Assembly: GCF_003385215.1 (NCBI RefSeq)
Contig: NZ_PQHW01000022.1
Span: forward strand, 1 to 64,000
DNA length: 64,000 nucleotides
Reading direction: 5' to 3'
Source: Amycolatopsis thermalba
GTDB lineage: Bacteria > Actinomycetota > Actinomycetes > Mycobacteriales > Pseudonocardiaceae
Under the pieces are notes generated by a model, which saw nothing but the letters and a program-made list of their open reading frames with translations, was not told the origin of the DNA and made no database searches. Every line of letters starts with the position of its first letter. The stretch's first letter is position 1. Position numbers and translations under genes: made by a program. Below, piece by piece: positions 1 through 64,000 of the stretch.

Positions 1-138
1 CTCACGGCCTCAACCCCTCACCAGCCCCCGGACCACCGCTCATGCGCGCCGCCAACGGCCCCAACCCGCACCGGCAGCCCAACCACCACTCACGGCCTCA
101 ACCCCTGACCAGCCCCCGGACCACCGCTCACGCGCGCC
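1..138. repeat. 88-bp-period direct repeat at the left edge
   Basis: Bases 1-50 recur at 89-138 with two mismatches, giving a tandem period of 88 bp whose 38-bp spacer (51-88) is seen once. The right copy runs into the last codons of rsmI, so the array has grown from the 3' end of that gene. The array may continue to the left of the window. Confidence 0.8.
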
Positions 139-964
139 GCGCTGCCAGCACCGCGTCGTACAGCTCCTTCTTCGACACCCCCGCCGCCTCGGCGACCTCC
201 GCCGCCGCCGACTTCAGCCGCTCGCCGGCCGCCACGCGGGCCGAGACCTCGGCCACCAGGTCCGTCACCGACACCGCCCGCGGCCGGGCGCCCTCCAGCA
301 CCACGGTGATCTCGCCGCGCACACCCTCGGCCGCCCACGCGGCCAGCTCCGGCAGCGTCCCGCGCCGGACCTCCTCGTACGTCTTCGTCAGCTCCCGGCA
401 CACCGCCGCCCGCCGCTCGTCGCCCAGGGCCGCGGCGGCCTCCGCCAGCGTCGCGGCCAGCCGGTGCGGCGACTCGAAGAACACGACCGTCCGCGGCTCG
501 TGCGCCAGCTCCCGGAACCAGCGCCCCTTCTCACCCGGCTTGCGCGGCGCGAACCCCTCGAAGCAGAACCGGTCGCTGGGCAGCCCGGACAGCGCCAGCG
601 CGGTCGTCACCGCCGACGGGCCGGGCAGACAGGTGACCGGCAGATCCTCCGCCACACACGCCGCTACCAACCGATATCCCGGGTCGGACACGCTGGGCAT
701 GCCGGCGTCGGTGACCAGCACGACCGTCTCCCCCGCCCGCAGCGCCTCCAGCAGCTTCGGCAGGCGGGACGTTTCGACGTCCTCGTAGAAGCTGACCACC
801 CGCCCGCGCGGGGTCACGTCCAGCGCGGTGGCCAGCGACCGCAGCCGCCGGGTGTCTTCGGCGGCGATCACGTCCGCCTCGGCCAGTGCGGTGACCAGTC
901 GCGGCGAAGCGTCGCGGGAGTCACCGAGGGGGGTCGCGGCGAGGACGAGCGGCATGGCCTTCAC
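128..964 (-). CDS. rsmI: 16S rRNA (cytidine(1402)-2'-O)-methyltransferase RsmI
   Basis: RsmI uses S-adenosylmethionine to 2'-O-methylate C1402 of 16S rRNA in the ribosomal P site. The 278-residue product has the tetrapyrrole-methylase fold and RsmI signatures: LVLAATPLGD at the N-terminus, LVTDAGMPSVSDPGYRLV near residue 85, and CLPGPSAV. Length is normal for the family. The GTG at 964 gives the longest product and an in-frame ATG lies at 955; I cannot decide between them. It is divergent from pmt with about 55 bp between starts, the arrangement I recall for Rv1003/Rv1002c in mycobacteria. The last codons overlap the 88-bp repeat. Function is confident from family motifs. Confidence 0.93.
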   Translation of the reverse strand: MKAMPLVLAATPLGDSRDASPRLVTALAEADVIAAEDTRRLRSLATALDVTPRGRVVSFYEDVETSRLPKLLEALRAGETVVLVTDAGMPSVSDPGYRLVAACVAEDLPVTCLPGPSAVTTALALSGLPSDRFCFEGFAPRKPGEKGRWFRELAHEPRTVVFFESPHRLAATLAEAAAALGDERRAAVCRELTKTYEEVRRGTLPELAAWAAEGVRGEITVVLEGARPRAVSVTDLVAEVSARVAAGERLKSAAAEVAEAAGVSKKELYDAVLAARRA

Positions 965-1019
965 CCTATTAGCCGCGCGGGAACTCCGAGTTCACCCGTG
1001 GGTCCCTAGGATCACCCCC

Positions 1020-2567
1020 GTGACCGCTCTGCTGACCCGACCGGACCAGGTGGACCACCTCCGCCCGCCGACGGACCGTGCCGCCACCCTGCTCGGACGG
1101 CCGATGCCCGGCGACCGGCTGCGCGGCTGGGTGGTCACGATCGTCCTGACGCTGGTCGCGGCGGTCACCCGCTTCCAGAACCTCGGCGTCCCCACCGACA
1201 AGGGCACCCCGGTCTTCGACGAGAAGCACTACGTGCCGCAGGCGTGGCAGATGCTGCGCAACGGCTGGTTCGAGGACAACGCCGGCTACGAACTGGTGGT
1301 GCACCCGCCGCTGGCGAAGCAGCTCATCGCGCTCGGCGAGTGGATGTTCGGCTACAACGGCTGGGGCTGGCGGTTCAGCGCCGCGCTGGCCGGCACGATC
1401 ATCGTGCTGCTGACGATCCGCATCGCGCGGCGGCTGACCCGCTCGACGCTGCTCGGCGGGATCGCCGGGATCCTGGTCATCTGCGACGGCGTGCTGTTCC
1501 TGCAGGCCCGGATGGGCATGCTGGACATCTTCATCGCCCTGTTCGCGCTGTCCGCGTTCGCCTGCCTGCTGTGCGACCGCGACCAGGTGCGACGGCGGCT
1601 GGCGGTGGCGGTCGCCGAAGGCTGGGCGGACGAGTCGCCGTGGGGTCCGCGGCTGGGTTTCCGCTGGTGGCGGTTCGCGGCCGGGGTGTGCCTGGGCCTG
1701 ACGTTCGCGGTGAAGTGGTCTGGCCTGTACTACATGGCGTTCTTCGGGCTGTTGTGCGTCGGGTTCGACGTGGCCGCGCGCCGGGCGGCGGGCGTGCCGC
1801 GGCCGTGGGCGGGGACGCTGCGCCGGGACGTGCTGCCCGCGCTGTGGGCGATCGTCGCCGTCCCCGCGCTGCTGTACCTGGCGAGCTGGTGGGCGTGGTT
1901 CGCGAGCGAGTCCGGCACCGACCGGCACTACGTCGAGATGCAGGGCATCGACCCCGGGTTCTGGAGCTGGGTGCCGCCGGCGCTGCGGTCGCTGGGCGAC
2001 TACTCGATGAACGTGCTGCACTTCCACGAAAGCCTGGTCACGCCGAAGAACGACCCGCACCCGTGGGAGTCGAAGCCGTGGACGTGGCCGATGGGGCTGC
2101 GTCCGATGCTCTACTACTACGAGTCGGGCAACGGCACGTGCGGCGCGTCGGACTGCATCCGGGCGACGATGCTGATCGGCACGCCCGCGATGTGGTGGCT
2201 GGCGTTCCCGATGCTCGCCTGGGGCCTGTGGCGGTGGCTGTTCCGGTTCGACTGGCGCTACGCCGCGGTGCTGGTCGGGTACCTCGCCGGGTTCCTGCCG
2301 TGGTTCACCAACATCGACCGGCAGATGTACTTCTTCTACGCCACGCCGATGGCGCCGTTCCTGGTGCTCGGGCTGACGCTCGCGCTGGGCCAGATCCTGG
2401 GCAGCGCGCGGCGTGGGTTCGAACGCCGCGGGACGGGGCTGCTGGTGGTGGCCCTGTACGCCGGCCTGGTGGTGGCGAACTTCGCGTGGCTGTGGCCGAT
2501 CCTGAACGGCGACCCGATCAGCAACGCCCGCTGGCAGGCGGAACTCTGGCTACCGTCCTGGCGATGA
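1020..2567 (+). CDS. pmt: Polyprenol-phosphate-mannose--protein O-mannosyltransferase
   Basis: A GT39/PMT membrane enzyme that transfers mannose from polyprenyl-phosphate-mannose to Ser/Thr of exported proteins during Sec translocation. The reading frame is open from further left, but the GTG at 1020 gives a 515-residue protein of normal actinobacterial length. The catalytic Asp-Glu pair sits in VFDEKHYVPQAW (about residues 67-68) just after the first membrane helix, as expected. About ten hydrophobic segments follow, and the C-terminal part keeps the conserved WFTNIDRQMYFFY region. Divergent from rsmI, which fits the usual actinobacterial arrangement. Confidence in function is high; the exact start is inferred. 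Confidence 0.92.
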   Translation: MTALLTRPDQVDHLRPPTDRAATLLGRPMPGDRLRGWVVTIVLTLVAAVTRFQNLGVPTDKGTPVFDEKHYVPQAWQMLRNGWFEDNAGYELVVHPPLAKQLIALGEWMFGYNGWGWRFSAALAGTIIVLLTIRIARRLTRSTLLGGIAGILVICDGVLFLQARMGMLDIFIALFALSAFACLLCDRDQVRRRLAVAVAEGWADESPWGPRLGFRWWRFAAGVCLGLTFAVKWSGLYYMAFFGLLCVGFDVAARRAAGVPRPWAGTLRRDVLPALWAIVAVPALLYLASWWAWFASESGTDRHYVEMQGIDPGFWSWVPPALRSLGDYSMNVLHFHESLVTPKNDPHPWESKPWTWPMGLRPMLYYYESGNGTCGASDCIRATMLIGTPAMWWLAFPMLAWGLWRWLFRFDWRYAAVLVGYLAGFLPWFTNIDRQMYFFYATPMAPFLVLGLTLALGQILGSARRGFERRGTGLLVVALYAGLVVANFAWLWPILNGDPISNARWQAELWLPSWR

Positions 2568-2770
2568 CCGGGCACGTGGACCGCGCGCGGGAGTCGTCCG
2601 ACCGGGCCGCGGAGGACTACGCCGAGTTCGCAGGCCCCCGTTTCGCGGCGACCGCGGTGGGCTGGGCGCGTTCGCCGAGCTGGTGACCGGCCGGGTCGCC
2701 GATGTCGGCTGCGGCCGAGGTTGTCGCGGTGGCGCGTGCCCGGGTGGTACCGCGGCGGCGCGGACCACGG
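2564..2770 (+). pseudogene. Remnant of a class I SAM-dependent methyltransferase
   Basis: Directly after pmt, an ATG at 2564 opens a frame reading MTGHVDRARESSDRAAEDYA, typical of the start of small methyltransferases. A frameshift near 2640 moves the reading to another frame that encodes GAFAELVTGRVADVGCGRG, the SAM-binding motif I. Nothing recognisable follows. The family normally needs about 200 residues, so this is a truncated, frameshifted relic. Calling it a methyltransferase rests on these two short matches. Confidence 0.6.
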
Positions 2771-2875
2771 GAGCACCGCCCAGGTACCGCCCCAGACGCG
2801 GCACGATCCGCGCCACGGCCCCCTCAACGACTCGCCTAGACCACGACCCCAACCCGCTCTGGCCGGCGCGGCGCG

Positions 2876-4600
2876 TCAGCGACGGGGCGGCATCGCCCGG
2901 GTGGTGCCGCCCTGGCGGGGCACTATGCGCGTCACCGGGCCGTCCATCGACTTGCCGGACCTCGACAGGAAGCCCTCCACCTCCCGGACCACCGTGTGCA
3001 GCGTCGGGCGGCGGCGGGGTTCGTTGTCGAGCGACGCGATCAGCAGCCGGGCGTGCGCGGAGCGCTGCGGCAGCTTCGAGACGGGCTCCGCGCGGGCCGC
3101 CGCCATCAGGGCGGCCATCGGCGTCTCGCGGGTGCCTCGCGGCGGGTAGCCGGACAACGCGTAGCTCACGGTGGCCGCCAGCTGCCACGCGTCGGACGCC
3201 GGGGAGGCCGCCGCGCCCGCCGCCTGCTCCGGCGCCACGAAGTCCGGGGTGCCGATCATCATCCCGGTCGCGGTCATCGTCGAGTCGCCGCGGCTGCGGG
3301 CGATGCCGAAGTCGATCAGGTGCGGCATGCCCTGCGGGTCCAGGATCACGTTCGACGGCTTCACGTCGCGGTGCAGCACACCCTTCTCGTGCGCCGCGGC
3401 CAGCGCGCCGGCCATCGTCGCCCACAGGCGGCCCGCCGCGATGTCGTCGAGCGGGCCCATCGTGTCCACCGCGGTGGCCAGCGACTGGCCCTCCAGGTAC
3501 TCCATGACCAGCGCGAGCCCGTCCGGCTCCTCGATCAGGTCGTAGACCCGCACGCAGTTCGGGTGGTTCACCATGGCGAGCGCCCGCGCCTCGCGGCGCA
3601 TGCGCTCCTCGGTGTCCCGGTCCGGCGCGTGCGCGATCTTCAGCGCGACCGTGCGACCCAGCTGGTTGTCCACCGCCTGCCACACCGTGCCGAACCCGCC
3701 GTGACCGAGACGCTTGATCCGCCGGTACCGGCCGCCGCCGTTGGCCGTCGACCCCGGCGGCACCGGAACCGGGCCGGGCGCCGCGGCGAGCTCCTGCGCG
3801 GCCGGCGCGACCGCGGTCGGCGCGTACTGCTTGGGCAGCTGCTGCGGCGGCGGAGGCGGTGGCGGCACCTCTGCTGGAGGCTCGCGCCGCGGCTCCGGGC
3901 GCGGCCGCTCCGGTTTGTTGATGACCGACCACGACGGCGGCCCGACCAGCGCGATCGGGATGATCCCGAGCATGGCGATCGGCAGGAACCCGAGCCACAG
4001 GAACACGCCCGCGTTGGCCGAGACACCCACCGAGAAGACCACGAACAGCACGAACCCGGCCCACAGCAGACGGCCCGGCCACTTCGGACCGCGCCGCATC
4101 GCCGTGCGGGCCTGCAGGATCATGAACAGCAGCGCGACCACCGGCAGTCCGACGAGCGCGCCCAGGTAGTAGCCGTAGGCGAGGACGTTGCCGGACGGGT
4201 AGAAGATCGTTTCGAAGACGTTCTGCCCGCCGCCCAGGTAGTCGCTCTGGGTGCCGATGAACGAGCAGTACTCGCGGTTCAGCGTGGCCAGGTCGGCCTT
4301 CGACAGCGACGACGTGCCCTCGGCGGCGGCCCGGTAGATGCCCGAGATGCCGTTGAAGGCCATCCACGGCAGCCCGAACGAGAACACGAACGCGATCACG
4401 CCGATGGCGGCGATCGTGCCGGTGTCGTACCGGTTGCCGGTGAACTTCCGCATGAGCGCGACGAGGACCGCGCCGGCCACCGGGAACAGGGCGGTCAACG
4501 CCCCCGCGGCCACCGTTGCCCACACCCAGTCGCCGGGGCAAAAGCCCGGGTTGAACAGGGCATGCGCGAGGGACAGCAGCCAGTCCGCGAACGCGTTCAC
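2876..4600 (-). CDS. Membrane-anchored Ser/Thr protein kinase, kinase domain C-terminal
   Basis: A 574-residue protein with about five hydrophobic helices in residues 25-217, a Pro-rich linker with a seven-proline run near 230, then a complete Hanks-type kinase domain (about 290-545). The P-loop GHGGFGTVW is near 298, the VAIK lysine lies in VALKIA, the catalytic loop HRDVKPSN near 409 and DFG near 427, followed by GTPDFVAPEQ, so it should be active. The order is reversed from typical PknB proteins, which carry the kinase first and one helix after it. An extracytoplasmic loop with two cysteines (residues about 90-140) could be a sensor. Downstream of the 168-residue membrane protein gene on the same strand. 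Target unknown. Confidence 0.85.
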   Translation of the reverse strand: MNAFADWLLSLAHALFNPGFCPGDWVWATVAAGALTALFPVAGAVLVALMRKFTGNRYDTGTIAAIGVIAFVFSFGLPWMAFNGISGIYRAAAEGTSSLSKADLATLNREYCSFIGTQSDYLGGGQNVFETIFYPSGNVLAYGYYLGALVGLPVVALLFMILQARTAMRRGPKWPGRLLWAGFVLFVVFSVGVSANAGVFLWLGFLPIAMLGIIPIALVGPPSWSVINKPERPRPEPRREPPAEVPPPPPPPQQLPKQYAPTAVAPAAQELAAAPGPVPVPPGSTANGGGRYRRIKRLGHGGFGTVWQAVDNQLGRTVALKIAHAPDRDTEERMRREARALAMVNHPNCVRVYDLIEEPDGLALVMEYLEGQSLATAVDTMGPLDDIAAGRLWATMAGALAAAHEKGVLHRDVKPSNVILDPQGMPHLIDFGIARSRGDSTMTATGMMIGTPDFVAPEQAAGAAASPASDAWQLAATVSYALSGYPPRGTRETPMAALMAAARAEPVSKLPQRSAHARLLIASLDNEPRRRPTLHTVVREVEGFLSRSGKSMDGPVTRIVPRQGGTTRAMPPRR

Positions 4601-4720
4601 CGCCCGGGTCCCTTCGTGTTCGGGGTCGTCTTCCGGTCTTCCACCCTATTCGCACCTTGGACGCGGCAGGGGGCGGGCGGGTTGCGGTCGGGTTCCGGCC
4701 ACCCTGCGGAGTGAGGGTCC

Positions 4721-5227
4721 TCAGATCCCCGGCCGCCAGATCACCGGGGCCAGCCGCTCCGCCTCGACGCGCCACCGCTCCCGCCGGAATCGCAGGACCA
4801 GCACCGCCAGCAGGGCACTGCTGACCACCGCACCGGCCACGACGACGGCGATGACGCCGGTCAGCCCGCCCAGCACGACCGCGGCGAGGCCCAGCGCGAC
4901 GACCGCGGCGATCGCGAACTGCCCCTGGCCGAGCCACACCCACCGTCGTCCCGCCTCCAGCTCGGCCAGCAGACCCTGCGCGCCGGTGGTGAGGCGGGCG
5001 TCGGGCACGTTCAGTTCGAGGATCCGGCGGGCCGCCCACGCGCACAAGTCGCGCTGGCGTGCCGAGGTGACGACGGGCATCCCCTCTCTGGTCACACTCC
5101 GTGCGGACACGGTCAACGCTTCGAGTGCCAGCGCGAGCCGCAGGCGGAGGTCGGGGTCCGCGGGAGCGGCGGCGAGCTGCTGCTCAAGCACTTGAACAGC
5201 GGTCATCGGGTCGGTCTGTTCGGTCAC
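4721..5227 (-). CDS. Hypothetical membrane protein with two helices
   Basis: Reading from the GTG at 5227, preceded by AGGAG at good spacing, gives 168 residues; the longer open frame to 5629 is not supported. Residues 1-85 are a soluble helical segment rich in Ala/Leu, followed by two adjacent hydrophobic stretches (LAAVVLGGLTGVIAVVVAG and the next about 12 residues) and a basic C-terminal tail. No family recognised. It lies 120 bp upstream of the kinase on the same strand and diverges from the 5320-8073 genes, so it may be linked to either. Confidence 0.7.
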   Translation of the reverse strand: MTEQTDPMTAVQVLEQQLAAAPADPDLRLRLALALEALTVSARSVTREGMPVVTSARQRDLCAWAARRILELNVPDARLTTGAQGLLAELEAGRRWVWLGQGQFAIAAVVALGLAAVVLGGLTGVIAVVVAGAVVSSALLAVLVLRFRRERWRVEAERLAPVIWRPGI

Positions 5228-5319
5228 GGCGAATCTCCTGAAAGGAGTAACCCGGGCGGGGCGCCCAATGCTACCCTCAGTGCTCACTTCTGCACGAGCG
5301 GTTGACTGAGGGGACATCG

Positions 5320-5991
5320 ATGCCGCCTCCTGGGGGCCAGCCGACCTCGGCGCGCGTGGCGCTGCTCGCGGGTGTGGCGAACCTCGTCGTCCTCGGCGCC
5401 GTGGGCACGGCGCTGTTGCTGGTCCGCGACGACGGCACCCGCGGCGACACCGACCTGGCCGTCGCCACGACCAGCCCGGCCACGACGACCACCAGCACCC
5501 GCACGTCGAGCAGCCGCCGCGCCACGACGACCACCACAACCACGACCACCAGCTCGGCCCCACCGGTGAGCGAGGTGACCGGCCCGGCCGCCATCCGCAC
5601 GGTGATCCCGGAGGGCTGGACCGTCGCACCCACCCAGTCCGCGGGCAGCGTCCAGGCCACCGATCCCGCCGACAGCTCCCGCTACGTCCGCTACGGCGGT
5701 TCGGCCGTCCCGAACGTCTCGATCCTGGAGGCCCACCTCGAGGCCGAACGCAACTTCGCCGCGGCCCGGCCCGCCTACTCGCGCATCGAACTCACCCAGA
5801 CGACCCTGCGCGGGTACGAGGCGATCGTCTGGGAGTTCGAGTGGACCGCGCCGGAGGGCAGACGGCACGTCAAGGCCGAGTACTGGCGCGCGTCCGGCAC
5901 CGAGTACTTCGTGTACGCCTCGTCGAAGGTCGCCGACTGGCCCGCGATGGTCCCGATCCTGGCCGCCATGACGGAGAACGCGATCCCGTGA
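5320..5991 (+). CDS. Hypothetical secreted/lipid-bilayer-anchored protein with Thr-rich linker
   Basis: The ATG at 5320 has GAGGGG six bases upstream and is preferred over the in-frame TTG at 5302, giving 223 residues. One hydrophobic segment (about residues 8-30) is followed by a Thr/Ser linker including nine consecutive Thr, then a roughly 140-residue globular domain with Trp/Tyr-rich strands. This layout is a signal-anchor with an external domain, of the kind seen in actinobacterial envelope proteins. It overlaps the next gene by four bases (GTGA), so the two are translationally coupled. No family recognised. Confidence 0.75.
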   Translation: MPPPGGQPTSARVALLAGVANLVVLGAVGTALLLVRDDGTRGDTDLAVATTSPATTTTSTRTSSSRRATTTTTTTTTSSAPPVSEVTGPAAIRTVIPEGWTVAPTQSAGSVQATDPADSSRYVRYGGSAVPNVSILEAHLEAERNFAAARPAYSRIELTQTTLRGYEAIVWEFEWTAPEGRRHVKAEYWRASGTEYFVYASSKVADWPAMVPILAAMTENAIP

Positions 5992-7706
5992 GCGAAACGA
6001 CGATCACCGCCTGGACCGTCCCGCCCCAGGTACGGCCCCAGGACGACACGACGCGGTACCTGTGCGCCGCCGCGCACCTCGACTCCGGCTACGCCGACAA
6101 CGCGATCCGCGAGTTCCTCACCGAGCCGACCCGCCCGCTGCCGCACTCACCCGGCTTCGACCCGGCACGCGTGCTGGTCGAGGCGATCGCGTCGCGTGGC
6201 CGCCGCAAGCTCCGGGACGGCATCCTCGCGGTGCTGTTCGGCCTGTTCGTCTGGGCCTCGGGCCCGAGCCTGTTGCTCTTCGCGTGGCTCGCGCTCGCGG
6301 TGGTCCTGGTGATCCCGTCGATCTGGCGCACGGCGATCAACGTCGCGCTCAAGGCCGCGGTCGTCGCGGTGCTCGGCGCGTTCACACTGGCCGGCCTGCT
6401 GCTGTACCTGATCGGCACGATCGATCCCGAGACGACCGAGGACTTCACCGGCGGCTACTACAGCGACTACTACGGCCCGCCGCCCGGCGACGAAGAGGCC
6501 TGGTTCTACGTCTCGATCGCGCTGGTCGTGCTGATGCTCGCGATCCTGGTGACCGACCGGCTGGTCGTGCGTTCGCTGCTCGTCGACCGGTTCGGCTACC
6601 GGGCCCGCAACCGGCCGCCGGCCGACCCGTTCACCGCCGAGCGCCCGCTGCTCGGTCTGTGCCCGCCGCGGTTTCTGCGGCAGCTGCACCGCTATCGCGA
6701 CGCCGAGCAGACCCCGCAGGGCACGGTCCCGCTGTTCGTGCACCGCGGGTACAACCCGTTCGTCGGCGCGGGTCTGCACCGCGAATCGTGGTCGATGGCG
6801 CTGCCGCTGGAACGGCTGCCGGAGGACCGCAAGCCGGACGGTTCGCCCTTCGACGAGCTGACCACGCCGCTGCTGTACGAGCGGGTCCGCGCGGCGATGG
6901 CGGTGTTGCAGGAGAGCGAGTCGCTGTCGCCGGACCGCCGGTTGCGCGAGCTGTCGATCCGGGAGGCCGTGTTCGCCTCCTCCGCCGAGCTGATCGACCA
7001 CGTGAACCAGCCGGAGTCGGTCGTCTACCTGCGCGGCTTGGACAGCGCGCCGGAACGGCACCTGCCGCCGGGCGAGGTCACCGCGCTGCGGCAGCAGCCG
7101 CGTGAGTGGGCCCGCTACTACTTGTGCTTCCAGGTCGAGACGTGGGACCGGGACCTGGTGATGTCCAGCTTCCTGCACGCGGCCGCCGACGCCAGCACCC
7201 TGTACCTGGAGTGGACGCCGTGCGTGCTCCCGCCGGTGCGGGACCGCTACCGGGCGGTGGACAAGCTGCCCTCCGGCGTGATCGCCCCGATCGGGCAGGC
7301 GCTGCTGCGGCTGGCGCGGCTGCCGGTGACGGTGTGGGGCCGCGCCCGGCACACGCTGGAGTGGATCCAGCCGCTGCGGCAGGATCGCGGCCTGATCAAC
7401 CCCGACGCCTACGGTTCGCTGCGCACGCTGCGCGAGATGGCCGCCGCCGACGAGGTGGACAGCTATTTCCAGCTGGTCGACGTCGAACGCTACGAGAAGA
7501 TCCTGCACAGCAGGCTGATGCCGGCGATCAGCCGCATCCTGCGCGACTGCGGTTACTCGCCGGCGAGCTTCGAACGGCAGGCCGCGACGGTGATCCACAA
7601 GGAGATCACCATCCACGGCGACAACTACGCGCCGATCAACACCGGCGCGAACAGCGGCTCCATGGACGGCGCGAACGTCCAGTCGGCACCGGCCAAGGGA
7701 GATTGA
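5988..7706 (+). CDS. Hypothetical multi-span membrane protein with Gly/Asn repeat tail
   Basis: The GTG at 5988 overlaps the preceding stop and gives 572 residues. Three or four hydrophobic stretches lie in residues about 75-205, separated by an acidic Tyr/Gly/Pro loop (GGYYSDYYGPPPGDEEAW). The remaining 360 residues look cytosolic. The final 35 residues contain NYAPINTGANSGSMDGAN, which is repeated almost exactly at the start of the next protein (NFGPINTGTNSGSMSGAN). That match suggests the two proteins interact or share a binding element. I do not recognise the core domain. It is the central gene of a three-gene operon at 5320-8073. Confidence 0.75.
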   Translation: MSETTITAWTVPPQVRPQDDTTRYLCAAAHLDSGYADNAIREFLTEPTRPLPHSPGFDPARVLVEAIASRGRRKLRDGILAVLFGLFVWASGPSLLLFAWLALAVVLVIPSIWRTAINVALKAAVVAVLGAFTLAGLLLYLIGTIDPETTEDFTGGYYSDYYGPPPGDEEAWFYVSIALVVLMLAILVTDRLVVRSLLVDRFGYRARNRPPADPFTAERPLLGLCPPRFLRQLHRYRDAEQTPQGTVPLFVHRGYNPFVGAGLHRESWSMALPLERLPEDRKPDGSPFDELTTPLLYERVRAAMAVLQESESLSPDRRLRELSIREAVFASSAELIDHVNQPESVVYLRGLDSAPERHLPPGEVTALRQQPREWARYYLCFQVETWDRDLVMSSFLHAAADASTLYLEWTPCVLPPVRDRYRAVDKLPSGVIAPIGQALLRLARLPVTVWGRARHTLEWIQPLRQDRGLINPDAYGSLRTLREMAAADEVDSYFQLVDVERYEKILHSRLMPAISRILRDCGYSPASFERQAATVIHKEITIHGDNYAPINTGANSGSMDGANVQSAPAKGD

Positions 7707-7710
7707 CGGC

Positions 7711-8073
7711 ATGACCGGCATCAACATCGGCGGCGGCAACTTCGGCCCGATCAACACCGGGACGAACAGCGGATCGATGAGCGGTGCGAACATCAACCAG
7801 CAGCAGGCACCGCTCGTCGCCCTGCTCGAGCAGCTGCGTGCCCAGACCGCCGCGCTGGAGGTCGAAGACCGGAAGGCGCTGGATCGCAACCTCGCCGGCC
7901 TGCTGGCGGACGCACACAAGGCGCAGGACCCGGAAACCGCCGACGACGTGGAGCCCGAGGTCGTGCGGACCCGGTGGGAGAAGGTCAAGAACCTGCTGTC
8001 CCAGGCGTCCGAGGTGAGCGGGACGGTCGCGCAGATCGGCGGGCACATCTCCGGGCTCATCGGGGCTTTCTGA
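7711..8073 (+). CDS. Hypothetical protein with N-terminal Gly/Asn motif and coiled coil
   Basis: A 120-residue product starting at the ATG at 7711, with AAGGGAG nine bases upstream and four bases after the previous stop. Residues 1-25 are MTGINIGGGNFGPINTGTNS and its continuation SMSGAN, the same motif that ends the upstream protein. Residues 30-95 are predicted helical (LLEQLRAQTAALEVEDRKAL region), and the end is a short Gly/Ile segment. Short N-terminal tags of the form NIGG...PINTG are reminiscent of tags on some bacterial conflict-system proteins, but I cannot name the family. Soluble. Confidence 0.75.
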   Translation: MTGINIGGGNFGPINTGTNSGSMSGANINQQQAPLVALLEQLRAQTAALEVEDRKALDRNLAGLLADAHKAQDPETADDVEPEVVRTRWEKVKNLLSQASEVSGTVAQIGGHISGLIGAF

Positions 8074-8265
8074 GCCGTCGCCGGGCGCTGGGGTGCGCCG
8101 CATCCGCCTCGCGTGGGCGATGCCGCAGATGACGGCTTGCGGCGCCGGGTGGTGCATGGGCGCGCAGAGCCGCCATCGAGTGGCGTGCGACCTGTGTACT
8201 GGGTCTGGACGGGGACCGGGCGAGCCCGCCTCGTCGCGGATCCGGCCGTCAGAGGCGTCCGCGCC

Positions 8266-8440
8266 GAGAACGGCAAGAGCCTTGTCACGTCAACCTGCGT
8301 CAGCTCACCCGGCCGCTCCCCGCGGCGGATCGGCGTCCCGGTGAGGCGTTCCGGCCGGGCATCCCATGGCGCACCAGGGCTTGACGCACAGTCGAGGCGG
8401 GCATGTCCGGGCTCCCCGCGATGTGCGCTTGGCCCGGCGG
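8266..8440 (-). pseudogene. IS481-like transposase remnant
   Basis: In one minus-strand frame the sequence reads AHIAGSPDMPASTVRQALVR, resembling the helix-turn-helix of IS481-family transposases. Downstream in another frame it reads TGTPIRRGERPGELTQVDVT, matching the start of the DDE domain (family pattern: IRRYE..RPGELVHVDVKK). A frameshift separates them and the catalytic core is lost. The surrounding 8074-9112 has no intact gene. Confidence 0.55.
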
Positions 8441-8570
8441 ACGGTCTCCAGGTAGCCGCAGAAGCTCCAGCTCCGTCGGGTGTGGCCGGCGGGTGGGCCG
8501 TAGGGGGCATGGACGTCGGTGCTGGCGCGGTCGGCGGATGGTCGTAGGGGGCATCGACGGCGGTGGAGAC

Positions 8571-8991
8571 GGGGTGTCGCGGGCGAGCGGCCACAGGTGA
8601 GTGCGAGACGAGGGCGAGACCGGCCACAAGCGGGTGTGGGAGGAGAGCGAGGCCGGGCTCGCGAATAGCTTCAGCCTGCCGAGCGGCTTGCCGATGGGGT
8701 GGACGGGCGGCCTCGGGGCATGGACATCGGTGCGGTTGGCAGGGCGGGGGGGCTCGTGCGGGTCTCGCCATGACGTCCGGCTGACTGGGAACGGGCGGCG
8801 GTTGCTGGGCGAGCTTGCCGAGGCGGGGCGGCCAGTGGTCGAGATGGGGTGTCGCGGGCGAGCGGCCACAGGTGAGTGCGAGACGAGGGCGAGACCGGCC
8901 ACAAGCGGGTGTGGGAGGAGGGCCAAGGCCGGCCACAGGTGAGTGTGGAGGAGGGCGAGTGCGGGCTCGCGGATTGCTGCAGTTCGCCGCA
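8571..8991. repeat. Duplicated intergenic repeat block with about 33-bp tandem units
   Basis: A 75-bp segment at 8571-8645 recurs without mismatch at 8846-8920 (offset 275 bp). Each copy contains units of about 33 bp beginning ggccacaRgYgRgtg: two units in the first block and three in the second (the third begins near 8928). Each block is followed by a related flank beginning cgggctcgcg. The stretch 8074-9112 is otherwise empty apart from the transposase remnant. I see no coding frame with conserved protein sequence. Confidence 0.75.
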
Positions 8992-9112
8992 GGGCTTGCC
9001 AGTGGGGTTGGTGGGGACCGGTGGCCGGAGCGTGCTCTGGACGCGGCGGGTCATCGGGGGCGTTTTGAGCCATGATGTGGGGCACGAGCTCGACGACGAG
9101 GAGGTCTGCCCC

Positions 9113-10990
9113 ATGGGCCGTCACGCGGAGGAACACCAGCGCAGCCTGACCGATCCGGAGGGGTTCTGGCTGGCCGCCGCCAAGGCGATCGACTGGACGC
9201 GCGAACCGTCCCAAGCGCTGGACTCGTCGAACGCCCCGCTGTTCCGCTGGTTTCCGGACGGGGAGCTGAACACCGCCTACAACGCCCTGGACCGGCACGT
9301 GGAGCGCGGCCGCGGCGAGCAGCCGGCGTTGATCTGGGACTCGCCGGTGACCGGCGGCAAGCGCACCTTCACCTACACCCAGCTGCGCGACGAGGTCGCC
9401 CGGTTCGCCGGGGCGCTGCGCTCGCTCGGGGTCGGCAAGGGCGACCGGGTGATCGTCTACCTGCCGATGGTGCCCGAAGCGGCCGTGGCGATGCTGGCGT
9501 GCGCGCGGATCGGCGCCGTGCACTCGGTGGTGTTCGGCGGGTTCGCGCCCAAGGAGCTGGCCGCGCGCATCGAGGACGCCAAGCCCAAAGTGATCGTCGC
9601 GGCGTCCTGCGGCATCGAACCGAACCGGGTGGTCGAGTACAAGCCGATCATCGACGAGGCGCTCGCCACGACCGAACACCAGCCGGACCGGATCGTGGTG
9701 CTGCAGCGCGACGCGGCCCAGGCGACGCTCGGCGAACGGGACGTCGACTGGCAGCAGCTGGTCGCCGACGCGAGCCCCGCGGACCCGGTGCCGGTGGCGG
9801 CGACCGATCCGCTCTACATCCTCTACACCTCTGGCACGACCGGGAAGCCGAAGGGCGTCGTGCGTGACGCCGGCGGGCACGCCGTCGCACTGGCGTACTC
9901 GATGAACGCGGTCTACGACATCCAGCCGGGCGACATCTGGTGGACCGCCTCCGACGTCGGCTGGGTGGTCGGCCACTCCTACATCGTGTACGCGCCACTG
10001 CTGATCGGCGCGACGACCGTGATGTACGAGGGCAAGCCGGTCGGCACCCCGGACGCCGGCGCGTTCTGGCGCGTCATCAGCGAGCACAAGGCGAAGGCCC
10101 TGTTCACCGCGCCGACCGCGCTGCGGGCGATCAAGCGGGTGGACCCGGACGCGACGGAGCTGGCGAAGTACGACCTGTCCGCGTTCCGCACCCTGTTCAT
10201 GGCCGGGGAGCGGCTCGACCCGGAAACCCTGAACTGGGCCTCGGACAAGCTGGGCGTGCCGGTGATCGACCACTGGTGGCAGACCGAGACCGGCTGGCCG
10301 ATCGCGGCCAACCCGCGCGGCCTGGAGCCGATGCCGGTGAAGCCGGGCTCGGCGACCGTGCCGGTGCCGGGCTACGACGTGCGGATCCTCGATCAGGCCG
10401 GCAATCCGCTGCCTGCCGGGCAGGAGGGGGCGATCTGCATCAAGCTGCCGATGCCCCCGGGCACGCTGCCGACGCTGTGGGACGATGACGAGCGCTACGT
10501 GGAGGCGTACCTGTCGCGTTACGAGGGCTACTACCTCACCGGCGACTCGGGCTACTTCGACGAGGACGGGTACCTGTTCGTCATGGGCCGCACCGACGAC
10601 GTCATCAACGTGGCCGGGCACCGGTTGTCGACCGGCTCGATGGAAGCCGTGCTGGCGGCGCACCCCGCGGTGGCCGAGTGCGCGGTGATCGGCGTGCACG
10701 ATTCGCTCAAGGGCCAGCTGCCGCGCGGGCTGGTGGTGCTCAAGTCCGGTGTGGACATCGACGAGGAGACGTTGAAGGCGGAGCTGATCGCCGCCGTCCG
10801 GCGCGACATCGGCCCGGTGGCGGCGTTCCGTCAGGTGTCTATTGTGGACGCGTTGCCGAAGACGCGATCGGGCAAGATCCTGCGCAAGACCATGCGCGGA
10901 CTCGCGGAAGGCCGTGACGAGCCGGTGCCCTCGACGATCGAGGACCCCTCGGTGCTCGACAGCCTGCGCGCGATCCTGCGCGAGAGCTGA
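9113..10990 (+). CDS. prpE: Propionyl-CoA synthetase (acyl-CoA synthetase, PrpE type)
   Basis: An ATP-dependent short-chain acyl-CoA synthetase that activates propionate (and probably acetate) through an acyl-AMP. The ATG at 9113 has GAGGAGG eight bases upstream; product 625 residues, normal for PrpE. The AMP-binding motif YTSGTTGKPKG is present, the region ASCGIEPNRVVEYKP is a PrpE rather than Acs signature, and the C-terminal catalytic lysine lies in PKTRSGKILRK, which is also the usual acetylation site that silences these enzymes. Monocistronic here, with no other propionate genes nearby. Specificity for propionate over acetate is inferred from motifs. Confidence 0.88.
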   Translation: MGRHAEEHQRSLTDPEGFWLAAAKAIDWTREPSQALDSSNAPLFRWFPDGELNTAYNALDRHVERGRGEQPALIWDSPVTGGKRTFTYTQLRDEVARFAGALRSLGVGKGDRVIVYLPMVPEAAVAMLACARIGAVHSVVFGGFAPKELAARIEDAKPKVIVAASCGIEPNRVVEYKPIIDEALATTEHQPDRIVVLQRDAAQATLGERDVDWQQLVADASPADPVPVAATDPLYILYTSGTTGKPKGVVRDAGGHAVALAYSMNAVYDIQPGDIWWTASDVGWVVGHSYIVYAPLLIGATTVMYEGKPVGTPDAGAFWRVISEHKAKALFTAPTALRAIKRVDPDATELAKYDLSAFRTLFMAGERLDPETLNWASDKLGVPVIDHWWQTETGWPIAANPRGLEPMPVKPGSATVPVPGYDVRILDQAGNPLPAGQEGAICIKLPMPPGTLPTLWDDDERYVEAYLSRYEGYYLTGDSGYFDEDGYLFVMGRTDDVINVAGHRLSTGSMEAVLAAHPAVAECAVIGVHDSLKGQLPRGLVVLKSGVDIDEETLKAELIAAVRRDIGPVAAFRQVSIVDALPKTRSGKILRKTMRGLAEGRDEPVPSTIEDPSVLDSLRAILRES

Positions 10991-11180
10991 GCGACACAGT
11001 GTCCACTTGAGACGGTTGACGACGTTCGGCAACGAGTTGATGTTCATACCGACAAGTTAGACCCGGGCACCGACAGAAAGCACGCTCCGGCCGGGAAATC
11101 GCCACCCGATCGAGTCGAACGCGGCGATTCACCCGGCCGGAGCAGTGCGACGGCGACTGGAGCATTGCGCGGGCGGAAGC

Positions 11181-11196
11181 ACTGGTCTATACCTTT
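11181..11196. promoter_or_regulatory. Putative DasR operator (dre site)
   Basis: ACTGGTCTATACCTTT matches the dre consensus ACTGGTCTAGACCACT at 13 of 16 positions and lies 36 bp upstream of the hexosaminidase ATG. DasR is the GntR-family repressor of N-acetylglucosamine and chitin genes in actinomycetes and releases DNA on binding glucosamine-6-phosphate. Location and target gene both fit. No dasR gene is in the window. Confidence 0.75.
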
Positions 11197-11231
11197 AAGA
11201 GACCCGCTCCCGATCCCCGCGGAGAGTGACC

Positions 11232-12806
11232 ATGCGCAGATCCCTGGCCGGCCTGCTCGGCGCCACCGCGCTCGTGCTGACCGCCCTCACCCAGCCCGCC
11301 CTCGCCAGCGAGCCCGCCGCCGCGAACCAGCCGGCCACGCGTGCCCTGGCGGACGTGATACCCGTTCCGGTGTCGGCGAAAGCCGATCCCAGGGCCGACT
11401 TCCGGCTGACCCCCGCCACCGCGATCGAAGCCGGCCGCGACGCCCGGCAGGTCGCCGACTACCTCGCCGGCCTGCTCCGCCCGTCGACCGGTTATCGCCT
11501 GCCGGTCGTCGAGCGCACCTCGGCGCCGTCCATCGCCCTCGAGCTGGGCCCTACCGCGCAGGTCGGCGACCAGGGCTACCAGCTCACGGTGACGAAGAAG
11601 GGCGTCACCGTCCGCGCGAACAGCAGTGACGGGCTGTTCGCGGGGGTGCAGACGCTGCGCCAGCTGCTGCCCGCGCAGGTCGAATCGCGGCAGGTCGCGC
11701 GCGGCCCGTGGGTCGTGCCGGGCGGCAGGATCGTGGACTACCCCCGGTTCGCGTATCGCGGAGCGATGCTCGACGTGGCGCGGCACTTCTTCGCGGTCGA
11801 TGAGGTCAAGCGGTACATCGACCAGATCGCGCAGTACAAGATCAACCGGCTGCACCTGCACCTGGCGGACGACCAGGGCTGGCGGATCGAGATCAAGAGC
11901 TGGCCGCGCCTGGCGACGTACGGCGGCAGCACCGAGGTCGGCGGCGGCCCGGGCGGGTACTACACGCAGGAGCAGTACCAGGACCTGGTGGCCTACGCCG
12001 CGTCCCGGCACATCACGGTGATCCCGGAGATCGACATGCCGGGCCACACCAACGCCGCGCTGGCGTCGTACGCGGAGCTGAACTGCGACGGCGTGGCTCC
12101 GCCGCTCTACACCGGCATCGAGGTCGGGTTCAGCTCGCTGTGCGTCGACAAGGACATCACCTACGAGTTCCTCGACGACGTGATCGGCGAGCTGGCCGCG
12201 CTGACGCCGGGGCGGTACCTGCACATCGGCGGGGACGAGGCCCATGCCACGACGCCGGAGGACTACCAGAAGTTCATGGGCGAGGTGCTCCCGATCGTCG
12301 CCAAGCACGGCAAGCTGGTGCAGGGCTGGCACGAGATCGCGAAGGCCGGGTTGCCGGTGTCCGCGGTGCCGCAGTTCTGGGACACCGACGGGGTGGACGC
12401 CGCCACGGCCGCGGCCGCCGCGGCGGGCAACAAGATCGTGATGTCCCCGGCGAACAAGGCCTACCTCGACATGAAGTACCACGAGAACAGCCCGCTCGGC
12501 CTGCACTGGGCCGGGTACGTCGAGGTCGCCGACGCCTACGACTGGGACCCGTCGACGGCGGTGCAGGGCGTGGGTGAGACGTCGATCGCGGGCGTCGAGG
12601 CGCCGTTGTGGTCGGAGACGCTGACCGACAGCGACGACATCGAGTTCATGGCCTTCCCGCGGCTGCCCGGCATCGCGGAGATCGGGTGGTCGCCGAAGTC
12701 GACCCACGACTGGAACGGCTACCGCGAGCGGCTGGCGAAGCAGGCGCCGCGGTGGGAGGTCCAGGGCATCGACTTCTACCGCTCGCCGCAGGTGGACTGG
12801 CGGTAG
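11232..12806 (+). CDS. Secreted beta-N-acetylhexosaminidase, GH20
   Basis: Hydrolyses terminal beta-linked GlcNAc or GalNAc from chitin oligomers or peptidoglycan fragments. The ATG at 11232 (GGAGAG just upstream) gives 524 residues with a clear signal peptide ending ALAS. A GH20b-like N-terminal domain covers about 40-165, and the catalytic barrel begins at FAYRGAMLDVARHFF. The HIGGDEA motif carries the Asp335-Glu336 pair used in substrate-assisted catalysis, and HLHLADDQGWR is also conserved. A dre-like site upstream suggests DasR control, so the product should act outside the cell in GlcNAc scavenging. A terminator follows. Exact substrate not readable from sequence. Confidence 0.92.
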   Translation: MRRSLAGLLGATALVLTALTQPALASEPAAANQPATRALADVIPVPVSAKADPRADFRLTPATAIEAGRDARQVADYLAGLLRPSTGYRLPVVERTSAPSIALELGPTAQVGDQGYQLTVTKKGVTVRANSSDGLFAGVQTLRQLLPAQVESRQVARGPWVVPGGRIVDYPRFAYRGAMLDVARHFFAVDEVKRYIDQIAQYKINRLHLHLADDQGWRIEIKSWPRLATYGGSTEVGGGPGGYYTQEQYQDLVAYAASRHITVIPEIDMPGHTNAALASYAELNCDGVAPPLYTGIEVGFSSLCVDKDITYEFLDDVIGELAALTPGRYLHIGGDEAHATTPEDYQKFMGEVLPIVAKHGKLVQGWHEIAKAGLPVSAVPQFWDTDGVDAATAAAAAAGNKIVMSPANKAYLDMKYHENSPLGLHWAGYVEVADAYDWDPSTAVQGVGETSIAGVEAPLWSETLTDSDDIEFMAFPRLPGIAEIGWSPKSTHDWNGYRERLAKQAPRWEVQGIDFYRSPQVDWR

Positions 12807-12815
12807 CGCGGACGT

Positions 12816-12846
12816 GGGCCCGGCGCGGTTCGGCCGCGTCGGGCCC
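12816..12846 (+). terminator. Hairpin terminator after the GH20 gene
   Basis: GGGCCCG (12816-12822) pairs with CGGGCCC (12840-12846), with further GC pairing inside. It begins ten bases after the stop. No T-run follows, as is common in high-GC actinobacteria. Confidence 0.55.
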
Positions 12847-12916
12847 CGTGGGGGCGGCTGCTCCGGCCGGCTGGGGTGCCGAGGGGCAGGTGGCAGGTGG
12901 CTAACGCCGCGGGGCT

Positions 12917-13098
12917 CCGGTGCCGCTTGCCGACCCGGTGAACGGCCAGCCGGGTGCGATTTTCCGTGCTCGGGACGGCGGGCTCATCAGCGTCTGGACG
13001 TCGGACATCGTGGACGGACTGATCCAGACGATCCGCACCGTGAAGAACCCGGAGAAGCTCACACACCTGGCCCCGATCGCCGACGTATGGTCCGCCCT
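12917..13098 (+). pseudogene. Inverted C-terminal segment of an ECF41/SigJ-like sigma factor
   Basis: This plus-strand stretch reads VNGQPGAIFRARDGG and then ISVWTSDIVDGLIQ, IRTVKNPEKLTHL and APIADVWSALR. That is the end of the SnoaL-like C-terminal extension of ECF41/SigJ sigma factors, where NGQPGA and NPDKL are hallmarks. The N-terminal part of the same kind of protein lies immediately to the right on the opposite strand and stops just before this point, so a segment of about 180-200 bp has been flipped. It is not expected to be translated as a useful protein. Confidence 0.8.
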
Positions 13099-13794
13099 GC
13101 GCATGCTGCGACACCTGGCAGCCGATCCGGGCGGACGGCGGCATGAGCTTGGCGAGCACCCCGGCCACCGCCCCGGCGCCGTGAACCGCGAGGCCCACTG
13201 CGGAGCCTTGCCGCCGACCAGCTGGACGTCCGCGGCCAGCAGCTTGGTCAATGCACCGACGTCGCCGCTCCGGAAGGCGTCCAGGAACCGGCCGGCGAGC
13301 TCCTCGCGCTTGGCCCGGCCGGCCTCGAACCGCGGCCGGACCGCGTCCACGTGCCGCCACGCCGCCTCCGAACGTCCCACCGCGGAGGCGATCTCGGGGA
13401 AACCGCACCCGAACACCTCCCGCAGCACGAAGACCGCCCGCTCCAGCGGACTGAGCCGTTCGAGCAGCAGCAGGGCCGCCATGGACAACGAGTCGGCCGG
13501 CTCCGCCGAGCGCTGTGGGTCCTGGTACGGATCGGCCAGCAGCGGCTCGGGGAACCACGGCCCGACGTACTCCTCCCGCCGGACGCGCGCCGACCGCAGC
13601 ACGTCGATCGCGATGCGGCTCACCGTGGCCGACGGGAACGCGTTGAGCGAATCCGGCCGCGTCGAGGAGGCCGCGAAACGCAGCCACGCGTCCTGGACCG
13701 CGTCCTCGGCGTCGCTCACGCTGCCCAGCAGGCGGTAGGCGATGGAGAACAGCGACGGCCGCAGCTCCTCGAACGCCTCGGCGCGGTTCACCAC
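13099..13794 (-). pseudogene. ECF41/SigJ-like sigma factor, N-terminal part, disrupted
   Basis: Starts at GTG 13794 (or 13791), overlapping the SDR stop codon. Sigma region 2 is seen in LRPSLFSIAYRLLGSVSDAE and AVQDAWLRF, and region 4 in LSPLERAVFVLREVFGCGFP and IASAVGRSEAAWRHVD. The SnoaL-like extension begins (LLAADVQLVGG, KAPQWASRFT), then a frameshift moves sense to another frame (AVAGVLAKLMPPSARIGC) before the protein ends at an inversion breakpoint near 13100. The missing C-terminus is on the other strand at 12917-13098. ECF41 proteins need this extension for regulation, so the gene is probably non-functional. Confidence 0.8.
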
Positions 13795-14340
13795 GGCACC
13801 GGGCCGTCCTCGGCGAAGAACCCGGCCGTCGGCCCGTCCGGGCCGAGCGTGGCCGGCCGCACCACGACCGCGGAGCCCTGCGCGACCGTCTGGAACCCGG
13901 TGTGGTTGTTGCTGTCCGTGTCGACGAAACCAGGAGCGACCGCGTTGACCAGGACCCCGTCCTCGCGCAGCTCCTTGGCGTACTGCACGGTCAGCGCACA
14001 CAGGGCGGGCTTGGACGGGCTGTACGCCGCCGACGGCAGCAGCGCCGAGAAGGGGCCGTCCAGGTCGCTGTTCAAAGTCAGCGAGGCCTCGTGACTGCTG
14101 ACGTTCACGATCCGCGGCGCCGGTGACCGCCGCAGCAGCGGCAGCATCGCGTTGGTCACCGCGATCACGCCGGAGACGTTGGTCTCGAACACCGCGCGGA
14201 CCACGCCGAGGTCGACCGAGCTGGGGATCTGGTCGTGCGCGTCTTCGGGGTGACCTGCCCGGAACCGGTGATGGCGACGGTCCCCTGCTGCCTGCCGTCC
14301 AGCGCCGCGATCCCGGGCACCGATCAGGACCGGTCTTGCC
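13788..14340 (-). pseudogene. Short-chain dehydrogenase, N-terminal half deleted
   Basis: The intact part (13788-14204) reads VVRAVFETNVSGVIAVTNAM, RIVNVSS and YSPSKPALCALTVQYAKEL, that is, the SDR active site Ser, YxxxK and the following helix, with a normal C-terminus. Upstream only scraps remain: LAALGKTG and VLIGARDRG-like pieces in shifting frames, and SSVDLGVVRAV joined directly to them. The Rossmann TGxxxGxG motif is missing. The gene probably paired with the broken sigma factor, whose start overlaps its stop; SigJ-type genes often sit next to an oxidoreductase. Confidence 0.7.
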
Positions 14341-14360
14341 GAGAGCCGCCAGGTACCCAG

Positions 14361-14396
14361 TAGACACCGTCTACAAATCTTGATAGACAGTGTCTA
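14361..14396. promoter_or_regulatory. Twin TAGAC-N3-GTCTA operators
   Basis: TAGACACCGTCTA (14361-14373) and TAGACAGTGTCTA (14384-14396) are two near-identical 13-bp palindromes with centres 23 bp apart, about two helical turns. They lie 30 bp upstream of the SGNH-hydrolase/TetR gene pair. This is the layout of a TetR-family operator, and the encoded TetR is the obvious candidate. It also faces the dead SDR gene on the minus strand. Confidence 0.7.
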
Positions 14397-14426
14397 CCAG
14401 GTGAACATCGGATGTCGGAGAGCTGA

Positions 14427-15236
14427 ATGGGCTATCAGAGGTTCGTGGTCCTCGGCGACAGCTGCGCGGAAGGCCTGCACGACCCCTACCCGGGGACCAA
14501 CATCTACCGCGGCTGGGCCGACCTGGCCGCGGCGACGCTCGCCCGGCACGACCCCTCCTTCCGGTACGCCAACCTCGCCGTCCGCGGCCGTCGCCTGGAC
14601 CAGATCATCGTCGAGCAGATCCCCGCGGCCCTGGACCTCAAGCCCGACCTGGTCACCCTCTTCGGCGGCGCCAACGACGTCATGACCCGCACCTACCGCG
14701 CCGAGATCGTCGCGAAGCGGGTGGACGCGGCGATCCGCATGCTCACCCGCGCGGCACCCACCGTGGTCGTCTTCACGCTCAGCGACGTCTCCAGCCGCGT
14801 CCCGGGCCTGCTGCGCATCCGGCACCGGCTGGAAGCCCTCAACGAGGCCATCCACACCTCCGCGGCCAAGCACGGCGCCCGGGTGGTGGACCTGTGGGGC
14901 GAGGAGGCCGTGCACGACCTGCGTTACTTCGGCCCGGACCGGCTGCACCTCTCGGAGTACGGCCACCGCCGCCTGGCCGCGCACCTGCTCACGAACCTGG
15001 GCGTCGACTACGACCCGGCCTGGCTGGAACCCCTGCCCGGCGAACCGCTGCGCCCGGGCCTGCGCGCGCACGCCGGCTGGGTGTGGCGGGAGGTCCTGCC
15101 GGTGATGGTCACGCGCACCCGCAACTGGTTCACCGGCCGCTCCCCGGGCGACGGTTTCGCGCCCAAGCGCCCCGACCTGCTCCCCGTCATCGCCGACGAG
15201 CTGGCGTCGTGGAAAACGATCCCCGGCAGCGCCTGA
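14427..15236 (+). CDS. SGNH/GDSL-family hydrolase (esterase/lipase-like)
   Basis: A 269-residue cytosolic protein with the SGNH blocks: GDSCAEG (nucleophile Ser) at about residue 11, LFGGANDV (block III Asn) near 83, and DRLHLSEYGHR with the catalytic Asp-x-x-His near 176. The C-terminal 60 residues are an extension seen in actinobacterial homologues. There is no signal peptide. Its last 28 bases overlap the TetR gene, so the two are coupled, and the twin palindromes upstream probably control both. Natural substrate unknown. Confidence 0.85.
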   Translation: MGYQRFVVLGDSCAEGLHDPYPGTNIYRGWADLAAATLARHDPSFRYANLAVRGRRLDQIIVEQIPAALDLKPDLVTLFGGANDVMTRTYRAEIVAKRVDAAIRMLTRAAPTVVVFTLSDVSSRVPGLLRIRHRLEALNEAIHTSAAKHGARVVDLWGEEAVHDLRYFGPDRLHLSEYGHRRLAAHLLTNLGVDYDPAWLEPLPGEPLRPGLRAHAGWVWREVLPVMVTRTRNWFTGRSPGDGFAPKRPDLLPVIADELASWKTIPGSA

Positions 15237-15775
15237 TCGACAGCGCGATCGCCGTTCTGACGAACGAGGGTGTCGAGGCCGTCACCCTGCGGCGGATCGC
15301 GCGCGAAGCCGGTGTCTCGCACGGCGCACCCCTGCGGCACTTCGCCGGGCGGGCCGAACTGCTCGCCGCGGTCGCCGCGTCCGGGTTCGCGGAGCTGCAC
15401 GCCCGCGCGGCCGACCTGCCCGACGACAACCCGCAGCAACGGCTGCTGACCGCGTGCCGCCGCTACCTCGACTTCGCGCTGGCGAATCCGGCGATGTTCG
15501 AGCTGATGTTCCGGCCCGACCTGATCGACGTGCGCGAACCCGAGCTGGCCCGGCTCTCCAACGCGGTGTTCGAGCAGTTCCTGGACCTCGTCACCCGGGC
15601 CCAGGCGGGCGGCTGGCGGCAGGGCACCGCGTCGCGCCCGCTGGCCGCGTCGCTGTGGGCGTCCCTGCACGGGCTGGCCGCGCTGTGGCTGCGCGGCGGG
15701 CTCCCGTCGGCGGCGGAGTCGTCAGACGTGGAGCAGACGCTGGCCGTCACGCTCAACACCTATCTACGCCCCTGA
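15209..15775 (+). CDS. TetR-family transcriptional regulator
   Basis: 188 residues from the GTG at 15209, which lies inside the preceding gene. The N-terminal helix-turn-helix reads VTLRRIAREAGVSHGAPLRH, typical of TetR. The C-terminal half (AMFELMFRPDLID, LWASLHGLAALWLRGGL) resembles the WHG/TetR_C_13 ligand domain. Probably represses its own operon from the twin TAGAC operators 800 bp upstream. Ligand not predictable. Confidence 0.88.
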   Translation: MENDPRQRLIDSAIAVLTNEGVEAVTLRRIAREAGVSHGAPLRHFAGRAELLAAVAASGFAELHARAADLPDDNPQQRLLTACRRYLDFALANPAMFELMFRPDLIDVREPELARLSNAVFEQFLDLVTRAQAGGWRQGTASRPLAASLWASLHGLAALWLRGGLPSAAESSDVEQTLAVTLNTYLRP

Positions 15776-15779
15776 CGCG

Positions 15780-17612
15780 TCAACCGCGCCAGGCCTTCTC
15801 GCGCAGCAGTCGCAGGCCGTTCAGCGCCACCAGCACGGTCGAGCCCTCGTGGCCGGCGACCCCGAGCGGCAGCGGCAGCTCACCGAACAGGTCCCACAGC
15901 ACGAGCCCGACGATGAACCCGCCCGCGATCGCGAGGTTGGCCAGCACGAGCCGGCGCGCGCGGCGGGCCAGCGCGACGACCGCGGGGATCGCCGTCAGCT
16001 CGTCCCGCACGACCACCGCGTCCGCCGTCTCCAGCGCCAGGTCCGAGCCGGCCCGTCCCATGGCGATGCCGGTGTGCGCCGCGGCCAGCGCGGGCGCGTC
16101 GTTGACCCCGTCACCGACCACCAGCACCCGCTCGCCCAGTTCGCGGACGGCCGCGACCTTGTCCTGCGGCAGCAGCCCGGCCCGCACGTCGGTGATGCCC
16201 ACCTCGGCCGCCACCCGCGCCGCGGCACGGGCGTTGTCCCCGGTCAGCAGCACGGGCGACGTCCCGGCCAGCGCGGCCACCGCGGCACGGGCGTCCGGGC
16301 GCACGCGGTCGGCCAGCCCGAGCACCCCGGCCGGTTCGCCGTCGACCCGGACCAGCACCGCGGTCCGCCCACCGGCCTCGACCTCGCGCACCGCATCGCT
16401 GTCGTCCCGGCCCACGAACACCTGCCGCCCGTCGACCACCGCGTGCACGCCCCGGCCGGGCTCCGCGCGGAAGTCCCGTGCCACCGGCACCCGGTCCGCG
16501 GCCGCCACGATCGCCCGGCCGAGCGGGTGCTCGCTCGACTGCTCCGCACCGGCCGCGTACCGCAGAACGTCCTCTTCGGACATACTCAGTGGACGGACCT
16601 CGACAACGCGCGGCGAACCCTCGGTCAAGGTTCCGGTCTTGTCGAACGCCACCCGCTCCGTCGTACCGAGCCGCTCCAGCACCACGGCCGACTTGACCAG
16701 CACACCGTGGCGCCCGGCGTTCGCGATGGCCGACAGCAGCGGCGGCATGGTCGCCAGCACCACCGCGCACGGCGACGCGACGATCATGAACGTCATCGCG
16801 CGCAGCAGCGTCTCCCGCAGCCCGGCCCCAAAGGCCAGCGGGACCAGGAACAACGCCAGGGTCGCCACCACCACGCAGACCGAGTAGCGCTGCTCGATCT
16901 TCTCGATGAACAGCTGCGTCTTCGCCTTGGTCGCGGACGCCTCCTCGACCATCGCGACGATCCGCGCCAGCACCGTGTCCGACGAGTCCCGCGTGACCCG
17001 GACCCGCAGCACCCCGGTTCCGTTCAGCGTGCCGGCGAACACCTCGTCGCCGGCGGCCTTGGGCACCGGCATCGACTCACCGGTGATCGACGACTGGTCC
17101 ACCTCGCTCGCGCCGTCCAGCACGACGCCGTCCCCGCCGATGCGCTCCCCGGGCCGGACCACGAACTCGTCGCCGGCCTGGTAGCTGTCGGCCTCCCCGG
17201 TCAGGTCGAGCAGGCTGCGCACCGAATCCGCGGTCCGCTGCGTCGCGACGGCCTCCAGCGCGCCGGAGGTCGCGAAGATGACGATCAGCAGGCCGCCGTC
17301 GAGCACCTGCCCGATCGACGCCGCGCCCACCGCCGCGACGACCATCAGCAGGTCCACGTCCAGCGTCCGCTCGCGCAGGGCCCGCAGCCCCGCCAGCAGC
17401 GGTTCCCACCCGCCGGCCGCGTAACAGCCCAGGTAGAGGGTCCAGTACAGCCACCAGGGGCCGCCGCCGAGGTCGGCCGCGAGACCGGCCAGGAACAGCA
17501 CCAGGGCGGCCAGCGCCCAGCGCACCTCGGGCAGCAGCAGCCGGCGTACCGGACGGATGGGGGCCGCTTGGCCGATCACCTGAACCACAGGCCGCAGCAT
17601 ACCGGAACACAT
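15780..17612 (-). CDS. P1B-4-type heavy-metal P-type ATPase (Co/Fe/Ni efflux class)
   Basis: ATP-driven metal exporter of 610 residues. It has ITGES in the actuator, DKTGTLTEG phosphorylation site and GDGVNDAPALAAA hinge. The metal-site helix carries SPC (IVASPCAVVLA) rather than CPC, and the last helix carries HEGSTVLVALNGLRLL. SPC plus HEGST and the lack of an N-terminal HMA domain define the P1B-4 group (CtpD/CtpJ/CoaT). The ATG at 17612 lies inside the palindromic operator; an ATG at 17600 is an alternative. Divergent from an ArsR/SmtB gene that should regulate it. Metal specificity is inferred from the subgroup. Confidence 0.9.
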   Translation of the reverse strand: MCSGMLRPVVQVIGQAAPIRPVRRLLLPEVRWALAALVLFLAGLAADLGGGPWWLYWTLYLGCYAAGGWEPLLAGLRALRERTLDVDLLMVVAAVGAASIGQVLDGGLLIVIFATSGALEAVATQRTADSVRSLLDLTGEADSYQAGDEFVVRPGERIGGDGVVLDGASEVDQSSITGESMPVPKAAGDEVFAGTLNGTGVLRVRVTRDSSDTVLARIVAMVEEASATKAKTQLFIEKIEQRYSVCVVVATLALFLVPLAFGAGLRETLLRAMTFMIVASPCAVVLATMPPLLSAIANAGRHGVLVKSAVVLERLGTTERVAFDKTGTLTEGSPRVVEVRPLSMSEEDVLRYAAGAEQSSEHPLGRAIVAAADRVPVARDFRAEPGRGVHAVVDGRQVFVGRDDSDAVREVEAGGRTAVLVRVDGEPAGVLGLADRVRPDARAAVAALAGTSPVLLTGDNARAAARVAAEVGITDVRAGLLPQDKVAAVRELGERVLVVGDGVNDAPALAAAHTGIAMGRAGSDLALETADAVVVRDELTAIPAVVALARRARRLVLANLAIAGGFIVGLVLWDLFGELPLPLGVAGHEGSTVLVALNGLRLLREKAWRG

Positions 17613-17630
17613 GAAGACGTCTACATGTGT
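17607..17630. promoter_or_regulatory. Putative ArsR/SmtB operator between ATPase and regulator
   Basis: ACACATG (17607-17613) and CATGTGT (17624-17630) form an imperfect 24-bp palindrome in the 38-bp divergent gap. It overlaps the first ATG of the ATPase gene. A TAGAAT hexamer at 17639-17644 could be the -10 of the regulator gene. The layout fits repression of both genes by the metal sensor. Confidence 0.65.
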
Positions 17631-17650
17631 TCTTCGACTAGAATCGTCTC

Positions 17651-18007
17651 GTGGGTCACGGAGTCAACGGCAAGGACAGGCCGGCAGCGTCGCTGGACGC
17701 GCAGAGCGCGGTGACCGTCGCCGCGACCTTGCAGGCGCTGGCCACGCCGAGCCGGCTGCTGATGCTGACCCGGTTGCGGCAGGGGCCGTGCGCGGTCGGC
17801 GAGCTGGCCGAGGCGGTCGGGATGGAGCAGTCGGCGGTGAGCCACCAGCTCCGGCTGCTGCGCAACCTCGGCCTGGTCACCGGGCAGCGCTCGGGCCGCA
17901 GCATCGTCTACAGCCTCTACGACAACCACGTCGCCCAGCTGCTCGACGAGGCCGTCTACCACATCGAGCACCTCCGCCTCGGAGTTCCGGACAGCACGAC
18001 CGCCTGA
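17651..18007 (+). CDS. ArsR/SmtB-family metal-sensing repressor
   Basis: 118 residues, winged helix with ATPSRLLMLTRLRQGPCAV and the recognition helix EQSAVSHQLRLLRNLGLV. The C-terminal helix DNHVAQLLDEAVYHIEHL has the alpha-5 spacing DxH-x10-HxxH that binds Zn, Ni or Co in SmtB/CzrA/NmtR. There is no alpha-3 Cys pair (ELAEAVGM), so it is an alpha-5-only sensor. Divergent from the P1B-4 ATPase over a palindromic operator. Release of DNA on metal binding is inferred. Confidence 0.9.
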   Translation: MGHGVNGKDRPAASLDAQSAVTVAATLQALATPSRLLMLTRLRQGPCAVGELAEAVGMEQSAVSHQLRLLRNLGLVTGQRSGRSIVYSLYDNHVAQLLDEAVYHIEHLRLGVPDSTTA

Positions 18008-18023
18008 CTGGCACAGTGGTGGC

Positions 18024-18515
18024 GTGACAACGCCCGTGGTGGATCTGCGCCCGCCCGCGAACCTGGTCAGCCGGAAGGCCGTGCTGTTCTGGGCCACGCG
18101 CGCGGCGATCGGCTGGGTCGTCGTGCTCGCCGGCGGTGGTGTGTGGCTCGCGCTGACCGGCTGGTTCCCGCTGGTCGTGGCACTCATCGTGGCCGGGGTG
18201 CTGGCGGTCGCGCACCTCGCCGTCATGCCGCAGTGGCGCTTCCGCGTGCACCGCTGGGAGACCACGCCCCAGGTCGTCTACACCCAGTCCGGCTGGATCG
18301 ACCAGGAGCGCCGCATCGCGCCGGTCTCCCGGATCCAGACCGTCGACACCGAGCGCGGCCCGTTGGAGCGGCTGTTCGGGCTGGCGAACCTGACCGTCAC
18401 CACGGCATCGGCGCGCGGCCCGGTCCAGATCCACGGCCTGGACTACGAGGTCGCGCAACGCCTGACCCAGGAACTCGCCACGCTCACGCAGGCCACGCCG
18501 GGAGACGCGACGTGA
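18024..18515 (+). CDS. PH domain-containing membrane protein (YdbS-like)
   Basis: 163 residues with two membrane helices (about 30-50 and 55-75), then a bacterial PH domain (bPH2) containing GWIDQERRIAPVSRIQTVD. This domain is found in paired YdbS/YdbT proteins of Gram-positive bacteria, reported to affect sensitivity to certain bacteriocins. It overlaps the next gene by four bases, so the pair is made together. Start chosen at GTG 18024. Confidence 0.85.
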   Translation: MTTPVVDLRPPANLVSRKAVLFWATRAAIGWVVVLAGGGVWLALTGWFPLVVALIVAGVLAVAHLAVMPQWRFRVHRWETTPQVVYTQSGWIDQERRIAPVSRIQTVDTERGPLERLFGLANLTVTTASARGPVQIHGLDYEVAQRLTQELATLTQATPGDAT

Positions 18516-19957
18516 GCGAGGACTGGCACCGGCTCAGCGCCCGCATGCTCGCGGTCCACCCGGTGCAGGAGGTCGTGCGGCTGCTGCCGGTGCTGATCGG
18601 CGTGCTGTTCATCGGCCGCGGCAGCCAGGGGCAGATCTGGAGCCTCGTCGGCCTCGGCCTGGCGATCGCGGCCGGGCTGCTGCGCTGGTTCACCACGACC
18701 TACCAGATCACCGCCGAGCACGTGCGCGTGCGGCGCGGGCTGCTCAGCCGCAAGGAACTGTCCGTGCCGCGGGACCGGATCCGCACCGTCGACCTGACTT
18801 CCCGGCCGCTGCAACGGATCCTCGGGCTGAGCCGGGTCGTGATCGGCACCGGCCGCGGTGACTGGCAGGGCGCGATGGGTGTCACGCTGGACTCCCTGGC
18901 GACCGCGGACGCCGCCCGGCTGCGCGAAGAGCTGCTGCACCGGCGCACCGAGCAGTCCACGGGCCTGGTCGACGTGCTGGCCGAGCTGCAGCTGTCGTGG
19001 GTGCGGTTCGGGCCGTTCACGCTGTCCGGGATCGCCGCGATCGGTGTCGTGGCCGGGTCCCTTGCGAACCTGTTCAACGAGGTGCAGATCGACGAGGACG
19101 ACTTCGGGGTGCTGCAGTCGTTCCTCGGCCAGGTCGCCTCGGCGCCGGTGTGGGTCATCGTGGCCGGGCTCGTGGTGCTGACCGCGGTGCTGGTGTCCGT
19201 GCTGTCGGTGATCGCCTACGTCCTGGCGTTCTGGAACTTCCGGCTCGCCCGCGGCGAAGGCACGCTGCGTGTGACGCGCGGCCTGCTGACCACCCGTCAG
19301 ACGACGATCGAGCTGCGCCGCCTGCGCGGGGCCGAGATCAGCGAGCCGCTGCTGCTGCGGGCCGCCCGCGGTGCCCGCTGCTCGGCGATCACGACCGGGT
19401 TGCGCGGTGAGCACAGCAGTTCCGTGCTGCTGCCGCCCGCACCGCGCGCGGTGGCGCACCGCGTGGCGGGCGACGTGCTGGAGGACCCGGCGGTGGCCTC
19501 CGCCGAGCTGGTCCGGCACGGTCCGCGGGCCCACCTGCGGCGCTACACGCGGGCGTTCCTGTTCGCCGCCGCCGTCACCGGGTTGCTCGTGCTGCTGTGG
19601 TGGCTCGCGGACTGGCCGGCGTGGCCGTGGCAGGTCGCGCTGGTGCTGTTCCCGGCCGGCGCGCTGCGGGCCGAGGACCGCTACCGCAACCTGGGGCACG
19701 CGCTGATGGGCGGCAAGCTGGTGTTCCGGCAGGGCAGCCTGGTGCGGCGGCGGCAGGTGCTGTCGACCGAGGGGGTGATCGGCTGGGTGTTCCACCGGTC
19801 GTTCTTCCAGCGGCGCGCCGGGCTGATCTCACTGACGGCGACCACCGCCGCGGGCCGCCAGCACTACACCGGCGTGGACATCCCGGCGGCCGAAGCCATC
19901 GCCCTCGCCGACGCCGCCGAACCCGGTCTGCTGGAACCGTTCCTCATCCGGCGGTAG
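18512..19957 (+). CDS. PH domain-containing membrane protein (YdbT-like)
   Basis: 481 residues from GTG 18512 (overlaps upstream stop). Three bPH2 units alternate with paired membrane helices: units near residues 70-150 (RRGLLSRKELSVPRDRIRTV), 245-330 (TRGLLTTRQTTIELRRLRGA) and 400-475 (RQGSLVRRRQVLSTEGVIG). This is the normal architecture of YdbT partners. Probably works with the YdbS-like protein in the membrane. Molecular role unknown. Confidence 0.85.
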   Translation: MSEDWHRLSARMLAVHPVQEVVRLLPVLIGVLFIGRGSQGQIWSLVGLGLAIAAGLLRWFTTTYQITAEHVRVRRGLLSRKELSVPRDRIRTVDLTSRPLQRILGLSRVVIGTGRGDWQGAMGVTLDSLATADAARLREELLHRRTEQSTGLVDVLAELQLSWVRFGPFTLSGIAAIGVVAGSLANLFNEVQIDEDDFGVLQSFLGQVASAPVWVIVAGLVVLTAVLVSVLSVIAYVLAFWNFRLARGEGTLRVTRGLLTTRQTTIELRRLRGAEISEPLLLRAARGARCSAITTGLRGEHSSSVLLPPAPRAVAHRVAGDVLEDPAVASAELVRHGPRAHLRRYTRAFLFAAAVTGLLVLLWWLADWPAWPWQVALVLFPAGALRAEDRYRNLGHALMGGKLVFRQGSLVRRRQVLSTEGVIGWVFHRSFFQRRAGLISLTATTAAGRQHYTGVDIPAAEAIALADAAEPGLLEPFLIRR

Positions 19958-20027
19958 GGCCGGCCCGACCGCCGATCGGGCGGTGGACCGCAGTGTTTTC
20001 GGTGCCGTGCGGGCGAAAACTGGCGGC

Positions 20028-20705
20028 ATGACTGCTTCGACGCGGATCCGCCCGCCGCTCGTCGGACTCGGGCTCGTCACCGTCGCCTTCCTCGCCTACG
20101 CGTTGCCGCCCTACCTCGGGCTGGACCCGGCGAAATCGCGCGTGCCGACGCGTGCGGACACGTGGTTCCACTACCCGCTGCTGGTGACGCACATCCTCCT
20201 GGGCACGGTGGTGCTGGTGACCGCGGTGTTGCAGCTGTGGCCGTGGCTGCGCCGGCAACACCCGCGGGTGCACCGGTGGAGCGGGCGGATCTACGTGTCC
20301 GCGGCCATCCCCGCCGGGCTCGCGGCGCTCGTCGTGGCGCCGCTGGGAGCGTTCGGGCTGAACCAGCGCGCGGCGAACACGATGCTGGCGCTGCTGTGGC
20401 TGGGCACGACGGTGACGGGTTACGTGATGGCGCGCCGGCGCCGGTATCCGCAGCATCGCGAGTGGATGGTCCGCAGCTTCGCGTTGTGCTTCTCGATCGT
20501 GGTGAACCGCCTGTGGACCACGGTGTGCACGATCGCCTTCGTGCCCGACCCGTCCGACACGGCGGCGCTGGAGCAGGCGATCGGCGTCGGGACGTGGCTG
20601 AGCTGGGTGGTGAACCTGCTGATCGCGGAGTGGTGGCTGCAGCACACGCGCCACCGCCGCACCAAGCACCGCGTACCGCCGAGGGAGATGGCCGCGGCGG
20701 CGTGA
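20028..20705 (+). CDS. DUF2306-like integral membrane protein
   Basis: 225 residues from ATG 20028 with about six hydrophobic helices. Conserved features include HILLGTVVLVTAVLQLWPWL, HRWSGRIYV and HREWMVRSFAL, which match the DUF2306 family with its membrane His residues. These proteins resemble cytochrome-b561-like four-helix bundles, but no redox role has been shown that I know of. Standalone, between the PH pair and the SARP regulator. Confidence 0.75.
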   Translation: MTASTRIRPPLVGLGLVTVAFLAYALPPYLGLDPAKSRVPTRADTWFHYPLLVTHILLGTVVLVTAVLQLWPWLRRQHPRVHRWSGRIYVSAAIPAGLAALVVAPLGAFGLNQRAANTMLALLWLGTTVTGYVMARRRRYPQHREWMVRSFALCFSIVVNRLWTTVCTIAFVPDPSDTAALEQAIGVGTWLSWVVNLLIAEWWLQHTRHRRTKHRVPPREMAAAA

Positions 20706-20795
20706 TCGCGGGCCCTTGCCGGCTCGCGGGTCCCACTCGACGCCGAAACCGCCACTCGCCGGACCCGGTCTCGATCAACTGGCAGAATCGGCCGG

Positions 20796-23700
20796 GTGCA
20801 GGTCGGGATGCTTGGCCCCTTCGAAGTTCGCACGGACGACGGCGCCCTCGCCGACGTGCCGGGCGCCCGGCTGCGCGGGCTGGTGGTCGCCCTCGCGCTG
20901 CAACCGGGTCGCGTCGTGCCGAAGGCGGCGCTCGTCGACTGGATCTGGGGCGAGCAGCCGCCCGCGGACGCGGCCAACGCCCTGCAACGCCTGGTCTCCC
21001 GGCTGCGGAAGGCGCTGCCCGCCGGGCTGGTCGAGGGACAGCCGGACGGCTACCGGCTGCGCGTGGAACCCGACGACGTCGACGCGGTGAAGTTCGAACG
21101 CCTCGTCGCCAAGGCCCGCCAGGACGACGAGCCACAACTGCTGCGTGAGGCCCTCGCGTTGTGGCGCGGTCCGGCCATGCAGGACGTGGGCCTGGCGGAC
21201 AGCGGCGCCTTCGACGCGGCGGTCACCCGGCTCGAAGGCCTGCGCCTGGCCGCGCTGGAGGACCGGTTCGACGCCGAGATCCGCCTCGGCAACGCCGCCG
21301 GCCTGGTCACCGAGCTGACCGACCTGGTGGCCGCGCACCCGGTGCGCGAACGGCTCGTCGCCGCGCTGATGCGCGCCCTCGTCGCGACCGGCCGCGACAC
21401 CGACGCGCTGCTCGTGTTCGAGCGCACGCGGGAAACCCTGGCCGACGAGCTGGGCGTCGACCCCTCGCCGGAGCTGTCCGCGCTGCACGTCGCGCTGCTG
21501 CGGGGCGAGGTGCAGCGGCCGCCGGAGAAGCAGAAGACCAACCTGCGCGCCGAGCTGACCAGCTTCGTCGGCAAGGACGCCGATGTCACCGCGGTCCGCG
21601 AACTCGTCGCCGAACACCGGCTCACCACCCTGATCGGCCCGGGCGGCGCCGGCAAGACCCGGCTGGCCGCGGAAACCACGCGCACGCTGCTCGGCGACCT
21701 GCCCGATGGGGCGTGGCTGGTCGAACTCGCCCCGCTCGGCGCCGACGGGGACGTCGCGCAGGCCACGCTCGCCGCGCTCAAACTCCGTGACGCGCTGCTC
21801 GGCGACGCCCCGGACGCGGACGCGACGGACCGGGTCGTCGCCGCGCTCCGCGAGCGGGCGGTGCTGCTGGTGCTGGACAACTGCGAGCACGTCATCGAGT
21901 CCGCGGCGAAGTTCGCCCACCGGGTGCTCGGCGAGTGCCGCCGCCTGCGGATCCTCGCCACCAGCCGGGAACCCCTGGGCATCACCGGCGAGGCGCTGTG
22001 GCCCGTCGCGCCGCTGGCCCTGCCCGCGGACGACGCCGACCCCGGCAAGATCGAGTCCGCTCCCGCCGTCCAGCTGCTGCGGGACCGGGCCGGCGCGGTG
22101 CGCGAGGTCCTCCCGGCCGACGCCGAGACGCTGGCGACCATGGCGCGCATCTGCCGGGCGGTGGACGGGATCCCGCTCGCCATCGAACTCGCCGCGGCCA
22201 GGTTGCGCACCATGTCGCTGGACCAGCTCGCCAACCGCCTCGACGACCGGTTCCGCCTGCTCACCGGCGGCAGCCGCACCGCGCTGCCGCGGCAACGGAC
22301 GCTGCGTGCCCTGATCGACTGGAGCTGGGAACTGCTCAGCGACGCCGAACGGACGGTGCTGCGCCGGCTCTCGGTGTTCTCCGGTGGCGCGAGCCTGGAA
22401 GCAGCCGAGCGGGTCTGCTCCGACGACACCATCGAGTCGTGGGAAGTACTCGAGCTGCTGACCGCGCTGACCGAGAAGTCACTGGTGGTCACCGACGGCG
22501 CGGGCGCGCCGCGCTACCGGATGCTCGGCACGATCAAGGAGTACGCCGACCAGCGTCTCGCGGAGGCGGGCGAATCCGATTCGGTGCGTCGCGCGCACCT
22601 CGCGTACTTCACCGAACTCGCCGAAACCGCGGAGCCGCACCTCCGCCGCGCCGAGCAGCTGGACTGGCTCGCGGTGCTCGAGGCCGAGCACGACAACATC
22701 GCCGCGGCGATGCGTGGCGCGCTCGCGGCCGGGGAGGCGGACGGGGCGATGCGGCTCGCCGCTGCCGCCGGCTGGTACTGGTGGCTCGCCGGGCACAAGG
22801 CGGAGGGCAACGAGCTGATCCTGGCGGCCGCCACGCTGCCCGGCGAAGTGCCCGACGAGATCCGGGGCGTGGTGTACGCGTTCGTCTCCGGGTTCATGAC
22901 CTCCGGTCGGGGCAGCGACCAGTTCAACGCGGTGGAGTGGATCCACAAGGCGTACGAGATCAGCCTGCGGGTGCCGGACCGGCACCCGGCGCTGCGGTTC
23001 GCCGGCGCGATGGAACGCCTGCTGGACGGAACGGACGCGATGCTGACCGCGTTCGAACCGCACCTCACCGACGCCGACCCCTGGGTGCGTGCCCTGGCCC
23101 GGCTGCAGCTCGGCAAGATGCGGGTCCAGCTCGGCCACGGCGGCTGGGACGCCGACACCTACCTGGAGGCGGCGCTCAACGAATTCCGCGCGCTCGGCGA
23201 GCGGTGGGGCATTTCGTTCGCGCTGACCGAGCTGGCGGAGCGGATCGCCACGCGCGGCGAGTTCGCCAGGGCGTGCGAGCACTACGAACAGGCGATCGCG
23301 GTCGTCACCGAGGTCGGCGCCATCGAGGACGTCGTGCGGATGCGGTCGCGGCAGGCCCAGCTGTACTGGATCCTGGGTGACGCGGAGCGCAGCGCCGCCG
23401 CCCTGACCGAGGCGCAGCGGCACGCGGACCGGGTCGCCTGGCCCGAGGCGCTGGCCGAGCTGGCGCTGGCGAAGGCGGAACTCGCCCGCTGGCGCGGTGA
23501 CGCCGAGCAGGCCCGCCGGGAACTCGGCCTCGTGATGGAGTTGCTGGGTGCAGACGCCGGGCGGGCGAACCACCGCGCGGTGTGGCACGACCTGCTCGGC
23601 TACCTCGCCGAGGATCTCGACGCGGCCCGGGAGCACCGTGCCGCGGCTGTCGAGGCGGCGTCCGAGCCCGGGCACCCCTTGATGATCGCCCAGGTGCTGG

Positions 23701-23927
23701 TCGGGGTCGCGGACTTCGCGCTGCGGGCCGACCAGCCCGAGCAGGCGGCGAGGCTGCTCGCGGCGAGCACCGGCCTGCGCGGTCTGCCGGACCACGCCCA
23801 GCCGGACGTGGCCCGGATCGAGCGGGAAACGCGAAGCCGCCTCGGTGACACGGAGTTCACCGAGGCGACTGGCGAGGGGCGGGAAGCGGACTGGCGCGAG
23901 CTGGTCGCGGTCACGCTCGCTTCTTGA
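20796..23927 (+). CDS. AfsR/SARP-family regulator (BTAD, NB-ARC ATPase, TPR)
   Basis: A 1043-residue STAND-type regulator. Residues 1-95 are an OmpR-like winged helix (MLGPFEVRTDDGALADVPGA start) and about 95-245 the bacterial activation domain. Residues 260-560 are an NTPase with Walker A IGPGGAGKTRLA near 285 and LLVLDNCEH Walker B. The rest is a helical/TPR region of about 450 residues. Similar proteins regulate secondary metabolism or stress genes. Overlaps the 3' end of the convergent ABC permease gene by 17 bases. The ABC exporter next door is a possible target, by position only. Confidence 0.9.
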   Translation: MQVGMLGPFEVRTDDGALADVPGARLRGLVVALALQPGRVVPKAALVDWIWGEQPPADAANALQRLVSRLRKALPAGLVEGQPDGYRLRVEPDDVDAVKFERLVAKARQDDEPQLLREALALWRGPAMQDVGLADSGAFDAAVTRLEGLRLAALEDRFDAEIRLGNAAGLVTELTDLVAAHPVRERLVAALMRALVATGRDTDALLVFERTRETLADELGVDPSPELSALHVALLRGEVQRPPEKQKTNLRAELTSFVGKDADVTAVRELVAEHRLTTLIGPGGAGKTRLAAETTRTLLGDLPDGAWLVELAPLGADGDVAQATLAALKLRDALLGDAPDADATDRVVAALRERAVLLVLDNCEHVIESAAKFAHRVLGECRRLRILATSREPLGITGEALWPVAPLALPADDADPGKIESAPAVQLLRDRAGAVREVLPADAETLATMARICRAVDGIPLAIELAAARLRTMSLDQLANRLDDRFRLLTGGSRTALPRQRTLRALIDWSWELLSDAERTVLRRLSVFSGGASLEAAERVCSDDTIESWEVLELLTALTEKSLVVTDGAGAPRYRMLGTIKEYADQRLAEAGESDSVRRAHLAYFTELAETAEPHLRRAEQLDWLAVLEAEHDNIAAAMRGALAAGEADGAMRLAAAAGWYWWLAGHKAEGNELILAAATLPGEVPDEIRGVVYAFVSGFMTSGRGSDQFNAVEWIHKAYEISLRVPDRHPALRFAGAMERLLDGTDAMLTAFEPHLTDADPWVRALARLQLGKMRVQLGHGGWDADTYLEAALNEFRALGERWGISFALTELAERIATRGEFARACEHYEQAIAVVTEVGAIEDVVRMRSRQAQLYWILGDAERSAAALTEAQRHADRVAWPEALAELALAKAELARWRGDAEQARRELGLVMELLGADAGRANHRAVWHDLLGYLAEDLDAAREHRAAAVEAASEPGHPLMIAQVLVGVADFALRADQPEQAARLLAASTGLRGLPDHAQPDVARIERETRSRLGDTEFTEATGEGREADWRELVAVTLAS

Positions 23928-24654
23928 ACGTGGCGGACGCCCACAGGTACCCGACCAGGGCGATCCCCACGCACCAGGCGAGCGCGGCGATCAGGTCGCC
24001 GGTGGCCGGCGCGCCGTTGAGCAGGCCGCGCAGGGTTTCGATGATCGGCGTGAAGGGCTGGTACTCCGCGAACTCGCGCAGGCCCGGTCCCATCTTGTCG
24101 GCCGGGACGATCGCGCTGCTGAAGAACGGCAGCATGACCAGCGGCACCGACGCCATGCCGGCGGTTTCCACGGACTTCGCCGCCAGGCCCAGTGCGATCG
24201 TCAGCCAGCCGGTGGCGAGGCCGAGCAGGACGACGAGGCCGAGCACGCCGAGCCAGTCGAGGAAGCTCGCCGACGGGTCGAACCCGAGCAGGAAGGCCAC
24301 CCCCACGAGCGCCGCGATGGCGAGCAGGTTGGTCAGCACGCTGGCGATGACGTGTCCGTTCAGCACCGCGCCGCGGGAGACGTCCATGACCTTGAACCGG
24401 TTGATGATGCCCTTGGTCATGTCGGAGCTCACCGCCGTCGCGACGCCGCCGAGCCCGTAGCAGACGGCCATCAGCATCAGGCCCGGCGTGGCGTAGTCCA
24501 CGTAGTCGACACCGACGCTGAACGCGTCTCCGAGCATGTACACGAACATCACCATCATCACGATCGGCATCAGGACCGCGTTGAAGACGGTGACCGGGTT
24601 GCGGGCGATGTGCTTGAAGTTGCGGCGCAGCATGACGAGCGAGTGCGTGTTCAT
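23911..24654 (-). CDS. ABC-2 type exporter permease (DrrB-like)
   Basis: 247 residues with six hydrophobic helices and the ABC-2 pattern NFKHIARNPVTVFNAVLMPI at the start and FAEYQPFTPIIETLRGLLNG near the end. Family members work with a DrrA-type ATPase to export lipophilic drugs or lipids. Its ATG overlaps the stop of the ATPase gene by four bases. Substrate unknown. Confidence 0.88.
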   Translation of the reverse strand: MNTHSLVMLRRNFKHIARNPVTVFNAVLMPIVMMVMFVYMLGDAFSVGVDYVDYATPGLMLMAVCYGLGGVATAVSSDMTKGIINRFKVMDVSRGAVLNGHVIASVLTNLLAIAALVGVAFLLGFDPSASFLDWLGVLGLVVLLGLATGWLTIALGLAAKSVETAGMASVPLVMLPFFSSAIVPADKMGPGLREFAEYQPFTPIIETLRGLLNGAPATGDLIAALAWCVGIALVGYLWASATFKKRA

Positions 24655-25589
24655 TTCGCGGCCACCTCCGTGGTGTGGCCCGTGAGGGCGAGGAAGACGT
24701 CGTCGAGGTCGGGCGTGTGGACGGTGAAGGTTTCGGCGCTGAGCGAGTACTCGTCGAGCCGGTCGAGCAGGGAGCGCAGCGACTTCGTGCCGCCGTCGCT
24801 GGGCACGCGCAGCGTCAGCGCGTCGTCGTCGCGGGTGGAGCCGGGGAGGATCCGCGCGGCCGAATCGAGTTCGGCGGTGGTGGTGAACCGGAGCCGGACG
24901 TGGGTGCCGGGGATCTGGCGCTTGAGCTCGTCGGGCGTGCCCTGGGCGACCAGGCGGCCCTTGTCCAGGACCGCGACCCGGTCGGCGAGCTGGTCGGCTT
25001 CCTCCAGGTACTGGGTGGTGAGGAAGATGGTCACGCCGTCGGACACCAGCTCGCGGATGATCTCCCACATGGTGCGGCGGCTGCGCGGGTCCAGACCGGT
25101 CGTCGGCTCGTCCAGGAAGATGATCCGCGGGTTGCCGACGAGGGTCATCGCCAGGTCGAGCTTGCGCCGCATCCCGCCGGAGTAGGTGGACGCGGGCTTC
25201 TGGGCCGACTCGACCAGGTCGAAGCGCTCCAGCAGCTCGGTGACGATGCGCTTGCCGTCCTTGGCGCGGGCCCGGTTCAGGTCGACCATCAGCTGCAGGT
25301 TCTCCTGGCCGGTCAGCAGCTCGTCCACGGCGGCGAACTGGCCGGTGACGCCGATCGCGGCGCGCACCGCCTTGGCCTCGGTGGCGATGTCGTGCCCGGC
25401 GACGCGGACGGTGCCGCCGTCGGCCTTGATCAGGGTGGTCAGCACGTTGACGGTCGTGGTCTTGCCTGCGCCGTTCGGGCCGAGCAGGGAGAAGATGCTG
25501 CCCGCCCGGACGTCCAGGTCGATACCGTCGAGCACGACTTTGTCTTGGTAGGACTTCCGGAGCCCGGAAGCTGTGATCGCGTCTGTCAT
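24651..25589 (-). CDS. ABC exporter ATP-binding protein (DrrA-like)
   Basis: 312 residues from ATG 25589. Walker A GPNGAGKTT near residue 40, Q-loop in TGQFAAVDELLTGQENL, signature YSGGMRRKLDLA, Walker B IIFLDEPTTGLD, and a DrrA-type C-terminal extension (residues 220-312). It pairs with the downstream permease. Expected role is daunorubicin-type drug or lipid efflux; the actual substrate cannot be read from the sequence. About 110 bp separate it from vanY. Confidence 0.9.
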   Translation of the reverse strand: MTDAITASGLRKSYQDKVVLDGIDLDVRAGSIFSLLGPNGAGKTTTVNVLTTLIKADGGTVRVAGHDIATEAKAVRAAIGVTGQFAAVDELLTGQENLQLMVDLNRARAKDGKRIVTELLERFDLVESAQKPASTYSGGMRRKLDLAMTLVGNPRIIFLDEPTTGLDPRSRRTMWEIIRELVSDGVTIFLTTQYLEEADQLADRVAVLDKGRLVAQGTPDELKRQIPGTHVRLRFTTTAELDSAARILPGSTRDDDALTLRVPSDGGTKSLRSLLDRLDEYSLSAETFTVHTPDLDDVFLALTGHTTEVAAK

Positions 25590-25702
25590 GCGACCACGGT
25601 CGCGGGCGGAACTGACACCGCCCTGACGCGCCCCTGACACGAGTCCTGACACGACCGGAAGCCGATTCGGATGAGGCTGCGTCGCTCTCGCGAACAGCCC
25701 GG

Positions 25703-26296
25703 TCAGCGTCGCATCCGGGGATCCTGCGAAGGGTCGGCGTACATCGGCGGGCAACCGTGGTCGATGGCTTCCGGGCGCAGTTCGTAGTGCCAGGGTTCGT
25801 TGCGGTAGATCTGGCACAGCCCGTACCTGGCGCCGTGCTCGGACAGCCACGCCCTGGCCTCGGCGGGCCCGATGTCGACCGCGTGCCCCGACACGTGCGA
25901 CGACGTGTCCGCGGTGGCCACCCAGCGGGCGGCTTCTTCTTCCGAGCCGTACTTCGACACCGCGTCACGGAGCAGTTGTTCCTGGTAGTCCCGGGACCGC
26001 CAGCCACTGTTGACGATGAACTCGACCCCGTCGCCCGCGGCATCCTTCGCGGCCTGGCGCAGTGCGCCGAGCAGATCGGGGTCCAGGTTGGCCACGGCCG
26101 GGATCTCGTCGTCGAAGACCGTCACACCGCCGCGGACGACGCCGTCCGCCTCGGTGAGGGAGCGCCGGACGGCCGCGGACACCAGCGACTGGTAAACCCG
26201 GACACCGATGAGCGCCGCGCTGCCGCCCACCAGGGCAGCGAAGAGGTTCGACCGGGTACGGCGGGTTGCTGTTCGTGCTGGCTCGATGCAGGTCAT
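25703..26296 (-). CDS. vanY: VanY-type D,D-carboxypeptidase
   Basis: Membrane-anchored M15B zinc peptidase that removes the terminal D-Ala from precursors still ending in D-Ala-D-Ala, so glycopeptides have no target. The ATG at 26296 gives 197 residues; one signal-anchor helix (about 20-45) and zinc motifs SSHVSGHAVDIG and EPWHYEL. The first codons and upstream region align with those of vanH: both proteins begin MT..EPARTA(T/A)RR. This suggests vanY acquired the vanH promoter and start. Divergent from vanR, so probably VanR-activated. Confidence 0.93.
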   Translation of the reverse strand: MTCIEPARTATRRTRSNLFAALVGGSAALIGVRVYQSLVSAAVRRSLTEADGVVRGGVTVFDDEIPAVANLDPDLLGALRQAAKDAAGDGVEFIVNSGWRSRDYQEQLLRDAVSKYGSEEEAARWVATADTSSHVSGHAVDIGPAEARAWLSEHGARYGLCQIYRNEPWHYELRPEAIDHGCPPMYADPSQDPRMRR

Positions 26297-26304
26297 GCCC
26301 CGAG

Positions 26305-26360
26305 TCAAGGCAATGCGGTGTTGCCGGCACGTATGCGGTTTTCGATATGCCGGGGATATG
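26305..26360. promoter_or_regulatory. Duplicated VanR box / promoter between vanY and vanR
   Basis: These 56 bp match 31982-32037 (upstream of vanH) at 50 positions without gaps, including a 29-bp identical core at 26319-26347. Near the vanR side are GATATG repeats 11 bp apart (GATATGCCGGGGATATG), the spacing bound by OmpR/PhoB-type dimers. Together these suggest a VanR operator and the vanY promoter on the minus strand. Operator function is inferred. Confidence 0.75.
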
Positions 26361-26384
26361 GTGCGTCTCGTAGCATTCGTGACC

Positions 26385-27068
26385 GTGCGTGTGTTGATCG
26401 TCGAGGACGAACCCTATCTGGCCGAGGCCATTCGCGACGGCCTGCGTCTGGAAGCAATCGCCGCCGACATCGCCGGTGACGGTGACACCGCGCTGGAACT
26501 GCTGAGCATCAACTCCTACGACATCGCCGTGCTCGACCGCGACGTCCCCGGCCCCTCCGGCGACGAGATCGCCAAACGCATCGTCGCCTCCGGCAGCGGC
26601 ATGCCGATCCTCATGCTCACCGCCGCCGACCGGATCGACGACAAGGCCTCCGGGTTCGAGCTCGGCGCCGACGACTACCTCACCAAACCCTTCGAGCTCA
26701 AAGAACTCGTGCTCCGGCTCAGGGCGCTGGACCGCAGGCGCGCGTACAGCAGGCCACCCGTGCGGGAGATCGCGGGCCTGCGGCTGGATCCGTTCCGCCG
26801 GGAGGTCTTCCGCGACGGCCGCTACGTCGCGCTCACCCGGAAGCAGTTCGCCGTGCTCGAAGTGCTCGTCGCCGCCGAGGGCGGTGTGGTCAGCGCCGAA
26901 GATCTCCTGGAGCGGGCGTGGGACGAGAACGCCGACCCGTTCACCAACGCCGTGCGCATCACGGTCTCGGCACTGCGCAAACGGCTCGGCGAACCCTGGA
27001 TCATCGCCACCGTGCCCGGCGTCGGCTACCGCATCGACACCGCCGCCGGGGGAGACGACCGTGCATAG
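26385..27068 (+). CDS. vanR: VanR response regulator (OmpR family)
   Basis: 227 residues starting MRVLIVEDEPYLAEAIRDGL from GTG 26385 (a GTG at 26379 is possible). Phospho-acceptor Asp51 is in VLDRD, Lys in YLTKPFE, and the C-terminal winged helix includes NAVRITVSALRKRLGEPW. From memory it is very close to Streptomyces coelicolor VanR across its whole length. It should activate vanHAX and vanY on phosphorylation by VanS. It overlaps vanS by eight bases. Confidence 0.95.
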   Translation: MRVLIVEDEPYLAEAIRDGLRLEAIAADIAGDGDTALELLSINSYDIAVLDRDVPGPSGDEIAKRIVASGSGMPILMLTAADRIDDKASGFELGADDYLTKPFELKELVLRLRALDRRRAYSRPPVREIAGLRLDPFRREVFRDGRYVALTRKQFAVLEVLVAAEGGVVSAEDLLERAWDENADPFTNAVRITVSALRKRLGEPWIIATVPGVGYRIDTAAGGDDRA

Positions 27069-28173
27069 GGCGCCCGGCTTGAGCGTTCGCCTCAAGCTCA
27101 CCCTCAGCTACGCCGGGTTCCTCATGATCGCGGGCGCCTTGCTGCTCGCCGCCGTGTGGATGTTCCTGTTGCGAGGATGGTCGAACGGCCTGAACATCCC
27201 CGATTTGTCCGACTTCGGGCGTGCCTTCGACCCGACCAATTTCGGCCCATCGGTCTTCGTTCCGGCGGCAATACTGGTGCTGGCGTTCCTGCTGGTGTTC
27301 GGCCTCGTGGGAGGGTGGATCCTCGCCGGCCGCATGCTCGCCCCGCTGACCCGCATCACCGATGCCACCCGCATGGCCGCGGAGGGATCGCTGTCCCACC
27401 GGATCCGGCTGCCGGGGCGCAGAGACGAGTTCCGCGAACTCGCCGACGCCTTCGACACCATGCTCGCGCAGCTCGAAGCCCACGTTGCCGAACAGCAGAG
27501 GTTCGCGGCCAACGCCTCGCACGAACTGCGGACCCCGCTGGCGATCACGCAGACACTTCTCGACGTGGCCCGCAACGATCCGCACCACGACAACGGCGAG
27601 CTCGTCGACCGCCTCCACTTGGTCAACTCCCGCGCGATCGACCTCACCGAGGCGTTGCTCCTGCTCAGCCGCGCCGATCAACGGTCCTTCACCCCAGAAC
27701 CCGTCGACCTGTCCCTCATCGCCGAAGAAGCCACCGAAACGCTTCTCCCGCTCGCGGAAAAGCGCGGCGTCACCGTCGAGACCTCCGGCGACATCGCCCC
27801 CACCATCGGCTCGCCCGCGCTCCTGCTGCAGTTGACCACGAACCTCCTGCACAACGCCATCGCGCACAACCTGCCCGATCGGGGCACCGTGTGGGTCACG
27901 ACCAGCGTTCACCCGACGAGCGTGCTGCTCACCGTCGAGAACACCGGCGAGAAGCTCACCCCCCAGCTGGTCTCGACCCTCACCGAACCGTTCCAGCGCG
28001 GCTCCCAACGCATCCGCACCGACCACGCGGGTGTCGGCCTCGGCCTGGCGATCGTCAAGAGCATCACGCACGCGCACGACGGAACCCTCACCCTCACCCC
28101 CCGACCCGCCGGCGGGCTCCGCGTCACGGTGCAACTGCCGGCCGCGCCACCACACCCGAGCCGATCACCCTGA
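27061..28173 (+). CDS. vanS: VanS sensor histidine kinase
   Basis: 370 residues from GTG 27061. Two membrane helices (about 15-37 and 65-90) flank a short external loop of about 28 residues; then HAMP, the H-box ASHELRTPLAIT, and ATPase boxes N (LLHNAIAHN) and G2 (HAGVGLGLAI). In actinomycetes VanS detects glycopeptides such as vancomycin and controls VanR phosphorylation. The small loop leaves little room for an independent ligand domain. Its end overlaps the convergent murG gene by nine bases. Confidence 0.94.
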   Translation: MHRAPGLSVRLKLTLSYAGFLMIAGALLLAAVWMFLLRGWSNGLNIPDLSDFGRAFDPTNFGPSVFVPAAILVLAFLLVFGLVGGWILAGRMLAPLTRITDATRMAAEGSLSHRIRLPGRRDEFRELADAFDTMLAQLEAHVAEQQRFAANASHELRTPLAITQTLLDVARNDPHHDNGELVDRLHLVNSRAIDLTEALLLLSRADQRSFTPEPVDLSLIAEEATETLLPLAEKRGVTVETSGDIAPTIGSPALLLQLTTNLLHNAIAHNLPDRGTVWVTTSVHPTSVLLTVENTGEKLTPQLVSTLTEPFQRGSQRIRTDHAGVGLGLAIVKSITHAHDGTLTLTPRPAGGLRVTVQLPAAPPHPSRSP

Positions 28174-29289
28174 GGCGACCCCACGTCGCTCGGCGACCGC
28201 GGTGAGCACGTGCCCGGCCAGGGCGACGTCCGCGTCAGGCGCGCCGGCCGCCGAAGCGCGAGCCGACATCACCGCGATCCGCTCGGGATCGGTGAGCACC
28301 GGGATCAGGGTGTCCACGATCCAGGCCGGGTCGAGGTCGGCGTCGTCGACGAGCAACGCCCCGCCGGCCGCGACGACCGGTTCGGCGTTGAGCCGCTGCT
28401 CACCGCCGCGCAACGGCAGCGGGACGTACGCGGCCGGCAAGCCGGCCGCGGCCAGTTCGGCGCACGTCATCGCTCCCGAGCGGCAGATCACGAAGTCGGC
28501 CGCGGCGTAGGCGTACTGCATGTCGTGGACGTAGGGAACGACGACGTAGGGCGGATCACCGTCCGGCACCTCGACCGAGTGCCGCGGCCCGGTGATGTGC
28601 AGCACCTGCACACCGGCCGCCCGTAACGACGCGGCCGCGCCGGACACCGCCGCGTTGATCGTGCCGGCGCCCTGCGAACCGCCGGTGACCATCAGGACGG
28701 GTGCGTCGGGTCGCAGGCCGAACCGCTGCCGGGCCGCGTCGCGCAGCGCCGGCCGGTCGAGTCCGGTGATCGCCGGCCGCAACGGGATCCCGATGGCGGT
28801 GGCGTGCGCCAGCGGGACGTTCGGCGATGCGGTGAACACGTGCGTCGTCATCCGGGCCGCCAGCCGGTTGGCCACTCCGGGCCGGGCGTTCGCCTCGTGC
28901 ACGACGATCGGCACGCCCCGCTTGCCCGCGGCGAGGTAGGCCGGCATGGCCACGTAGCCCCCGAAACCCACCACGACCTCCGCTCCCACGCGGTCGAGCA
29001 CCGCCCCGGCCGCCAGCACCGACTCGCGCAGCTTGCCCGGCGTCCGCAGCAACGCCCGGTTCAGGGTGCGCGGCAGCGGCGCCGGCGGGATGAGTTCGAG
29101 CGGGTAGCCGCGGGCCGGGATGAGCGTGGTGTCCAGGCCGCGGATCGTGCCGAGGGCGGTGATCTCCGCCGTGGGTTCCAGCCGGCGCAGCGCGTCGGCG
29201 AAGTTCATCGCGGGCTCGATGTGCCCGGCCGAATGGCCGCCGGCGACAACGACGCGCGGTGCCGCCGCACCGGATTCCTGATGCGACAT
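28165..29289 (-). CDS. murG: Second MurG-type GlcNAc transferase in the van operon
   Basis: MurG adds GlcNAc to lipid I to make lipid II on the inner membrane face. 374 residues; the N-terminal loop is GGHSAGHIEPA rather than the usual GGTGGHIYPAL, and GGSQGAGTIN plus RSGAMTCAELAAAGLPA are conserved donor-site motifs. It follows vanX by ten bases in the vanHAX operon, away from the division/cell-wall cluster where housekeeping murG lives. A dedicated enzyme for D-Ala-D-Lac lipid I is the simplest reading, but that is inference. The altered glycine loop is worth noting. Confidence 0.9.
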   Translation of the reverse strand: MSHQESGAAAPRVVVAGGHSAGHIEPAMNFADALRRLEPTAEITALGTIRGLDTTLIPARGYPLELIPPAPLPRTLNRALLRTPGKLRESVLAAGAVLDRVGAEVVVGFGGYVAMPAYLAAGKRGVPIVVHEANARPGVANRLAARMTTHVFTASPNVPLAHATAIGIPLRPAITGLDRPALRDAARQRFGLRPDAPVLMVTGGSQGAGTINAAVSGAAASLRAAGVQVLHITGPRHSVEVPDGDPPYVVVPYVHDMQYAYAAADFVICRSGAMTCAELAAAGLPAAYVPLPLRGGEQRLNAEPVVAAGGALLVDDADLDPAWIVDTLIPVLTDPERIAVMSARASAAGAPDADVALAGHVLTAVAERRGVASG

Positions 29290-29299
29290 TCCAGCTCGC

Positions 29300-29908
29300 C
29301 TATGCGATGGGGAAGTCGAAATAGGTGTCCGGATAAGGCTCGTCGGTCAGCGTGTAATGCCACCACTCATGGTCGTACGGCGTGAACCCGCAGGTCTCCA
29401 TGATGTCCCGAAGGTGCTCGCGGTTCCGCGCCTCGACCGGCGTGATGCCCCGTGCCCCGTGGTGTGAGATGGGATCCATCAGATCGTGGTCACCGCCCAT
29501 GGGAGCGAGCTCACCGGTGGTCAGGTGGTAGAGCGTCAGGTCGACGGTGCTGCCCCGGCTGTGGCCCGACTTGGCGGCCACATATCCCTTCTCGAACATC
29601 TCGGCTCGGTCGATGTTCGGATGGTGTCGTGGCTTGGTCCGGCCGTCCTCCGGCTGCGCCGACCAGCGCAGGAAGCAGTCGACGGCGCGTTGCGGGCGAT
29701 AACCGTCCCACAGGAGCAAGCCGAAGCCAAGGGACTCCGCCTTGTCGCGCGCTTCCGCCAGGGCCGCGCACAACGCCTTCGTACCCATGATCCGGTTCGC
29801 CAGATATCCGTCCACCGGTGTGCCGGTGAAGTTGTCCCAGGTGGCGTACTTCGCATCCCAGCGTACGCCGGACACGACCTCGTCCACAAAGACAAAATCC
29901 TCGTGCAT
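29300..29908 (-). CDS. vanX: VanX D-Ala-D-Ala dipeptidase
   Basis: Cytosolic zinc dipeptidase that destroys free D-Ala-D-Ala so that only D-Ala-D-Lac enters precursors. 202 residues from ATG 29908, normal length. Zinc ligands and catalytic residues are in GHSRGSTVDLTLY (His and Asp) and DHEWWHYTL (Glu-Trp-Trp-His). The ATG is two bases after the vanA stop, in operon order H-A-X. Confidence 0.96.
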   Translation of the reverse strand: MHEDFVFVDEVVSGVRWDAKYATWDNFTGTPVDGYLANRIMGTKALCAALAEARDKAESLGFGLLLWDGYRPQRAVDCFLRWSAQPEDGRTKPRHHPNIDRAEMFEKGYVAAKSGHSRGSTVDLTLYHLTTGELAPMGGDHDLMDPISHHGARGITPVEARNREHLRDIMETCGFTPYDHEWWHYTLTDEPYPDTYFDFPIA

Positions 29909-29910
29909 CG

Positions 29911-30945
29911 TCAGTTCCCCGTCAATGCGAGCGACACCATCCGGTCGATCACCTCGGCGAGCGGCAACCCCGCGGCCGCCATCATTCGCGGATAACGGCT
30001 GTAGGAGGTCAGCCCGGGAAACGTGTTGACCTCGTTGAGGACCACGCTGCCGTCGTCGGTGAGGAACATGTCGACCCGCGCGAGCCCCCGGCACCCCAGG
30101 ACGCGGTAAATCTCCTTCGCGGTTTCCTGGACGAGCGAGCGCGACTCCGCCGGGATGTCCGCGGGCACGATGAACGTCGAGTTCTCGGATCCGCTTTCCG
30201 GGTTGTCTTCCTGGTGGATTCGGAAGAACCCGTGCGACAGCGCGACCCGGTCCACCTCGCCGGTGACCAGATCCAGGTCGTTCCCCAGTACGGCACACCC
30301 GATCTCACTGCCGGCGACAGCCTCCTCGACCAACACCTTCGAGTCGTATTTCCTCGCGGTTTCCACCGCATCCGGCAGTTCTTCTTTTCGCTCTACCTTG
30401 CTGACGCCGAAGGAGGACCCCGAACGGGCCGGCTTCACGAAGACGGGATAGGTGAGCGGGCCGACATCGATGCTCTCGTCGGCCATGACGGTCCAGAAGT
30501 TCGGCGTGGCGATTCCCGCGCTGCGGACGATGGTGTAGGTGAGGGATTTGTCCATGCACAGCGCGGAACTTTGGACGTCACAGCCCGCGTACGGGATACC
30601 GGAGAGCTCCAATAACCCCTGGATCGCCCCGTCCTCGCCGAGTTTGCCGTGCAGAACGGGCAACACGACGTCCAGGCTGATCGTCCGGTACCGCCCCTGT
30701 TCCAGCACGAGCAGTCCCCGGACGCTTCGGTCCGCCGACAGCACGACCGGGCGGCAGTTGCCGTTTTCCCAGTCCGGACCAGGACCGTCACAAAGCAGCC
30801 AAGCGCCGCTCACCGAAATCCCGATGTAGAACGGCTCGTACTTCTCGAGATCGAGGCTCTTCGCGACCTCTTGCGCGGATTTGACCGAGACGGGGTGTTC
30901 TTCGGACGCGCCGCCGAATATGATGCCGACCTTCAACCTATCCAC
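29911..30945 (-). CDS. vanA: VanA-type D-Ala--D-lactate ligase
   Basis: ATP-grasp ligase joining D-Ala to D-lactate. 344 residues from GTG 30945. The omega-loop region HGFFRIHQEDNPESGSENS carries the His found in VanA-type D-lactate ligases where D-Ala-D-Ala ligases have Tyr. ATP-grasp motifs VFVKPARSGSSFGV and ARVDMFLTDDGSVVLNEVN are intact. It overlaps vanH by eight bases. By eye it is less GC-rich than the surrounding genes, consistent with transfer. Van-type specificity is confident. Confidence 0.96.
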   Translation of the reverse strand: MDRLKVGIIFGGASEEHPVSVKSAQEVAKSLDLEKYEPFYIGISVSGAWLLCDGPGPDWENGNCRPVVLSADRSVRGLLVLEQGRYRTISLDVVLPVLHGKLGEDGAIQGLLELSGIPYAGCDVQSSALCMDKSLTYTIVRSAGIATPNFWTVMADESIDVGPLTYPVFVKPARSGSSFGVSKVERKEELPDAVETARKYDSKVLVEEAVAGSEIGCAVLGNDLDLVTGEVDRVALSHGFFRIHQEDNPESGSENSTFIVPADIPAESRSLVQETAKEIYRVLGCRGLARVDMFLTDDGSVVLNEVNTFPGLTSYSRYPRMMAAAGLPLAEVIDRMVSLALTGN

Positions 30946-31972
30946 GCTGATCCCTGCTTTCGAATTTCAGGCAGTTGACGAGAGAGTTCTCCACGGTGTC
31001 GCTCAGGGCGTGATCCGTGTAATAGGCGGTGTGGGGGCTGACGAGGACGTTCGGCAGCTCCTGCAACCGCAGCAGCAGTTTGTGTTCGATGGGTTTGTCG
31101 CGGCAGTCGGCGTAGAATATTCCTTCCTCCCCTTCGAGAACGTCCAACGCCGCGCCGCCCAACCTGCCGCTGTCCAACGCCGCGACAAGGGCCTCGGTGT
31201 CGACGAGCGCACCGCGCCCGGTGTTGATGACGAACGCCCCGTGCTTCATCCGCTCGATTCGCCGGCGATTGAGGAGATGGTGCGTATCCGCGGTGAGGGG
31301 CGTGTGCAGGGTGACGATGTCGCTCAGCTGCACCAACTCGTCGAGTGGAACTCGGCCGGCAGCAGACGAGGGACGGATGTCATAGCACAAAATGCGGCAA
31401 CCAAAAGCGCGCAGCCGGTCGATGACCGCGGCGCCGATGCGCCCGGTGCCAACCACCCCGACGGTCAGGTCGCGTAGCTCTTTGCCGCGTACCTCATCCA
31501 ATCGGTAATCATGGACATCCGCCCGGCGGATGACGGATTTCGCGTTTCGCACGACCATGAGCATCAGCATGAGCGTGTAGTCAGCCACGCTGTCGGGCGA
31601 ATATCCGACGTTTTCCACGGAGATGCCGACGCTCTCGGCGTATTTCACGTCGATGTGGTCGTATCCGACGCTTCTCGTGGAGATGTACCTCACGCCGGCC
31701 TCGCTGAGCGCACGAAGAGCGGACTCCGTGACCGGGGTTTTGTGACCGACGCTGATGCATCGGTTGCCCGATGCCAGTTCTGCATTGGCTTCGGATACCG
31801 CCGCCTCGGTGATGGCCGGCAGCACGCCGAAGCGGGGCGCCAGCTCCCGGAACAACACGGCCTCGTCCGGCTCGCAGCCATAAATCGTGATGCCCGTGGC
31901 GGGGGCGGCCGATGAGGACCCCAGAGATCGCCCGCGGCGGGCCGCTGTTCGTGCTGGTTCGCGGTCGGTCAT
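30938..31972 (-). CDS. vanH: VanH D-lactate dehydrogenase
   Basis: NADH-dependent 2-hydroxyacid dehydrogenase making D-lactate from pyruvate for VanA. ATG 31972 gives 344 residues; ATG 31981 is possible, but 31972 aligns with the vanY start. NAD motif GVVGTGRIGAAVIDRL, catalytic Arg in NTGRGALVD, and His in SPHTAYYTDHA. The first 30 residues are an Ala/Arg/Ser-rich extension (EPARTAARRGRSLGSSSAA) absent from most VanH. It shares sequence with the vanY start, so it may be a by-product of a promoter duplication. Confidence 0.95.
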   Translation of the reverse strand: MTDREPARTAARRGRSLGSSSAAPATGITIYGCEPDEAVLFRELAPRFGVLPAITEAAVSEANAELASGNRCISVGHKTPVTESALRALSEAGVRYISTRSVGYDHIDVKYAESVGISVENVGYSPDSVADYTLMLMLMVVRNAKSVIRRADVHDYRLDEVRGKELRDLTVGVVGTGRIGAAVIDRLRAFGCRILCYDIRPSSAAGRVPLDELVQLSDIVTLHTPLTADTHHLLNRRRIERMKHGAFVINTGRGALVDTEALVAALDSGRLGGAALDVLEGEEGIFYADCRDKPIEHKLLLRLQELPNVLVSPHTAYYTDHALSDTVENSLVNCLKFESRDQRG

Positions 31973-31981
31973 GGCTGCCAT

Positions 31982-32037
31982 TCAAGGCAGCGCGATGTTG
32001 CCGGCACGTATGCGGTTTTCGATACGCCGACGATATG
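31982..32037. promoter_or_regulatory. VanR box / promoter upstream of vanHAX-murG
   Basis: Matches 26305-26360 at 50 of 56 positions. It contains the same 29-bp core (31996-32024) and GATAC/GATAT repeats 11 bp apart. It directly precedes vanH on the minus strand, so the operon promoter and VanR operator are here. The rest of the gap to 32348 holds no gene that I can support. Confidence 0.75.
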
Positions 32038-32308
32038 TTACTGCCCAGTACCGGCGCGGAGCTGCGGGAGCCTCCGCTCATCCTGGCCTCGATGCACGGT
32101 ATATCCCGAAATGCCGTTCCCGTGCGCGATGGGCGAATTCATCAAACTGCGCAGCCATCGGTCGGCTTGTCCGCCACCCCACGGGAAAACCACGTCCCGG
32201 CTTCCAGGCAGTACCCGCCTCACCGCGCTCCCGTACCCCGGCGGCTTGACCTGCGCGCTTTGATGATCTTCGTGACAGCACCCCGTCAGCACCCGGGCCT
32301 AGATTGAC

Positions 32309-32333
32309 TTTTTGTCATTTGTCGCAACAAAAA
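32309..32333. promoter_or_regulatory. TTTTTGT-ACAAAAA inverted repeat upstream of the hydrolase gene
   Basis: TTTTTGT (32309-32315) and ACAAAAA (32327-32333) flank an 11-bp spacer, 16 bp before the ATG of the secreted hydrolase. A TTGACT hexamer overlaps its left arm (32304-32309). It could be an operator or an mRNA hairpin over the ribosome site. Confidence 0.4.
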
Positions 32334-32348
32334 CCCGGGAGGGTGTGG

Positions 32349-34697
32349 ATGCGCAAGTATTGGAGACCGGCGCTCACCGGCGCGATACTGGCTCTGGGAC
32401 TGGCTTTGCTGCCGACGCCGTCCGCGTCGGCGGCTTCGCCCGATGGTTCCTGGTCGGTTACGCCGGTGGACGGCGGTTACCGGATCACGCTGACGCTCGA
32501 CGAGCGGCTCCCGACGCGGGACGCGTCGCCGGAACTCGCGGTCGACGGCCGGTCGCTCGGTGAGGCACAGGAGTCCCGGGACGGCCGGACGCTCACGCTG
32601 GTGACGACCGATCCCGCCGCGGCGCACCCGTCGTCGGTGCGGGTGGCGTGGCAGGGCGTGGTGCCCGGCGCGAGCCCTCGCAGCGCCGCCGCCACGACCG
32701 GCGTGCCCGCCGGGACGCCGATCACGTCCGCCCCCGAGGCCGCGGGACGCTACGGCGTCACCCGTGCCGACTACGACTTCGGTGACACCGCGCTCCAGTT
32801 GTCCGGATTGACCGGAGTGCCGGTCGAGGAGCGGGCAGCGGTGTGGGTGCCGGTCGGCGCGTCCGGCAAGCGGCCGGTGGTGGTGTTCCTGCACGGCCGC
32901 GCGGACGCCTGCTACGACCCGGACGCGGGCACGTTCGACAACGAACACTGGCCCTGTGTCAACGGTCTCGAACCGATGCCCAGCTACGTCGGCTACTCGC
33001 GACCGGCCGAAACCCTGGCCAGCCAGGGATACGTGGTGGTGTCGGTCAGCGCGAACGCGATCGGCGCCTTCGACCAGAGCACGGCGTCGCCCGACCGCGG
33101 TGGCCTGGCCCGCGGCCAGCTGGTGATGGCGCACCTCGACCTGCTCGCCAAGGCCGACGCCGGCACCGCCCCGGGGATGAGCAGTCTGCTCAAGGGCAAG
33201 CTCGATCTCGGCAACGTCGGTCTCATGGGCCACTCCCGCGGCGGTGACGGCGTGGTTCGCGCCGTGCTGCTCAACGCCGCCCGCCCCACCCCGTACGGGA
33301 TCAGGGGTGTGCTGCCGCTCGCCCCGATCGACCGGACCCGCCCCGCCCTGACGGACGTGCCGATGGCCGTGCTGCTGCCCTACTGCGACGGCGACGTCTC
33401 GAACCAGGAAGGCCAGCACTTCTTCGAGGACTCGCGGTACACGAGCCGGACGGACTCCGCGCTGAAGTCGTCGTTGCTCGTGATGGGCGCCAACCACAAC
33501 TACTTCAACAGCGTGTGGACCGAGGCCTACGGCGACGACTGGGACCTCTACGTCGACCCGGCGGACCCGACCTGCGGCACCACCGCGGCCGGCAACACCC
33601 GGCTCACCTTCGAAGAGCAGCAGAAGACCGGAATCGCCTACACCGCGGGCTTCTTCCGCATGACGCTCGGCAAGGAAAGCGCTTTCCTGCCGATGTTCCA
33701 GGCCAGTGCCGGTAGCGCGGTTCGGGTCGGCGCGGCGACCGTGCTGCAGGCGACGCAGTCACCCGCGGCGCAACGCCTCGACGTCGCCCCGTTGCAGGCG
33801 GCCGCGGCGAACGTCACGTTCGCCGGCAAGGTGCTCGGCCAGTACTGCGCGAGCATCGCCGGCCGGTCCCCGCAGAGCGGCCTGCCCTCGTGCAGTGATT
33901 CCACGGCCACCAGCCGATTTCCGTCCTTCACGCCGGTGACCCACACCGCGAATGTGCCCGCCACGCCGATGCTGCACATGACCTGGGCCAACGGCGGCCA
34001 GATGACGGCCGCTCTGCCGTCCGGCCGGTACGACGTCAGCCGCTACGGCGCACTGACCCTGCGGGCCGCGCCGGACGGGGCCAACAACGCCACGGATCTG
34101 CGGCTGACCGTCGTCGACGGGGCCGGCCGGACCCAGTCCACCACCGTCTCGGCCCTGAGCGACGCGCTCTCGCCGCTGCCGGCGGGGAACCCGGACGTGC
34201 TGCCGAAGACGTGGTTGCGCACCGTCCGCTGGCCGGTCGCCCAGATGACCGCGGTGGACACGACCGACATCCGGCAGATCCTGATCACGACGGCGACCGC
34301 CACCGGCGGGGTGCTCCTGTCCGACCTCGCGTTCACCACGCCGTCCGTCGGCACGGGTGCACCGACCAAGCTGCCGCAACTCTCGGTCGCCGACACGACG
34401 GCCAACGAGAACGCCGGCACCGCGACGGTCGCCGTGACGCTGTCCAAGGCGAGCAGTCTGCCCGTGACCGTGCACCTGCAGGCCATGGCCAGCACCGGCA
34501 CACAGATCGCCGCCGGGGCGAAGCAGGTCACGATCCCCGCCGGTCAGACCACCACCATGGTCACGGTCCCGATCCAGGACAACTCCACGGTGGACGCCAC
34601 TGCCGACACCAGGTACGAAGTCGTGCTCGGCTACCCCACCAACGCCGTCACCGGCAAGAACACCGCCTACGCCACCATCCACGACGACGAGGCATGA
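32349..34697 (+). CDS. Secreted alpha/beta-hydrolase with Calx-beta domain
   Basis: 782 residues from ATG 32349, with GGGAGG upstream. A Sec signal peptide (RKYWRPALTGAILALGLALL ending SASAA) leads to a hydrolase core with oxyanion region VVFLHGRADACYD and nucleophile elbow GLMGHSRGGDG. A second region (about 380-680) looks like beta-rich extracellular sequence. The last about 100 residues (LSVADTTANENAGTATVAVT onward) match a Calx-beta domain, which binds calcium in some proteins. Substrate unknown; the enzyme acts outside the cell. A terminator follows at once. The layout differs from lipases by the long C-terminal half. Confidence 0.82.
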   Translation: MRKYWRPALTGAILALGLALLPTPSASAASPDGSWSVTPVDGGYRITLTLDERLPTRDASPELAVDGRSLGEAQESRDGRTLTLVTTDPAAAHPSSVRVAWQGVVPGASPRSAAATTGVPAGTPITSAPEAAGRYGVTRADYDFGDTALQLSGLTGVPVEERAAVWVPVGASGKRPVVVFLHGRADACYDPDAGTFDNEHWPCVNGLEPMPSYVGYSRPAETLASQGYVVVSVSANAIGAFDQSTASPDRGGLARGQLVMAHLDLLAKADAGTAPGMSSLLKGKLDLGNVGLMGHSRGGDGVVRAVLLNAARPTPYGIRGVLPLAPIDRTRPALTDVPMAVLLPYCDGDVSNQEGQHFFEDSRYTSRTDSALKSSLLVMGANHNYFNSVWTEAYGDDWDLYVDPADPTCGTTAAGNTRLTFEEQQKTGIAYTAGFFRMTLGKESAFLPMFQASAGSAVRVGAATVLQATQSPAAQRLDVAPLQAAAANVTFAGKVLGQYCASIAGRSPQSGLPSCSDSTATSRFPSFTPVTHTANVPATPMLHMTWANGGQMTAALPSGRYDVSRYGALTLRAAPDGANNATDLRLTVVDGAGRTQSTTVSALSDALSPLPAGNPDVLPKTWLRTVRWPVAQMTAVDTTDIRQILITTATATGGVLLSDLAFTTPSVGTGAPTKLPQLSVADTTANENAGTATVAVTLSKASSLPVTVHLQAMASTGTQIAAGAKQVTIPAGQTTTMVTVPIQDNSTVDATADTRYEVVLGYPTNAVTGKNTAYATIHDDEA

Positions 34698-34704
34698 CCC
34701 CGGC

Positions 34705-34740
34705 GCCGGGGGTTTCACTCGCGCGAGCGAAACCCCCGGC
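34705..34740 (+). terminator. Terminator after the secreted hydrolase
   Basis: GCCGGGGGTTTC (34705-34716) pairs perfectly with GAAACCCCCGGC (34729-34740), and the loop itself contains the palindrome CTCGCGCGAG. Seven bases after the stop. Confidence 0.75.
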
Positions 34741-34785
34741 ACTGCCGGCCCACCACTTCCGGACACTCCGTTCGCTGAAACAAAA

Positions 34786-34813
34786 AAGACCACCCGGCGA
34801 CGCGGGTGGTCTT
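34786..34813. terminator. Second hairpin terminator
   Basis: AAGACCACCCG pairs with CGGGTGGTCTT across a 6-base loop. A-rich before (caaaaaa) and partly T-rich after (cttat), so it could stop transcription in both directions, including read-through from tRNA-Ala on the minus strand. Confidence 0.7.
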
Positions 34814-34898
34814 ATCTGGTGTGAACCTCACGGGACCTTACGCGAACAAGTTGACCACAGATGGGGGGTCCGGGGGGCGAAGCCCCTCCGGGCGGGGT

Positions 34899-34917
34899 GT
34901 GGGGGTTGCACCCCCAC
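34899..34917. other. GC-rich hairpin downstream of tRNA-Ala
   Basis: GTGGGGGT pairs with ACCCCCAC across TGC. Together with the neighbouring GGGGGGCGAAGCCCC fold at about 34872-34886 it forms a compact structured stretch. Similar G/C blocks are common between genes in Streptomyces and relatives. Function unknown. Confidence 0.5.
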
Positions 34918-34977
34918 GAAACACAACGGAGCGACCCGGTTCGCGCTATCCGCGAACACAAGCCGCCCCGAGCGAAG

Positions 34978-35050
34978 TGGAGCTGAGGGGAATCGAACCC
35001 CTGACCTTCTCGATGCGAACGAGACGCGCTACCAACTGCGCTACAGCCCC
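34978..35050 (-). tRNA. tRNA-Ala(CGC)
   Basis: 73-nt cloverleaf: acceptor GGGGCTG/CAGCTCC (one G-T pair), D stem GCGC/GCGC, anticodon stem TCTCG/CGAGA with loop TTCGCAT (anticodon CGC), T arm AGGGG-TTCGATT-CCCCT. CCA is not encoded. It reads GCG codons. Confidence 0.95.
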
Positions 35051-35116
35051 TTACTGGACTTCCCGAAGGAAGCTCCAGAAGCATAGCAAGGGCCCGAAGG
35101 CGGTTCGCGAGGGGGT

Positions 35117-35884
35117 CTACTCTCCGACCGCGCGCCGGAACGGGAGCTGGTCCGGGTCGTCGAGGTCGTGGAACGCGGGGTCCTCGTCCTCGAGGTCGAC
35201 GACCACCGCCCGGCCACGCAGGCGGGACGCCGGCGACGGGCGGCGCTCGACGCCGGGCACCTCGCGCGGTGGCTCGACGACTTCGAAGTCCTCGGCCGGG
35301 CGCTCGCGGCGGGCCGGGCGCGTCGCGGAGCGGGATCCGAGCCGGGCCATGCGCCGCTGGCGGATCTCGGCCTCGATGCGCACCTGCCGGCGCAGGTAGG
35401 CGAGATACCCGACCAGCATCAGGTCGACGGCGCCGTGCAGCCACCACAGCGACGAGGTCAGGAACCCGGCGCCCGCGGCCGTGACGACCGCGAGCAGGAA
35501 CAGGCAGAGGACGACCCGCTGGCGGAACGCGTACTTGGCGCGTGCGGCGATCTCGGCGGCCTCCGGGTCGAACCCTCCACGGCCCGGCCGGTAGCGCCGT
35601 TCGGACGCCGGCTCGTACACCCGTGGCGGGCGCGCCGGCTCCTCTTCGTGCTCCTCGACGTCGTCGTAGTCGACGCGGTCGTCGGCCTCAGCGACCTGCT
35701 GGGTGGTCTCGGACATCGCGAACTCCTCCTCCGCGTCGTCTTCCCCGCCGCCGCTGCGGACCACGCGGGCGGCCAGTTCGGCGTCGGCCGTCTGCGTGAC
35801 CGCCTGGCGCTTGCGGGCGACCATGGGCACGAGCACGACGAGCCAGGCCGCGGCCAAGGCGACGATGATCAGCGAGCTGGGCAA
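35117..35884 (-). CDS. glpR: Membrane protein, probable Glp receptor (GlpR / Rv0996-like)
   Basis: The TTG at 35884 (reading MPSSLIIVALAAAWLVVLVP) has GGAGGTGA seven bases upstream and is preferred over GTG 35908; this gives 255 residues. One N-terminal helix, an acidic linker (EEHEEEPARP), two further helices near 125-165, and a charged C-terminal region. Position in galU-glp-rimJ-glpR is the one described for corynebacteria and mycobacteria, where GLPR is the membrane receptor of the MoeA-like GLP and links division to polar growth. Assignment is by synteny and topology, not by a strong motif. Confidence 0.75.
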   Translation of the reverse strand: MPSSLIIVALAAAWLVVLVPMVARKRQAVTQTADAELAARVVRSGGGEDDAEEEFAMSETTQQVAEADDRVDYDDVEEHEEEPARPPRVYEPASERRYRPGRGGFDPEAAEIAARAKYAFRQRVVLCLFLLAVVTAAGAGFLTSSLWWLHGAVDLMLVGYLAYLRRQVRIEAEIRQRRMARLGSRSATRPARRERPAEDFEVVEPPREVPGVERRPSPASRLRGRAVVVDLEDEDPAFHDLDDPDQLPFRRAVGE

Positions 35885-36026
35885 TCCCCTCTCACCTCCC
35901 CCGTTCACTGCTACATGTCGTCACGCTAGTCACAGGAGTAACAGATGGGACGGAGCCACGCCGCTCGTGACCAGAAAAAGGGTCACTTGATCTAGTGAAA
36001 ATCTCGCCGTTGGGTAACGAACCTGG

Positions 36027-36686
36027 TCACGGGTATTCCGCGCGACCGGCCGCGACCAGTCGCGCCACCAGCCCGGGCCCGGTCTCCTCGACCGTCATCG
36101 CGTAGCAGTAGTGGTCCCGCCAGTCGCCCGCCACGTCGAGGTACCGCTTGAACAGGCCTTCCTGCCGGAACCCGGCCTTGGTCAGCACCTTGATGCTCGG
36201 CGTGTTCTCCGGCCGCACCGTCGCCTCGATCCGGTGCAATCCGGCCGAGGTGAACGCGTGGTCCACCACCAGGGCGACGGCGGCGGTGGCGACGCCGCCC
36301 TTGACGACCGACGAGGACACCCAGTAACCGACCCACGCCGAGCGGAGTGAGGCGCGGATCACGTTACCGATCGTGATCTGGCCGGCGAACTCGCCGTCCA
36401 CGGTGATCGTGTACGGCAGGCACTGGCCGCGCCGGGCCAGCGACCGCAGCGCCGTCCACTGCGCGGGCCAGGACCAGTAGCTGTTCCGGTCGCGCCACGG
36501 CCCGGGCCCGGTCGGCTCCCACGGCTCGAGGTGCTCCTGGTCACGCAGCCGGATCCGGCTCCAGTCACCCGCGTCGCGCAGCCGGATCGGCCGCACCGCG
36601 ACCTCCCCGGCCGCCACGCGGAGCGGCCCCAGCCGGGCCGGCCACCCGGGGTGACGGGACTCCAGGTCATACGCTGCTGGCTGCAC
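36027..36686 (-). CDS. rimJ: RimJ/GNAT-family N-acetyltransferase
   Basis: 219 residues with GNAT features: RLRDAGDWSRIRLRDQ at the start, GQITIGNVIRASLRSAWVGYW and the acetyl-CoA region VVKGGVATAAVALVVDHAF, then HRIEATVRPENTPSIKVLTK. Usually called RimJ (acetyltransferase for ribosomal protein S5) by similarity. The actinobacterial member sits between glp and glpR and may act on something else. Confidence 0.88.
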   Translation of the reverse strand: MQPAAYDLESRHPGWPARLGPLRVAAGEVAVRPIRLRDAGDWSRIRLRDQEHLEPWEPTGPGPWRDRNSYWSWPAQWTALRSLARRGQCLPYTITVDGEFAGQITIGNVIRASLRSAWVGYWVSSSVVKGGVATAAVALVVDHAFTSAGLHRIEATVRPENTPSIKVLTKAGFRQEGLFKRYLDVAGDWRDHYCYAMTVEETGPGLVARLVAAGRAEYP

Positions 36687-36695
36687 CGGACAGTT

Positions 36696-37961
36696 CTAAC
36701 CCCGCTGGGCCAGGAAGGTCACCTTGACCTGCTCGCCCGCGGGCACCTCGGTGAGGTCCTCGTCAACGTTGACCAGGCAGTTCGCTTCGGCCAGCGACGC
36801 GAGCAGGTGCGCGCCGGACGTGCCGAGCGGCTGCACCAGGTACTCGCCGGTGCTCTCGTCGCGCAACAGCTGGCCGCGCAGGTACCCGCGGCGGCCCTTC
36901 GTGGACGACACCGGTGACAACAACCGCGCGCTGACCGTGCGGCGATGCGGGTTGCGGGTGCCGCGCGCGGCGCGGATCAGCGGCCGGATCAGCACCTCGA
37001 ACACGACCAGCGCGCTCATCGGGTTGGCCGGGATCAGGAAGGTCGGCACCGCATCCGGGCCGAGCCGACCGAAGCCCTGCGCCGACCCTGGGTGCATGCC
37101 CACGCGGGTCATGTCGATCTCGCCGAGGTCGGACAGGGCCGCCTGCACCTCGTCGCCGGCGGTGCCACCCGCCCCGCCCGCGACCACGACGACCTCGGAC
37201 ATCAGCAGCCGGCCCTCGACCACCTCACGCAGCCGCTTCGGATCGCTCGGCACGATCCCCACGCGGCTGACCTCCGCTCCGGCGTCGCGCGCCGCGGCCG
37301 CGAGGGCGTAGGAGTTCACGTCGTAGACCTGGCCGGTACTCGGGGTGCGGTCGATGTCGACCAGCTCGTCGCCCACCGACACGATCGACACCCGCGGCCG
37401 CGGGTAGACCAGCACCTTCGAGCGGCCGACCGCCGCGAGCAGTCCGACCTGCGCCGCGCCGATCGTGTCGCCCTGGCGGACGGCCACGTCGCCGATCTGC
37501 ACGTCCTCGCCGGTCCGGCGCACGTAGGCGGCGGACGGCACCGACCGGTGGATCGTCACCTTGGCCGGGTGGCCGTCGGTGAAGGCGGTCGGCACGACGG
37601 CGTCGGCGAGGGTCGGCAGCGGCGCCCCGGTGGCGACCCGGACCGCCTGCCCGGGCTGCAGCCGCCGGGGCTGCCGTGAGCCGGCCGGGATCTCCCCCAC
37701 CACCGGGAGCTGGACGGGCTCGTCGCCGTCGGTGCGCACGTCCACGCTGCGCACCGCGTACCCGTCGACGGCGGCCTGGTCGAAGCCGGGCAGCGCGTGC
37801 TCGGCCACGACCTCCTCGGCGCAGAGCAGGCCCTGCGCTTCGGAGATCGCGACGCGGACGGGCCGCGGGCGCACCGCGGCCTGCAGGACGCGGGCGATCT
37901 GCTCGTCGACCGACCGGAGGTCCTGCTCGGCCTGGTCGGGCTCCGGGGTGGGGTCGGTCAT
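36696..37961 (-). CDS. glp: MoeA-like gephyrin homologue (Glp) with degenerate molybdotransferase site
   Basis: 421 residues with all MoeA/gephyrin-E domains: N-terminal FDQAAVDGYAVRS, TGEDVQIGDV, then the MogA-like fold STGQVYDVNSYAL. The active-site motifs differ from catalytic MoeA: GGVSVGD is AGGAGGTAGDEV, the KPGKP region is MHPGSAQGFG, and LPGNPVS is IPANPMS. No other molybdenum-cofactor genes are near except mogA. In corynebacteria the homologue (GLP) is a division protein that binds FtsZ and the receptor GLPR. I infer the same role here rather than cofactor synthesis. Overlaps galU by four bases. Confidence 0.85.
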   Translation of the reverse strand: MTDPTPEPDQAEQDLRSVDEQIARVLQAAVRPRPVRVAISEAQGLLCAEEVVAEHALPGFDQAAVDGYAVRSVDVRTDGDEPVQLPVVGEIPAGSRQPRRLQPGQAVRVATGAPLPTLADAVVPTAFTDGHPAKVTIHRSVPSAAYVRRTGEDVQIGDVAVRQGDTIGAAQVGLLAAVGRSKVLVYPRPRVSIVSVGDELVDIDRTPSTGQVYDVNSYALAAAARDAGAEVSRVGIVPSDPKRLREVVEGRLLMSEVVVVAGGAGGTAGDEVQAALSDLGEIDMTRVGMHPGSAQGFGRLGPDAVPTFLIPANPMSALVVFEVLIRPLIRAARGTRNPHRRTVSARLLSPVSSTKGRRGYLRGQLLRDESTGEYLVQPLGTSGAHLLASLAEANCLVNVDEDLTEVPAGEQVKVTFLAQRG

Positions 37962-38863
37962 CGGCGATCGGTCCCGAGTCGTTCGGTCAGCCAGTTCCGC
38001 AGCTCGGGCCCGTAGTCCGGGTCGTCGAGGGCGAAGTCGACGGCCGCCTTGAGGAAACCGCCGGGGTTGCCCAGGTCGTGCCGCCCGCCGCGGTGGACGA
38101 CGATGTGCACGGGGTGGCCCTCCTCGATCAGCAGCGCGACGGCATCGGTGAGCTGCAGTTCACCACCCGCGCCCGGTTCGATGCGACGCAGGGCGTCGAA
38201 GATCGCCCGGTCGAGGAGGTAGCGGCCGGCCGCGGCGTAGGTGGACGGCGCCTCCTCCGGCGAGGGCTTCTCGACCATGCCGTGCACCTGCTTGACGTCG
38301 GGGTCGCCGGTGTCCGTGACGTCGAACACGCCGTAGGGCGAGATCTGCTCCTTCGGGATGTCGAACGCGCACAGCACGCTGCCGCCGTGCTCGGCGCGCA
38401 CCTCGGCCATCTTCGAGAGCACGCCGGCGGGCAGCACCAGGTCGTCGGGCAGCAGCACCGCGACGGCCTCGTCCTCGTCGGTCAGGTTCGGCTCGGCCTG
38501 CGCCACCGCGTGCCCGAGGCCGAGCGCCTCCTCCTGGATCGCGACCTCGACCTCGATCAGCTCCGGACCGCGCCGGACCTTCTCCAGCAGCGCGGTCTTG
38601 CCCTTGCGCTCGAGGTTCGCCTCCAGCTCGGGCGCGGGCCGGAAGTAGCTGACGACCGACTCCTTGCCCGGCGAGGTGACGATCACCAGCCGTTTCGCCC
38701 CGGCCTGCGCGGCTTCGCTCGCGACGATCTCGATCCCCGGCGTGTCCACCACCGGGAGCAACTCCTTGGGAACCGCTTTCGTCGTCGGCAGGAACCGGGT
38801 CCCCAGGCCCGCGGCGGGGACGATTGCGGTTCGGAACGAGTGGTTGTCGAAGGCGCCCGTCAT
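37958..38863 (-). CDS. galU: UTP--glucose-1-phosphate uridylyltransferase
   Basis: Makes UDP-glucose for cell-wall glycans and trehalose. The ATG at 38863 gives 301 residues. Signature AIVPAAGLGTRFLPTTKAVP and catalytic Lys region FVEKPSPEE-like VEKPSPEE are present, as is PYGVFDV. First gene of the galU-glp-rimJ-glpR operon, divergent from the cyclo-ligase gene with 24 bp between starts, so promoters overlap. Confidence 0.95.
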   Translation of the reverse strand: MTGAFDNHSFRTAIVPAAGLGTRFLPTTKAVPKELLPVVDTPGIEIVASEAAQAGAKRLVIVTSPGKESVVSYFRPAPELEANLERKGKTALLEKVRRGPELIEVEVAIQEEALGLGHAVAQAEPNLTDEDEAVAVLLPDDLVLPAGVLSKMAEVRAEHGGSVLCAFDIPKEQISPYGVFDVTDTGDPDVKQVHGMVEKPSPEEAPSTYAAAGRYLLDRAIFDALRRIEPGAGGELQLTDAVALLIEEGHPVHIVVHRGGRHDLGNPGGFLKAAVDFALDDPDYGPELRNWLTERLGTDRR

Positions 38864-38887
38864 AGGCGCCAAGCCTAACCTGCGTAC

Positions 38888-39481
38888 ATGGGTGCGCAGC
38901 GCAATGACGAGGTGACGAAGGCCGAGTGGCGCGCCGAGCTGTCGGCCGCCCGCGCCGCCGTCTCCGTGCAGCAACGGGTCGCCGAGACCGCCGCGCTGGT
39001 CCGCGCGGTGTCCGCGATGTCACTCCCGGACACCGTGTGCGGCTACGTCCCGTTCGGCACCGAGCCGGGCTCGATCGGCCTGCTCGACGTGCTGCGCGAG
39101 CGCGGCGCGCGGGTGCTGCTCCCGGTGATTCCCGCCGAACCCGGGCCACTGGAATGGGCCGAGTACACGGGCACCGCGAGCCTGCGCGCCGGCCGGTTGC
39201 GCCGCATCCTCGAGCCGACCGGCCCGTTCCTGGGCCCGGAGGCGCTGGCCGCGGCCGGGCTGGTGCTGCTACCCGCCATGGCCGTCGACCACCGCGGCGT
39301 GCGTCTGGGCCGGGGCGCCGGGTTCTACGACCGGTCGCTGGCGCACGCCGCGCCCGGCGCCGACCTGGTAGCCGTGGTGCGGGACGCTGAGCTGGTCGAA
39401 CGGCTGCCCGCGGAGGCGCACGACGTGCTCATGACCGGGGCGCTCATCCCCGGCCGCGGGCACGTGCGGCTGCCACTGTGA
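38888..39481 (+). CDS. 5-formyltetrahydrofolate cyclo-ligase
   Basis: Converts 5-formyl-THF to 5,10-methenyl-THF with ATP, salvaging a dead-end folate. 197 residues from ATG 38888 (a shorter start at GTG 38912 gives VTKAEWR). Conserved GYVPFGTEPGSIGLLDVL, LLPAMAVDHRGVRLGRGAGF and YDRSL are diagnostic. Divergent from galU, the same arrangement as Rv0992c/Rv0993. Confidence 0.92.
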   Translation: MGAQRNDEVTKAEWRAELSAARAAVSVQQRVAETAALVRAVSAMSLPDTVCGYVPFGTEPGSIGLLDVLRERGARVLLPVIPAEPGPLEWAEYTGTASLRAGRLRRILEPTGPFLGPEALAAAGLVLLPAMAVDHRGVRLGRGAGFYDRSLAHAAPGADLVAVVRDAELVERLPAEAHDVLMTGALIPGRGHVRLPL

Positions 39482-39526
39482 CCAACCCTTGTTTGCGCTG
39501 AGGGAATGGTGTCCAGCACAATTGCG

Positions 39527-39553
39527 TTAGCACTCTTGCGGATCGAGTGCCAA
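39527..39553 (+). promoter_or_regulatory. CIRCE element (HrcA operator)
   Basis: TTAGCACTC-N9-GAGTGCCAA matches the CIRCE consensus TTAGCACTC-N9-GAGTGCTAA with one mismatch and the exact 9-base spacer. It sits 17 bp upstream of the zinc-ribbon gene start. HrcA is the heat-shock repressor of groESL and related genes, so the gene should be heat-induced. Confidence 0.9.
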
Positions 39554-39570
39554 TGCGCGAAGGAGCACCT

Positions 39571-39885
39571 GTGCCCACGTACCAGTACGCCTGCAAGGAG
39601 TGCGGCCACCGTTTCGAGGCCGTGCAGTCGTTCTCCGATGCCAGCCTGACCGAGTGCCCGGAGTGCACCGGCCCGCTGCGCAAGCTCTACGGAGCGGTCG
39701 GCGTGATCTTCAAGGGCTCCGGCTTCTACCGGACCGACTCGCGTTCTTCGTCGTCCTCATCGACGTCGTCCACCTCCTCGTCCAGCTCGTCAAGCTCGTC
39801 GAGCACGTCCAGCGAGAGCAAGAGCAGCTCTGCCTCCTCATCTTCGTCGAGCGGTACGACAACGGCGGCCGCCGCGGCTTCCTGA
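39571..39885 (+). CDS. Ruc/FmdB-like zinc-ribbon protein with Ser-rich disordered tail
   Basis: 104 residues from GTG 39571 (AAGGAG six bases upstream). Residues 1-45 are a zinc ribbon with CKECGH and CPECTG, and about 55-104 are almost all Ser, Thr and Ala. The Mycobacterium tuberculosis homologue Rv0991c (Ruc) is a redox-regulated chaperone whose disordered tail is active once the zinc cysteines oxidise, and it is controlled by HrcA. The matching CIRCE site and gene neighbourhood here support the same role. FmdB-family function more broadly is unknown. Confidence 0.87.
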   Translation: MPTYQYACKECGHRFEAVQSFSDASLTECPECTGPLRKLYGAVGVIFKGSGFYRTDSRSSSSSSTSSTSSSSSSSSSSTSSESKSSSASSSSSSGTTTAAAAAS

Positions 39886-39893
39886 CCGCTGAG

Positions 39894-39920
39894 TTATCCA
39901 CAAGTACCCAGTTATCCACA
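39894..39920 (+). promoter_or_regulatory. Two perfect DnaA boxes
   Basis: TTATCCACA occurs at 39894-39902 and 39912-39920, both on the plus strand, 18 bp apart. They sit in the 135-bp gap between the zinc-ribbon gene and a SAF-domain gene. No dnaA/dnaN or box cluster is present, so this is not an origin; DnaA could control the next promoter or be titrated here. Confidence 0.65.
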
Positions 39921-40020
39921 GCTGCCAGATCCGCGTCTTTCCGCCGGGTGTCAGCACCCCTAGCGTCGATTCCGTCGACGGCACACCGCCGTCGCATCCG
40001 ACGACTGGGGGTGCTTCGCC

Positions 40021-40497
40021 ATGCGCTTCGATCCGTGTGCCCACTGGAATCGGCTCCGGCCCCGCTTCGGCGGACGACGGTGGCACCGGCTGCGCAAGCT
40101 GGTCGCCGCCGGTCTGCTGATCACCGCGGCGGTCCTGGCCGCACGCCCGGACGCGGCCGAGCCGCGGGCGGCGCCGCCGCCACCCTCCGTACCTGTCCCC
40201 TTCACGGGTGATCTTGCGTTCGCCGCGGTGCCGGTCCGGCTCGCGGACACCGGTGTCGCCGAGCTGCTGAGCCCCGGTATGCGCGTCGACGTGGTCACCC
40301 TCGACGAGTCGGCGCAGAGCAGGAAAGTGCTGGCCAGCATGGCGACCGTGCTGACGGTGCGGCCGCCGCCGGCCTCGGCCGGACGCCTGGCGAGCGCGCG
40401 CGACGGGCCGCTGGTGGTCCTGTCGTTGCCGGAGGACACGGCCAGGGAGGTGGCCGCGATGTCACTCCAGAACCCGGTAGCGGTTACCCTCCGTTAG
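40021..40497 (+). CDS. SAF-domain membrane-anchored protein (CpaB/RcpC-like)
   Basis: 158 residues. One N-terminal helix (KLVAAGLLITAAVLAA) after a basic region, a Pro-rich linker, then a region with LLSPGMRVDVVTL and PLVVLSLPEDTAREVA that resembles the RcpC/SAF fold of CpaB, the Flp-pilus assembly protein. No pilus genes are adjacent. Full-length CpaB is longer, and the usual first SAF half is short here, so a pilus role is uncertain. Paired DnaA boxes lie upstream. Confidence 0.65.
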   Translation: MRFDPCAHWNRLRPRFGGRRWHRLRKLVAAGLLITAAVLAARPDAAEPRAAPPPPSVPVPFTGDLAFAAVPVRLADTGVAELLSPGMRVDVVTLDESAQSRKVLASMATVLTVRPPPASAGRLASARDGPLVVLSLPEDTAREVAAMSLQNPVAVTLR

Positions 40498-40522
40498 CCG
40501 TTTCCGGAGGAGAGGAGTGCAC

Positions 40523-40957
40523 ATGCTCAAGGGCTTCAAGGACTTCCTGATGCGCGGCAACGTCATCGAGCTGGCGGTCGCGGTCGTCATCGGGACGGCG
40601 TTCACCGCGATCGTCACGGCGTTCACGAACGGGCTGATCAAGCCGCTGATCAACGCCATCGGCGGTTCGGACGCCGCGAAGGGTCTGGGGTTCAACGTCC
40701 TGCGCGAGAACGACTCCACGTTCCTCGACTTCGGAGGCGTGATCAACGCGGCGATCAACTTCGTGATCGTGGCCGCGGTGGTCTACTTCCTGCTGGTCCT
40801 GCCGATGAAGAAGATCCAGGAGCGCCGCAAGCGGGGCCAGGAGGAGGGCCCCGCCGAGCCGACGGACGTCGAGCTGCTGACGGAGATCCGCGACCTGCTG
40901 CGCCAGCAGAGCGGAGCCAACGGCCAGGTCAGCAGCCGCACCGAAGCCCGCGACTGA
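40523..40957 (+). CDS. mscL: Large-conductance mechanosensitive channel
   Basis: 144 residues from ATG 40523, with GGAGAGGAG upstream. N-terminal MLKGFKDFLMRGNVIELAVA and the first pore helix VVIGTAFTAIVTAFTNGLIKP are typical; second helix NFVIVAAVVYFLLVLP, then a charged cytosolic helix. Forms a pentameric safety valve against osmotic downshock. Position near pepD/mogA resembles Rv0985c. Followed by a strong hairpin. Confidence 0.95.
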   Translation: MLKGFKDFLMRGNVIELAVAVVIGTAFTAIVTAFTNGLIKPLINAIGGSDAAKGLGFNVLRENDSTFLDFGGVINAAINFVIVAAVVYFLLVLPMKKIQERRKRGQEEGPAEPTDVELLTEIRDLLRQQSGANGQVSSRTEARD

Positions 40958-40967
40958 GGCCCTTTTG

Positions 40968-40998
40968 CCTGCTCCGGGCACCCTGGGCCCGGAGCAGG
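40968..40998 (+). terminator. Terminator after mscL
   Basis: CCTGCTCCGGGC (40968-40979) pairs with GCCCGGAGCAGG (40987-40998) across a 7-base loop, ten bases after the stop. No T-run. The following 250 bp to 41247 holds nothing I can support. Confidence 0.7.
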
Positions 40999-41247
40999 CC
41001 GGTCAGCCCTGGCGCTCCCGGCCGCGCAGGAGCCGGTCGCCGGGCCGCCGATCCCGGTACCAAGCAGGCCACTCAGCTCCGGCATCCGTCACACAGGGGC
41101 GCGCCAGCCCAGGACGAGGTCAACGGCCCTGAAACACCATGGCCGACCCAAGCACACCTCAAGCCCCACAGGCGTCTCCGAGAAAGCCGTTGGTGGCGGC
41201 CTCCCGGGCGGGCCGACACCTGGCCTCCCGACAGGGCCGGGCTGCGG

Positions 41248-41418
41248 CTAACCGCCGTGGTGGGGTGGCCGGTTCTCGCGGTACCAGGCGTCCTCGTCGC
41301 GGGCCGGGCGCTCCGGCTCGCGCTCGTCGGACGTCGTGTCCGGGAGGACCTCCCCGAAGATCTCCTCCAGCTTGCGCCGGTCGCGGGGAGGCTTGCGCTC
41401 CCGGTCCTCCCCGGACAT
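41248..41418 (-). CDS. Small charged protein coupled to mogA
   Basis: 56 residues; the start ATG overlaps the mogA stop by one base (TGATG). The protein is mostly Arg, Glu, Asp and Pro: MSGEDRERKPPRDRRKLEEI at the start and DEDAWYRENRPPHHGG at the end. Coupling and protein-like composition support a real gene. Function unknown; it is likely disordered with a short helix. Confidence 0.65.
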   Translation of the reverse strand: MSGEDRERKPPRDRRKLEEIFGEVLPDTTSDEREPERPARDEDAWYRENRPPHHGG

Positions 41419-41918
41419 CAGGACTCGTCGAGGCCGGAGAGCTGGTCGATCACGTAGGGCACGAGCGAGGACAGCGTCGCCATGCCGTCGCGCACCGCGG
41501 CGCGCGAGCCGGCCAGGTTGACCACCAGCGTGCTGCCCGATACGCCGACCAGGCCGCGCGAGATGCCCGCGTCGACCGCGCCGGCGGCGAGCCCGGAGGA
41601 GCGCAGAGCCTCGCCGATCCCGGGAATGGGGCGGTCGAGCACACCGATCGTCGCGTCGGGGGTGACGTCCCGCGGCGACACGCCGGTGCCACCGACGGTG
41701 ATGACGAGGTCCACACCACCGATCACGGCGGTGTTGAGGGCGTTGCGGATCGCCACGGTGTCGGCGTGCACCAGCACCACGCCGTCCACGATGAAGCCGG
41801 CTTCCTCCAGCAGCTCCTGAACCAGGGGGCCCGAGGTGTCCTCATGCTCGCCGTGCGCCGCGCGGTCGTCCACGATCACCACGAGCGCGCGGCCCAGCCG
41901 CTGTGCACTGCGTTCCAT
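41418..41918 (-). CDS. MogA/MoaB-family molybdopterin adenylyltransferase-like protein
   Basis: 166 residues from ATG 41918 (GTG 41924 is alternative). Fold markers: DLVITVGGTGVSPRDVTPDA (substrate motif) and STLVVNLAGSRAAVRDGM. In molybdenum cofactor synthesis MogA adenylates molybdopterin; actinobacterial homologues near pepD (MoaB2 in mycobacteria) may have another job. No other cofactor genes lie here. A 56-residue protein follows, coupled. About 800 bp upstream (41925-42740) has no supportable gene. Confidence 0.85.
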   Translation of the reverse strand: MERSAQRLGRALVVIVDDRAAHGEHEDTSGPLVQELLEEAGFIVDGVVLVHADTVAIRNALNTAVIGGVDLVITVGGTGVSPRDVTPDATIGVLDRPIPGIGEALRSSGLAAGAVDAGISRGLVGVSGSTLVVNLAGSRAAVRDGMATLSSLVPYVIDQLSGLDES

Positions 41919-42608
41919 GAGCACACGGTATCCGGTTGTTACCGACGTCTGACGAGCACGTCGCCACTACTGCGAGGTAGCCCGCGCCGCCCGTGACCGG
42001 TGCCCCGCGCCACGGGCGGCGCCGGGATCATCGATTCCCACGTCGCCGCCTCCTGACCACCTCCCGCCGGGGGTCGTGCTCCTCGACGACGTCCCGCCAC
42101 GACCCCAGCGAGCTGCCCACCGGTTCGCCCACGACACCGTCACCGGCGCCCGGGCTCCTGTCCGAAGTGGACGCGGTGCGGCTGGCCGGGGCGGAGCGAC
42201 TGGCGCGGACGTCAACGGCGCACCGCCCCCATGTCCGCGACCTGCAGCCCGCGCCGCTTCAACCAGGACGTCCACCTGACTCCCCCGCACAACGCCCGCT
42301 GAACCGGCCTCCCGCACACAGTGGTCCCCGTAACCACGGGCAGCGCCTGGACAGCCGACGTCCGCCACAGTGCGCATGCCCGTGACCTGCTGGGCTTCGC
42401 GGCCCGGCGCGCGTCCACGCCGCCGCACCTCCGCGTCACCTTCGTCGGCCGTCTGGGGTCCTCGACCGAACCCAGCACTCCCGAACGCTTCCTGCGACGC
42501 CGGGGCGCGATTCGCCGCGTCCCGACGACGCGGTGGATCCACGGCCCGCCGACGCTGGAGGTGCCAAGCCCCGCCGTCGGGGTCGATCATGCTCACGGGG
42601 CTGACTAC

Positions 42609-42639
42609 GGCCCCGGTCGGGCCAGGCCCGACCGGGGCC
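42609..42639. other. Strong GC hairpin in gene-poor stretch
   Basis: GGCCCCGGTCGGGC (42609-42622) pairs perfectly with GCCCGACCGGGGCC (42626-42639) with a 3-base loop. It lies 3' of the decayed nuclease gene and may be its terminator. The rest of 41925-42740 shows only ORF shadows with no recognisable protein. Confidence 0.55.
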
Positions 42640-42739
42640 AGCCGTGCGCTGGTTGCGGCTCCGCTCGGTTCAACCACCGCCCCGCCTGCCAAAATTCACC
42701 CGCCCGCGAGCGGCAGCCCTCGCCGTGGTCACACCCCGA

Positions 42740-43480
42740 CGCGACCTCGCCCGCCATGCGAGACCAAACCCATTCCTCGGACTCCTCCACGAGCATCCAC
42801 ACCCGCAGTGGCACTTCACTCTGGACGCTTCCCGGCAAGCGGTCGTAGGTCCGCAGCAACCGGTCGATCACGTCGTTCGCGTCGCACACTCGGACGCGGA
42901 TGGTTCCCGAGATGGCGCCTCGCCTCGCGGTTCAGCCCACCCCACGCGACCAACAGGCCCTGATCGGCACCGTGTGTGCCCATCACCCCGTGCAGCTGCG
43001 TGACGACCTGCGAGCCGATCGGTCCCTCGCTGGATTTCACCTCTGCGAGCAAGAGGGGCCCACGGCCCGCGTAGATGTCGATCCCACCATCAGGCCCCCC
43101 GGGGTCGACACCGTGCAGTGATAACCCTCCGCACGCAGGATCTCCGCCACCAGGTCGGCCAAACCATGGCCGGCGAACCGCTCCCGGATCCGCTGCATGA
43201 TCCGGTCCCGGGCGACTTGTTCGATGTTGGCACGCAGCTCGGGAACATCGACCGGGTCTCGGAGTCCAACCGCACGCCTTCCGTCCACACGCTCGCGAAC
43301 GGCGCTTCGGCTGACCGGTTTCCCGGATCGGAACCGACGCCCATCAACTCCTCGATCCGACGGTAGACGTCGTTCTTGCTCGGCTGGAATATCGTCAACG
43401 CCGAGCTGAAGAGCAGGTCCTGGTGAACGACGGCACGCGGAAGATCTGTCCGGCACCAGTCCACGTCGATCACATGGCGC
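42740..43480 (-). pseudogene. Mrr-like restriction endonuclease, frameshifted
   Basis: Protein-like sequence continues across three frames of the minus strand: TIFQPSKNDVYRRIEELM, then VPELRANIEQVARDRIMQ, RERFAGHGLADLVAEILRAE, then PGGPDGGIDIYAGRGPL, then LLAEVKSSEGPIGSQVV, and finally VCDANDVIDRLLRTYD and SEVPLRVWMLVEE. D-GGID followed about 15 residues later by EVK is the PD-(D/E)XK core of Mrr-type nucleases. At least three frameshifts interrupt it. Position next to mogA and pepD suggests an old insertion of a restriction or defence gene that has since decayed. Confidence 0.72.
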
Positions 43481-43561
43481 CTCGCGAGTTCGGCGTCGGC
43501 GACTTCAGTGACAGCACCACAGCGCGGCAGGCTTTGTCATTTCACATCGCGGCAAAGAGAA

Positions 43562-43600
43562 AACCGCGCGCGACCGGAATCCTTCCAGTCGCACGCGGTT
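43562..43600 (-). terminator. Terminator of pepD (minus strand)
   Basis: AACCGCG (43562-43568) pairs with CGCGGTT (43594-43600), with inner pairing CGAC..GGAA/TTCC..GTCG. Read on the minus strand it is followed by the T-rich TTTCTCTTT, a classic rho-independent end for the pepD transcript. Confidence 0.75.
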
Positions 43601-43638
43601 CGGTTGCCGGCTCGTCCCCGGGGAGCCGGTCAAGTGGT

Positions 43639-43699
43639 CTCGGCCGCCCCGGGCGGCCGAGCGTCTGTCATCCCCTCCGGCCGCCCCGAAGCGGCCGGA
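43639..43699 (-). other. Two further hairpins between pepD and its terminator
   Basis: CTCGGCCGCC/GGCGGCCGAG (43639-43661) and TCCGGCCGC/GCGGCCGGA (43676-43699) are perfect stems. With the terminator they make three hairpins in the pepD 3' region; two may protect the mRNA end or act as backup stops. Confidence 0.6.
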
Positions 43700-43737
43700 C
43701 GCCGCTCCGGCCACCGAGCAGGCCGGAGACAGCAACC

Positions 43738-45111
43738 TCAGTTCGTCGGCACCGGTTGGCCGCCCAGCGTCACCTGCACGGTGCGCCCATCGCTCAGGGT
43801 GAAAGTCACCTTGTCGCCCGGGGCGCGGGTTCGCACGGCCGCGATGAGGCCGTCCGCGTCGTTGATGACCAGGTCCTCGACCTTCGTCACCACGTCGCCC
43901 TGCTTCAGGCCCGCCTGCTCGGCCGGGCTCCCGGCCTGCACGCCCGCGATCGTGGCCCCACCCTGCTGCGCATCGCTGACGTTCGCCCCGATGAACGTCT
44001 GCGTCGCCTTGCCGGTGTCGATGATCTCCTGCGCCGTGCGCCGCGCCTGGTTGATCGGGATCGCGAAGCCGATGCCGGCGTTCGTCGCCTCCGTCTGGCC
44101 CATGCCGGACGACTGCGGGCTGTAGATGGCCGAGTTGATGCCGATCACCTGACCCGACAGGTTCGCCAGCGGACCACCCGAGTTGCCCGGGTTGATCGCC
44201 GCGTCGGTCTGGATCGCGCTCATCACCGTCGTCTGGTCGCCCTCGCTGCCACCGGCCCGCACCGGGCGGTGCAGCGCGCTCACGATGCCCGACGTGACCG
44301 TCCCGGCCAGCTCGAACGGCGACCCGATCGCCACCACCGACTGGCCCACGTTCAGGTCGTCGGAATTGCCCAGCGCCACCGGCGTCAGGTTCTTCACCCC
44401 GTTGACCTTCACCACGGCGACGTCGGTCGTCGGGTCGCGGCCCACGATCGACGCGGTCGCCTTCGTCCCGTCCTGGAACACCGCCTGGATCGAGCCGCCG
44501 TCCACGGCGACCTCCACCACGTGGTTGTTGGTCAGGATGTAGCCGTCGGTCGACAACACGAACCCGGAGCCCTCGCCCTGCCCGCTCCGCCCGGACACCT
44601 GCAGCTCCACCACGCTCGGCGACAGCTTCTGCGCCACCGCCTCGACCGAACCGGCCGGCGCGGACGTCGTCTGCTGCGCGGGCACGGGCTGGTCGAGCGC
44701 GTTGTACGACGCGCCACCGGTGTTCTGCGCGGTCAGGTACCCCCCGGCGGCACCCGCTCCGCCACCGACGATCAACGCGAGCACCGCGACCCCGGCCACG
44801 AGCTTGCCCGGGCCCCGACGCTGCTGCGGCACAGCCGACATCGTCGCCGTCGCGTACGGCGACTGCTGCTGCGCGCCCGGCGGCGTCCACGGGTACCCAC
44901 CAGTCTGCTGCCCACCCGGCGCATACGCGCCGCGTGCCTGCTCAGGAGCGGCCTGCTGCGCGGCTCCCTGCGCCGACCACGGGCTCGGCTGCGGCCCCGA
45001 GCCGAGCGGCGTTCCGCGCGCGGGCGTCTTCGCGTCCTCCGGCGACTGCTGCGCGCCGGGGTCCCGCTGGGCACCGCCGTCGTGCGGTGCGCTGGGGTCG
45101 TTCTCGGTCAT
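43738..45111 (-). CDS. pepD: HtrA/PepD-like membrane serine protease with PDZ domain
   Basis: 457 residues. A Pro/Gln/Ala-rich cytosolic start, one helix near 90-112 (LVAGVAVLALIVGGGAGAAGG), then a trypsin-like domain with His in NNHVV, Asp in TTDVAVVKV and Ser in NPGNSGGPL, followed by a PDZ domain (about 370-450). In mycobacteria PepD is activated by the MprAB stress system and processes envelope proteins. mprAB is 2 kb upstream here, separated by deoR and galT. Confidence 0.93.
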   Translation of the reverse strand: MTENDPSAPHDGGAQRDPGAQQSPEDAKTPARGTPLGSGPQPSPWSAQGAAQQAAPEQARGAYAPGGQQTGGYPWTPPGAQQQSPYATATMSAVPQQRRGPGKLVAGVAVLALIVGGGAGAAGGYLTAQNTGGASYNALDQPVPAQQTTSAPAGSVEAVAQKLSPSVVELQVSGRSGQGEGSGFVLSTDGYILTNNHVVEVAVDGGSIQAVFQDGTKATASIVGRDPTTDVAVVKVNGVKNLTPVALGNSDDLNVGQSVVAIGSPFELAGTVTSGIVSALHRPVRAGGSEGDQTTVMSAIQTDAAINPGNSGGPLANLSGQVIGINSAIYSPQSSGMGQTEATNAGIGFAIPINQARRTAQEIIDTGKATQTFIGANVSDAQQGGATIAGVQAGSPAEQAGLKQGDVVTKVEDLVINDADGLIAAVRTRAPGDKVTFTLSDGRTVQVTLGGQPVPTN

Positions 45112-45186
45112 GTCCCTACCATGCGTGTCGGTCCTGAGAGCGGGCTGAGCCCAGCCTGAGGGTCACGCATGAGTATGCCGCCGGTG

Positions 45187-46272
45187 TCAGCCCACCGCGC
45201 GGAGACGTTCCGCGATCTGCTCCGGCGTGGCGTCGTTGATCCACACCGCCTCGCCCGATTCGGACCCGGCGAGGTACTTCAGCTTGTCCGGCGCGCGCAG
45301 GACGGAGAACAGCTCGAGGTGCAGCCAGCCCAGCTCGCGGTCGATCCGGACGGGTGCCTGGTGCCAGCCGGCGATGTAGGGCAGCGGCCGGTTGTAGAGC
45401 CCGTCGCAGCGGCGCAGCACGTCGAGGTAGACCTCGGCGAAGTCGTCCCGTTCGGCGTCGGTGAGCGCCGGGATGTCGGGCACCTGGCGGTGCGGCACGA
45501 CCTGCACGTGCACCGGCCACCGCGCCGCGGGCGGGACGAACGCCGTCCAGTACCGCCCCTCCGCGATCACGCGCGTGCCGGTCTTGCGCTCGGCGTCCAG
45601 CACGTCACCGAGCACCGGGCGGCCGTGTTCCTCCTGGTAGGCCCGGGCGACGTCGAGCATGCGGCGCGTCTTCGGCGTCACGAAGGGGTAGCCGTAGATC
45701 TGGCCGTGCGGGTGGTGCAGCGTCACGCCGATCTCCTCGCCCCGGTTCTCGAACGGGAAGACCTGCTCCAGCCCGTCGATCTCGGACAGCGCGGCCGTGC
45801 GGTCGGCCCACGCGTCGACGACCGTGCGCACCCGCGACGGGCTCAGCTGCGCGAACGATCCATTGTGGTCACTGGTGAAGCAGACGACCTCGCAGCGCCC
45901 CTTGCCCGGCGCGGTCCGCACGAGCCCGAGACCGTCCAGTGTGGACCGCTCACCGGTGGCGCCCTCCTCGAAGGAGGGGAACCGGTTCTCGAACACGACC
46001 ACGTCGTAGTCGGGTTCGGGGATCTCGCTCGGCTTGCCCGGCTTGCTCGGGCACAACGGGCACAGGTCGGCCGGCGGCTTGTACGTGCGGGTCTGCCGGT
46101 GCGCGGCCATCGCCACCCACTCGCCGGTCAGCGGGTCGAGGCGGATCTCCGAGCTGGCGGCCACCGCGGGCAGGTCGCGCGTGTCCTCCGCCGTGCGGGA
46201 CGGGGTGTTCTCGCCCTCGTCGAAGTAGATGATCTCCCTGCCGTCGGCAAGGTGGCGAAGCGTCCGCCTCAC
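45187..46272 (-). CDS. galT: Galactose-1-phosphate uridylyltransferase
   Basis: Leloir enzyme that swaps UMP between UDP-glucose and galactose-1-phosphate. 361 residues with active site HPHGQIYGYPF (His-Pro-His) and zinc-binding CPLCPSKPGKPSE. It overlaps the deoR-type gene by four bases, so they are coupled. It has slipped between mprB and pepD; galK and galE are not in view. Confidence 0.93.
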   Translation of the reverse strand: MRRTLRHLADGREIIYFDEGENTPSRTAEDTRDLPAVAASSEIRLDPLTGEWVAMAAHRQTRTYKPPADLCPLCPSKPGKPSEIPEPDYDVVVFENRFPSFEEGATGERSTLDGLGLVRTAPGKGRCEVVCFTSDHNGSFAQLSPSRVRTVVDAWADRTAALSEIDGLEQVFPFENRGEEIGVTLHHPHGQIYGYPFVTPKTRRMLDVARAYQEEHGRPVLGDVLDAERKTGTRVIAEGRYWTAFVPPAARWPVHVQVVPHRQVPDIPALTDAERDDFAEVYLDVLRRCDGLYNRPLPYIAGWHQAPVRIDRELGWLHLELFSVLRAPDKLKYLAGSESGEAVWINDATPEQIAERLRAVG

Positions 46273-47075
46273 TCTTCCTCCGTGTCCTCGTTGACGGGTG
46301 CGACCTTCAGCTCACCCACGTGCTCGGCCAGAACGTCGCGCGCCGCCTCGCCCAGCCCGTCGTCGCTCACCACGACGTGCGCTTCGTCGAGCTCGGCGAT
46401 CGTGGAAATGCCCACCACACCCCACTTGGACGAGTCGGCGAGCACGACCAGCCGCCGCCCGGACTCCACCAGCGCGCGGTCGGTCTCGCTCTCGGTCAGG
46501 TTGGGCGTGGTGAAGCCGGGGCCCTCGGCCATGCCGTGCACGCCGAGGAACACCTGGTCCAGGTGCAGTCGGCGCAGGCTGTGCACGGCGACCGGCCCGA
46601 CCAGCGCGTCGGAGGGCGTGCGGACGCCGCCGGTGAGCACCACCGTGCGGTCCGGCGCGGACGACGCGCGCAACACGTCGGCGACGTGGATCGAGTTGGT
46701 GACGATCGTCAGCCCGGGCACACCGTCCAGCGCGCGGGCGAGCGTCCACGTGGTCGTGCCGGCGGACAGGCCGATCGCGGTGCCCGGCTGGACCAGCTCG
46801 GCGGCGACGCTCGCGATGGCCTCCTTCTGGGCCTGCTGCCGCACGGACTTGGCCTCGAACCCGGGCTCCTCCGTGCTCGGCCCGACGACGGCGGTCGCAC
46901 CGCCGTAGACCTTCTCCACCAGACCGCGGCCGGCGAGCACGTCCAGGTCGCGGCGGATGGTCATGTCGGACACGCCGAGCCTGCTGACGAGGTCGCTCAC
47001 TCGGACCGCGCCGGTCCGCCGCGCCTCTTCGAGGATCATCGCCTGCCGCTGCCGCGCCAGCACCATCGCTCCCAT
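46269..47075 (-). CDS. DeoR/GlpR-family sugar-phosphate repressor
   Basis: 268 residues from ATG 47075 (ATG 47066 also possible). N-terminal helix-turn-helix VRVSDLVSRLGVSDMTIRRD and KVYGGAT, then the sugar-phosphate sensor domain with GLSAGTTTWTLARAL. The coupled galT suggests regulation by galactose or its phosphate; the operator is not obvious. Confidence 0.88.
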   Translation of the reverse strand: MGAMVLARQRQAMILEEARRTGAVRVSDLVSRLGVSDMTIRRDLDVLAGRGLVEKVYGGATAVVGPSTEEPGFEAKSVRQQAQKEAIASVAAELVQPGTAIGLSAGTTTWTLARALDGVPGLTIVTNSIHVADVLRASSAPDRTVVLTGGVRTPSDALVGPVAVHSLRRLHLDQVFLGVHGMAEGPGFTTPNLTESETDRALVESGRRLVVLADSSKWGVVGISTIAELDEAHVVVSDDGLGEAARDVLAEHVGELKVAPVNEDTEEE

Positions 47076-47126
47076 CGCCCAACAACTACACAAAATCCTA
47101 CACGAATCAACAAGCGCAGGACGTGG

Positions 47127-48551
47127 TCAGCCGGGCGAACCGGGCAGGCGCAGGCTCAGCAGGGCACCACCCTCCGGGGCGCGGCCGGCGTACGCGACGC
47201 CACCGTGGCGCTCGGCGGCCTGCTTGACGATCGCCAGCCCCAAACCGGATCCGGGCAGGGTGCGGGCCTCGGACGAGCGGTAGAAGCGGTCGAACACGCG
47301 CGGCAGGTCCTCGTCGGCGATGCCCGGACCGGAGTCGGCGACCTCGATGACCGCGGTGCCGTCGCCCAGCGGGTACATCCGGACCCGCACGCGGGACTCG
47401 GGCGGGGAGAACTTGACCGCGTTGTCCAGCAGGTTCAGCACCGCGCGTTCGAGGGCGCCGGCGTCGCCGGTGACGACCCACGGCTGGAGCGCGACGTCGA
47501 ACTCGATCTCGCCGGCGCCGCGGCGGGCGCGGTCCAGGGCGCGTTCGACGACCTCGACCAGCTCGACGCGCTCGAACGCGGTACGCGGCTCGTCCTGCCG
47601 GGCCAGCTCGACGAGGTCGCCGATGAGCTGGGTCAGCTCGTCCAGCTGGGCCTTGATGTCGGTCTCGATCTCCGCGCGGTCCTTCTCCGACAGCGACGGC
47701 GCGCCCGAGCGGCTGGCGGACAGCAGCAGCTCGAGGTTCGTGCGCAGGGACGTGAGCGGGGTGCGCAGCTCGTGACCGGCGTCGGCGACGAGCTGTCTCT
47801 GCCGGTCCTGCGACTCGGCGACGGCGCCGAGCATCGTGTTGAAGCTGTGCGTCAGCCGGGCCAGCTCGTCGTCGCCGCTGATCGGGATCGGGCGCAGGTC
47901 ACCGGTCCGGGCGATGTGCTCGGTCGCCGAGGTCAGCCGTTCGACTGGTCTGAGCCCGGTGCGGGCCACGGCCGTCCCGGCGAGCGCGGCGACCACGATC
48001 CCGCCACCGCCGATCAGCGCGAGGACCACCGCCAGCTCGCGCAGGGTCTGTTTGGTCGCGTCGAGTGGTTGCGACAGCACCAGCGCCACGCCCGGCTGGT
48101 AGCGGTAGGGCACGGCGAGCACGCGCGAGTCGGTGTTCTGGTCGGTGCGGATCGACGAGGTCTTCTGGCCGCTGGCCACCTCGCGCTCGTCGAGCCCGAT
48201 CGGCGGCCGCATCGACGGCGCCGACTCGAACGCGGACGTGCCGTCGGCCACGATCAGGTCGAAGCGCACGTCGACCAGGCGGGTGATGTAGGTGGGGATG
48301 CGCAGGCCGCCGGTCTGCACGACCTGCGGATCGTTGATGACGCTGTTCGCCTGCTGGATCAGCTCGTCGTCGACCTGCTGGTACAGGTTGTTGTAGACGG
48401 TGATGTAGGCGCCCAGCGAAACCAGCGCCAGCACCCCCGCGACGCACGCCGCGGCCAGCAGGGTGACACGCGCCCGCAGCGACATCCGCCGGGGAGCTGA
48501 ACCGTTGTCCACGCGGATCACGGGCACCGGTTCGGTCACGGCTTGGCTCAC
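47127..48551 (-). CDS. mprB: MprB sensor histidine kinase
   Basis: 474 residues. Two membrane helices (about 25-47 and 160-185) flank a 110-residue external domain, then HAMP, H-box [14 protein letters not shown], and ATPase boxes LLDNAVKFS and [12 protein letters not shown]. By gene order (mprA before it, pepD beyond) and domain layout it is the mycobacterial MprB counterpart, which senses envelope stress and controls sigma factors and pepD. The start overlaps mprA by four bases. Confidence 0.92.
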
Positions 48552-49240
48552 GGCGGGGTTTCCCGCAGCACGTACCCGACGCCGCGGACGGTGTGGATCA
48601 GGCGCGGCTCACCGCCGGCCTCGGTCTTGCGGCGCAGGTAACCGACGTAGACCTCCAGCGCGTTGCCCGAGGTCGGGAAGTCGTAGCCCCACACCTCCTC
48701 GAGGATGCGGCCGCGCGTGAGGACGTGCTTCGGGTACGACATGAACAGCTCGAGCAGCGCGAACTCGGTGCGGGTGAGGCTGATGTCGCGGTCGCCGCGG
48801 CGGACCTCGCGGGTGCCCGGGTCGAGCGTCAGGTCGGCGAAGGTGAGCTTCTCGGCGTCCGGGGGCGTCTGGGCCTCGCGGGAGGCGCGGCGCAGGAGCG
48901 CGCGGAGGCGGGCGAGGAGCTCCTCCAGCGCGAAGGGCTTCGGGAGGTAGTCGTCGGCGCCGGCGTCGAGACCGGAGACGCGGTCGGACACCGTGTCGCG
49001 GGCGGTCAGCACGAGGATCGGCAGGTCGTCACCGGTGCTGCGCAGGCGCCGGGCCACCTCCAGCCCGTCCAGCCGGGGCATCATGACGTCGAGGATCATG
49101 GCGTCCGGCCGGTCGGCGATCACGCGCTCCAGAGCCTGGGCGCCGTCGCCCGCCAGCTCCACCTGGTAGCCGTTGAACTCCAGCGACCGCCGGAGCGACT
49201 CCCGGACCGCCCGATCGTCGTCGACAACGAGAATGCGCAT
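48548..49240 (-). CDS. mprA: MprA response regulator
   Basis: 230-residue OmpR-family regulator with phospho-acceptor Asp51 ([11 protein letters not shown]), [15 protein letters not shown], and a winged helix with [21 protein letters not shown]. First gene of the mprAB pair, with its start at 49240. Expected to activate stress genes including pepD on phosphorylation by MprB. Confidence 0.93.
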
Positions 49241-49281
49241 GTAGACAGTGTTGCGGACGGTGCTGAGACCCGCCTAAGAAG

Positions 49282-49935
49282 TCACTGGTCCAGCAGCCCG
49301 CCGCGGTAGGCGAGCAGGGCGGCCTGGACCCGGTTCGCGGCGCCGATCTTCGACAGGACCGCCGAGACGTAGCCCTTGACGGTGGCCTCGGACAGGTGGA
49401 GTTTGCCGCCGATCTCGGCGTTGGACAGGCCCTGCCCGATCAGGGCGACGACTTCGCGCTCCCGCTCGGAAAGTGAGGCGAGTAACTTGCGCGCCGGCTG
49501 GGCGGCGCGTTGTCCTTCGCGGTGGGCGCGCACCATGCGCGCGGCGACACCGGGGTCGAGGACGGCGCCGCCTCTCGCGAGGTCGCGGACGGCGCGGAGG
49601 AGTGCCGCGGGCTCGATGTCCTTGAGGAGGAAGCCGTTCGCGCCGAGCCGGAGGGCCAGGCTGACGTACTCGTCCATGTCGAAGGTGGTCAGCATGGCCG
49701 CGGCGGGCGGGTTGGGCAGCTCGAGGATCGCGCGGAGCGCGCGGATGCCGTCGTCGGGGGCCCGCATCTTGATGTCGAGCAGGACGACGTCCGGGTGGAG
49801 GCGCCGTGCCGTCTCGACCGCCGAGCGCCCGTCGTTCGCTTCACCGACCACCTCGATGTCCGGCGCGCCGGCCATCATGCCGCGGAGACTGGCCCGCACG
49901 AGATCCTCGTCGTCGGCGAACATGAGCTTGATCAA
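49282..49935 (-). CDS. NarL/LuxR-type response regulator, orphan
   Basis: 217 residues; Asp54 in VVLLDIKM, LuxR helix-turn-helix SEREREVVALIGQGLSNAEI and HLSEATVKGYVSAVLSKI. Partner kinases for this class usually lie next door, but none is visible: mprA is downstream and the tRNA region upstream. The upstream gap (49936-50199) holds no gene; it contains a short direct repeat (CTCGACCGAGGCGG at about 50108 and 50138). Confidence 0.88.
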   Translation of the reverse strand: MIKLMFADDEDLVRASLRGMMAGAPDIEVVGEANDGRSAVETARRLHPDVVLLDIKMRAPDDGIRALRAILELPNPPAAAMLTTFDMDEYVSLALRLGANGFLLKDIEPAALLRAVRDLARGGAVLDPGVAARMVRAHREGQRAAQPARKLLASLSEREREVVALIGQGLSNAEIGGKLHLSEATVKGYVSAVLSKIGAANRVQAALLAYRGGLLDQ

Positions 49936-50199
49936 CTAAGCCCTCCGAACGGTCGGTGGAGCGGGTGTCCGCGTCCCGATCACGGAAGGTTACCCAGTGG
50001 TAGCGCGGACGTCGATACGCTGATCACCCGGGGTGGTTGCGCCTTTCGTAGGTGGTTTGGGGCGGCCGGGTTGCGCCCCCGGCAGCACCATGGCGCGGCT
50101 GACCGCACTCGACCGAGGCGGCGATCGGCCAGCCGCGCTCGACCGAGGCGGAGGTCACGCACATAGGGGCGCCCCGGACCCGCTACGCTGAGGCGGCCA

Positions 50200-50272
50200 G
50201 CCCTCGTAGCTCAGGGGATAGAGCACCGCTCTCCTAAAGCGGGTGTCGCAGGTTCGAATCCTGCCGGGGGCA
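50200..50272 (+). tRNA. tRNA-Arg(CCT), probable AICE attachment site
   Basis: 73-nt cloverleaf: acceptor GCCCTCG/CGGGGGC, D stem GCTC/GAGC, anticodon stem CCGCT/AGCGG with loop CTCCTAA (anticodon CCT), T arm GCAGG-TTCGAAT-CCTGC. The gene is intact, as expected if the element carries a copy of the 3' end. Confidence 0.95.
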
Positions 50273-50310
50273 CAAAGCCCCTGGTAGAGCCATTCACCAG
50301 GGGCTTTGTG
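50271..50310. terminator. Bidirectional terminator between tRNA-Arg and integrase
   Basis: CACAAAGCCCCTGGT (50271-50285) pairs with ACCAGGGGCTTTGTG (50296-50310) with a 10-base loop. A-rich and T-rich arms suit termination of both the tRNA and the convergent integrase gene. It begins within the last two bases of the tRNA. Confidence 0.85.
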
Positions 50311-50326
50311 CTGTTCCTCCCCATGC

Positions 50327-51487
50327 TTAACCCTCGCTTTTGGGCTTCTCGACAGCGGGGCGAGCCGCCAGTGCGGGGCCAGCGCTCTCCCCCACGACTC
50401 CGCGCTCCATGTAGTCCTCCTGGGTCGTGCTGATCCGCTCATGGCCGAGGTAGTCGGCGATCTCCCTCGCGGTCAGGCCCGCTGAGTCGAGCACGCCCGC
50501 CACGTAGTGCCGGAAGTCGTGCGGGTGCAGCCCCTTGAACGGCGTCCCCGCCACTACGGCACGGATCCGAGATCGGGTGTTGTCCGGGTCCCGCAGTGTG
50601 CCGGTCGCCGAGGGAAACACCCACGGCGAATCCGACTCCGCGTAGCGCCGCTTGAGGATGTCGAGGACCCAAGTAGGCGGCCGGACGGTCCGCATGCCTG
50701 CCCGGCTCTTGGTGTGGTCCTGGACGAACAACCCCTTGCCGGTCACGCGGATGACCGTGCCGTGGAAGCGAACGGTGCCGGCCTCGAAGTCGATCGACGT
50801 CCTCCAGTCGAGCGCCAGCAGCTCGCCTATCCGGCAGCCGAGACCGGACAGGACGTCGACGATGTCCACGAGGTCCCATCGCGCGGCTTCCTCGGATGTG
50901 TGGAAGACGCCGAGAACGCGGCTGATGGTCTTGTCGTTGACCAAGCGTTCCTTCTTGCGGTTCTTCTTGCCCAGGCTCTCGATCTCCCGCACGGGGTTCT
51001 TGTCCAGGGCATCGTGCCGAACCACGAGCGCGAAGATCCCCGACAGGACGACCTTGGTGTGGGATGCCGCTCCCCTGCCGTGCCGGTCGCGGACCGTCGT
51101 GATGACCCGGTTGACGGTCGAGACACGCACGTCCCCGACCCGCAGCTCGCCGATGGCATCCCGGAGGTAGCGGTTCCACGTGTCGCGATACTCGCGCTTC
51201 GTCCGAGCCGCCTTGTCCGACTCGTCGACGTCCCGGAGCCACATCTCCGCGGCAACGTGCACCTTCGTCTCGGGCTTGATCTCGCCGTCCGAGGAACGCC
51301 GTGCCCGGTCCCGAAGTGCCTCCAGCAGGTTGTTCGCCGCCTTGGCCTTGGTCTTGCCGACTCGTTCGACTGGGCGCGTCACGCCGTCGAAGTCCTTGTA
51401 GTTGGCGATGGCCCGCCAGGTGCGGTCGCCGATCTTGTAGGTCCGGATCTTGCCCCAGGTGCCGAGCGGCAGCGGTGGCCTGCCCAT
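50327..51487 (-). CDS. int: Tyrosine-recombinase integrase
   Basis: 386 residues from ATG 51487, which overlaps the xis stop by one base. Arg in GLGCRIGELLALDW, HDFRH box and Tyr in TTQEDYME form the catalytic set; an N-terminal SAM-like domain (EMWLRDVDESDKAARTKREY) binds arm sites. It integrates and, with Xis, excises the element at tRNA-Arg. Confidence 0.95.
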   Translation of the reverse strand: MGRPPLPLGTWGKIRTYKIGDRTWRAIANYKDFDGVTRPVERVGKTKAKAANNLLEALRDRARRSSDGEIKPETKVHVAAEMWLRDVDESDKAARTKREYRDTWNRYLRDAIGELRVGDVRVSTVNRVITTVRDRHGRGAASHTKVVLSGIFALVVRHDALDKNPVREIESLGKKNRKKERLVNDKTISRVLGVFHTSEEAARWDLVDIVDVLSGLGCRIGELLALDWRTSIDFEAGTVRFHGTVIRVTGKGLFVQDHTKSRAGMRTVRPPTWVLDILKRRYAESDSPWVFPSATGTLRDPDNTRSRIRAVVAGTPFKGLHPHDFRHYVAGVLDSAGLTAREIADYLGHERISTTQEDYMERGVVGESAGPALAARPAVEKPKSEG

Positions 51488-51663
51488 CAGGCTGCCCCCT
51501 GCTGATCGATCCAGGCGTCCACGTCCTCCTGGCGGTAGCGGACGTACTTGCCCATGCGGATGCCGTCCGGGCCGTAGCCCTTGCTGCGCCACTGGTAGAG
51601 GGTGCCTTTGGGGATGCCGAGGTAGTCGGCCAAGTCCTCGATGGACAGGAGTTTGCGGGTCAT
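51487..51663 (-). CDS. xis: Excisionase-like helix-turn-helix protein
   Basis: 58 residues beginning MTRKLLSIEDLADYLGIPKG and then TLYQWRSKGYGPDGIRMG, the MerR-like winged HTH used by AICE and phage excisionases. Overlaps repSA (four bases) upstream and int (one base) downstream, as in pSAM2. Directs excision over integration. Confidence 0.9.
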   Translation of the reverse strand: MTRKLLSIEDLADYLGIPKGTLYQWRSKGYGPDGIRMGKYVRYRQEDVDAWIDQQGAA

Positions 51664-53006
51664 GGCTGGTCCTCCTTTTTGGTCGCACGGTTGTTGCGTT
51701 TGCGCTGGTAGATGGCTTCGGCGAGTTCGCGTTCGGCGTCGTCGGCGTGGCCGTTGCCGGTGTAGTTCCAGTGGTTGACCACGACCACGGAGCCGGGCTC
51801 GACGCCGAGGGCTTCCAGCGCCGCGTGGTGCTGGAAGGTGCGGCGGTCGCCGCGGAGCTGGGTGAAGGTCAGCGAGTAGCGCTGGCTTTTTGTGAGGAAG
51901 TGGCCGCGGAAGCCGAGCATGTGTGCCCAGCGACGCAGGAACGCCAAGTCGTCGTTGCCGCCGAGCTGCCAGGCCGCGCGGACCATGCTTTTGTGGTGCG
52001 GGTGCACGTCGAGGTGGTCAATGTGCCGTTCCGAGTGCACCCGCTGGTCGGGGGTCTCGCTGGTGGAGGTGCCCTTGGTGGCGTATTTGGCGATGTAGCC
52101 GGCCAGCGCCTGATCGCTGAGGTTGCCGTGCCCGTCCTCGACCTCGCCGGGCCGGTGGATCACCCGGACGTCGAGTTGCTGGCCCCAGGTGAAGGTGTGC
52201 TCTTCGGTTCGGCCGTCGAGGTCGAGGGTCTTGCTGACCTGCGCGGTCTGCGCGGCAGCGCGGACGGCGTGGTCGAGCAGGTCGGTGTCGGCCCAGTCCG
52301 GGGCCGGGTCGTGCGGTCCCTCGGGGCCGTCGAGGCGGATGACGGCGTGGAAGTGGACGAGCCCGCGACGCTGGTATTCGGCGACCTTGGCGTAGGAGAG
52401 GCGGGCGTGGCGGGGGAAGTCCTTGACCCGGATGCCGGCGGCAGTGGCGAGTTCGCGGCGCAGCCGGATGGTGAAGCGGTGCCACAGTTCCCCGGCGTGG
52501 CCCTGCCAGAGGACCGCGCCGCGGTAGTCGTAGGCGTCCGGGTCGATCGCGGTGCCCAGGCGCGGGTCGTCGGGGTGGTGGAAGGTGCCGCACGAGCACG
52601 GCCGCGGCTTGCCGTGCCGGGTTGTCGGTCGGGTGTGCACCACGCCGAAGCTCGGGGCGGTCAGGGTGACGAACAGGCGCGGCTTGTCGGCCACGTCGGC
52701 GGGAATGGTCTTGCCTCCGGCGACTCCAGCGCGGATGAGCTGGAAGGCGTCTCCGGCGTAGCGGTCGGAGCAGGCCGGGCAGACCGAGGCGCGGCGGTTG
52801 CCGCAGGGGGCGTAGATCGTCCCGGCATGCCGATCGAGCACGGTGCCGGTGAGGCGGTCGATGAGCTTGCGGTAGCCGGAGAGGTGGACGGGTTTGAGGC
52901 ATCCGCCGGTGGCCTCGACCCGTGCTCGCCAGCGCCGGTAGCCGGGGGCGGTGAGCCGCTGCTGGATGCGGGCGGCGAGGTCGAAGTTGAGGGATGCGAG
53001 GGGCAT
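51660..53006 (-). CDS. repSA: RepSA-like replication initiator
   Basis: 448 residues. A zinc-like Cys cluster (CGNRRASVCPACSDRYAG) precedes a HUH-type core: VHFHAVIRLDG has the His-x-His motif, and GYIAKYATKGT supplies the Tyr region. RepSA of pSAM2 starts rolling-circle replication of the excised element. Terminator-like hairpins lie just upstream. Confidence 0.9.
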   Translation of the reverse strand: MPLASLNFDLAARIQQRLTAPGYRRWRARVEATGGCLKPVHLSGYRKLIDRLTGTVLDRHAGTIYAPCGNRRASVCPACSDRYAGDAFQLIRAGVAGGKTIPADVADKPRLFVTLTAPSFGVVHTRPTTRHGKPRPCSCGTFHHPDDPRLGTAIDPDAYDYRGAVLWQGHAGELWHRFTIRLRRELATAAGIRVKDFPRHARLSYAKVAEYQRRGLVHFHAVIRLDGPEGPHDPAPDWADTDLLDHAVRAAAQTAQVSKTLDLDGRTEEHTFTWGQQLDVRVIHRPGEVEDGHGNLSDQALAGYIAKYATKGTSTSETPDQRVHSERHIDHLDVHPHHKSMVRAAWQLGGNDDLAFLRRWAHMLGFRGHFLTKSQRYSLTFTQLRGDRRTFQHHAALEALGVEPGSVVVVNHWNYTGNGHADDAERELAEAIYQRKRNNRATKKEDQP

Positions 53007-53039
53007 GGACAGCCTCCAAGGGGACGTGCAGACGTGAGA

Positions 53040-53082
53040 AAGGGCGGGCCAGCGCGGCGGTTGGTGCCGGTGGCCCGCCCTT
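53040..53082. terminator. Hairpin between spdB-like gene and repSA
   Basis: AAGGGCGGGCCA (53040-53051) pairs perfectly with TGGCCCGCCCTT (53071-53082). It lies 34 bases upstream of the repSA start, so it may attenuate rather than fully stop transcription into rep. Confidence 0.7.
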
Positions 53083-53133
53083 CGTGGTGCGTGGCGCGGT
53101 TAGCGCCTAGCGGGTGGGGTAGTGATCTTGTGG

Positions 53134-53165
53134 CTTTCGGGGGCCAAACAGTGCGCCCCCGGAAG
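53134..53165. other. Hairpin just after the spdB-like gene
   Basis: CTTTCGGGGGC (53134-53144) and GCCCCCGGAAG (53155-53165) form a stem with one T-G pair. It begins eight bases after the spdB-like stop and is probably its terminator or a stabiliser. Confidence 0.6.
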
Positions 53166-53172
53166 CCCCTGG

Positions 53173-53850
53173 TCATGTGATGACGGGGTGGTGGTTGACG
53201 CGGGTGTTCAGCTCGTCGAGCAGGGCGGTGACCATCGCGTCGGGAAGTTTCACTGCGGCAGCGAGGTCATCGGCGGTGACGTGGCGGCCCGCGGCGTGCG
53301 CGGTCTCGGTGGTGCGGGTAACGGTGTCGCGGACTCCGGCCGGCAGTTTCGCCAGCGTCGAGCCCCGCTCCAGTCCAGGTGCCGGGTGCGGAGCCGGTGC
53401 CGTGGATGTGGCCGGTGCGGGTGCCGCCGGGGGCTCAGGCGCGGCGTCCGCAGGTGCGCGACGCATGAGGAGCTTCACCACCACCAGGAAGCCCAGAGCG
53501 GGCATCGCGGCGAGCAGCCAGCCACCCGGGCTCGGTTCGGCCAGGGCGACCTGGGCGGTCATCTGAATCCCGAACCCGGCCACCAGGACGACCATCGGAA
53601 AGGTGAGGAACCGGGTGTTGCCGCGTTGGTGGTCACGGCGGACCTCGAATCCGGCGACGATGGCGATGCCCTCGATGACCACGGCGTCGGCCCAGGCGAG
53701 CCAGCCGGTTTGTCCGTGGTGGACGGCCCAGTCGTGGGTGTGGGTGAATCCGGCGGCTGCGCCGATCCCGCCCAGGACCACGGTGACCAGCACCCGCACC
53801 ACGTCCACCAGCCGAGTGCCGGTTCCCCGTACGGTGTCCACCTTGGACAC
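53173..53850 (-). CDS. DUF2637-type SpdB-like transfer membrane protein
   Basis: 225 residues from GTG 53850. Four hydrophobic helices in the first 130 residues (LVTVVLGGIGAAAGFTH, WADAVVIEGIAIVAGF, FPMVVLVAGFGIQM, MPALGFLVVVKLLM), then a Pro/Ala linker and a soluble C-terminal part. This fits the DUF2637/SpdB proteins that help AICE spread along mycelium. Role by family and context. Confidence 0.82.
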   Translation of the reverse strand: MSKVDTVRGTGTRLVDVVRVLVTVVLGGIGAAAGFTHTHDWAVHHGQTGWLAWADAVVIEGIAIVAGFEVRRDHQRGNTRFLTFPMVVLVAGFGIQMTAQVALAEPSPGGWLLAAMPALGFLVVVKLLMRRAPADAAPEPPAAPAPATSTAPAPHPAPGLERGSTLAKLPAGVRDTVTRTTETAHAAGRHVTADDLAAAVKLPDAMVTALLDELNTRVNHHPVIT

Positions 53851-53865
53851 GGCTTCCTCCTTCCG

Positions 53866-54258
53866 TCAGTAGGGTTTGAGCGCGGACCAGCGGGAGAGTA
53901 GGTTCCGGCCAAGCCGCGTGAGACGCAGCGGAGACACCGGACGCCGGACGACACCGTGCAGGCAGGAGACCGTGTCGCGGGCTGGACTACGTTCGACGTA
54001 GCGGCTCTGCATGAGCGCGTGCACGGTGTCTTCGTCGGTGGCGATGCGTACGCGGTCGGTGTCCTCGAACAGCACCACCCGGTCGGAGTCATCGAGCAGC
54101 CCGTAGCGGCCGTCCTGAACCTCGACCAAAACGTCCTGAGCCAGCGCCGGGGTGATGACTGACTTTGAGTGCTTACGCGGCCTCGGCGGCGGACACAGCC
54201 GGGAGGAAGCAGGGGTACCGGCGGCAGGTGCGGTGAATAGCCCGAACTCGTCCTCCAT
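53866..54258 (-). CDS. Hypothetical AICE protein
   Basis: 130 residues from ATG 54258, overlapping the preceding stop by one base. Pro/Ser-rich start, then a compact region (VLVEVQDGRYGLLDDSDRVV onward) with alternating charge. Unrecognised. Located between the Tra protein and SpdB, as small accessory genes often are in pSAM2-like elements. Confidence 0.7.
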   Translation of the reverse strand: MEDEFGLFTAPAAGTPASSRLCPPPRPRKHSKSVITPALAQDVLVEVQDGRYGLLDDSDRVVLFEDTDRVRIATDEDTVHALMQSRYVERSPARDTVSCLHGVVRRPVSPLRLTRLGRNLLSRWSALKPY

Positions 54259-54497
54259 CACGGCCTCCGGTCCGGTCGGCCGGTGAGCCATTCGTTGACT
54301 TCGTGCCGGTAGCCGGTGCCGTGTGCCCGCCACTCCCGGTACAGCCCGACCGTGATCACGGCCCAGGTCACGAGCGTGATAGCGGCGGCGAGGGCGAAGC
54401 CCCAGAAGCTGTGGATCACCGCCCGCTCGATGAGCAGGGCGAGGAAGGCGAGGCCGGTCATTTTGGTCCAGGACCACACGAACCGCAGGGTCAGCAT
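54258..54497 (-). CDS. Small membrane protein of the transfer module
   Basis: 79 residues, two hydrophobic helices (FLALLIERAVIHSF and GFALAAAITLVTWAVITVGL), Trp-rich start. Overlaps both neighbours by one base. Not recognised; probably an accessory to conjugative spread. Confidence 0.72.
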   Translation of the reverse strand: MLTLRFVWSWTKMTGLAFLALLIERAVIHSFWGFALAAAITLVTWAVITVGLYREWRAHGTGYRHEVNEWLTGRPDRRP

Positions 54498-55861
54498 CAG
54501 GCCACCACCCGCAGCTCAGCACCGCGCCATCCGGCCCGCACGAACTCCACCAGCTCCTCCAGCTCGCGGTCGTCGACGTAGGCAGCGCGCACGCGTATGG
54601 GGACGCGGGAGCGCTGCCGGATGACGTAGCCGATCCCCGACGTTTCCGGGGCGTTCGGGATCTCATCGGCCAGCGCACCGCGAAGGCGGGCGTTCTCGCC
54701 GAGCACCATGTCCACGTGTGCCGCGGACGTGACCCGCAGGCACACTCGGGTGGTGAACAGGTCCCGCACCGGCACGGTGTCCTTAGTGGGTTCCTGCACC
54801 AGTCCGACCATCGAGTGCCCGGTTGCACGGCCCTGAGAGCCGACAAGGGCGAGTTGCCGTTTCAGGCCGCGGGCGGCGGAGGCGTCGCCATAGGCGAGCA
54901 GTGCGCCCATCTCGTCGAGGATCAGCAGGTTCAGCGGCGTGACCGAGGAGGGTGCGATCTTGCGCTTGCCCTGGTCAGCCAGGCTGCGTTGAGTGGCCTG
55001 CATGTCGGCCACGTACTCCTCGACCAGCTCCGCGCAGTCGCCCTCCTCGCAGGCGTAGCGGTACGCGATGCCGGCGAGCTTCGCGAACTCCATCTGCTTG
55101 GGATCGCAGATCCACAGCCTGACCGCGCCGTCCCGGATCAGCGGTGCCAGCCCGCGGAGTAGGGCGTTGACCACCGAGTTCTTGCCCGCGCCGGTCGCGC
55201 CCGCCACGAACAGGTGCTGCCCCAGCGCGGACAACCGCCAGTCGCCGCCGTACTCGGTCTCGCCGACGTAGAGGTTGGTCAGCTCGATCGCGTCGGAGTC
55301 GTAGACCATCTCCGGGGCCTCGATGACCTCGGTGAACGGCTCCGACCGCTCCACCACCAGCGCGATCACCCGGGGCTTGACCCGCTCGATCGCGATCCGC
55401 TCGACCTTGAGCGCCTCGGTCAACTCGGGAAGCTTGGCCTCGAACTGCCGGAGATGCTGCCCGGGGTGGAGCTTGACGTAGAGGGTGTCCACGCTCGGGG
55501 AGTAGGAGCGAATGCGAACCAGCCGGGGCACGTGAAGTTCACCGGTCTTGCGGTTGGTGGTGAACAGGTCGCAGGCGATCAGGGCGTTGCGCCAGCGCGG
55601 CCCCAGATAAGTGATCCACCGGCGACGCCACGCCCGCATCCGTGGTGCGGCGAACCGGTCGAAGCTGTCCGGATGCGCGCGATACCACGCACACAGACCC
55701 GCCGCGGTGCCGCCGAGGATGCCGCCAGTGGCGGTCCAGCCCAGTTCGAGCCCGGCAGTGGTGACGGCAGCGGGGGTAAGGACGCTGCCGGGGTGCCGGC
55801 CGAGCCAGGCGGCGGCCTTGACCTCTGCGCCCTTGGTGCGCTTGGAGAATTCCGAAGCCAT
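54497..55861 (-). CDS. FtsK/SpoIIIE-like conjugative DNA translocase (TraSA-like)
   Basis: 454 residues from ATG 55861, with AAGGAA five bases upstream. Walker A is GATGAGKNSVVNALL (the residue after Lys is Asn, not Ser/Thr; other Tra proteins carry Gly) and Walker B LLILDEMGALLAYG. Two N-terminal helices near 40-70. In AICEs this single protein moves double-stranded DNA between cells as a hexamer. Confidence 0.9.
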   Translation of the reverse strand: MASEFSKRTKGAEVKAAAWLGRHPGSVLTPAAVTTAGLELGWTATGGILGGTAAGLCAWYRAHPDSFDRFAAPRMRAWRRRWITYLGPRWRNALIACDLFTTNRKTGELHVPRLVRIRSYSPSVDTLYVKLHPGQHLRQFEAKLPELTEALKVERIAIERVKPRVIALVVERSEPFTEVIEAPEMVYDSDAIELTNLYVGETEYGGDWRLSALGQHLFVAGATGAGKNSVVNALLRGLAPLIRDGAVRLWICDPKQMEFAKLAGIAYRYACEEGDCAELVEEYVADMQATQRSLADQGKRKIAPSSVTPLNLLILDEMGALLAYGDASAARGLKRQLALVGSQGRATGHSMVGLVQEPTKDTVPVRDLFTTRVCLRVTSAAHVDMVLGENARLRGALADEIPNAPETSGIGYVIRQRSRVPIRVRAAYVDDRELEELVEFVRAGWRGAELRVVA

Positions 55862-55945
55862 GATGTTCCTTCCGAGAAACGAAAGGACCGGCCCGGCCAC
55901 CCGTGTCGAGGTGGTCAGGCCGGTCCTGCGGCGGTTGCTGTTCGG

Positions 55946-56131
55946 TCAGTCCTTGATCGCGGAGCGGGAGTCGGAGAGCGAGACGGTCAGCTTGGCGACG
56001 GCTTTGGCCATGCGGTCGTGGTGGCCCTTGAAGCCCTCCCGTCGCACCGGAATGCCCTTGATCGCCTGCCGGAGCTGCCGCATCGCGGCGTCCACCGCAT
56101 CCAGCGCCCGGTCCACCTGATGCCCTGCCAT
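55946..56131 (-). CDS. Small hypothetical AICE protein
   Basis: 61 residues from ATG 56131, GGAGGG nine bases upstream, helical and charged (RALDAVDAAMRQLRQAIKG). In the same operon as the next three small genes. No family recognised. Confidence 0.65.
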   Translation of the reverse strand: MAGHQVDRALDAVDAAMRQLRQAIKGIPVRREGFKGHHDRMAKAVAKLTVSLSDSRSAIKD

Positions 56132-56134
56132 TGC

Positions 56135-56398
56135 TCAGACCCTCCAATCGCGCGAGACCAGCTCGGTCTCGTACTTCTTGGCCGCCGTCCGGAGGCGCTC
56201 CAGCTCATCGGTGGCTTGAGTGCGGTAGCCCTTGAGTTCGTCCTGAGTAGCGACGGTCCAACCGGACCCAGCGTGCTTGTCGTCGACCTTCTCGATCAGG
56301 CCGGTCAGGTCCTCCAGCGCTTCCAGCACCAGGTCCATCGCGACCACGAAGCTGCCGTACCGTTCCCGAGCGTGCCGGTTGATCGCGTCGATCTGCAT
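56135..56398 (-). CDS. Small helical AICE protein
   Basis: 87 residues from ATG 56398 with AGGGGAA upstream, overlapping the preceding stop. Predicted coiled coil (LVLEALEDLTGLIEKVDDKH and ELERLRTAAKKYETEL). Unrecognised. Confidence 0.7.
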   Translation of the reverse strand: MQIDAINRHARERYGSFVVAMDLVLEALEDLTGLIEKVDDKHAGSGWTVATQDELKGYRTQATDELERLRTAAKKYETELVSRDWRV

Positions 56399-56565
56399 CA
56401 GTTCCCCTTTCCTGCCGCATACTCCGCTGCCGAGGTCAGGTCAGCCACGAGGAATCGCACCGCGTTACCTACCGTCACCCGCGTTTCCTGGTCCGGTCGA
56501 CTTGCCGCGAACTTCTCGTAGGCCGCGGTCGCCGCTGCGATGATGTTTTGAATCTCGCTTACCAA
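56398..56565 (-). CDS. Tiny AICE protein with TTG start
   Basis: 55 residues starting at TTG 56565, with GGAGGGG seven bases upstream. Reads MVSEIQNIIAAATAAYEKFA, ending AADLTSAAEYAAGKGN-like. Its stop overlaps the next ATG by one base (TGATG), which supports reality. Unrecognised. Confidence 0.65.
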   Translation of the reverse strand: MVSEIQNIIAAATAAYEKFAASRPDQETRVTVGNAVRFLVADLTSAAEYAAGKGN

Positions 56566-56587
56566 CTTTCTTCCCCTCCTTGCGTTG

Positions 56588-56836
56588 TTACCCGTGCCAG
56601 TCGTGCTGGCGATTTACGGAGATCTCCCGTTCCCAATTTTCCGCGAGTTTCCACATCGGATTCTTCGGCGGCGGGTCAATCACGTAGATCTCAACCAGCA
56701 GCATCGCGGTAATTGCCGCGTTCCGATCGAACTTTCGTCCGGGGAGCCAGGTGACCAGCCAGCCTTCCGGCCCGTTGACCGCGTGATGCTCGGTCACCGT
56801 GCTCGTGATCCGGTCCGCATCGACCTCCAAGCTCAT
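56588..56836 (-). CDS. Hypothetical AICE protein
   Basis: 82 residues from ATG 56836 with GGAGGAAGG upstream; the longer frame to 56968 is not favoured. Sequence is protein-like (DADRITSTVTEHHAVNGPEG, WLPGRKFDRNAAITAML) with a Trp-rich end. No family recognised. Confidence 0.65.
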   Translation of the reverse strand: MSLEVDADRITSTVTEHHAVNGPEGWLVTWLPGRKFDRNAAITAMLLVEIYVIDPPPKNPMWKLAENWEREISVNRQHDWHG

Positions 56837-56849
56837 GACCTTCCTCCCC

Positions 56850-56954
56850 TCAGGCATTCCGCTGCGGTCCGTTGGGGTCGAAGGTGGACAGCCCGCCCGG
56901 GCACTCGCCGTCGCTGTGCCAGTAATCACCGTCAATCCAGTCTCGGTTACGCAT
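56850..56954 (-). CDS. Very small AICE ORF
   Basis: 34 residues from ATG 56954: MRNRDWIDGDYWHSDGECPG and GLSTFDPNGPQRNA. Weak ribosome site. It ends 13 bases before the next gene. The Trp/Asp-rich sequence suggests a small protein rather than chance, but confidence is modest. Confidence 0.45.
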   Translation of the reverse strand: MRNRDWIDGDYWHSDGECPGGLSTFDPNGPQRNA

Positions 56955-57090
56955 TTTCGGTACCCCAATCAGTGTTGTGGTAGAACCCCAAGACCCCCGG
57001 AGTAGATCCCGGGAGTCAAGGCGCGCCACCACAAAAGGCGCGAATTTTGGCATGGATCGGCCCACTGTGTAATTCTCAAACAGCAGATAA

Positions 57091-57138
57091 GTGCCCTTGC
57101 CCGACTCGAACGGGCGGCTAACCAGGAATAGGAAGGGC
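57091..57138 (-). other. tRNA-like half (acceptor and T arm)
   Basis: Read on the minus strand it starts GCCCTT, ends AAGGGCA, and contains the T arm GCCCG-TTCGAGT-CGGGC, with about 20 bases between in place of D and anticodon arms. The acceptor pairs exactly (6 bp). No normal anticodon stem-loop is possible. It may be a mimic or a relic of a tRNA, and lies between the tiny ORFs and the SCO3933-like gene. Confidence 0.45.
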
Positions 57139-57158
57139 TACCCGGACACGCGGTCCGA

Positions 57159-57491
57159 TCAGGCGGCGGGCTTGAGACCCATGGCGGCGAACGCCATGCC
57201 CGAAACCGTCTCGCCCCGGTCGTTGCGGAAGGAGTACGGCGACACCCGGGCGTCGATCAGCTCGACCAGCTGACCCTCCTCGAACCCCTCGCCGGGGTCG
57301 GTCTCCAGGGTCACCCGGATCTCTTCGCCCTTCGTGCCGTCCGACTTCGCGAACAGCGACACGACATAGCGGGTCACGCCGTCCACGGTGACGACCTCCT
57401 CGCGGCCGTCCTTGTCCTTCCGCGTCTTCATCGTCGGGGCCTCGGCGATCCGGAGCCGGTAGCCGCCGAGGTTCACGGGGATGTTCCTCAT
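57159..57491 (-). CDS. SCO3933-like AICE regulatory protein
   Basis: 110 residues starting MRNIPVNLGGYRLRIAEAPT, with IRVTLETDPGEGFEEGQLVE, and VELIDARVSPY. This matches the small SCO3933-type family found just upstream of tra genes in SLP1/pSAM2-like elements. Probably a regulator or single-strand-binding-like helper; the role is not established. First gene of the transfer operon on this strand. Confidence 0.75.
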   Translation of the reverse strand: MRNIPVNLGGYRLRIAEAPTMKTRKDKDGREEVVTVDGVTRYVVSLFAKSDGTKGEEIRVTLETDPGEGFEEGQLVELIDARVSPYSFRNDRGETVSGMAFAAMGLKPAA

Positions 57492-57510
57492 CTATCCACT
57501 CCTGTCTTGT

Positions 57511-57599
57511 GACGTTATATGTCGTACTAGAACTAAGGTAGCACAGTGCTAGGACAGTGCTATGGTCCGTTCGGGTGAACTAGCGCGTCATATGGCGTC
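57511..57599. promoter_or_regulatory. Divergent promoter with repeated operators (SCO3933-like / gntR)
   Basis: ACAGTGCTA occurs at 57543-57551 and 57554-57562, 11 bp apart. A second pair, TTATATGTCGT near 57515-57525 and TCATATGGCGT near 57588-57598, flanks it. The 124-bp gap separates the transfer operon from the gntR gene, so this should be where the GntR protein silences transfer (as KorSA does in pSAM2). Confidence 0.65.
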
Positions 57600-57615
57600 T
57601 CGGTACAGTTGATGC

Positions 57616-57960
57616 ATGAAGCAGCCGCAGCAGGTGACGGGGCACCCCTACCAGGCAGTGGCTGCGTCTATTGCGGCCAAGATCGACGCTGGCGAGTTGA
57701 AGCCGGGGGAGAAGCTGCCCTCAGTGCGCGCACTTGCTCGCGATCGTGGGGTTTCGCCGATGACGGCTCAGAAGGCCCTGACTCAGCTCGCCGAGGATGG
57801 CTACGCCGAAGTCACTGCCGGCCTCGGCTACTTCGTGACCCAGCCCGGCGAGTCGCATGACGACCCCCTCGCTGCCATCCACCGGCAGATCGACGCTCTG
57901 AACGCGACTGTCGCCGACCTGGCTCAGCGTCTCGAGCGGCTGGAAGAGCAGTCCGGCTGA
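57616..57960 (+). CDS. GntR-family repressor of the transfer genes (KorSA-like)
   Basis: 114 residues. Winged HTH KLPSVRALARDRGVSPMTAQ and KALTQLAEDGYAEVTAGLGYF, then a short coiled coil (LNATVADLAQRLERLEEQ) for dimerisation instead of a ligand domain. Divergent from the transfer operon over repeated operators. KorSA-type role inferred from position. Confidence 0.88.
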   Translation: MKQPQQVTGHPYQAVAASIAAKIDAGELKPGEKLPSVRALARDRGVSPMTAQKALTQLAEDGYAEVTAGLGYFVTQPGESHDDPLAAIHRQIDALNATVADLAQRLERLEEQSG

Positions 57961-58159
57961 CCCCCGCTTGGCGCTTGGCCGCCTCCAGGTTCAGCACTCG
58001 CTGACGCACCTCGTCGAGTTCGGCGTTGAGCGCGCGGAGGCGAGCCGCGATCCGCCGGAGTTGTTCTTCAGATGGTGCGGACGCGTCCTCCTGCTTCTGC
58101 CTCCTCGTCCTGCCTGAATCCGCTGCCTGGTCCCGTTCTGTCCAACCGGTGTTCTTCAT
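57812..58159 (-). CDS. Possible helical protein overlapping gntR
   Basis: 115 residues from ATG 58159 whose first 60 look coiled-coil (EEQLRRIAARLRALNAELDE, VRQRVLNLEAAK), but the last part lies antisense to gntR. No clear ribosome site. It may be a real gene or a shadow. Confidence 0.3.
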   Translation of the reverse strand: MKNTGWTERDQAADSGRTRRQKQEDASAPSEEQLRRIAARLRALNAELDEVRQRVLNLEAAKRQAGVSRTALPAARDAEPGRRQSRSERRSAGGWQRGGRHATRRAGSRSSRGRQ

Positions 58160-58184
58160 GGCTCAAATGAAACCGGCGATTGCT

Positions 58185-58235
58185 GGGAGCACGGCAGCGA
58201 GCACAGGGGGAGCACGGGAGCACAAGGGGGAGCAC
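58185..58235. repeat. Iteron-like GGGAGCAC cluster
   Basis: Four copies of GGGAGCAC (58185, 58208, 58216, 58228) plus one GCGAGCAC (58197) lie in 51 bp, all in the same orientation. They sit 75-125 bp upstream of a regulator gene. Spacing is irregular (8-12 bp), which suits protein-binding iterons rather than CRISPR. Confidence 0.6.
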
Positions 58236-58309
58236 TTGAGCGCAGAGAGGTGCGCAAGGGTGCGACCAGGCGCAACTCTTTGTGCTTCACTGGTCGCAGG
58301 GAGGTGACG

Positions 58310-59713
58310 ATGGCGGCAGGGAAGAGGGAGCCAAACCGGCGTCTAGCAGCAGTGATGCAGGAAGCGGGCATGAGCAACAAGGGGCTCGCCCGCCGCATCG
58401 TCGAGGCGACAGCCGCCTGGAAGGAGCCACTGCGCGCGGATCACAACGACGTCCGCAAGTGGCTTGACGGCATGGTTCCGAGGGACCCCAAGCCACGCGT
58501 CATCGCACAAGTGCTGTCGGCGAAACTCGGCCGGCCCGTCAGCCTGGAGGACATCAGGCTGGGGGAGGCGGACGCGTCGGAGGACGACGCCCTTGTCAGC
58601 GAGGGGCTGACGTACCAAGCCGAACCAGGCCAAGCCGTCAACCTCCTGCACCAACTCACTGACGCCGACCTCAGCGACCGTCGGCGGGTCGTCAACGCGA
58701 CATGGCGCGAGGACATCGCTCCTCAGGTCATCACGGGGTACATGTTCTCCGCGCCCGTTGTGCTCACCCCCGAGGACGACGGGCCGTTGCGGGGGACCGC
58801 GGCCGCCGAGCGCATCCGCCGGACGACGGCGCACCTGATGGACATGGACTTCCAGTTCGGCGGCGGCCACACCCGGCGCATGCTCATCCAGTTCTTTCGC
58901 GATCAGGTCGTGCCGCTCCTGCGCAAGCATCACCCCGAGCCCCTTCGGCGCGAGATCTTCAGCGCGGCAGCAGAGGTCGCGCAGTTGCTCGGCTGGAGCG
59001 CCTACGACGCGGGCCGGCACGGCGTCGCCATGCGGTACTTCACCCAGGGACTCAAGCTCGCGCGCGAAGCCGACGATCACATGCTGGGTGCGCGGATGTT
59101 GTCCAGCCTGTCGCACCAGGCGAACTACCTGGGCCGGTTCAACGATGCTGTCAGCTTCGCCAGGGCAGCCCAGAGCGCGACGCTCGGCAGAGCGACCAGC
59201 GCCGTTTCCTCGATGTTCTTGGCTATGGAGGCGCGAGCGCTAGCGAGTCTCGGCGACAAGCGCGGGACCGCTGCCGCGCTGCACCGTGCCGAACAAGCTT
59301 TCGAGACTCGCGACCCGTCCCGCGAACCGGACTGGATCAACTATTTCGACGCGCTGGAGTTGGCCGGGGAGGCGTCGCACTGCTTCAGAGACCTCGGCGA
59401 CGGCAACAGGACGAAGCTCTTCACGGCTCAGGCGATCGATCCGGTCCTGACTCCGCCGCGCACCCGTGCGTTCATACAGATGGTCTCCGCTGCAGGCTCT
59501 CTCGCCAACGGTGAGCCTCACGAGGCCGTTGCGCTCGCGACCGAGGCGGTTGAGCTCGCAGACGGCTTGCAGTCCATGCGGTACTTGCGATACCTCTCTG
59601 ACTTCTGCAAGGCCCTTCACGCGCTCAAAGCTGACCGGGAGCTGACTCAGAACTTCACCGGCCTGTTGCGGACGCGGTACCCGAAGCTCGCCATCCCGCC
59701 AGCCGCGGCGTGA
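58310..59713 (+). CDS. HTH/TPR-type regulator of the element
   Basis: 467 residues from ATG 58310, GGAGGTGA just upstream. An XRE-like N-terminal domain (MSNKGLARRIVEATA, DHNDVRKWLDGMVPRDPKP) is followed by helical TPR-like repeats from about 150 to 460. Similar HTH-TPR proteins occur in AICEs and near actinobacterial signalling genes. The GGGAGCAC cluster lies upstream. Target unknown. Confidence 0.78.
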   Translation: MAAGKREPNRRLAAVMQEAGMSNKGLARRIVEATAAWKEPLRADHNDVRKWLDGMVPRDPKPRVIAQVLSAKLGRPVSLEDIRLGEADASEDDALVSEGLTYQAEPGQAVNLLHQLTDADLSDRRRVVNATWREDIAPQVITGYMFSAPVVLTPEDDGPLRGTAAAERIRRTTAHLMDMDFQFGGGHTRRMLIQFFRDQVVPLLRKHHPEPLRREIFSAAAEVAQLLGWSAYDAGRHGVAMRYFTQGLKLAREADDHMLGARMLSSLSHQANYLGRFNDAVSFARAAQSATLGRATSAVSSMFLAMEARALASLGDKRGTAAALHRAEQAFETRDPSREPDWINYFDALELAGEASHCFRDLGDGNRTKLFTAQAIDPVLTPPRTRAFIQMVSAAGSLANGEPHEAVALATEAVELADGLQSMRYLRYLSDFCKALHALKADRELTQNFTGLLRTRYPKLAIPPAAA

Positions 59714-59720
59714 TCGGAGT

Positions 59721-60623
59721 TCAGAACGGCCGCCAGTGAGCGGTCGCCTCGCCGGTGCGGATGGTGCGCATGCGCGTTTCGAACTCCGCCTTGATCTCGG
59801 GCGAGTGGTCGACGTTCTGCATGATCCACGTCGTCATCTTGATCTCGTGGGTTGCTCGCAGCGTTGGGAAGCCTTCCCAGTTCCGGATGTCGTAGCCGTA
59901 GGAACGGGCGAAGTCGTTGTACTGCTTGTCCGTCCACCACCCGGCGGTGACGTACTCGGTCGCGGTCATCGAGAGATCCCACTCCGGCTGCCCCCAGGAG
60001 AAGTTCTCGAAGTCGATGAGCAGCGGCCCGGAATCGGTGATCATCAGGTTCTTGATGTGAGCGTCGCCGTGGATAGCGCACTCGTCCAGCGGGAAGTTCA
60101 GCCGCGCAACTTCGTTCTCCAGCTCCTCACACCGCTCCAGCAGCAACTGTTTGTCGTCGTCCGAGACGGGCGAGGACGCAACTCGTGGCCGGATCCGAGC
60201 GAGAATGTCTGTGCGGGGCAGCGTGAACGTAGTGGGAGACGGCAGCCGGTGAAGCTCCCGAAGCTCGCGGCCAAGAAGCGCGACGTCGTCCGGCATCGCG
60301 ACCTCGCCGGGGATGAACTCCCAGAACGTGACCGGGTGGCCCCCTGCCGCGCGCGGTTGATCGGCCGGCCTCGACAGGCGACCTGAGGCGAACCCCTGGT
60401 CGGCGAGCCAGCGTGCTACCGCGACCTCCTTTTCAACGTTCGGCCAGTAGTCCATCGTCCGCGCGATCCGCACCACGATGGGGGCTGAGGCGAGCTTGTA
60501 GAGGGCGTTCTCGCCCAATCGCATCAGCGTTGCGCCCTTCGGGTCCAGGCCCGCGTCACGACAAGCGGTGTCGAGCACGGCGCGAGTGGAGTCGGCGGTG
60601 AACGCTGGCGCGGTGTCCGTCAT
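59721..60623 (-). CDS. APH-family phosphotransferase
   Basis: 300 residues from ATG 60623 (GGGAGG upstream). Catalytic loop IHGDAHIKNLM and metal-site LIDFENFSWGQPEWDLS are intact, and the N-lobe Lys region is weak (VVRIARTM). The family includes aminoglycoside and macrolide kinases but also metabolic kinases; resistance cannot be claimed from the sequence. Convergent with the TPR regulator, eight bases apart. Confidence 0.82.
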   Translation of the reverse strand: MTDTAPAFTADSTRAVLDTACRDAGLDPKGATLMRLGENALYKLASAPIVVRIARTMDYWPNVEKEVAVARWLADQGFASGRLSRPADQPRAAGGHPVTFWEFIPGEVAMPDDVALLGRELRELHRLPSPTTFTLPRTDILARIRPRVASSPVSDDDKQLLLERCEELENEVARLNFPLDECAIHGDAHIKNLMITDSGPLLIDFENFSWGQPEWDLSMTATEYVTAGWWTDKQYNDFARSYGYDIRNWEGFPTLRATHEIKMTTWIMQNVDHSPEIKAEFETRMRTIRTGEATAHWRPF

Positions 60624-60654
60624 CAAGCCTCCCGTCGTGTGATCCGGGTCCAGG

Positions 60655-60954
60655 TTACGGGCGGAAAGCGAGAAGAGGTGACCGAGCCGCAGATGGTTCG
60701 GAAGATCGCCCGATCCCAGCCACGTAGGTCCCCTTGCACGGCACCGTGATCACCAGGCCCTTGGAACGGAGCAGCTCGGTAGCGTGGCGAGCTGTGCCCA
60801 ACGAGACGCCGTACTCCTGTGCGAGCCGGCGTTCCGCAGGCAGTCGCGTGTCCGGCGGTAGGTCCCCGCGCTTGATGCGTTGGGCGAGGTGGTCGGCCAT
60901 CTTCTCGTAGAGCATGCCCGGCTTGTCTGGCTCCAGTTCCTCATAGAAGGTCAT
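60655..60954 (-). CDS. GntR-family small regulator
   Basis: 99 residues from ATG 60954. Winged HTH RLPAERRLAQEYGVSLGTAR and HATELLRSKGLVITVPCKGT, no ligand domain. Divergent from a second gntR at 61103 over GGTACC repeats, and ahead of the phosphotransferase gene on the same strand. Confidence 0.85.
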   Translation of the reverse strand: MTFYEELEPDKPGMLYEKMADHLAQRIKRGDLPPDTRLPAERRLAQEYGVSLGTARHATELLRSKGLVITVPCKGTYVAGIGRSSEPSAARSPLLAFRP

Positions 60955-61030
60955 AGGTCCCCCGTGGATCTCGTCTTCGTCAGTCCGCGACCGAGAACGA
61001 CTGGCCGCGACTGGAACGAGAGTAGCGCGC

Positions 61031-61060
61031 CCTAGGTACCTATAGGAACTCACAGGTACC
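61031..61060. promoter_or_regulatory. Repeated GGTACC operator between two gntR genes
   Basis: CCTAGGTACCTATAGG (61031-61046) is a near palindrome, and a second GGTACC lies at 61055-61060. Both are in the 148-bp divergent gap and probably bind one or both GntR proteins. Confidence 0.6.
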
Positions 61061-61102
61061 GCTATGAGGATGCAGGCTCTTGCTGGTGCATAGCGTTACA
61101 GC

Positions 61103-61360
61103 ATGTCATGGGGAGACCGTTCCGGCCGGATCGACCACCACGGGCCGGAATACATCTGGGCGCAGATCGCCAACGACATCCGCCATGACATCGAAAGCGG
61201 CGCTCTACCAGCAGGAGCGAAGCTTCCCGGCGGCCCGGAGCTGGCCGAGATCTACGGCGTCGCGAAGGCGACCGCTGCCAGGGCGATCAAGGCTCTGCGG
61301 GACGAAGGGCTGGTGACCGTGGTCTTCGGCCGCGGCACCTTCGTCACCCATCCTGGATAA
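61103..61360 (+). CDS. GntR-family small regulator
   Basis: 85 residues: IANDIRHDIESGALPAGAKL, PGGPELAEIYGVAKATAARA and IKALRDEGLVTVVFGRGTFV. A minimal winged HTH. Such short GntR proteins are common in AICE control regions. Divergent from the similar gene at 60954. Confidence 0.85.
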   Translation: MSWGDRSGRIDHHGPEYIWAQIANDIRHDIESGALPAGAKLPGGPELAEIYGVAKATAARAIKALRDEGLVTVVFGRGTFVTHPG

Positions 61361-61445
61361 GGCGCGAACGGAGCCGGGGCATTGAGCCCGACGACGGCGC
61401 AAGGTCCCTTCACGGTGCGGAGCGATCCCACCTTCGGCTAGACCG

Positions 61446-61859
61446 TCACGGCCGCGAATCGGCGTACCAGCGTTGCCAGAACGTGGGCATGTCGGTAAAG
61501 GTCTCTTCTGCCTCCTGCGCGATCCAGGACCACCGAACAACCTCCAGGTTTTCGAGGTCGGTGTGCACGCAGAAGCACGTGCTCGCGCCGTCATCACCGA
61601 AGCCGATCAAAGTTCGCGGCAGCATCTCCATCTGCCAGGCTCTCAGGTTGTCGGAAACGATTACCTTGCACGACCACGCGGGCCGCCACTGGCCCCTCAA
61701 GTCCTCAAACCCGTTCGCGAAGGCCAGAAACTCTCGCAGGTGCGGCGGCAGCCCTATGCCCAAGGCGCGCTCAGTCCTCGCAAGCTCAGAGGCCGACGCA
61801 CCCTCGCTCAGCCGCAATCCCCACTGGTCAACCTGCAAGATCGCGGCCCAAGCAGTCAC
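61446..61859 (-). CDS. SUKH/SMI1-KNR4-type protein
   Basis: 137 residues from GTG 61859 (AGGAG further upstream; GTG 61910 would add 17 residues). Features ELARTERALGIGLPPHLREF and LAFANGFEDL are the SMI1/KNR4 (SUKH) N-terminal motif, and the end has Trp-rich strands. SUKH proteins are often immunity proteins against toxins. No toxin gene is adjacent, so it may be an orphan immunity gene carried by the element. Confidence 0.75.
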   Translation of the reverse strand: MTAWAAILQVDQWGLRLSEGASASELARTERALGIGLPPHLREFLAFANGFEDLRGQWRPAWSCKVIVSDNLRAWQMEMLPRTLIGFGDDGASTCFCVHTDLENLEVVRWSWIAQEAEETFTDMPTFWQRWYADSRP

Positions 61860-61938
61860 CCGCAGATCATCTCCTGAACCTCGCTGCGGCCGCCAGGGGC
61901 TTGAGCTCACGTGTTCAAAGTTTCCTTACTTGTTCAAG

Positions 61939-62030
61939 GCGGCCCCTGCGGGGCCGCTGATCCGGCCCTCATCCTGTCGAACCGCCAGACGCGGGCGTGC
62001 GGCTGGCGCCGGTCCCGCGTGGCGGTTCGA
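61939..62030. other. Two GC-rich hairpins
   Basis: GCGGCCCC-TGC-GGGGCCGC (61939-61957) and a longer stem TCGAACCGCCA (61977-61987) with TGGCGGTTCGA (62020-62030). They lie in the 398-bp gap before the low-GC gene. Could be terminators or mobile-element debris. Confidence 0.65.
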
Positions 62031-62146
62031 CGGAGGCCGGGCGGCCCCACAGCCGCCGCGAGAGGAAGAACAAAGATGCCCTCGCCGGGCAGGCAGGCTC
62101 CGGGATGACCAGGACCGCAGGCCGGGTTGCGCTGGCAGGGTGGGTG

Positions 62147-62295
62147 CTTGGTGGTCATCCCGTCGCCTGATCTGATGGCTATCACGCCGTGCTGGGGCCG
62201 CAAGTTTGGCAAGTTCGGCCGGCGGTTGAGCACGGACGTTGCGGCCCCAGCACGGCGTGATCGAGACGCCATCAGGCGACGGGATGACCACCAAG
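62147..62295. repeat. 149-bp inverted repeat next to low-GC gene
   Basis: Arms 62147-62201 and 62241-62295 (55 bp each) pair with 25 perfect base pairs outside, an 11-bp mismatch, and 19 perfect base pairs inside; the loop is 39 bp. No coding sequence lies within. It could be a MITE-like element, a folded RNA, or a junction left by insertion of the neighbouring gene. Confidence 0.8.
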
Positions 62296-62308
62296 CGGCT
62301 CAGTTCAC

Positions 62309-64000
62309 CTAATTCTCTCCCGCATCCTCTGCAAGCGATTCCAAAATCTTACGAAGGTCACTCGTCTTTTCCTCTTGGTCAAGATATTCGCGATATGAAT
62401 CGTAGGCATTGGTTAGGAGCTCGTCGTATTTGACAATCCTGGTGTTGATAGCCTTCAACGTTTCAGCCGACTTTTCGCGGCCGCCTACCTTGGACCAATC
62501 TGAGGGGTCTTTTCCGAGTACGCATACACATTCAACCCGCTCGTCCTTGCCGGAATTTCGAAGAAACGCCGATAGGGCTTCCCGGTATTTGTCAACCTGT
62601 TCATACAACCGGAGCGTGCTCGTGGACGCTGAATGGCGCTTCAGTTCGACAATGACGTGCGCGCCTGCCATGCGTTTATAACGGATATCAATTCGTGATG
62701 CACGCTCTTCGGGGGTGAGATCAGCGCTTATTTCCGAGAAGGCTCTCCCAACTCGCTCTTCCATTGTGTGGTCCGTTGCTCGTTCCCACGATGGGTCCAG
62801 TAACCACAGGTTGCTGAACAGATGCTCCTGGAGGACTTTTTCGAGCGAGTCGTTGTCAACATGTTGTTGCAGCTTCTCAATCACCTTGAGTCGTTGAGTG
62901 ACTATCCGATGATAAAGCACCGCTTCCAGGTCCTCAATGTTTCCGAATAGTATACTTATTGACTGAAGATCCGAGGTTTCCAATTGGTCGAGGGCGTCCA
63001 AATTTTCCCGGTATCGCATGACCTCGAAAGCGAGGACCGAATGAGCAAAAAGTTGGGCTCGTTGTTGAGGGTTGTCTACCGTCAGTTGGTTGATCTTTCC
63101 AAAGAGGCGAACTGCCTTCTTTTTGGTGTCGCCCCTAAGGGTGTTGAACCACGCCTTGATGTGCAAATTCTCGAGAGCCGCGGATGTCCCTTTTTGATTC
63201 CTCAAATCGGTCCAAGCGCTACCGATCGCGCGAACCTGAGTGGTGAACCATTGAATTAGGGACTGGTATCTCGGGTCGTCCTCCACGATACGCTGGCGGC
63301 TGCTGGTAGCTATATCCTCAGCGTCATCTGAATCAAGAAAATCGGCGTGGATCTCGCCGAACAGGTACGAGCCAAAGATGCTTGACTCCTTGATTTCTTC
63401 AAGTAGGTTCTCATGGGCAAGTTTGCCGCGGACCATCAACGTCACGCGGTTGATCTGCTCCCCGTCGTCGTCCTTTAGATCTTTAGGGCTGAAGGAGGTG
63501 GCTATCCACCCTCGAACTTCCCCCTCTGGCAATGTCGCCGGCTCGGAGAATTTTTTGTTCTCGGCGCGCTTGCACTGTTCGCCGATCTTTTCGGCTTCGG
63601 AAAACTCGTCATAAACCCAGAGAAACTGCGCCTTGTGGAAGTAGTCTCGGTCCACCGCTGTCACCTCGCGTCCACCAATCAGCACGCGAAAGTTGTACTC
63701 AGACCCGAGAATGGAAAATCGACGAGCAATTCTCTTTGTCAATCCTGAGGCAACATTCTGCAATTCCTTCTTGAGGTCCGTCAAGACGATCTTGGTGCCT
63801 CGGTGCAAGTCGCCTGGAAACTGATCGATTAGGGATTCTGGGTGATACTGACCCGAGTTGGTGTTGCTTATTTGACGCTGAATCTCATCGAGTTGCATAC
63901 GAAAAGCTGACCGCTGACCATCCTTGATGGTATAAACCTCTACTACCCTCGCTATTGAGAAAAGTGAAAGCTTGCCAATCCCTTTTCGGCCCATAACTTT
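62309..64000 (-). CDS. Partial Hsp90-like (GHKL) ATPase fused to PD-(D/E)XK nuclease
   Basis: Over 560 residues, continuing beyond the right edge, where the start is missing. The visible start KVMGRKGIGKLSLFSIA is the ATP-lid motif of GHKL ATPases (Hsp90/MORC/MutL group). A middle region of about 300 residues is unrecognised. Near the end RIDIRYKRMAGAHVIVELKR gives Asp then Glu-x-Lys, a PD-(D/E)XK pattern. GC is about 50 percent by eye, against about 70 nearby, with AT-rich codons, so it is recently acquired. ATPase-nuclease fusions of this kind are typical of anti-phage defence, but the exact system is not identified. Confidence 0.75.
   Translation of the reverse strand, partial: KVMGRKGIGKLSLFSIARVVEVYTIKDGQRSAFRMQLDEIQRQISNTNSGQYHPESLIDQFPGDLHRGTKIVLTDLKKELQNVASGLTKRIARRFSILGSEYNFRVLIGGREVTAVDRDYFHKAQFLWVYDEFSEAEKIGEQCKRAENKKFSEPATLPEGEVRGWIATSFSPKDLKDDDGEQINRVTLMVRGKLAHENLLEEIKESSIFGSYLFGEIHADFLDSDDAEDIATSSRQRIVEDDPRYQSLIQWFTTQVRAIGSAWTDLRNQKGTSAALENLHIKAWFNTLRGDTKKKAVRLFGKINQLTVDNPQQRAQLFAHSVLAFEVMRYRENLDALDQLETSDLQSISILFGNIEDLEAVLYHRIVTQRLKVIEKLQQHVDNDSLEKVLQEHLFSNLWLLDPSWERATDHTMEERVGRAFSEISADLTPEERASRIDIRYKRMAGAHVIVELKRHSASTSTLRLYEQVDKYREALSAFLRNSGKDERVECVCVLGKDPSDWSKVGGREKSAETLKAINTRIVKYDELLTNAYDSYREYLDQEEKTSDLRKILESLAEDAGEN

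Follow-up and report, generated by a model that had tools for sequence, protein, structure and literature searches.

To the right of a strongly palindromic repeat, a stretch of Amycolatopsis thermalba DNA of 64,000 nucleotides (the window) ends within an open frame of unusually low GC content. Does this frame encode a new kind of defence protein, or a known enzyme in an unfamiliar setting? A sequence-only reading of the window had described it as a GHKL ATPase fused to a nuclease, with a likely role in defence. The parent contig has 71,423 bases, of which the window covers the first 64 kb, and the remainder was used to complete the gene.

Gene structure and family identity

The open frame fills positions 62309-64000 on the minus strand and, as had been read, is cut at the right edge. 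On the parent contig the gene extends over 62309-64279 (minus strand) and encodes 656 amino acids without internal stops; the start MGRKGIGK given in the list of open reading frames is internal to the gene and not its true start. The GC content of the gene is 51.7%, against 70.3% for window positions 1-62300, which agrees with the earlier remark that this DNA is less GC-rich than its surroundings. The two motifs noticed at the outset, GRKGIGK (residues 97-103) and D-ExK (D531, E545 and K547), do occur in one protein, and both are beyond chance. Pfam matches the protein with HATPase_c_3 (75.8 bits, cut-off 25; E = 4.3e-21) and HATPase_c, the NCBIfam model NF050001, "BbrUII/HgiDII family restriction enzyme", matches at 823.8 bits (cut-off 550; E = 1.1e-247), and the motifs are nearly invariant among 68 aligned proteins. 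NF050001 is an equivalog model, and residues 5-649 of the protein align with its full length (positions 1-659 of 659). The proposed search of defence databases also gave an answer, with two PADLOC REase_II models matching the protein.

The claim that no named family has exactly this layout therefore fails, and an unnamed novel family is rejected: the layout is that of paraMORC3, of NF050001 and of PADLOC REase_II. The accessible text of the 2008 description of paraMORC3 by Iyer, Abhiman and Aravind gives it a GHKL ATPase, an S5 domain and a C-terminal E-D-ExK nuclease, and lists cytosine methylases and Vsr as neighbours of these families (PMC2292703). The edge protein likewise carries a GHKL ATPase and a C-terminal E-D-ExK nuclease, together with a putative S5-like second domain that is seen as a strand-rich stretch of the structural model, and no difference in layout was found. 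A gene of Escherichia phage PhiR44_1, with 36.6% identity, is annotated ParaMORC3 and adjoins a Dcm gene. A relative on a viral contig (L126) is 41% identical to the window protein, and in the E. coli genomes that it matches the gene is named BbrUII/HgiDII family in 5/7 and ATP-binding protein in 2/7. By its sequence, the edge gene is thus a known type of restriction enzyme carrying its own ATPase and a further member of an already named family; the unusual point is the type of methyltransferase beside it. It resembles the BbrUII/HgiDII family in its full-length match, its GHKL and PD-(D/E)xK layout and its C5-methyltransferase neighbour, but differs in that this methyltransferase lies outside the family's usual clade.

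The name-giving BbrUII/HgiDII enzymes cleave GTCGAC. M.HgiDII is reported, in the accessible part of one source, as a 5mC enzyme for the same site (PMC5867850). The contig holds 60 GTCGAC sites where 76.6 are expected, which places this site 23rd among 64 palindromes; the count is uninformative on avoidance, as is that of GCCGGC.

Table 1. Features of the locus, with positions numbered from the first base of the window
Feature	Position	Strand	Basis or remark
Left attachment site: tRNA-Arg(cct) 3' end plus 8 bp	50235-50281	+	47 bp repeated at 66968-67014
Integrase of element (PF00589), beside tRNA	50327-51688	-	Pfam
RepSA-type replication initiator (PF20199, 502 bits)	51660-53006	-	Pfam
FtsK/SpoIIIE-family protein of element (PF01580)	54497-55900	-	Pfam
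BbrUII/HgiDII-family (paraMORC3) restriction enzyme	62309-64000, on to 64279	-	Residues 94-656 of 656 within window
C-terminal PD-(D/E)xK nuclease domain, residues about 496-620	62420-62794	-	Modelled helix-strand-strand-helix-strand
Catalytic motif D531 ... E545-x-K547	62639-62689	-	Alignment and model
GHKL G2 box GRKGIGK, residues 97-103	63971-63991	-	Alignment
C5 cytosine methyltransferase	64343-65440, outside window, upstream of enzyme	-	PF00145, 199 bits
Vsr endonuclease	65527-65979, outside window, divergent	+	TIGR00632, 112 bits, cut-off 97.85

ATPase and nuclease domains

The aligned set comprises the protein itself and 67 of 120 loci, hand-picked for spread, with one locus (L139) left out for a stop. 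All 12 GHKL positions checked (E31, N35, D38, D59, G61, G63, G97, K99, G100, G102, K103 and T162) are identical in 68/68 proteins. At the nuclease residues, E507, D531 and E545 are kept in 67/68, and K547 and Q561 in 66/68. Two proteins depart from this pattern: one from a viral contig (L155) and one from Haloferax prahovense (L097), in which the alignment shows none of the five retained. The Haloferax gene (8001-9953 of its locus) retains intact GHKL motifs and has methyltransferases on both sides, making it a candidate nuclease-dead ATPase.

An AlphaFold2 model of the enzyme (mean pLDDT 84, pTM 0.68) begins with an alpha/beta domain compatible with GHKL. The next domain, at about residues 197-311, is rich in strands, mostly of high confidence and placed where S5 would lie; the middle is helical, with lower confidence at about 431-510. 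The C-terminus forms a helix-strand-strand-helix-strand core, with D531 in strand 529-537, E545 and K547 in the consecutive strand 540-547 and Q561 in helix 555-575. Modelling of both ends, which the sequence-only reading had proposed as a check, thus places the catalytic residues within a nuclease core, and the fusion of a GHKL ATPase to a PD-(D/E)xK nuclease is upheld.

Shedu as the nearest nuclease is likewise supported. Among Pfam families SduA_C is the commonest match to the members of a 27-sequence nuclease profile (19/27 at E <= 1, best E 3.4e-5), and hhalign aligns this profile with 13 Shedu C-termini from the bacterial family of the host at 91.7% probability (E 7.7e-7), compared with 0.5% for a control against methyltransferases. 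The alignment pairs D531, E545-x-K547 and Q561 with the conserved D, E-x-K and Q of Shedu. Solved structures searched with the nuclease profile gave 0 matches at E <= 10. The protein itself scores 21.1 bits against SduA_C/DUF4263, under the Pfam cut-off of 27; it is predicted to be Shedu-like in its working but is not filed as Shedu type I-D.

The closest described parallel is VcSduA, a GHKL-Shedu protein of Vibrio cholerae assigned to Shedu type I-D. In the accessible part of the 2025 report it is anti-phage, its layout is called paraMORC3-like, and its activity is abolished by E27A in the ATPase or K557A in the nuclease (PMC12137116). By this published description, and not by sequence, VcSduA and the edge protein have in common a GHKL N-terminus, a Shedu-like nuclease C-terminus and carriage on an island. 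As reported there, VcSduA is an independent single-gene system, whereas the edge gene adjoins a methyltransferase and a Vsr gene.

Integrative element and neighbouring genes

A 47-bp perfect direct repeat (50235-50281 and 66968-67014) bounds 16,733 bp. The segment has an integrase by a tRNA attachment site, RepSA, an FtsK-like gene and the flanking repeat, which together identify an element of the pSAM2 type (AICE; Table 1). The earlier reading had placed the edge gene next to AICE cargo; the element is real, but the 47-bp repeats enclose the gene, so that it lies inside rather than beside it. The enzyme, the methyltransferase and Vsr are all element cargo, close to its right end. No empty attachment site was found in relatives: one congener (L216) has the right flank but lacks the tRNA there. 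The insertion is therefore judged by the direct repeat and the gene content.

Further cargo comprises an APH-type phosphotransferase (59721-60626), a GntR regulator (60655-61053) and a SUKH-1 (SMI1/KNR4) family protein (61446-61910). SUKH-1 proteins are often immunity proteins.

The large inverted repeat reported beside the gene (62146-62296) is real (z = -12.7), but its proposed link to the gene is not: it belongs to one copy (62072-62296) of a repeat that is about 225 bp long, strongly palindromic and scattered through the genome. With a 171-bp query, the genome yielded 56 match rows over both strands, the long ones mostly 70-77% identical, and 4/4 copies examined have about 225 bp in common. 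With many copies genome-wide, the repeat is rejected as a mark of the edge gene. The good conservation of its 25-bp ends (96%) suggests that it is mobile or structured; the best matches in an Rfam search were far under gathering scores.

NF050001 matches over its cut-off occur in 2 of 61 genomes, in 3 of 396 from the phylum and in 3 of 297 from the family, the host genome being counted each time, and in 0/18 other genomes of the genus. This rarity in the family and absence from the genus fit horizontal transfer.

Beyond the right edge, where partner genes had been suggested as a point to check, lie a C5-methyltransferase, co-directional with the enzyme and 63 bases from it, and a divergent Vsr gene. 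Their GC contents (57.2% and 66.4%) are unequal to each other and to that of the enzyme, so the three genes may not share one arrival. A decayed or silent passenger, a non-functional cassette simply carried by the element, would agree with recent acquisition, which the low GC content and the absence from the genus fit, and the Haloferax protein, as aligned, indicates that decay occurs in the family. All three frames are nevertheless open at full length and all catalytic residues checked are present, and we consider such a passenger very improbable.

The methyltransferase beside the enzyme is, by sequence comparison, not the family's usual partner. Its best PADLOC model is DruM, whereas DrmMII was best in 3/3 usual partners scanned. 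It shows 29-34% identity to 27 of its best 30 matches, the rest being itself and the partners at L042 (46%) and L161 (38%). At 250 bits, 91/103 partner methyltransferases fall in one cluster, and that of the window clusters with L042's alone. The canonical methyltransferase of an Actinomadura meyerae locus (L044), used as a query against the host genome, gave a sole match, partial and at 42%, to the linked gene itself. The genome has two further partial C5-type matches, one of them part of a long ORF (L168) that presumably resembles element-borne methylases.

Methyltransferases of the window type (E <= 1e-60) occur in 58/294 family genomes. In the seven of these 58 that were examined (L208-L214), Vsr is adjacent in 7/7 and this enzyme in 0/7. 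Cassettes on the actinobacterial plasmids NZ_CP025550 and NZ_CP110617 show the gene order found here, with a divergent Vsr, a methyltransferase that shares 49-50% identity with the one beside the edge gene, and a co-directional restriction enzyme; they differ in that the restriction-enzyme slot is annotated NgoMIV-family, against paraMORC3 in the window. At L208-L214 the pair of DruM-type methyltransferase and Vsr stands beside differing genes and is perhaps a portable marking-and-repair module.

Partner genes among relatives

Across the wider family, a C5-methyltransferase lies within 4 kb at 64/79 genome loci and 40/41 viral-contig loci, and Vsr at 15/79 and 16/41, respectively; the host locus and four further loci have each of them in 3/5. 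The search profiles behind these counts were built up from the methyltransferase and Vsr next to the edge gene itself. The enzyme family is largely one of restriction-modification. A housekeeping locus is unsupported, given the methyltransferase linkage and the matches in phages, plasmids and viral contigs, and the likely defence role proposed at the outset gains support.

A quick tree of the enzyme places the window within an eight-member actinobacterial clade with a different pattern. The canonical methyltransferase is adjacent in 1/8 clade members (the Actinomadura locus) versus 58/66 other genome loci (Fisher p 2.6e-5, with counts that ignore relatedness). Among the 66, from which seven Cenarchaeum loci of one genome are kept apart, 4 of the 8 non-canonical loci lie less than 1 kb from a contig end, which applies to no locus of the clade. 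That uncultured Cenarchaeum genome carries seven enzyme paralogues (L068, L070, L073, L077, L082, L095 and L098) and one clearly canonical methyltransferase (52%), which is separated from L068 by about 5 kb.

The canonical methyltransferase was not found in the six searchable clade genomes besides that of Actinomadura, L043's genome being left out. As a positive control, the Actinomadura query matched its source gene at 100% in the genome it came from; it gave zero matches in G614, G714, G715 and G716; in the host genome and G020 its matches are partial and weak (E 4e-21 and 1.5e-16), to the linked DruM-type genes. Of four clade genomes compared in this respect, DruM-type methyltransferases occur in the host genome, G020 and G715 (unlinked, 43%) and not in G614, from which, set against 58/294 in the family, nothing firm follows.

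This pattern bears on whether the enzyme needs a methyltransferase at all. It could be a methylation-independent, Shedu-like defence ATPase that acts alone, as VcSduA supposedly does, and senses phage DNA structure through a GHKL gate, the methyltransferase-Vsr pair being an unrelated module landed alongside. The scarcity of the canonical partner in the clade, both adjacent and genome-wide, favours such an enzyme, as does the lack of any C5-methyltransferase match within 4 kb at 4/8 clade loci (L039, L043, L045 and L047), where L039 has a weak match (132 bits) starting 4.0 kb off, and L043 and L047 have one-side contig of 2.3 and 2.0 kb. The similarity of the C-terminus to SduA_C points the same way, and stand-alone paraMORC3 genes are also recorded in the accessible text of Iyer et al. 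(PMC2292703). Yet the enzyme and methyltransferase lie on one strand with the short spacing given above, a methyltransferase stands beside the gene in most relatives, and the name of the equivalog model is that of a restriction enzyme. A PF00145 search further found a C5-methyltransferase in 8/8 genomes (two outside the clade), a weak point because 42/100 family genomes hold one anyway. On balance, we regard an enzyme that acts alone as unlikely.

Proposed function and implications

We consider it probable that the edge gene supplies the restriction enzyme in a cassette of three genes for restriction, modification and repair, borne on the integrative element, and that its nuclease is ATP-regulated. 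The C5-methyltransferase just upstream would place 5-methylcytosine marks on host target sites. On ATP binding, the enzyme would probably dimerise via its N-terminal GHKL ATPase, its S5-like and middle domains would embrace DNA, and its C-terminal Shedu-like PD-(D/E)xK nuclease would cut incoming DNA that lacks the marks. Deamination of 5-methylcytosine would yield T:G mismatches, which Vsr would repair.

Support for this scheme is strongest for the domains and intact sites, followed by the gene order of the cassette, one common target and, last, ATP-controlled cleavage. Domain content, intact catalytic residues, gene order and element location are evident from the sequence, and nuclease topology from the model. 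A common target of enzyme and methyltransferase may be expected but is weakened by the partner mismatch; common specificity is unsupported because the methyltransferase belongs to another clade and its type, at the seven other loci examined, pairs with Vsr and not with this enzyme. ATP control of cleavage is suggested by analogy with GHKL proteins and with the VcSduA mutants, as described in the accessible part of that report (PMC12137116). No published report of ATP dependence was found for this enzyme, and the reason for an ATPase in a type II-like enzyme was found settled nowhere in our literature search, which covered several papers in part. The cassette may protect against phages or plasmids.

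A more tentative proposal, possible though we would not rely on it, is that the actinobacterial enzyme lineage detached from its usual methyltransferase clade, and that its window member now fills the place of the restriction enzyme in a DruM/NgoMIV-type cassette linked to Vsr. In that case, either the target of the enzyme became the one recognised by another methyltransferase, or the enzyme lacks the fixed-sequence reading of classical type II enzymes and is licensed through its ATPase gate. The latter would link restriction-modification to Shedu-type sensing within one protein family. Most members of the enzyme family stand beside the usual methyltransferase, which is largely missing next to those of one clade; the family thereby offers a natural test, and comparing both groups would show whether the GHKL-Shedu-like fusion reads sequence, methylation or DNA structure.
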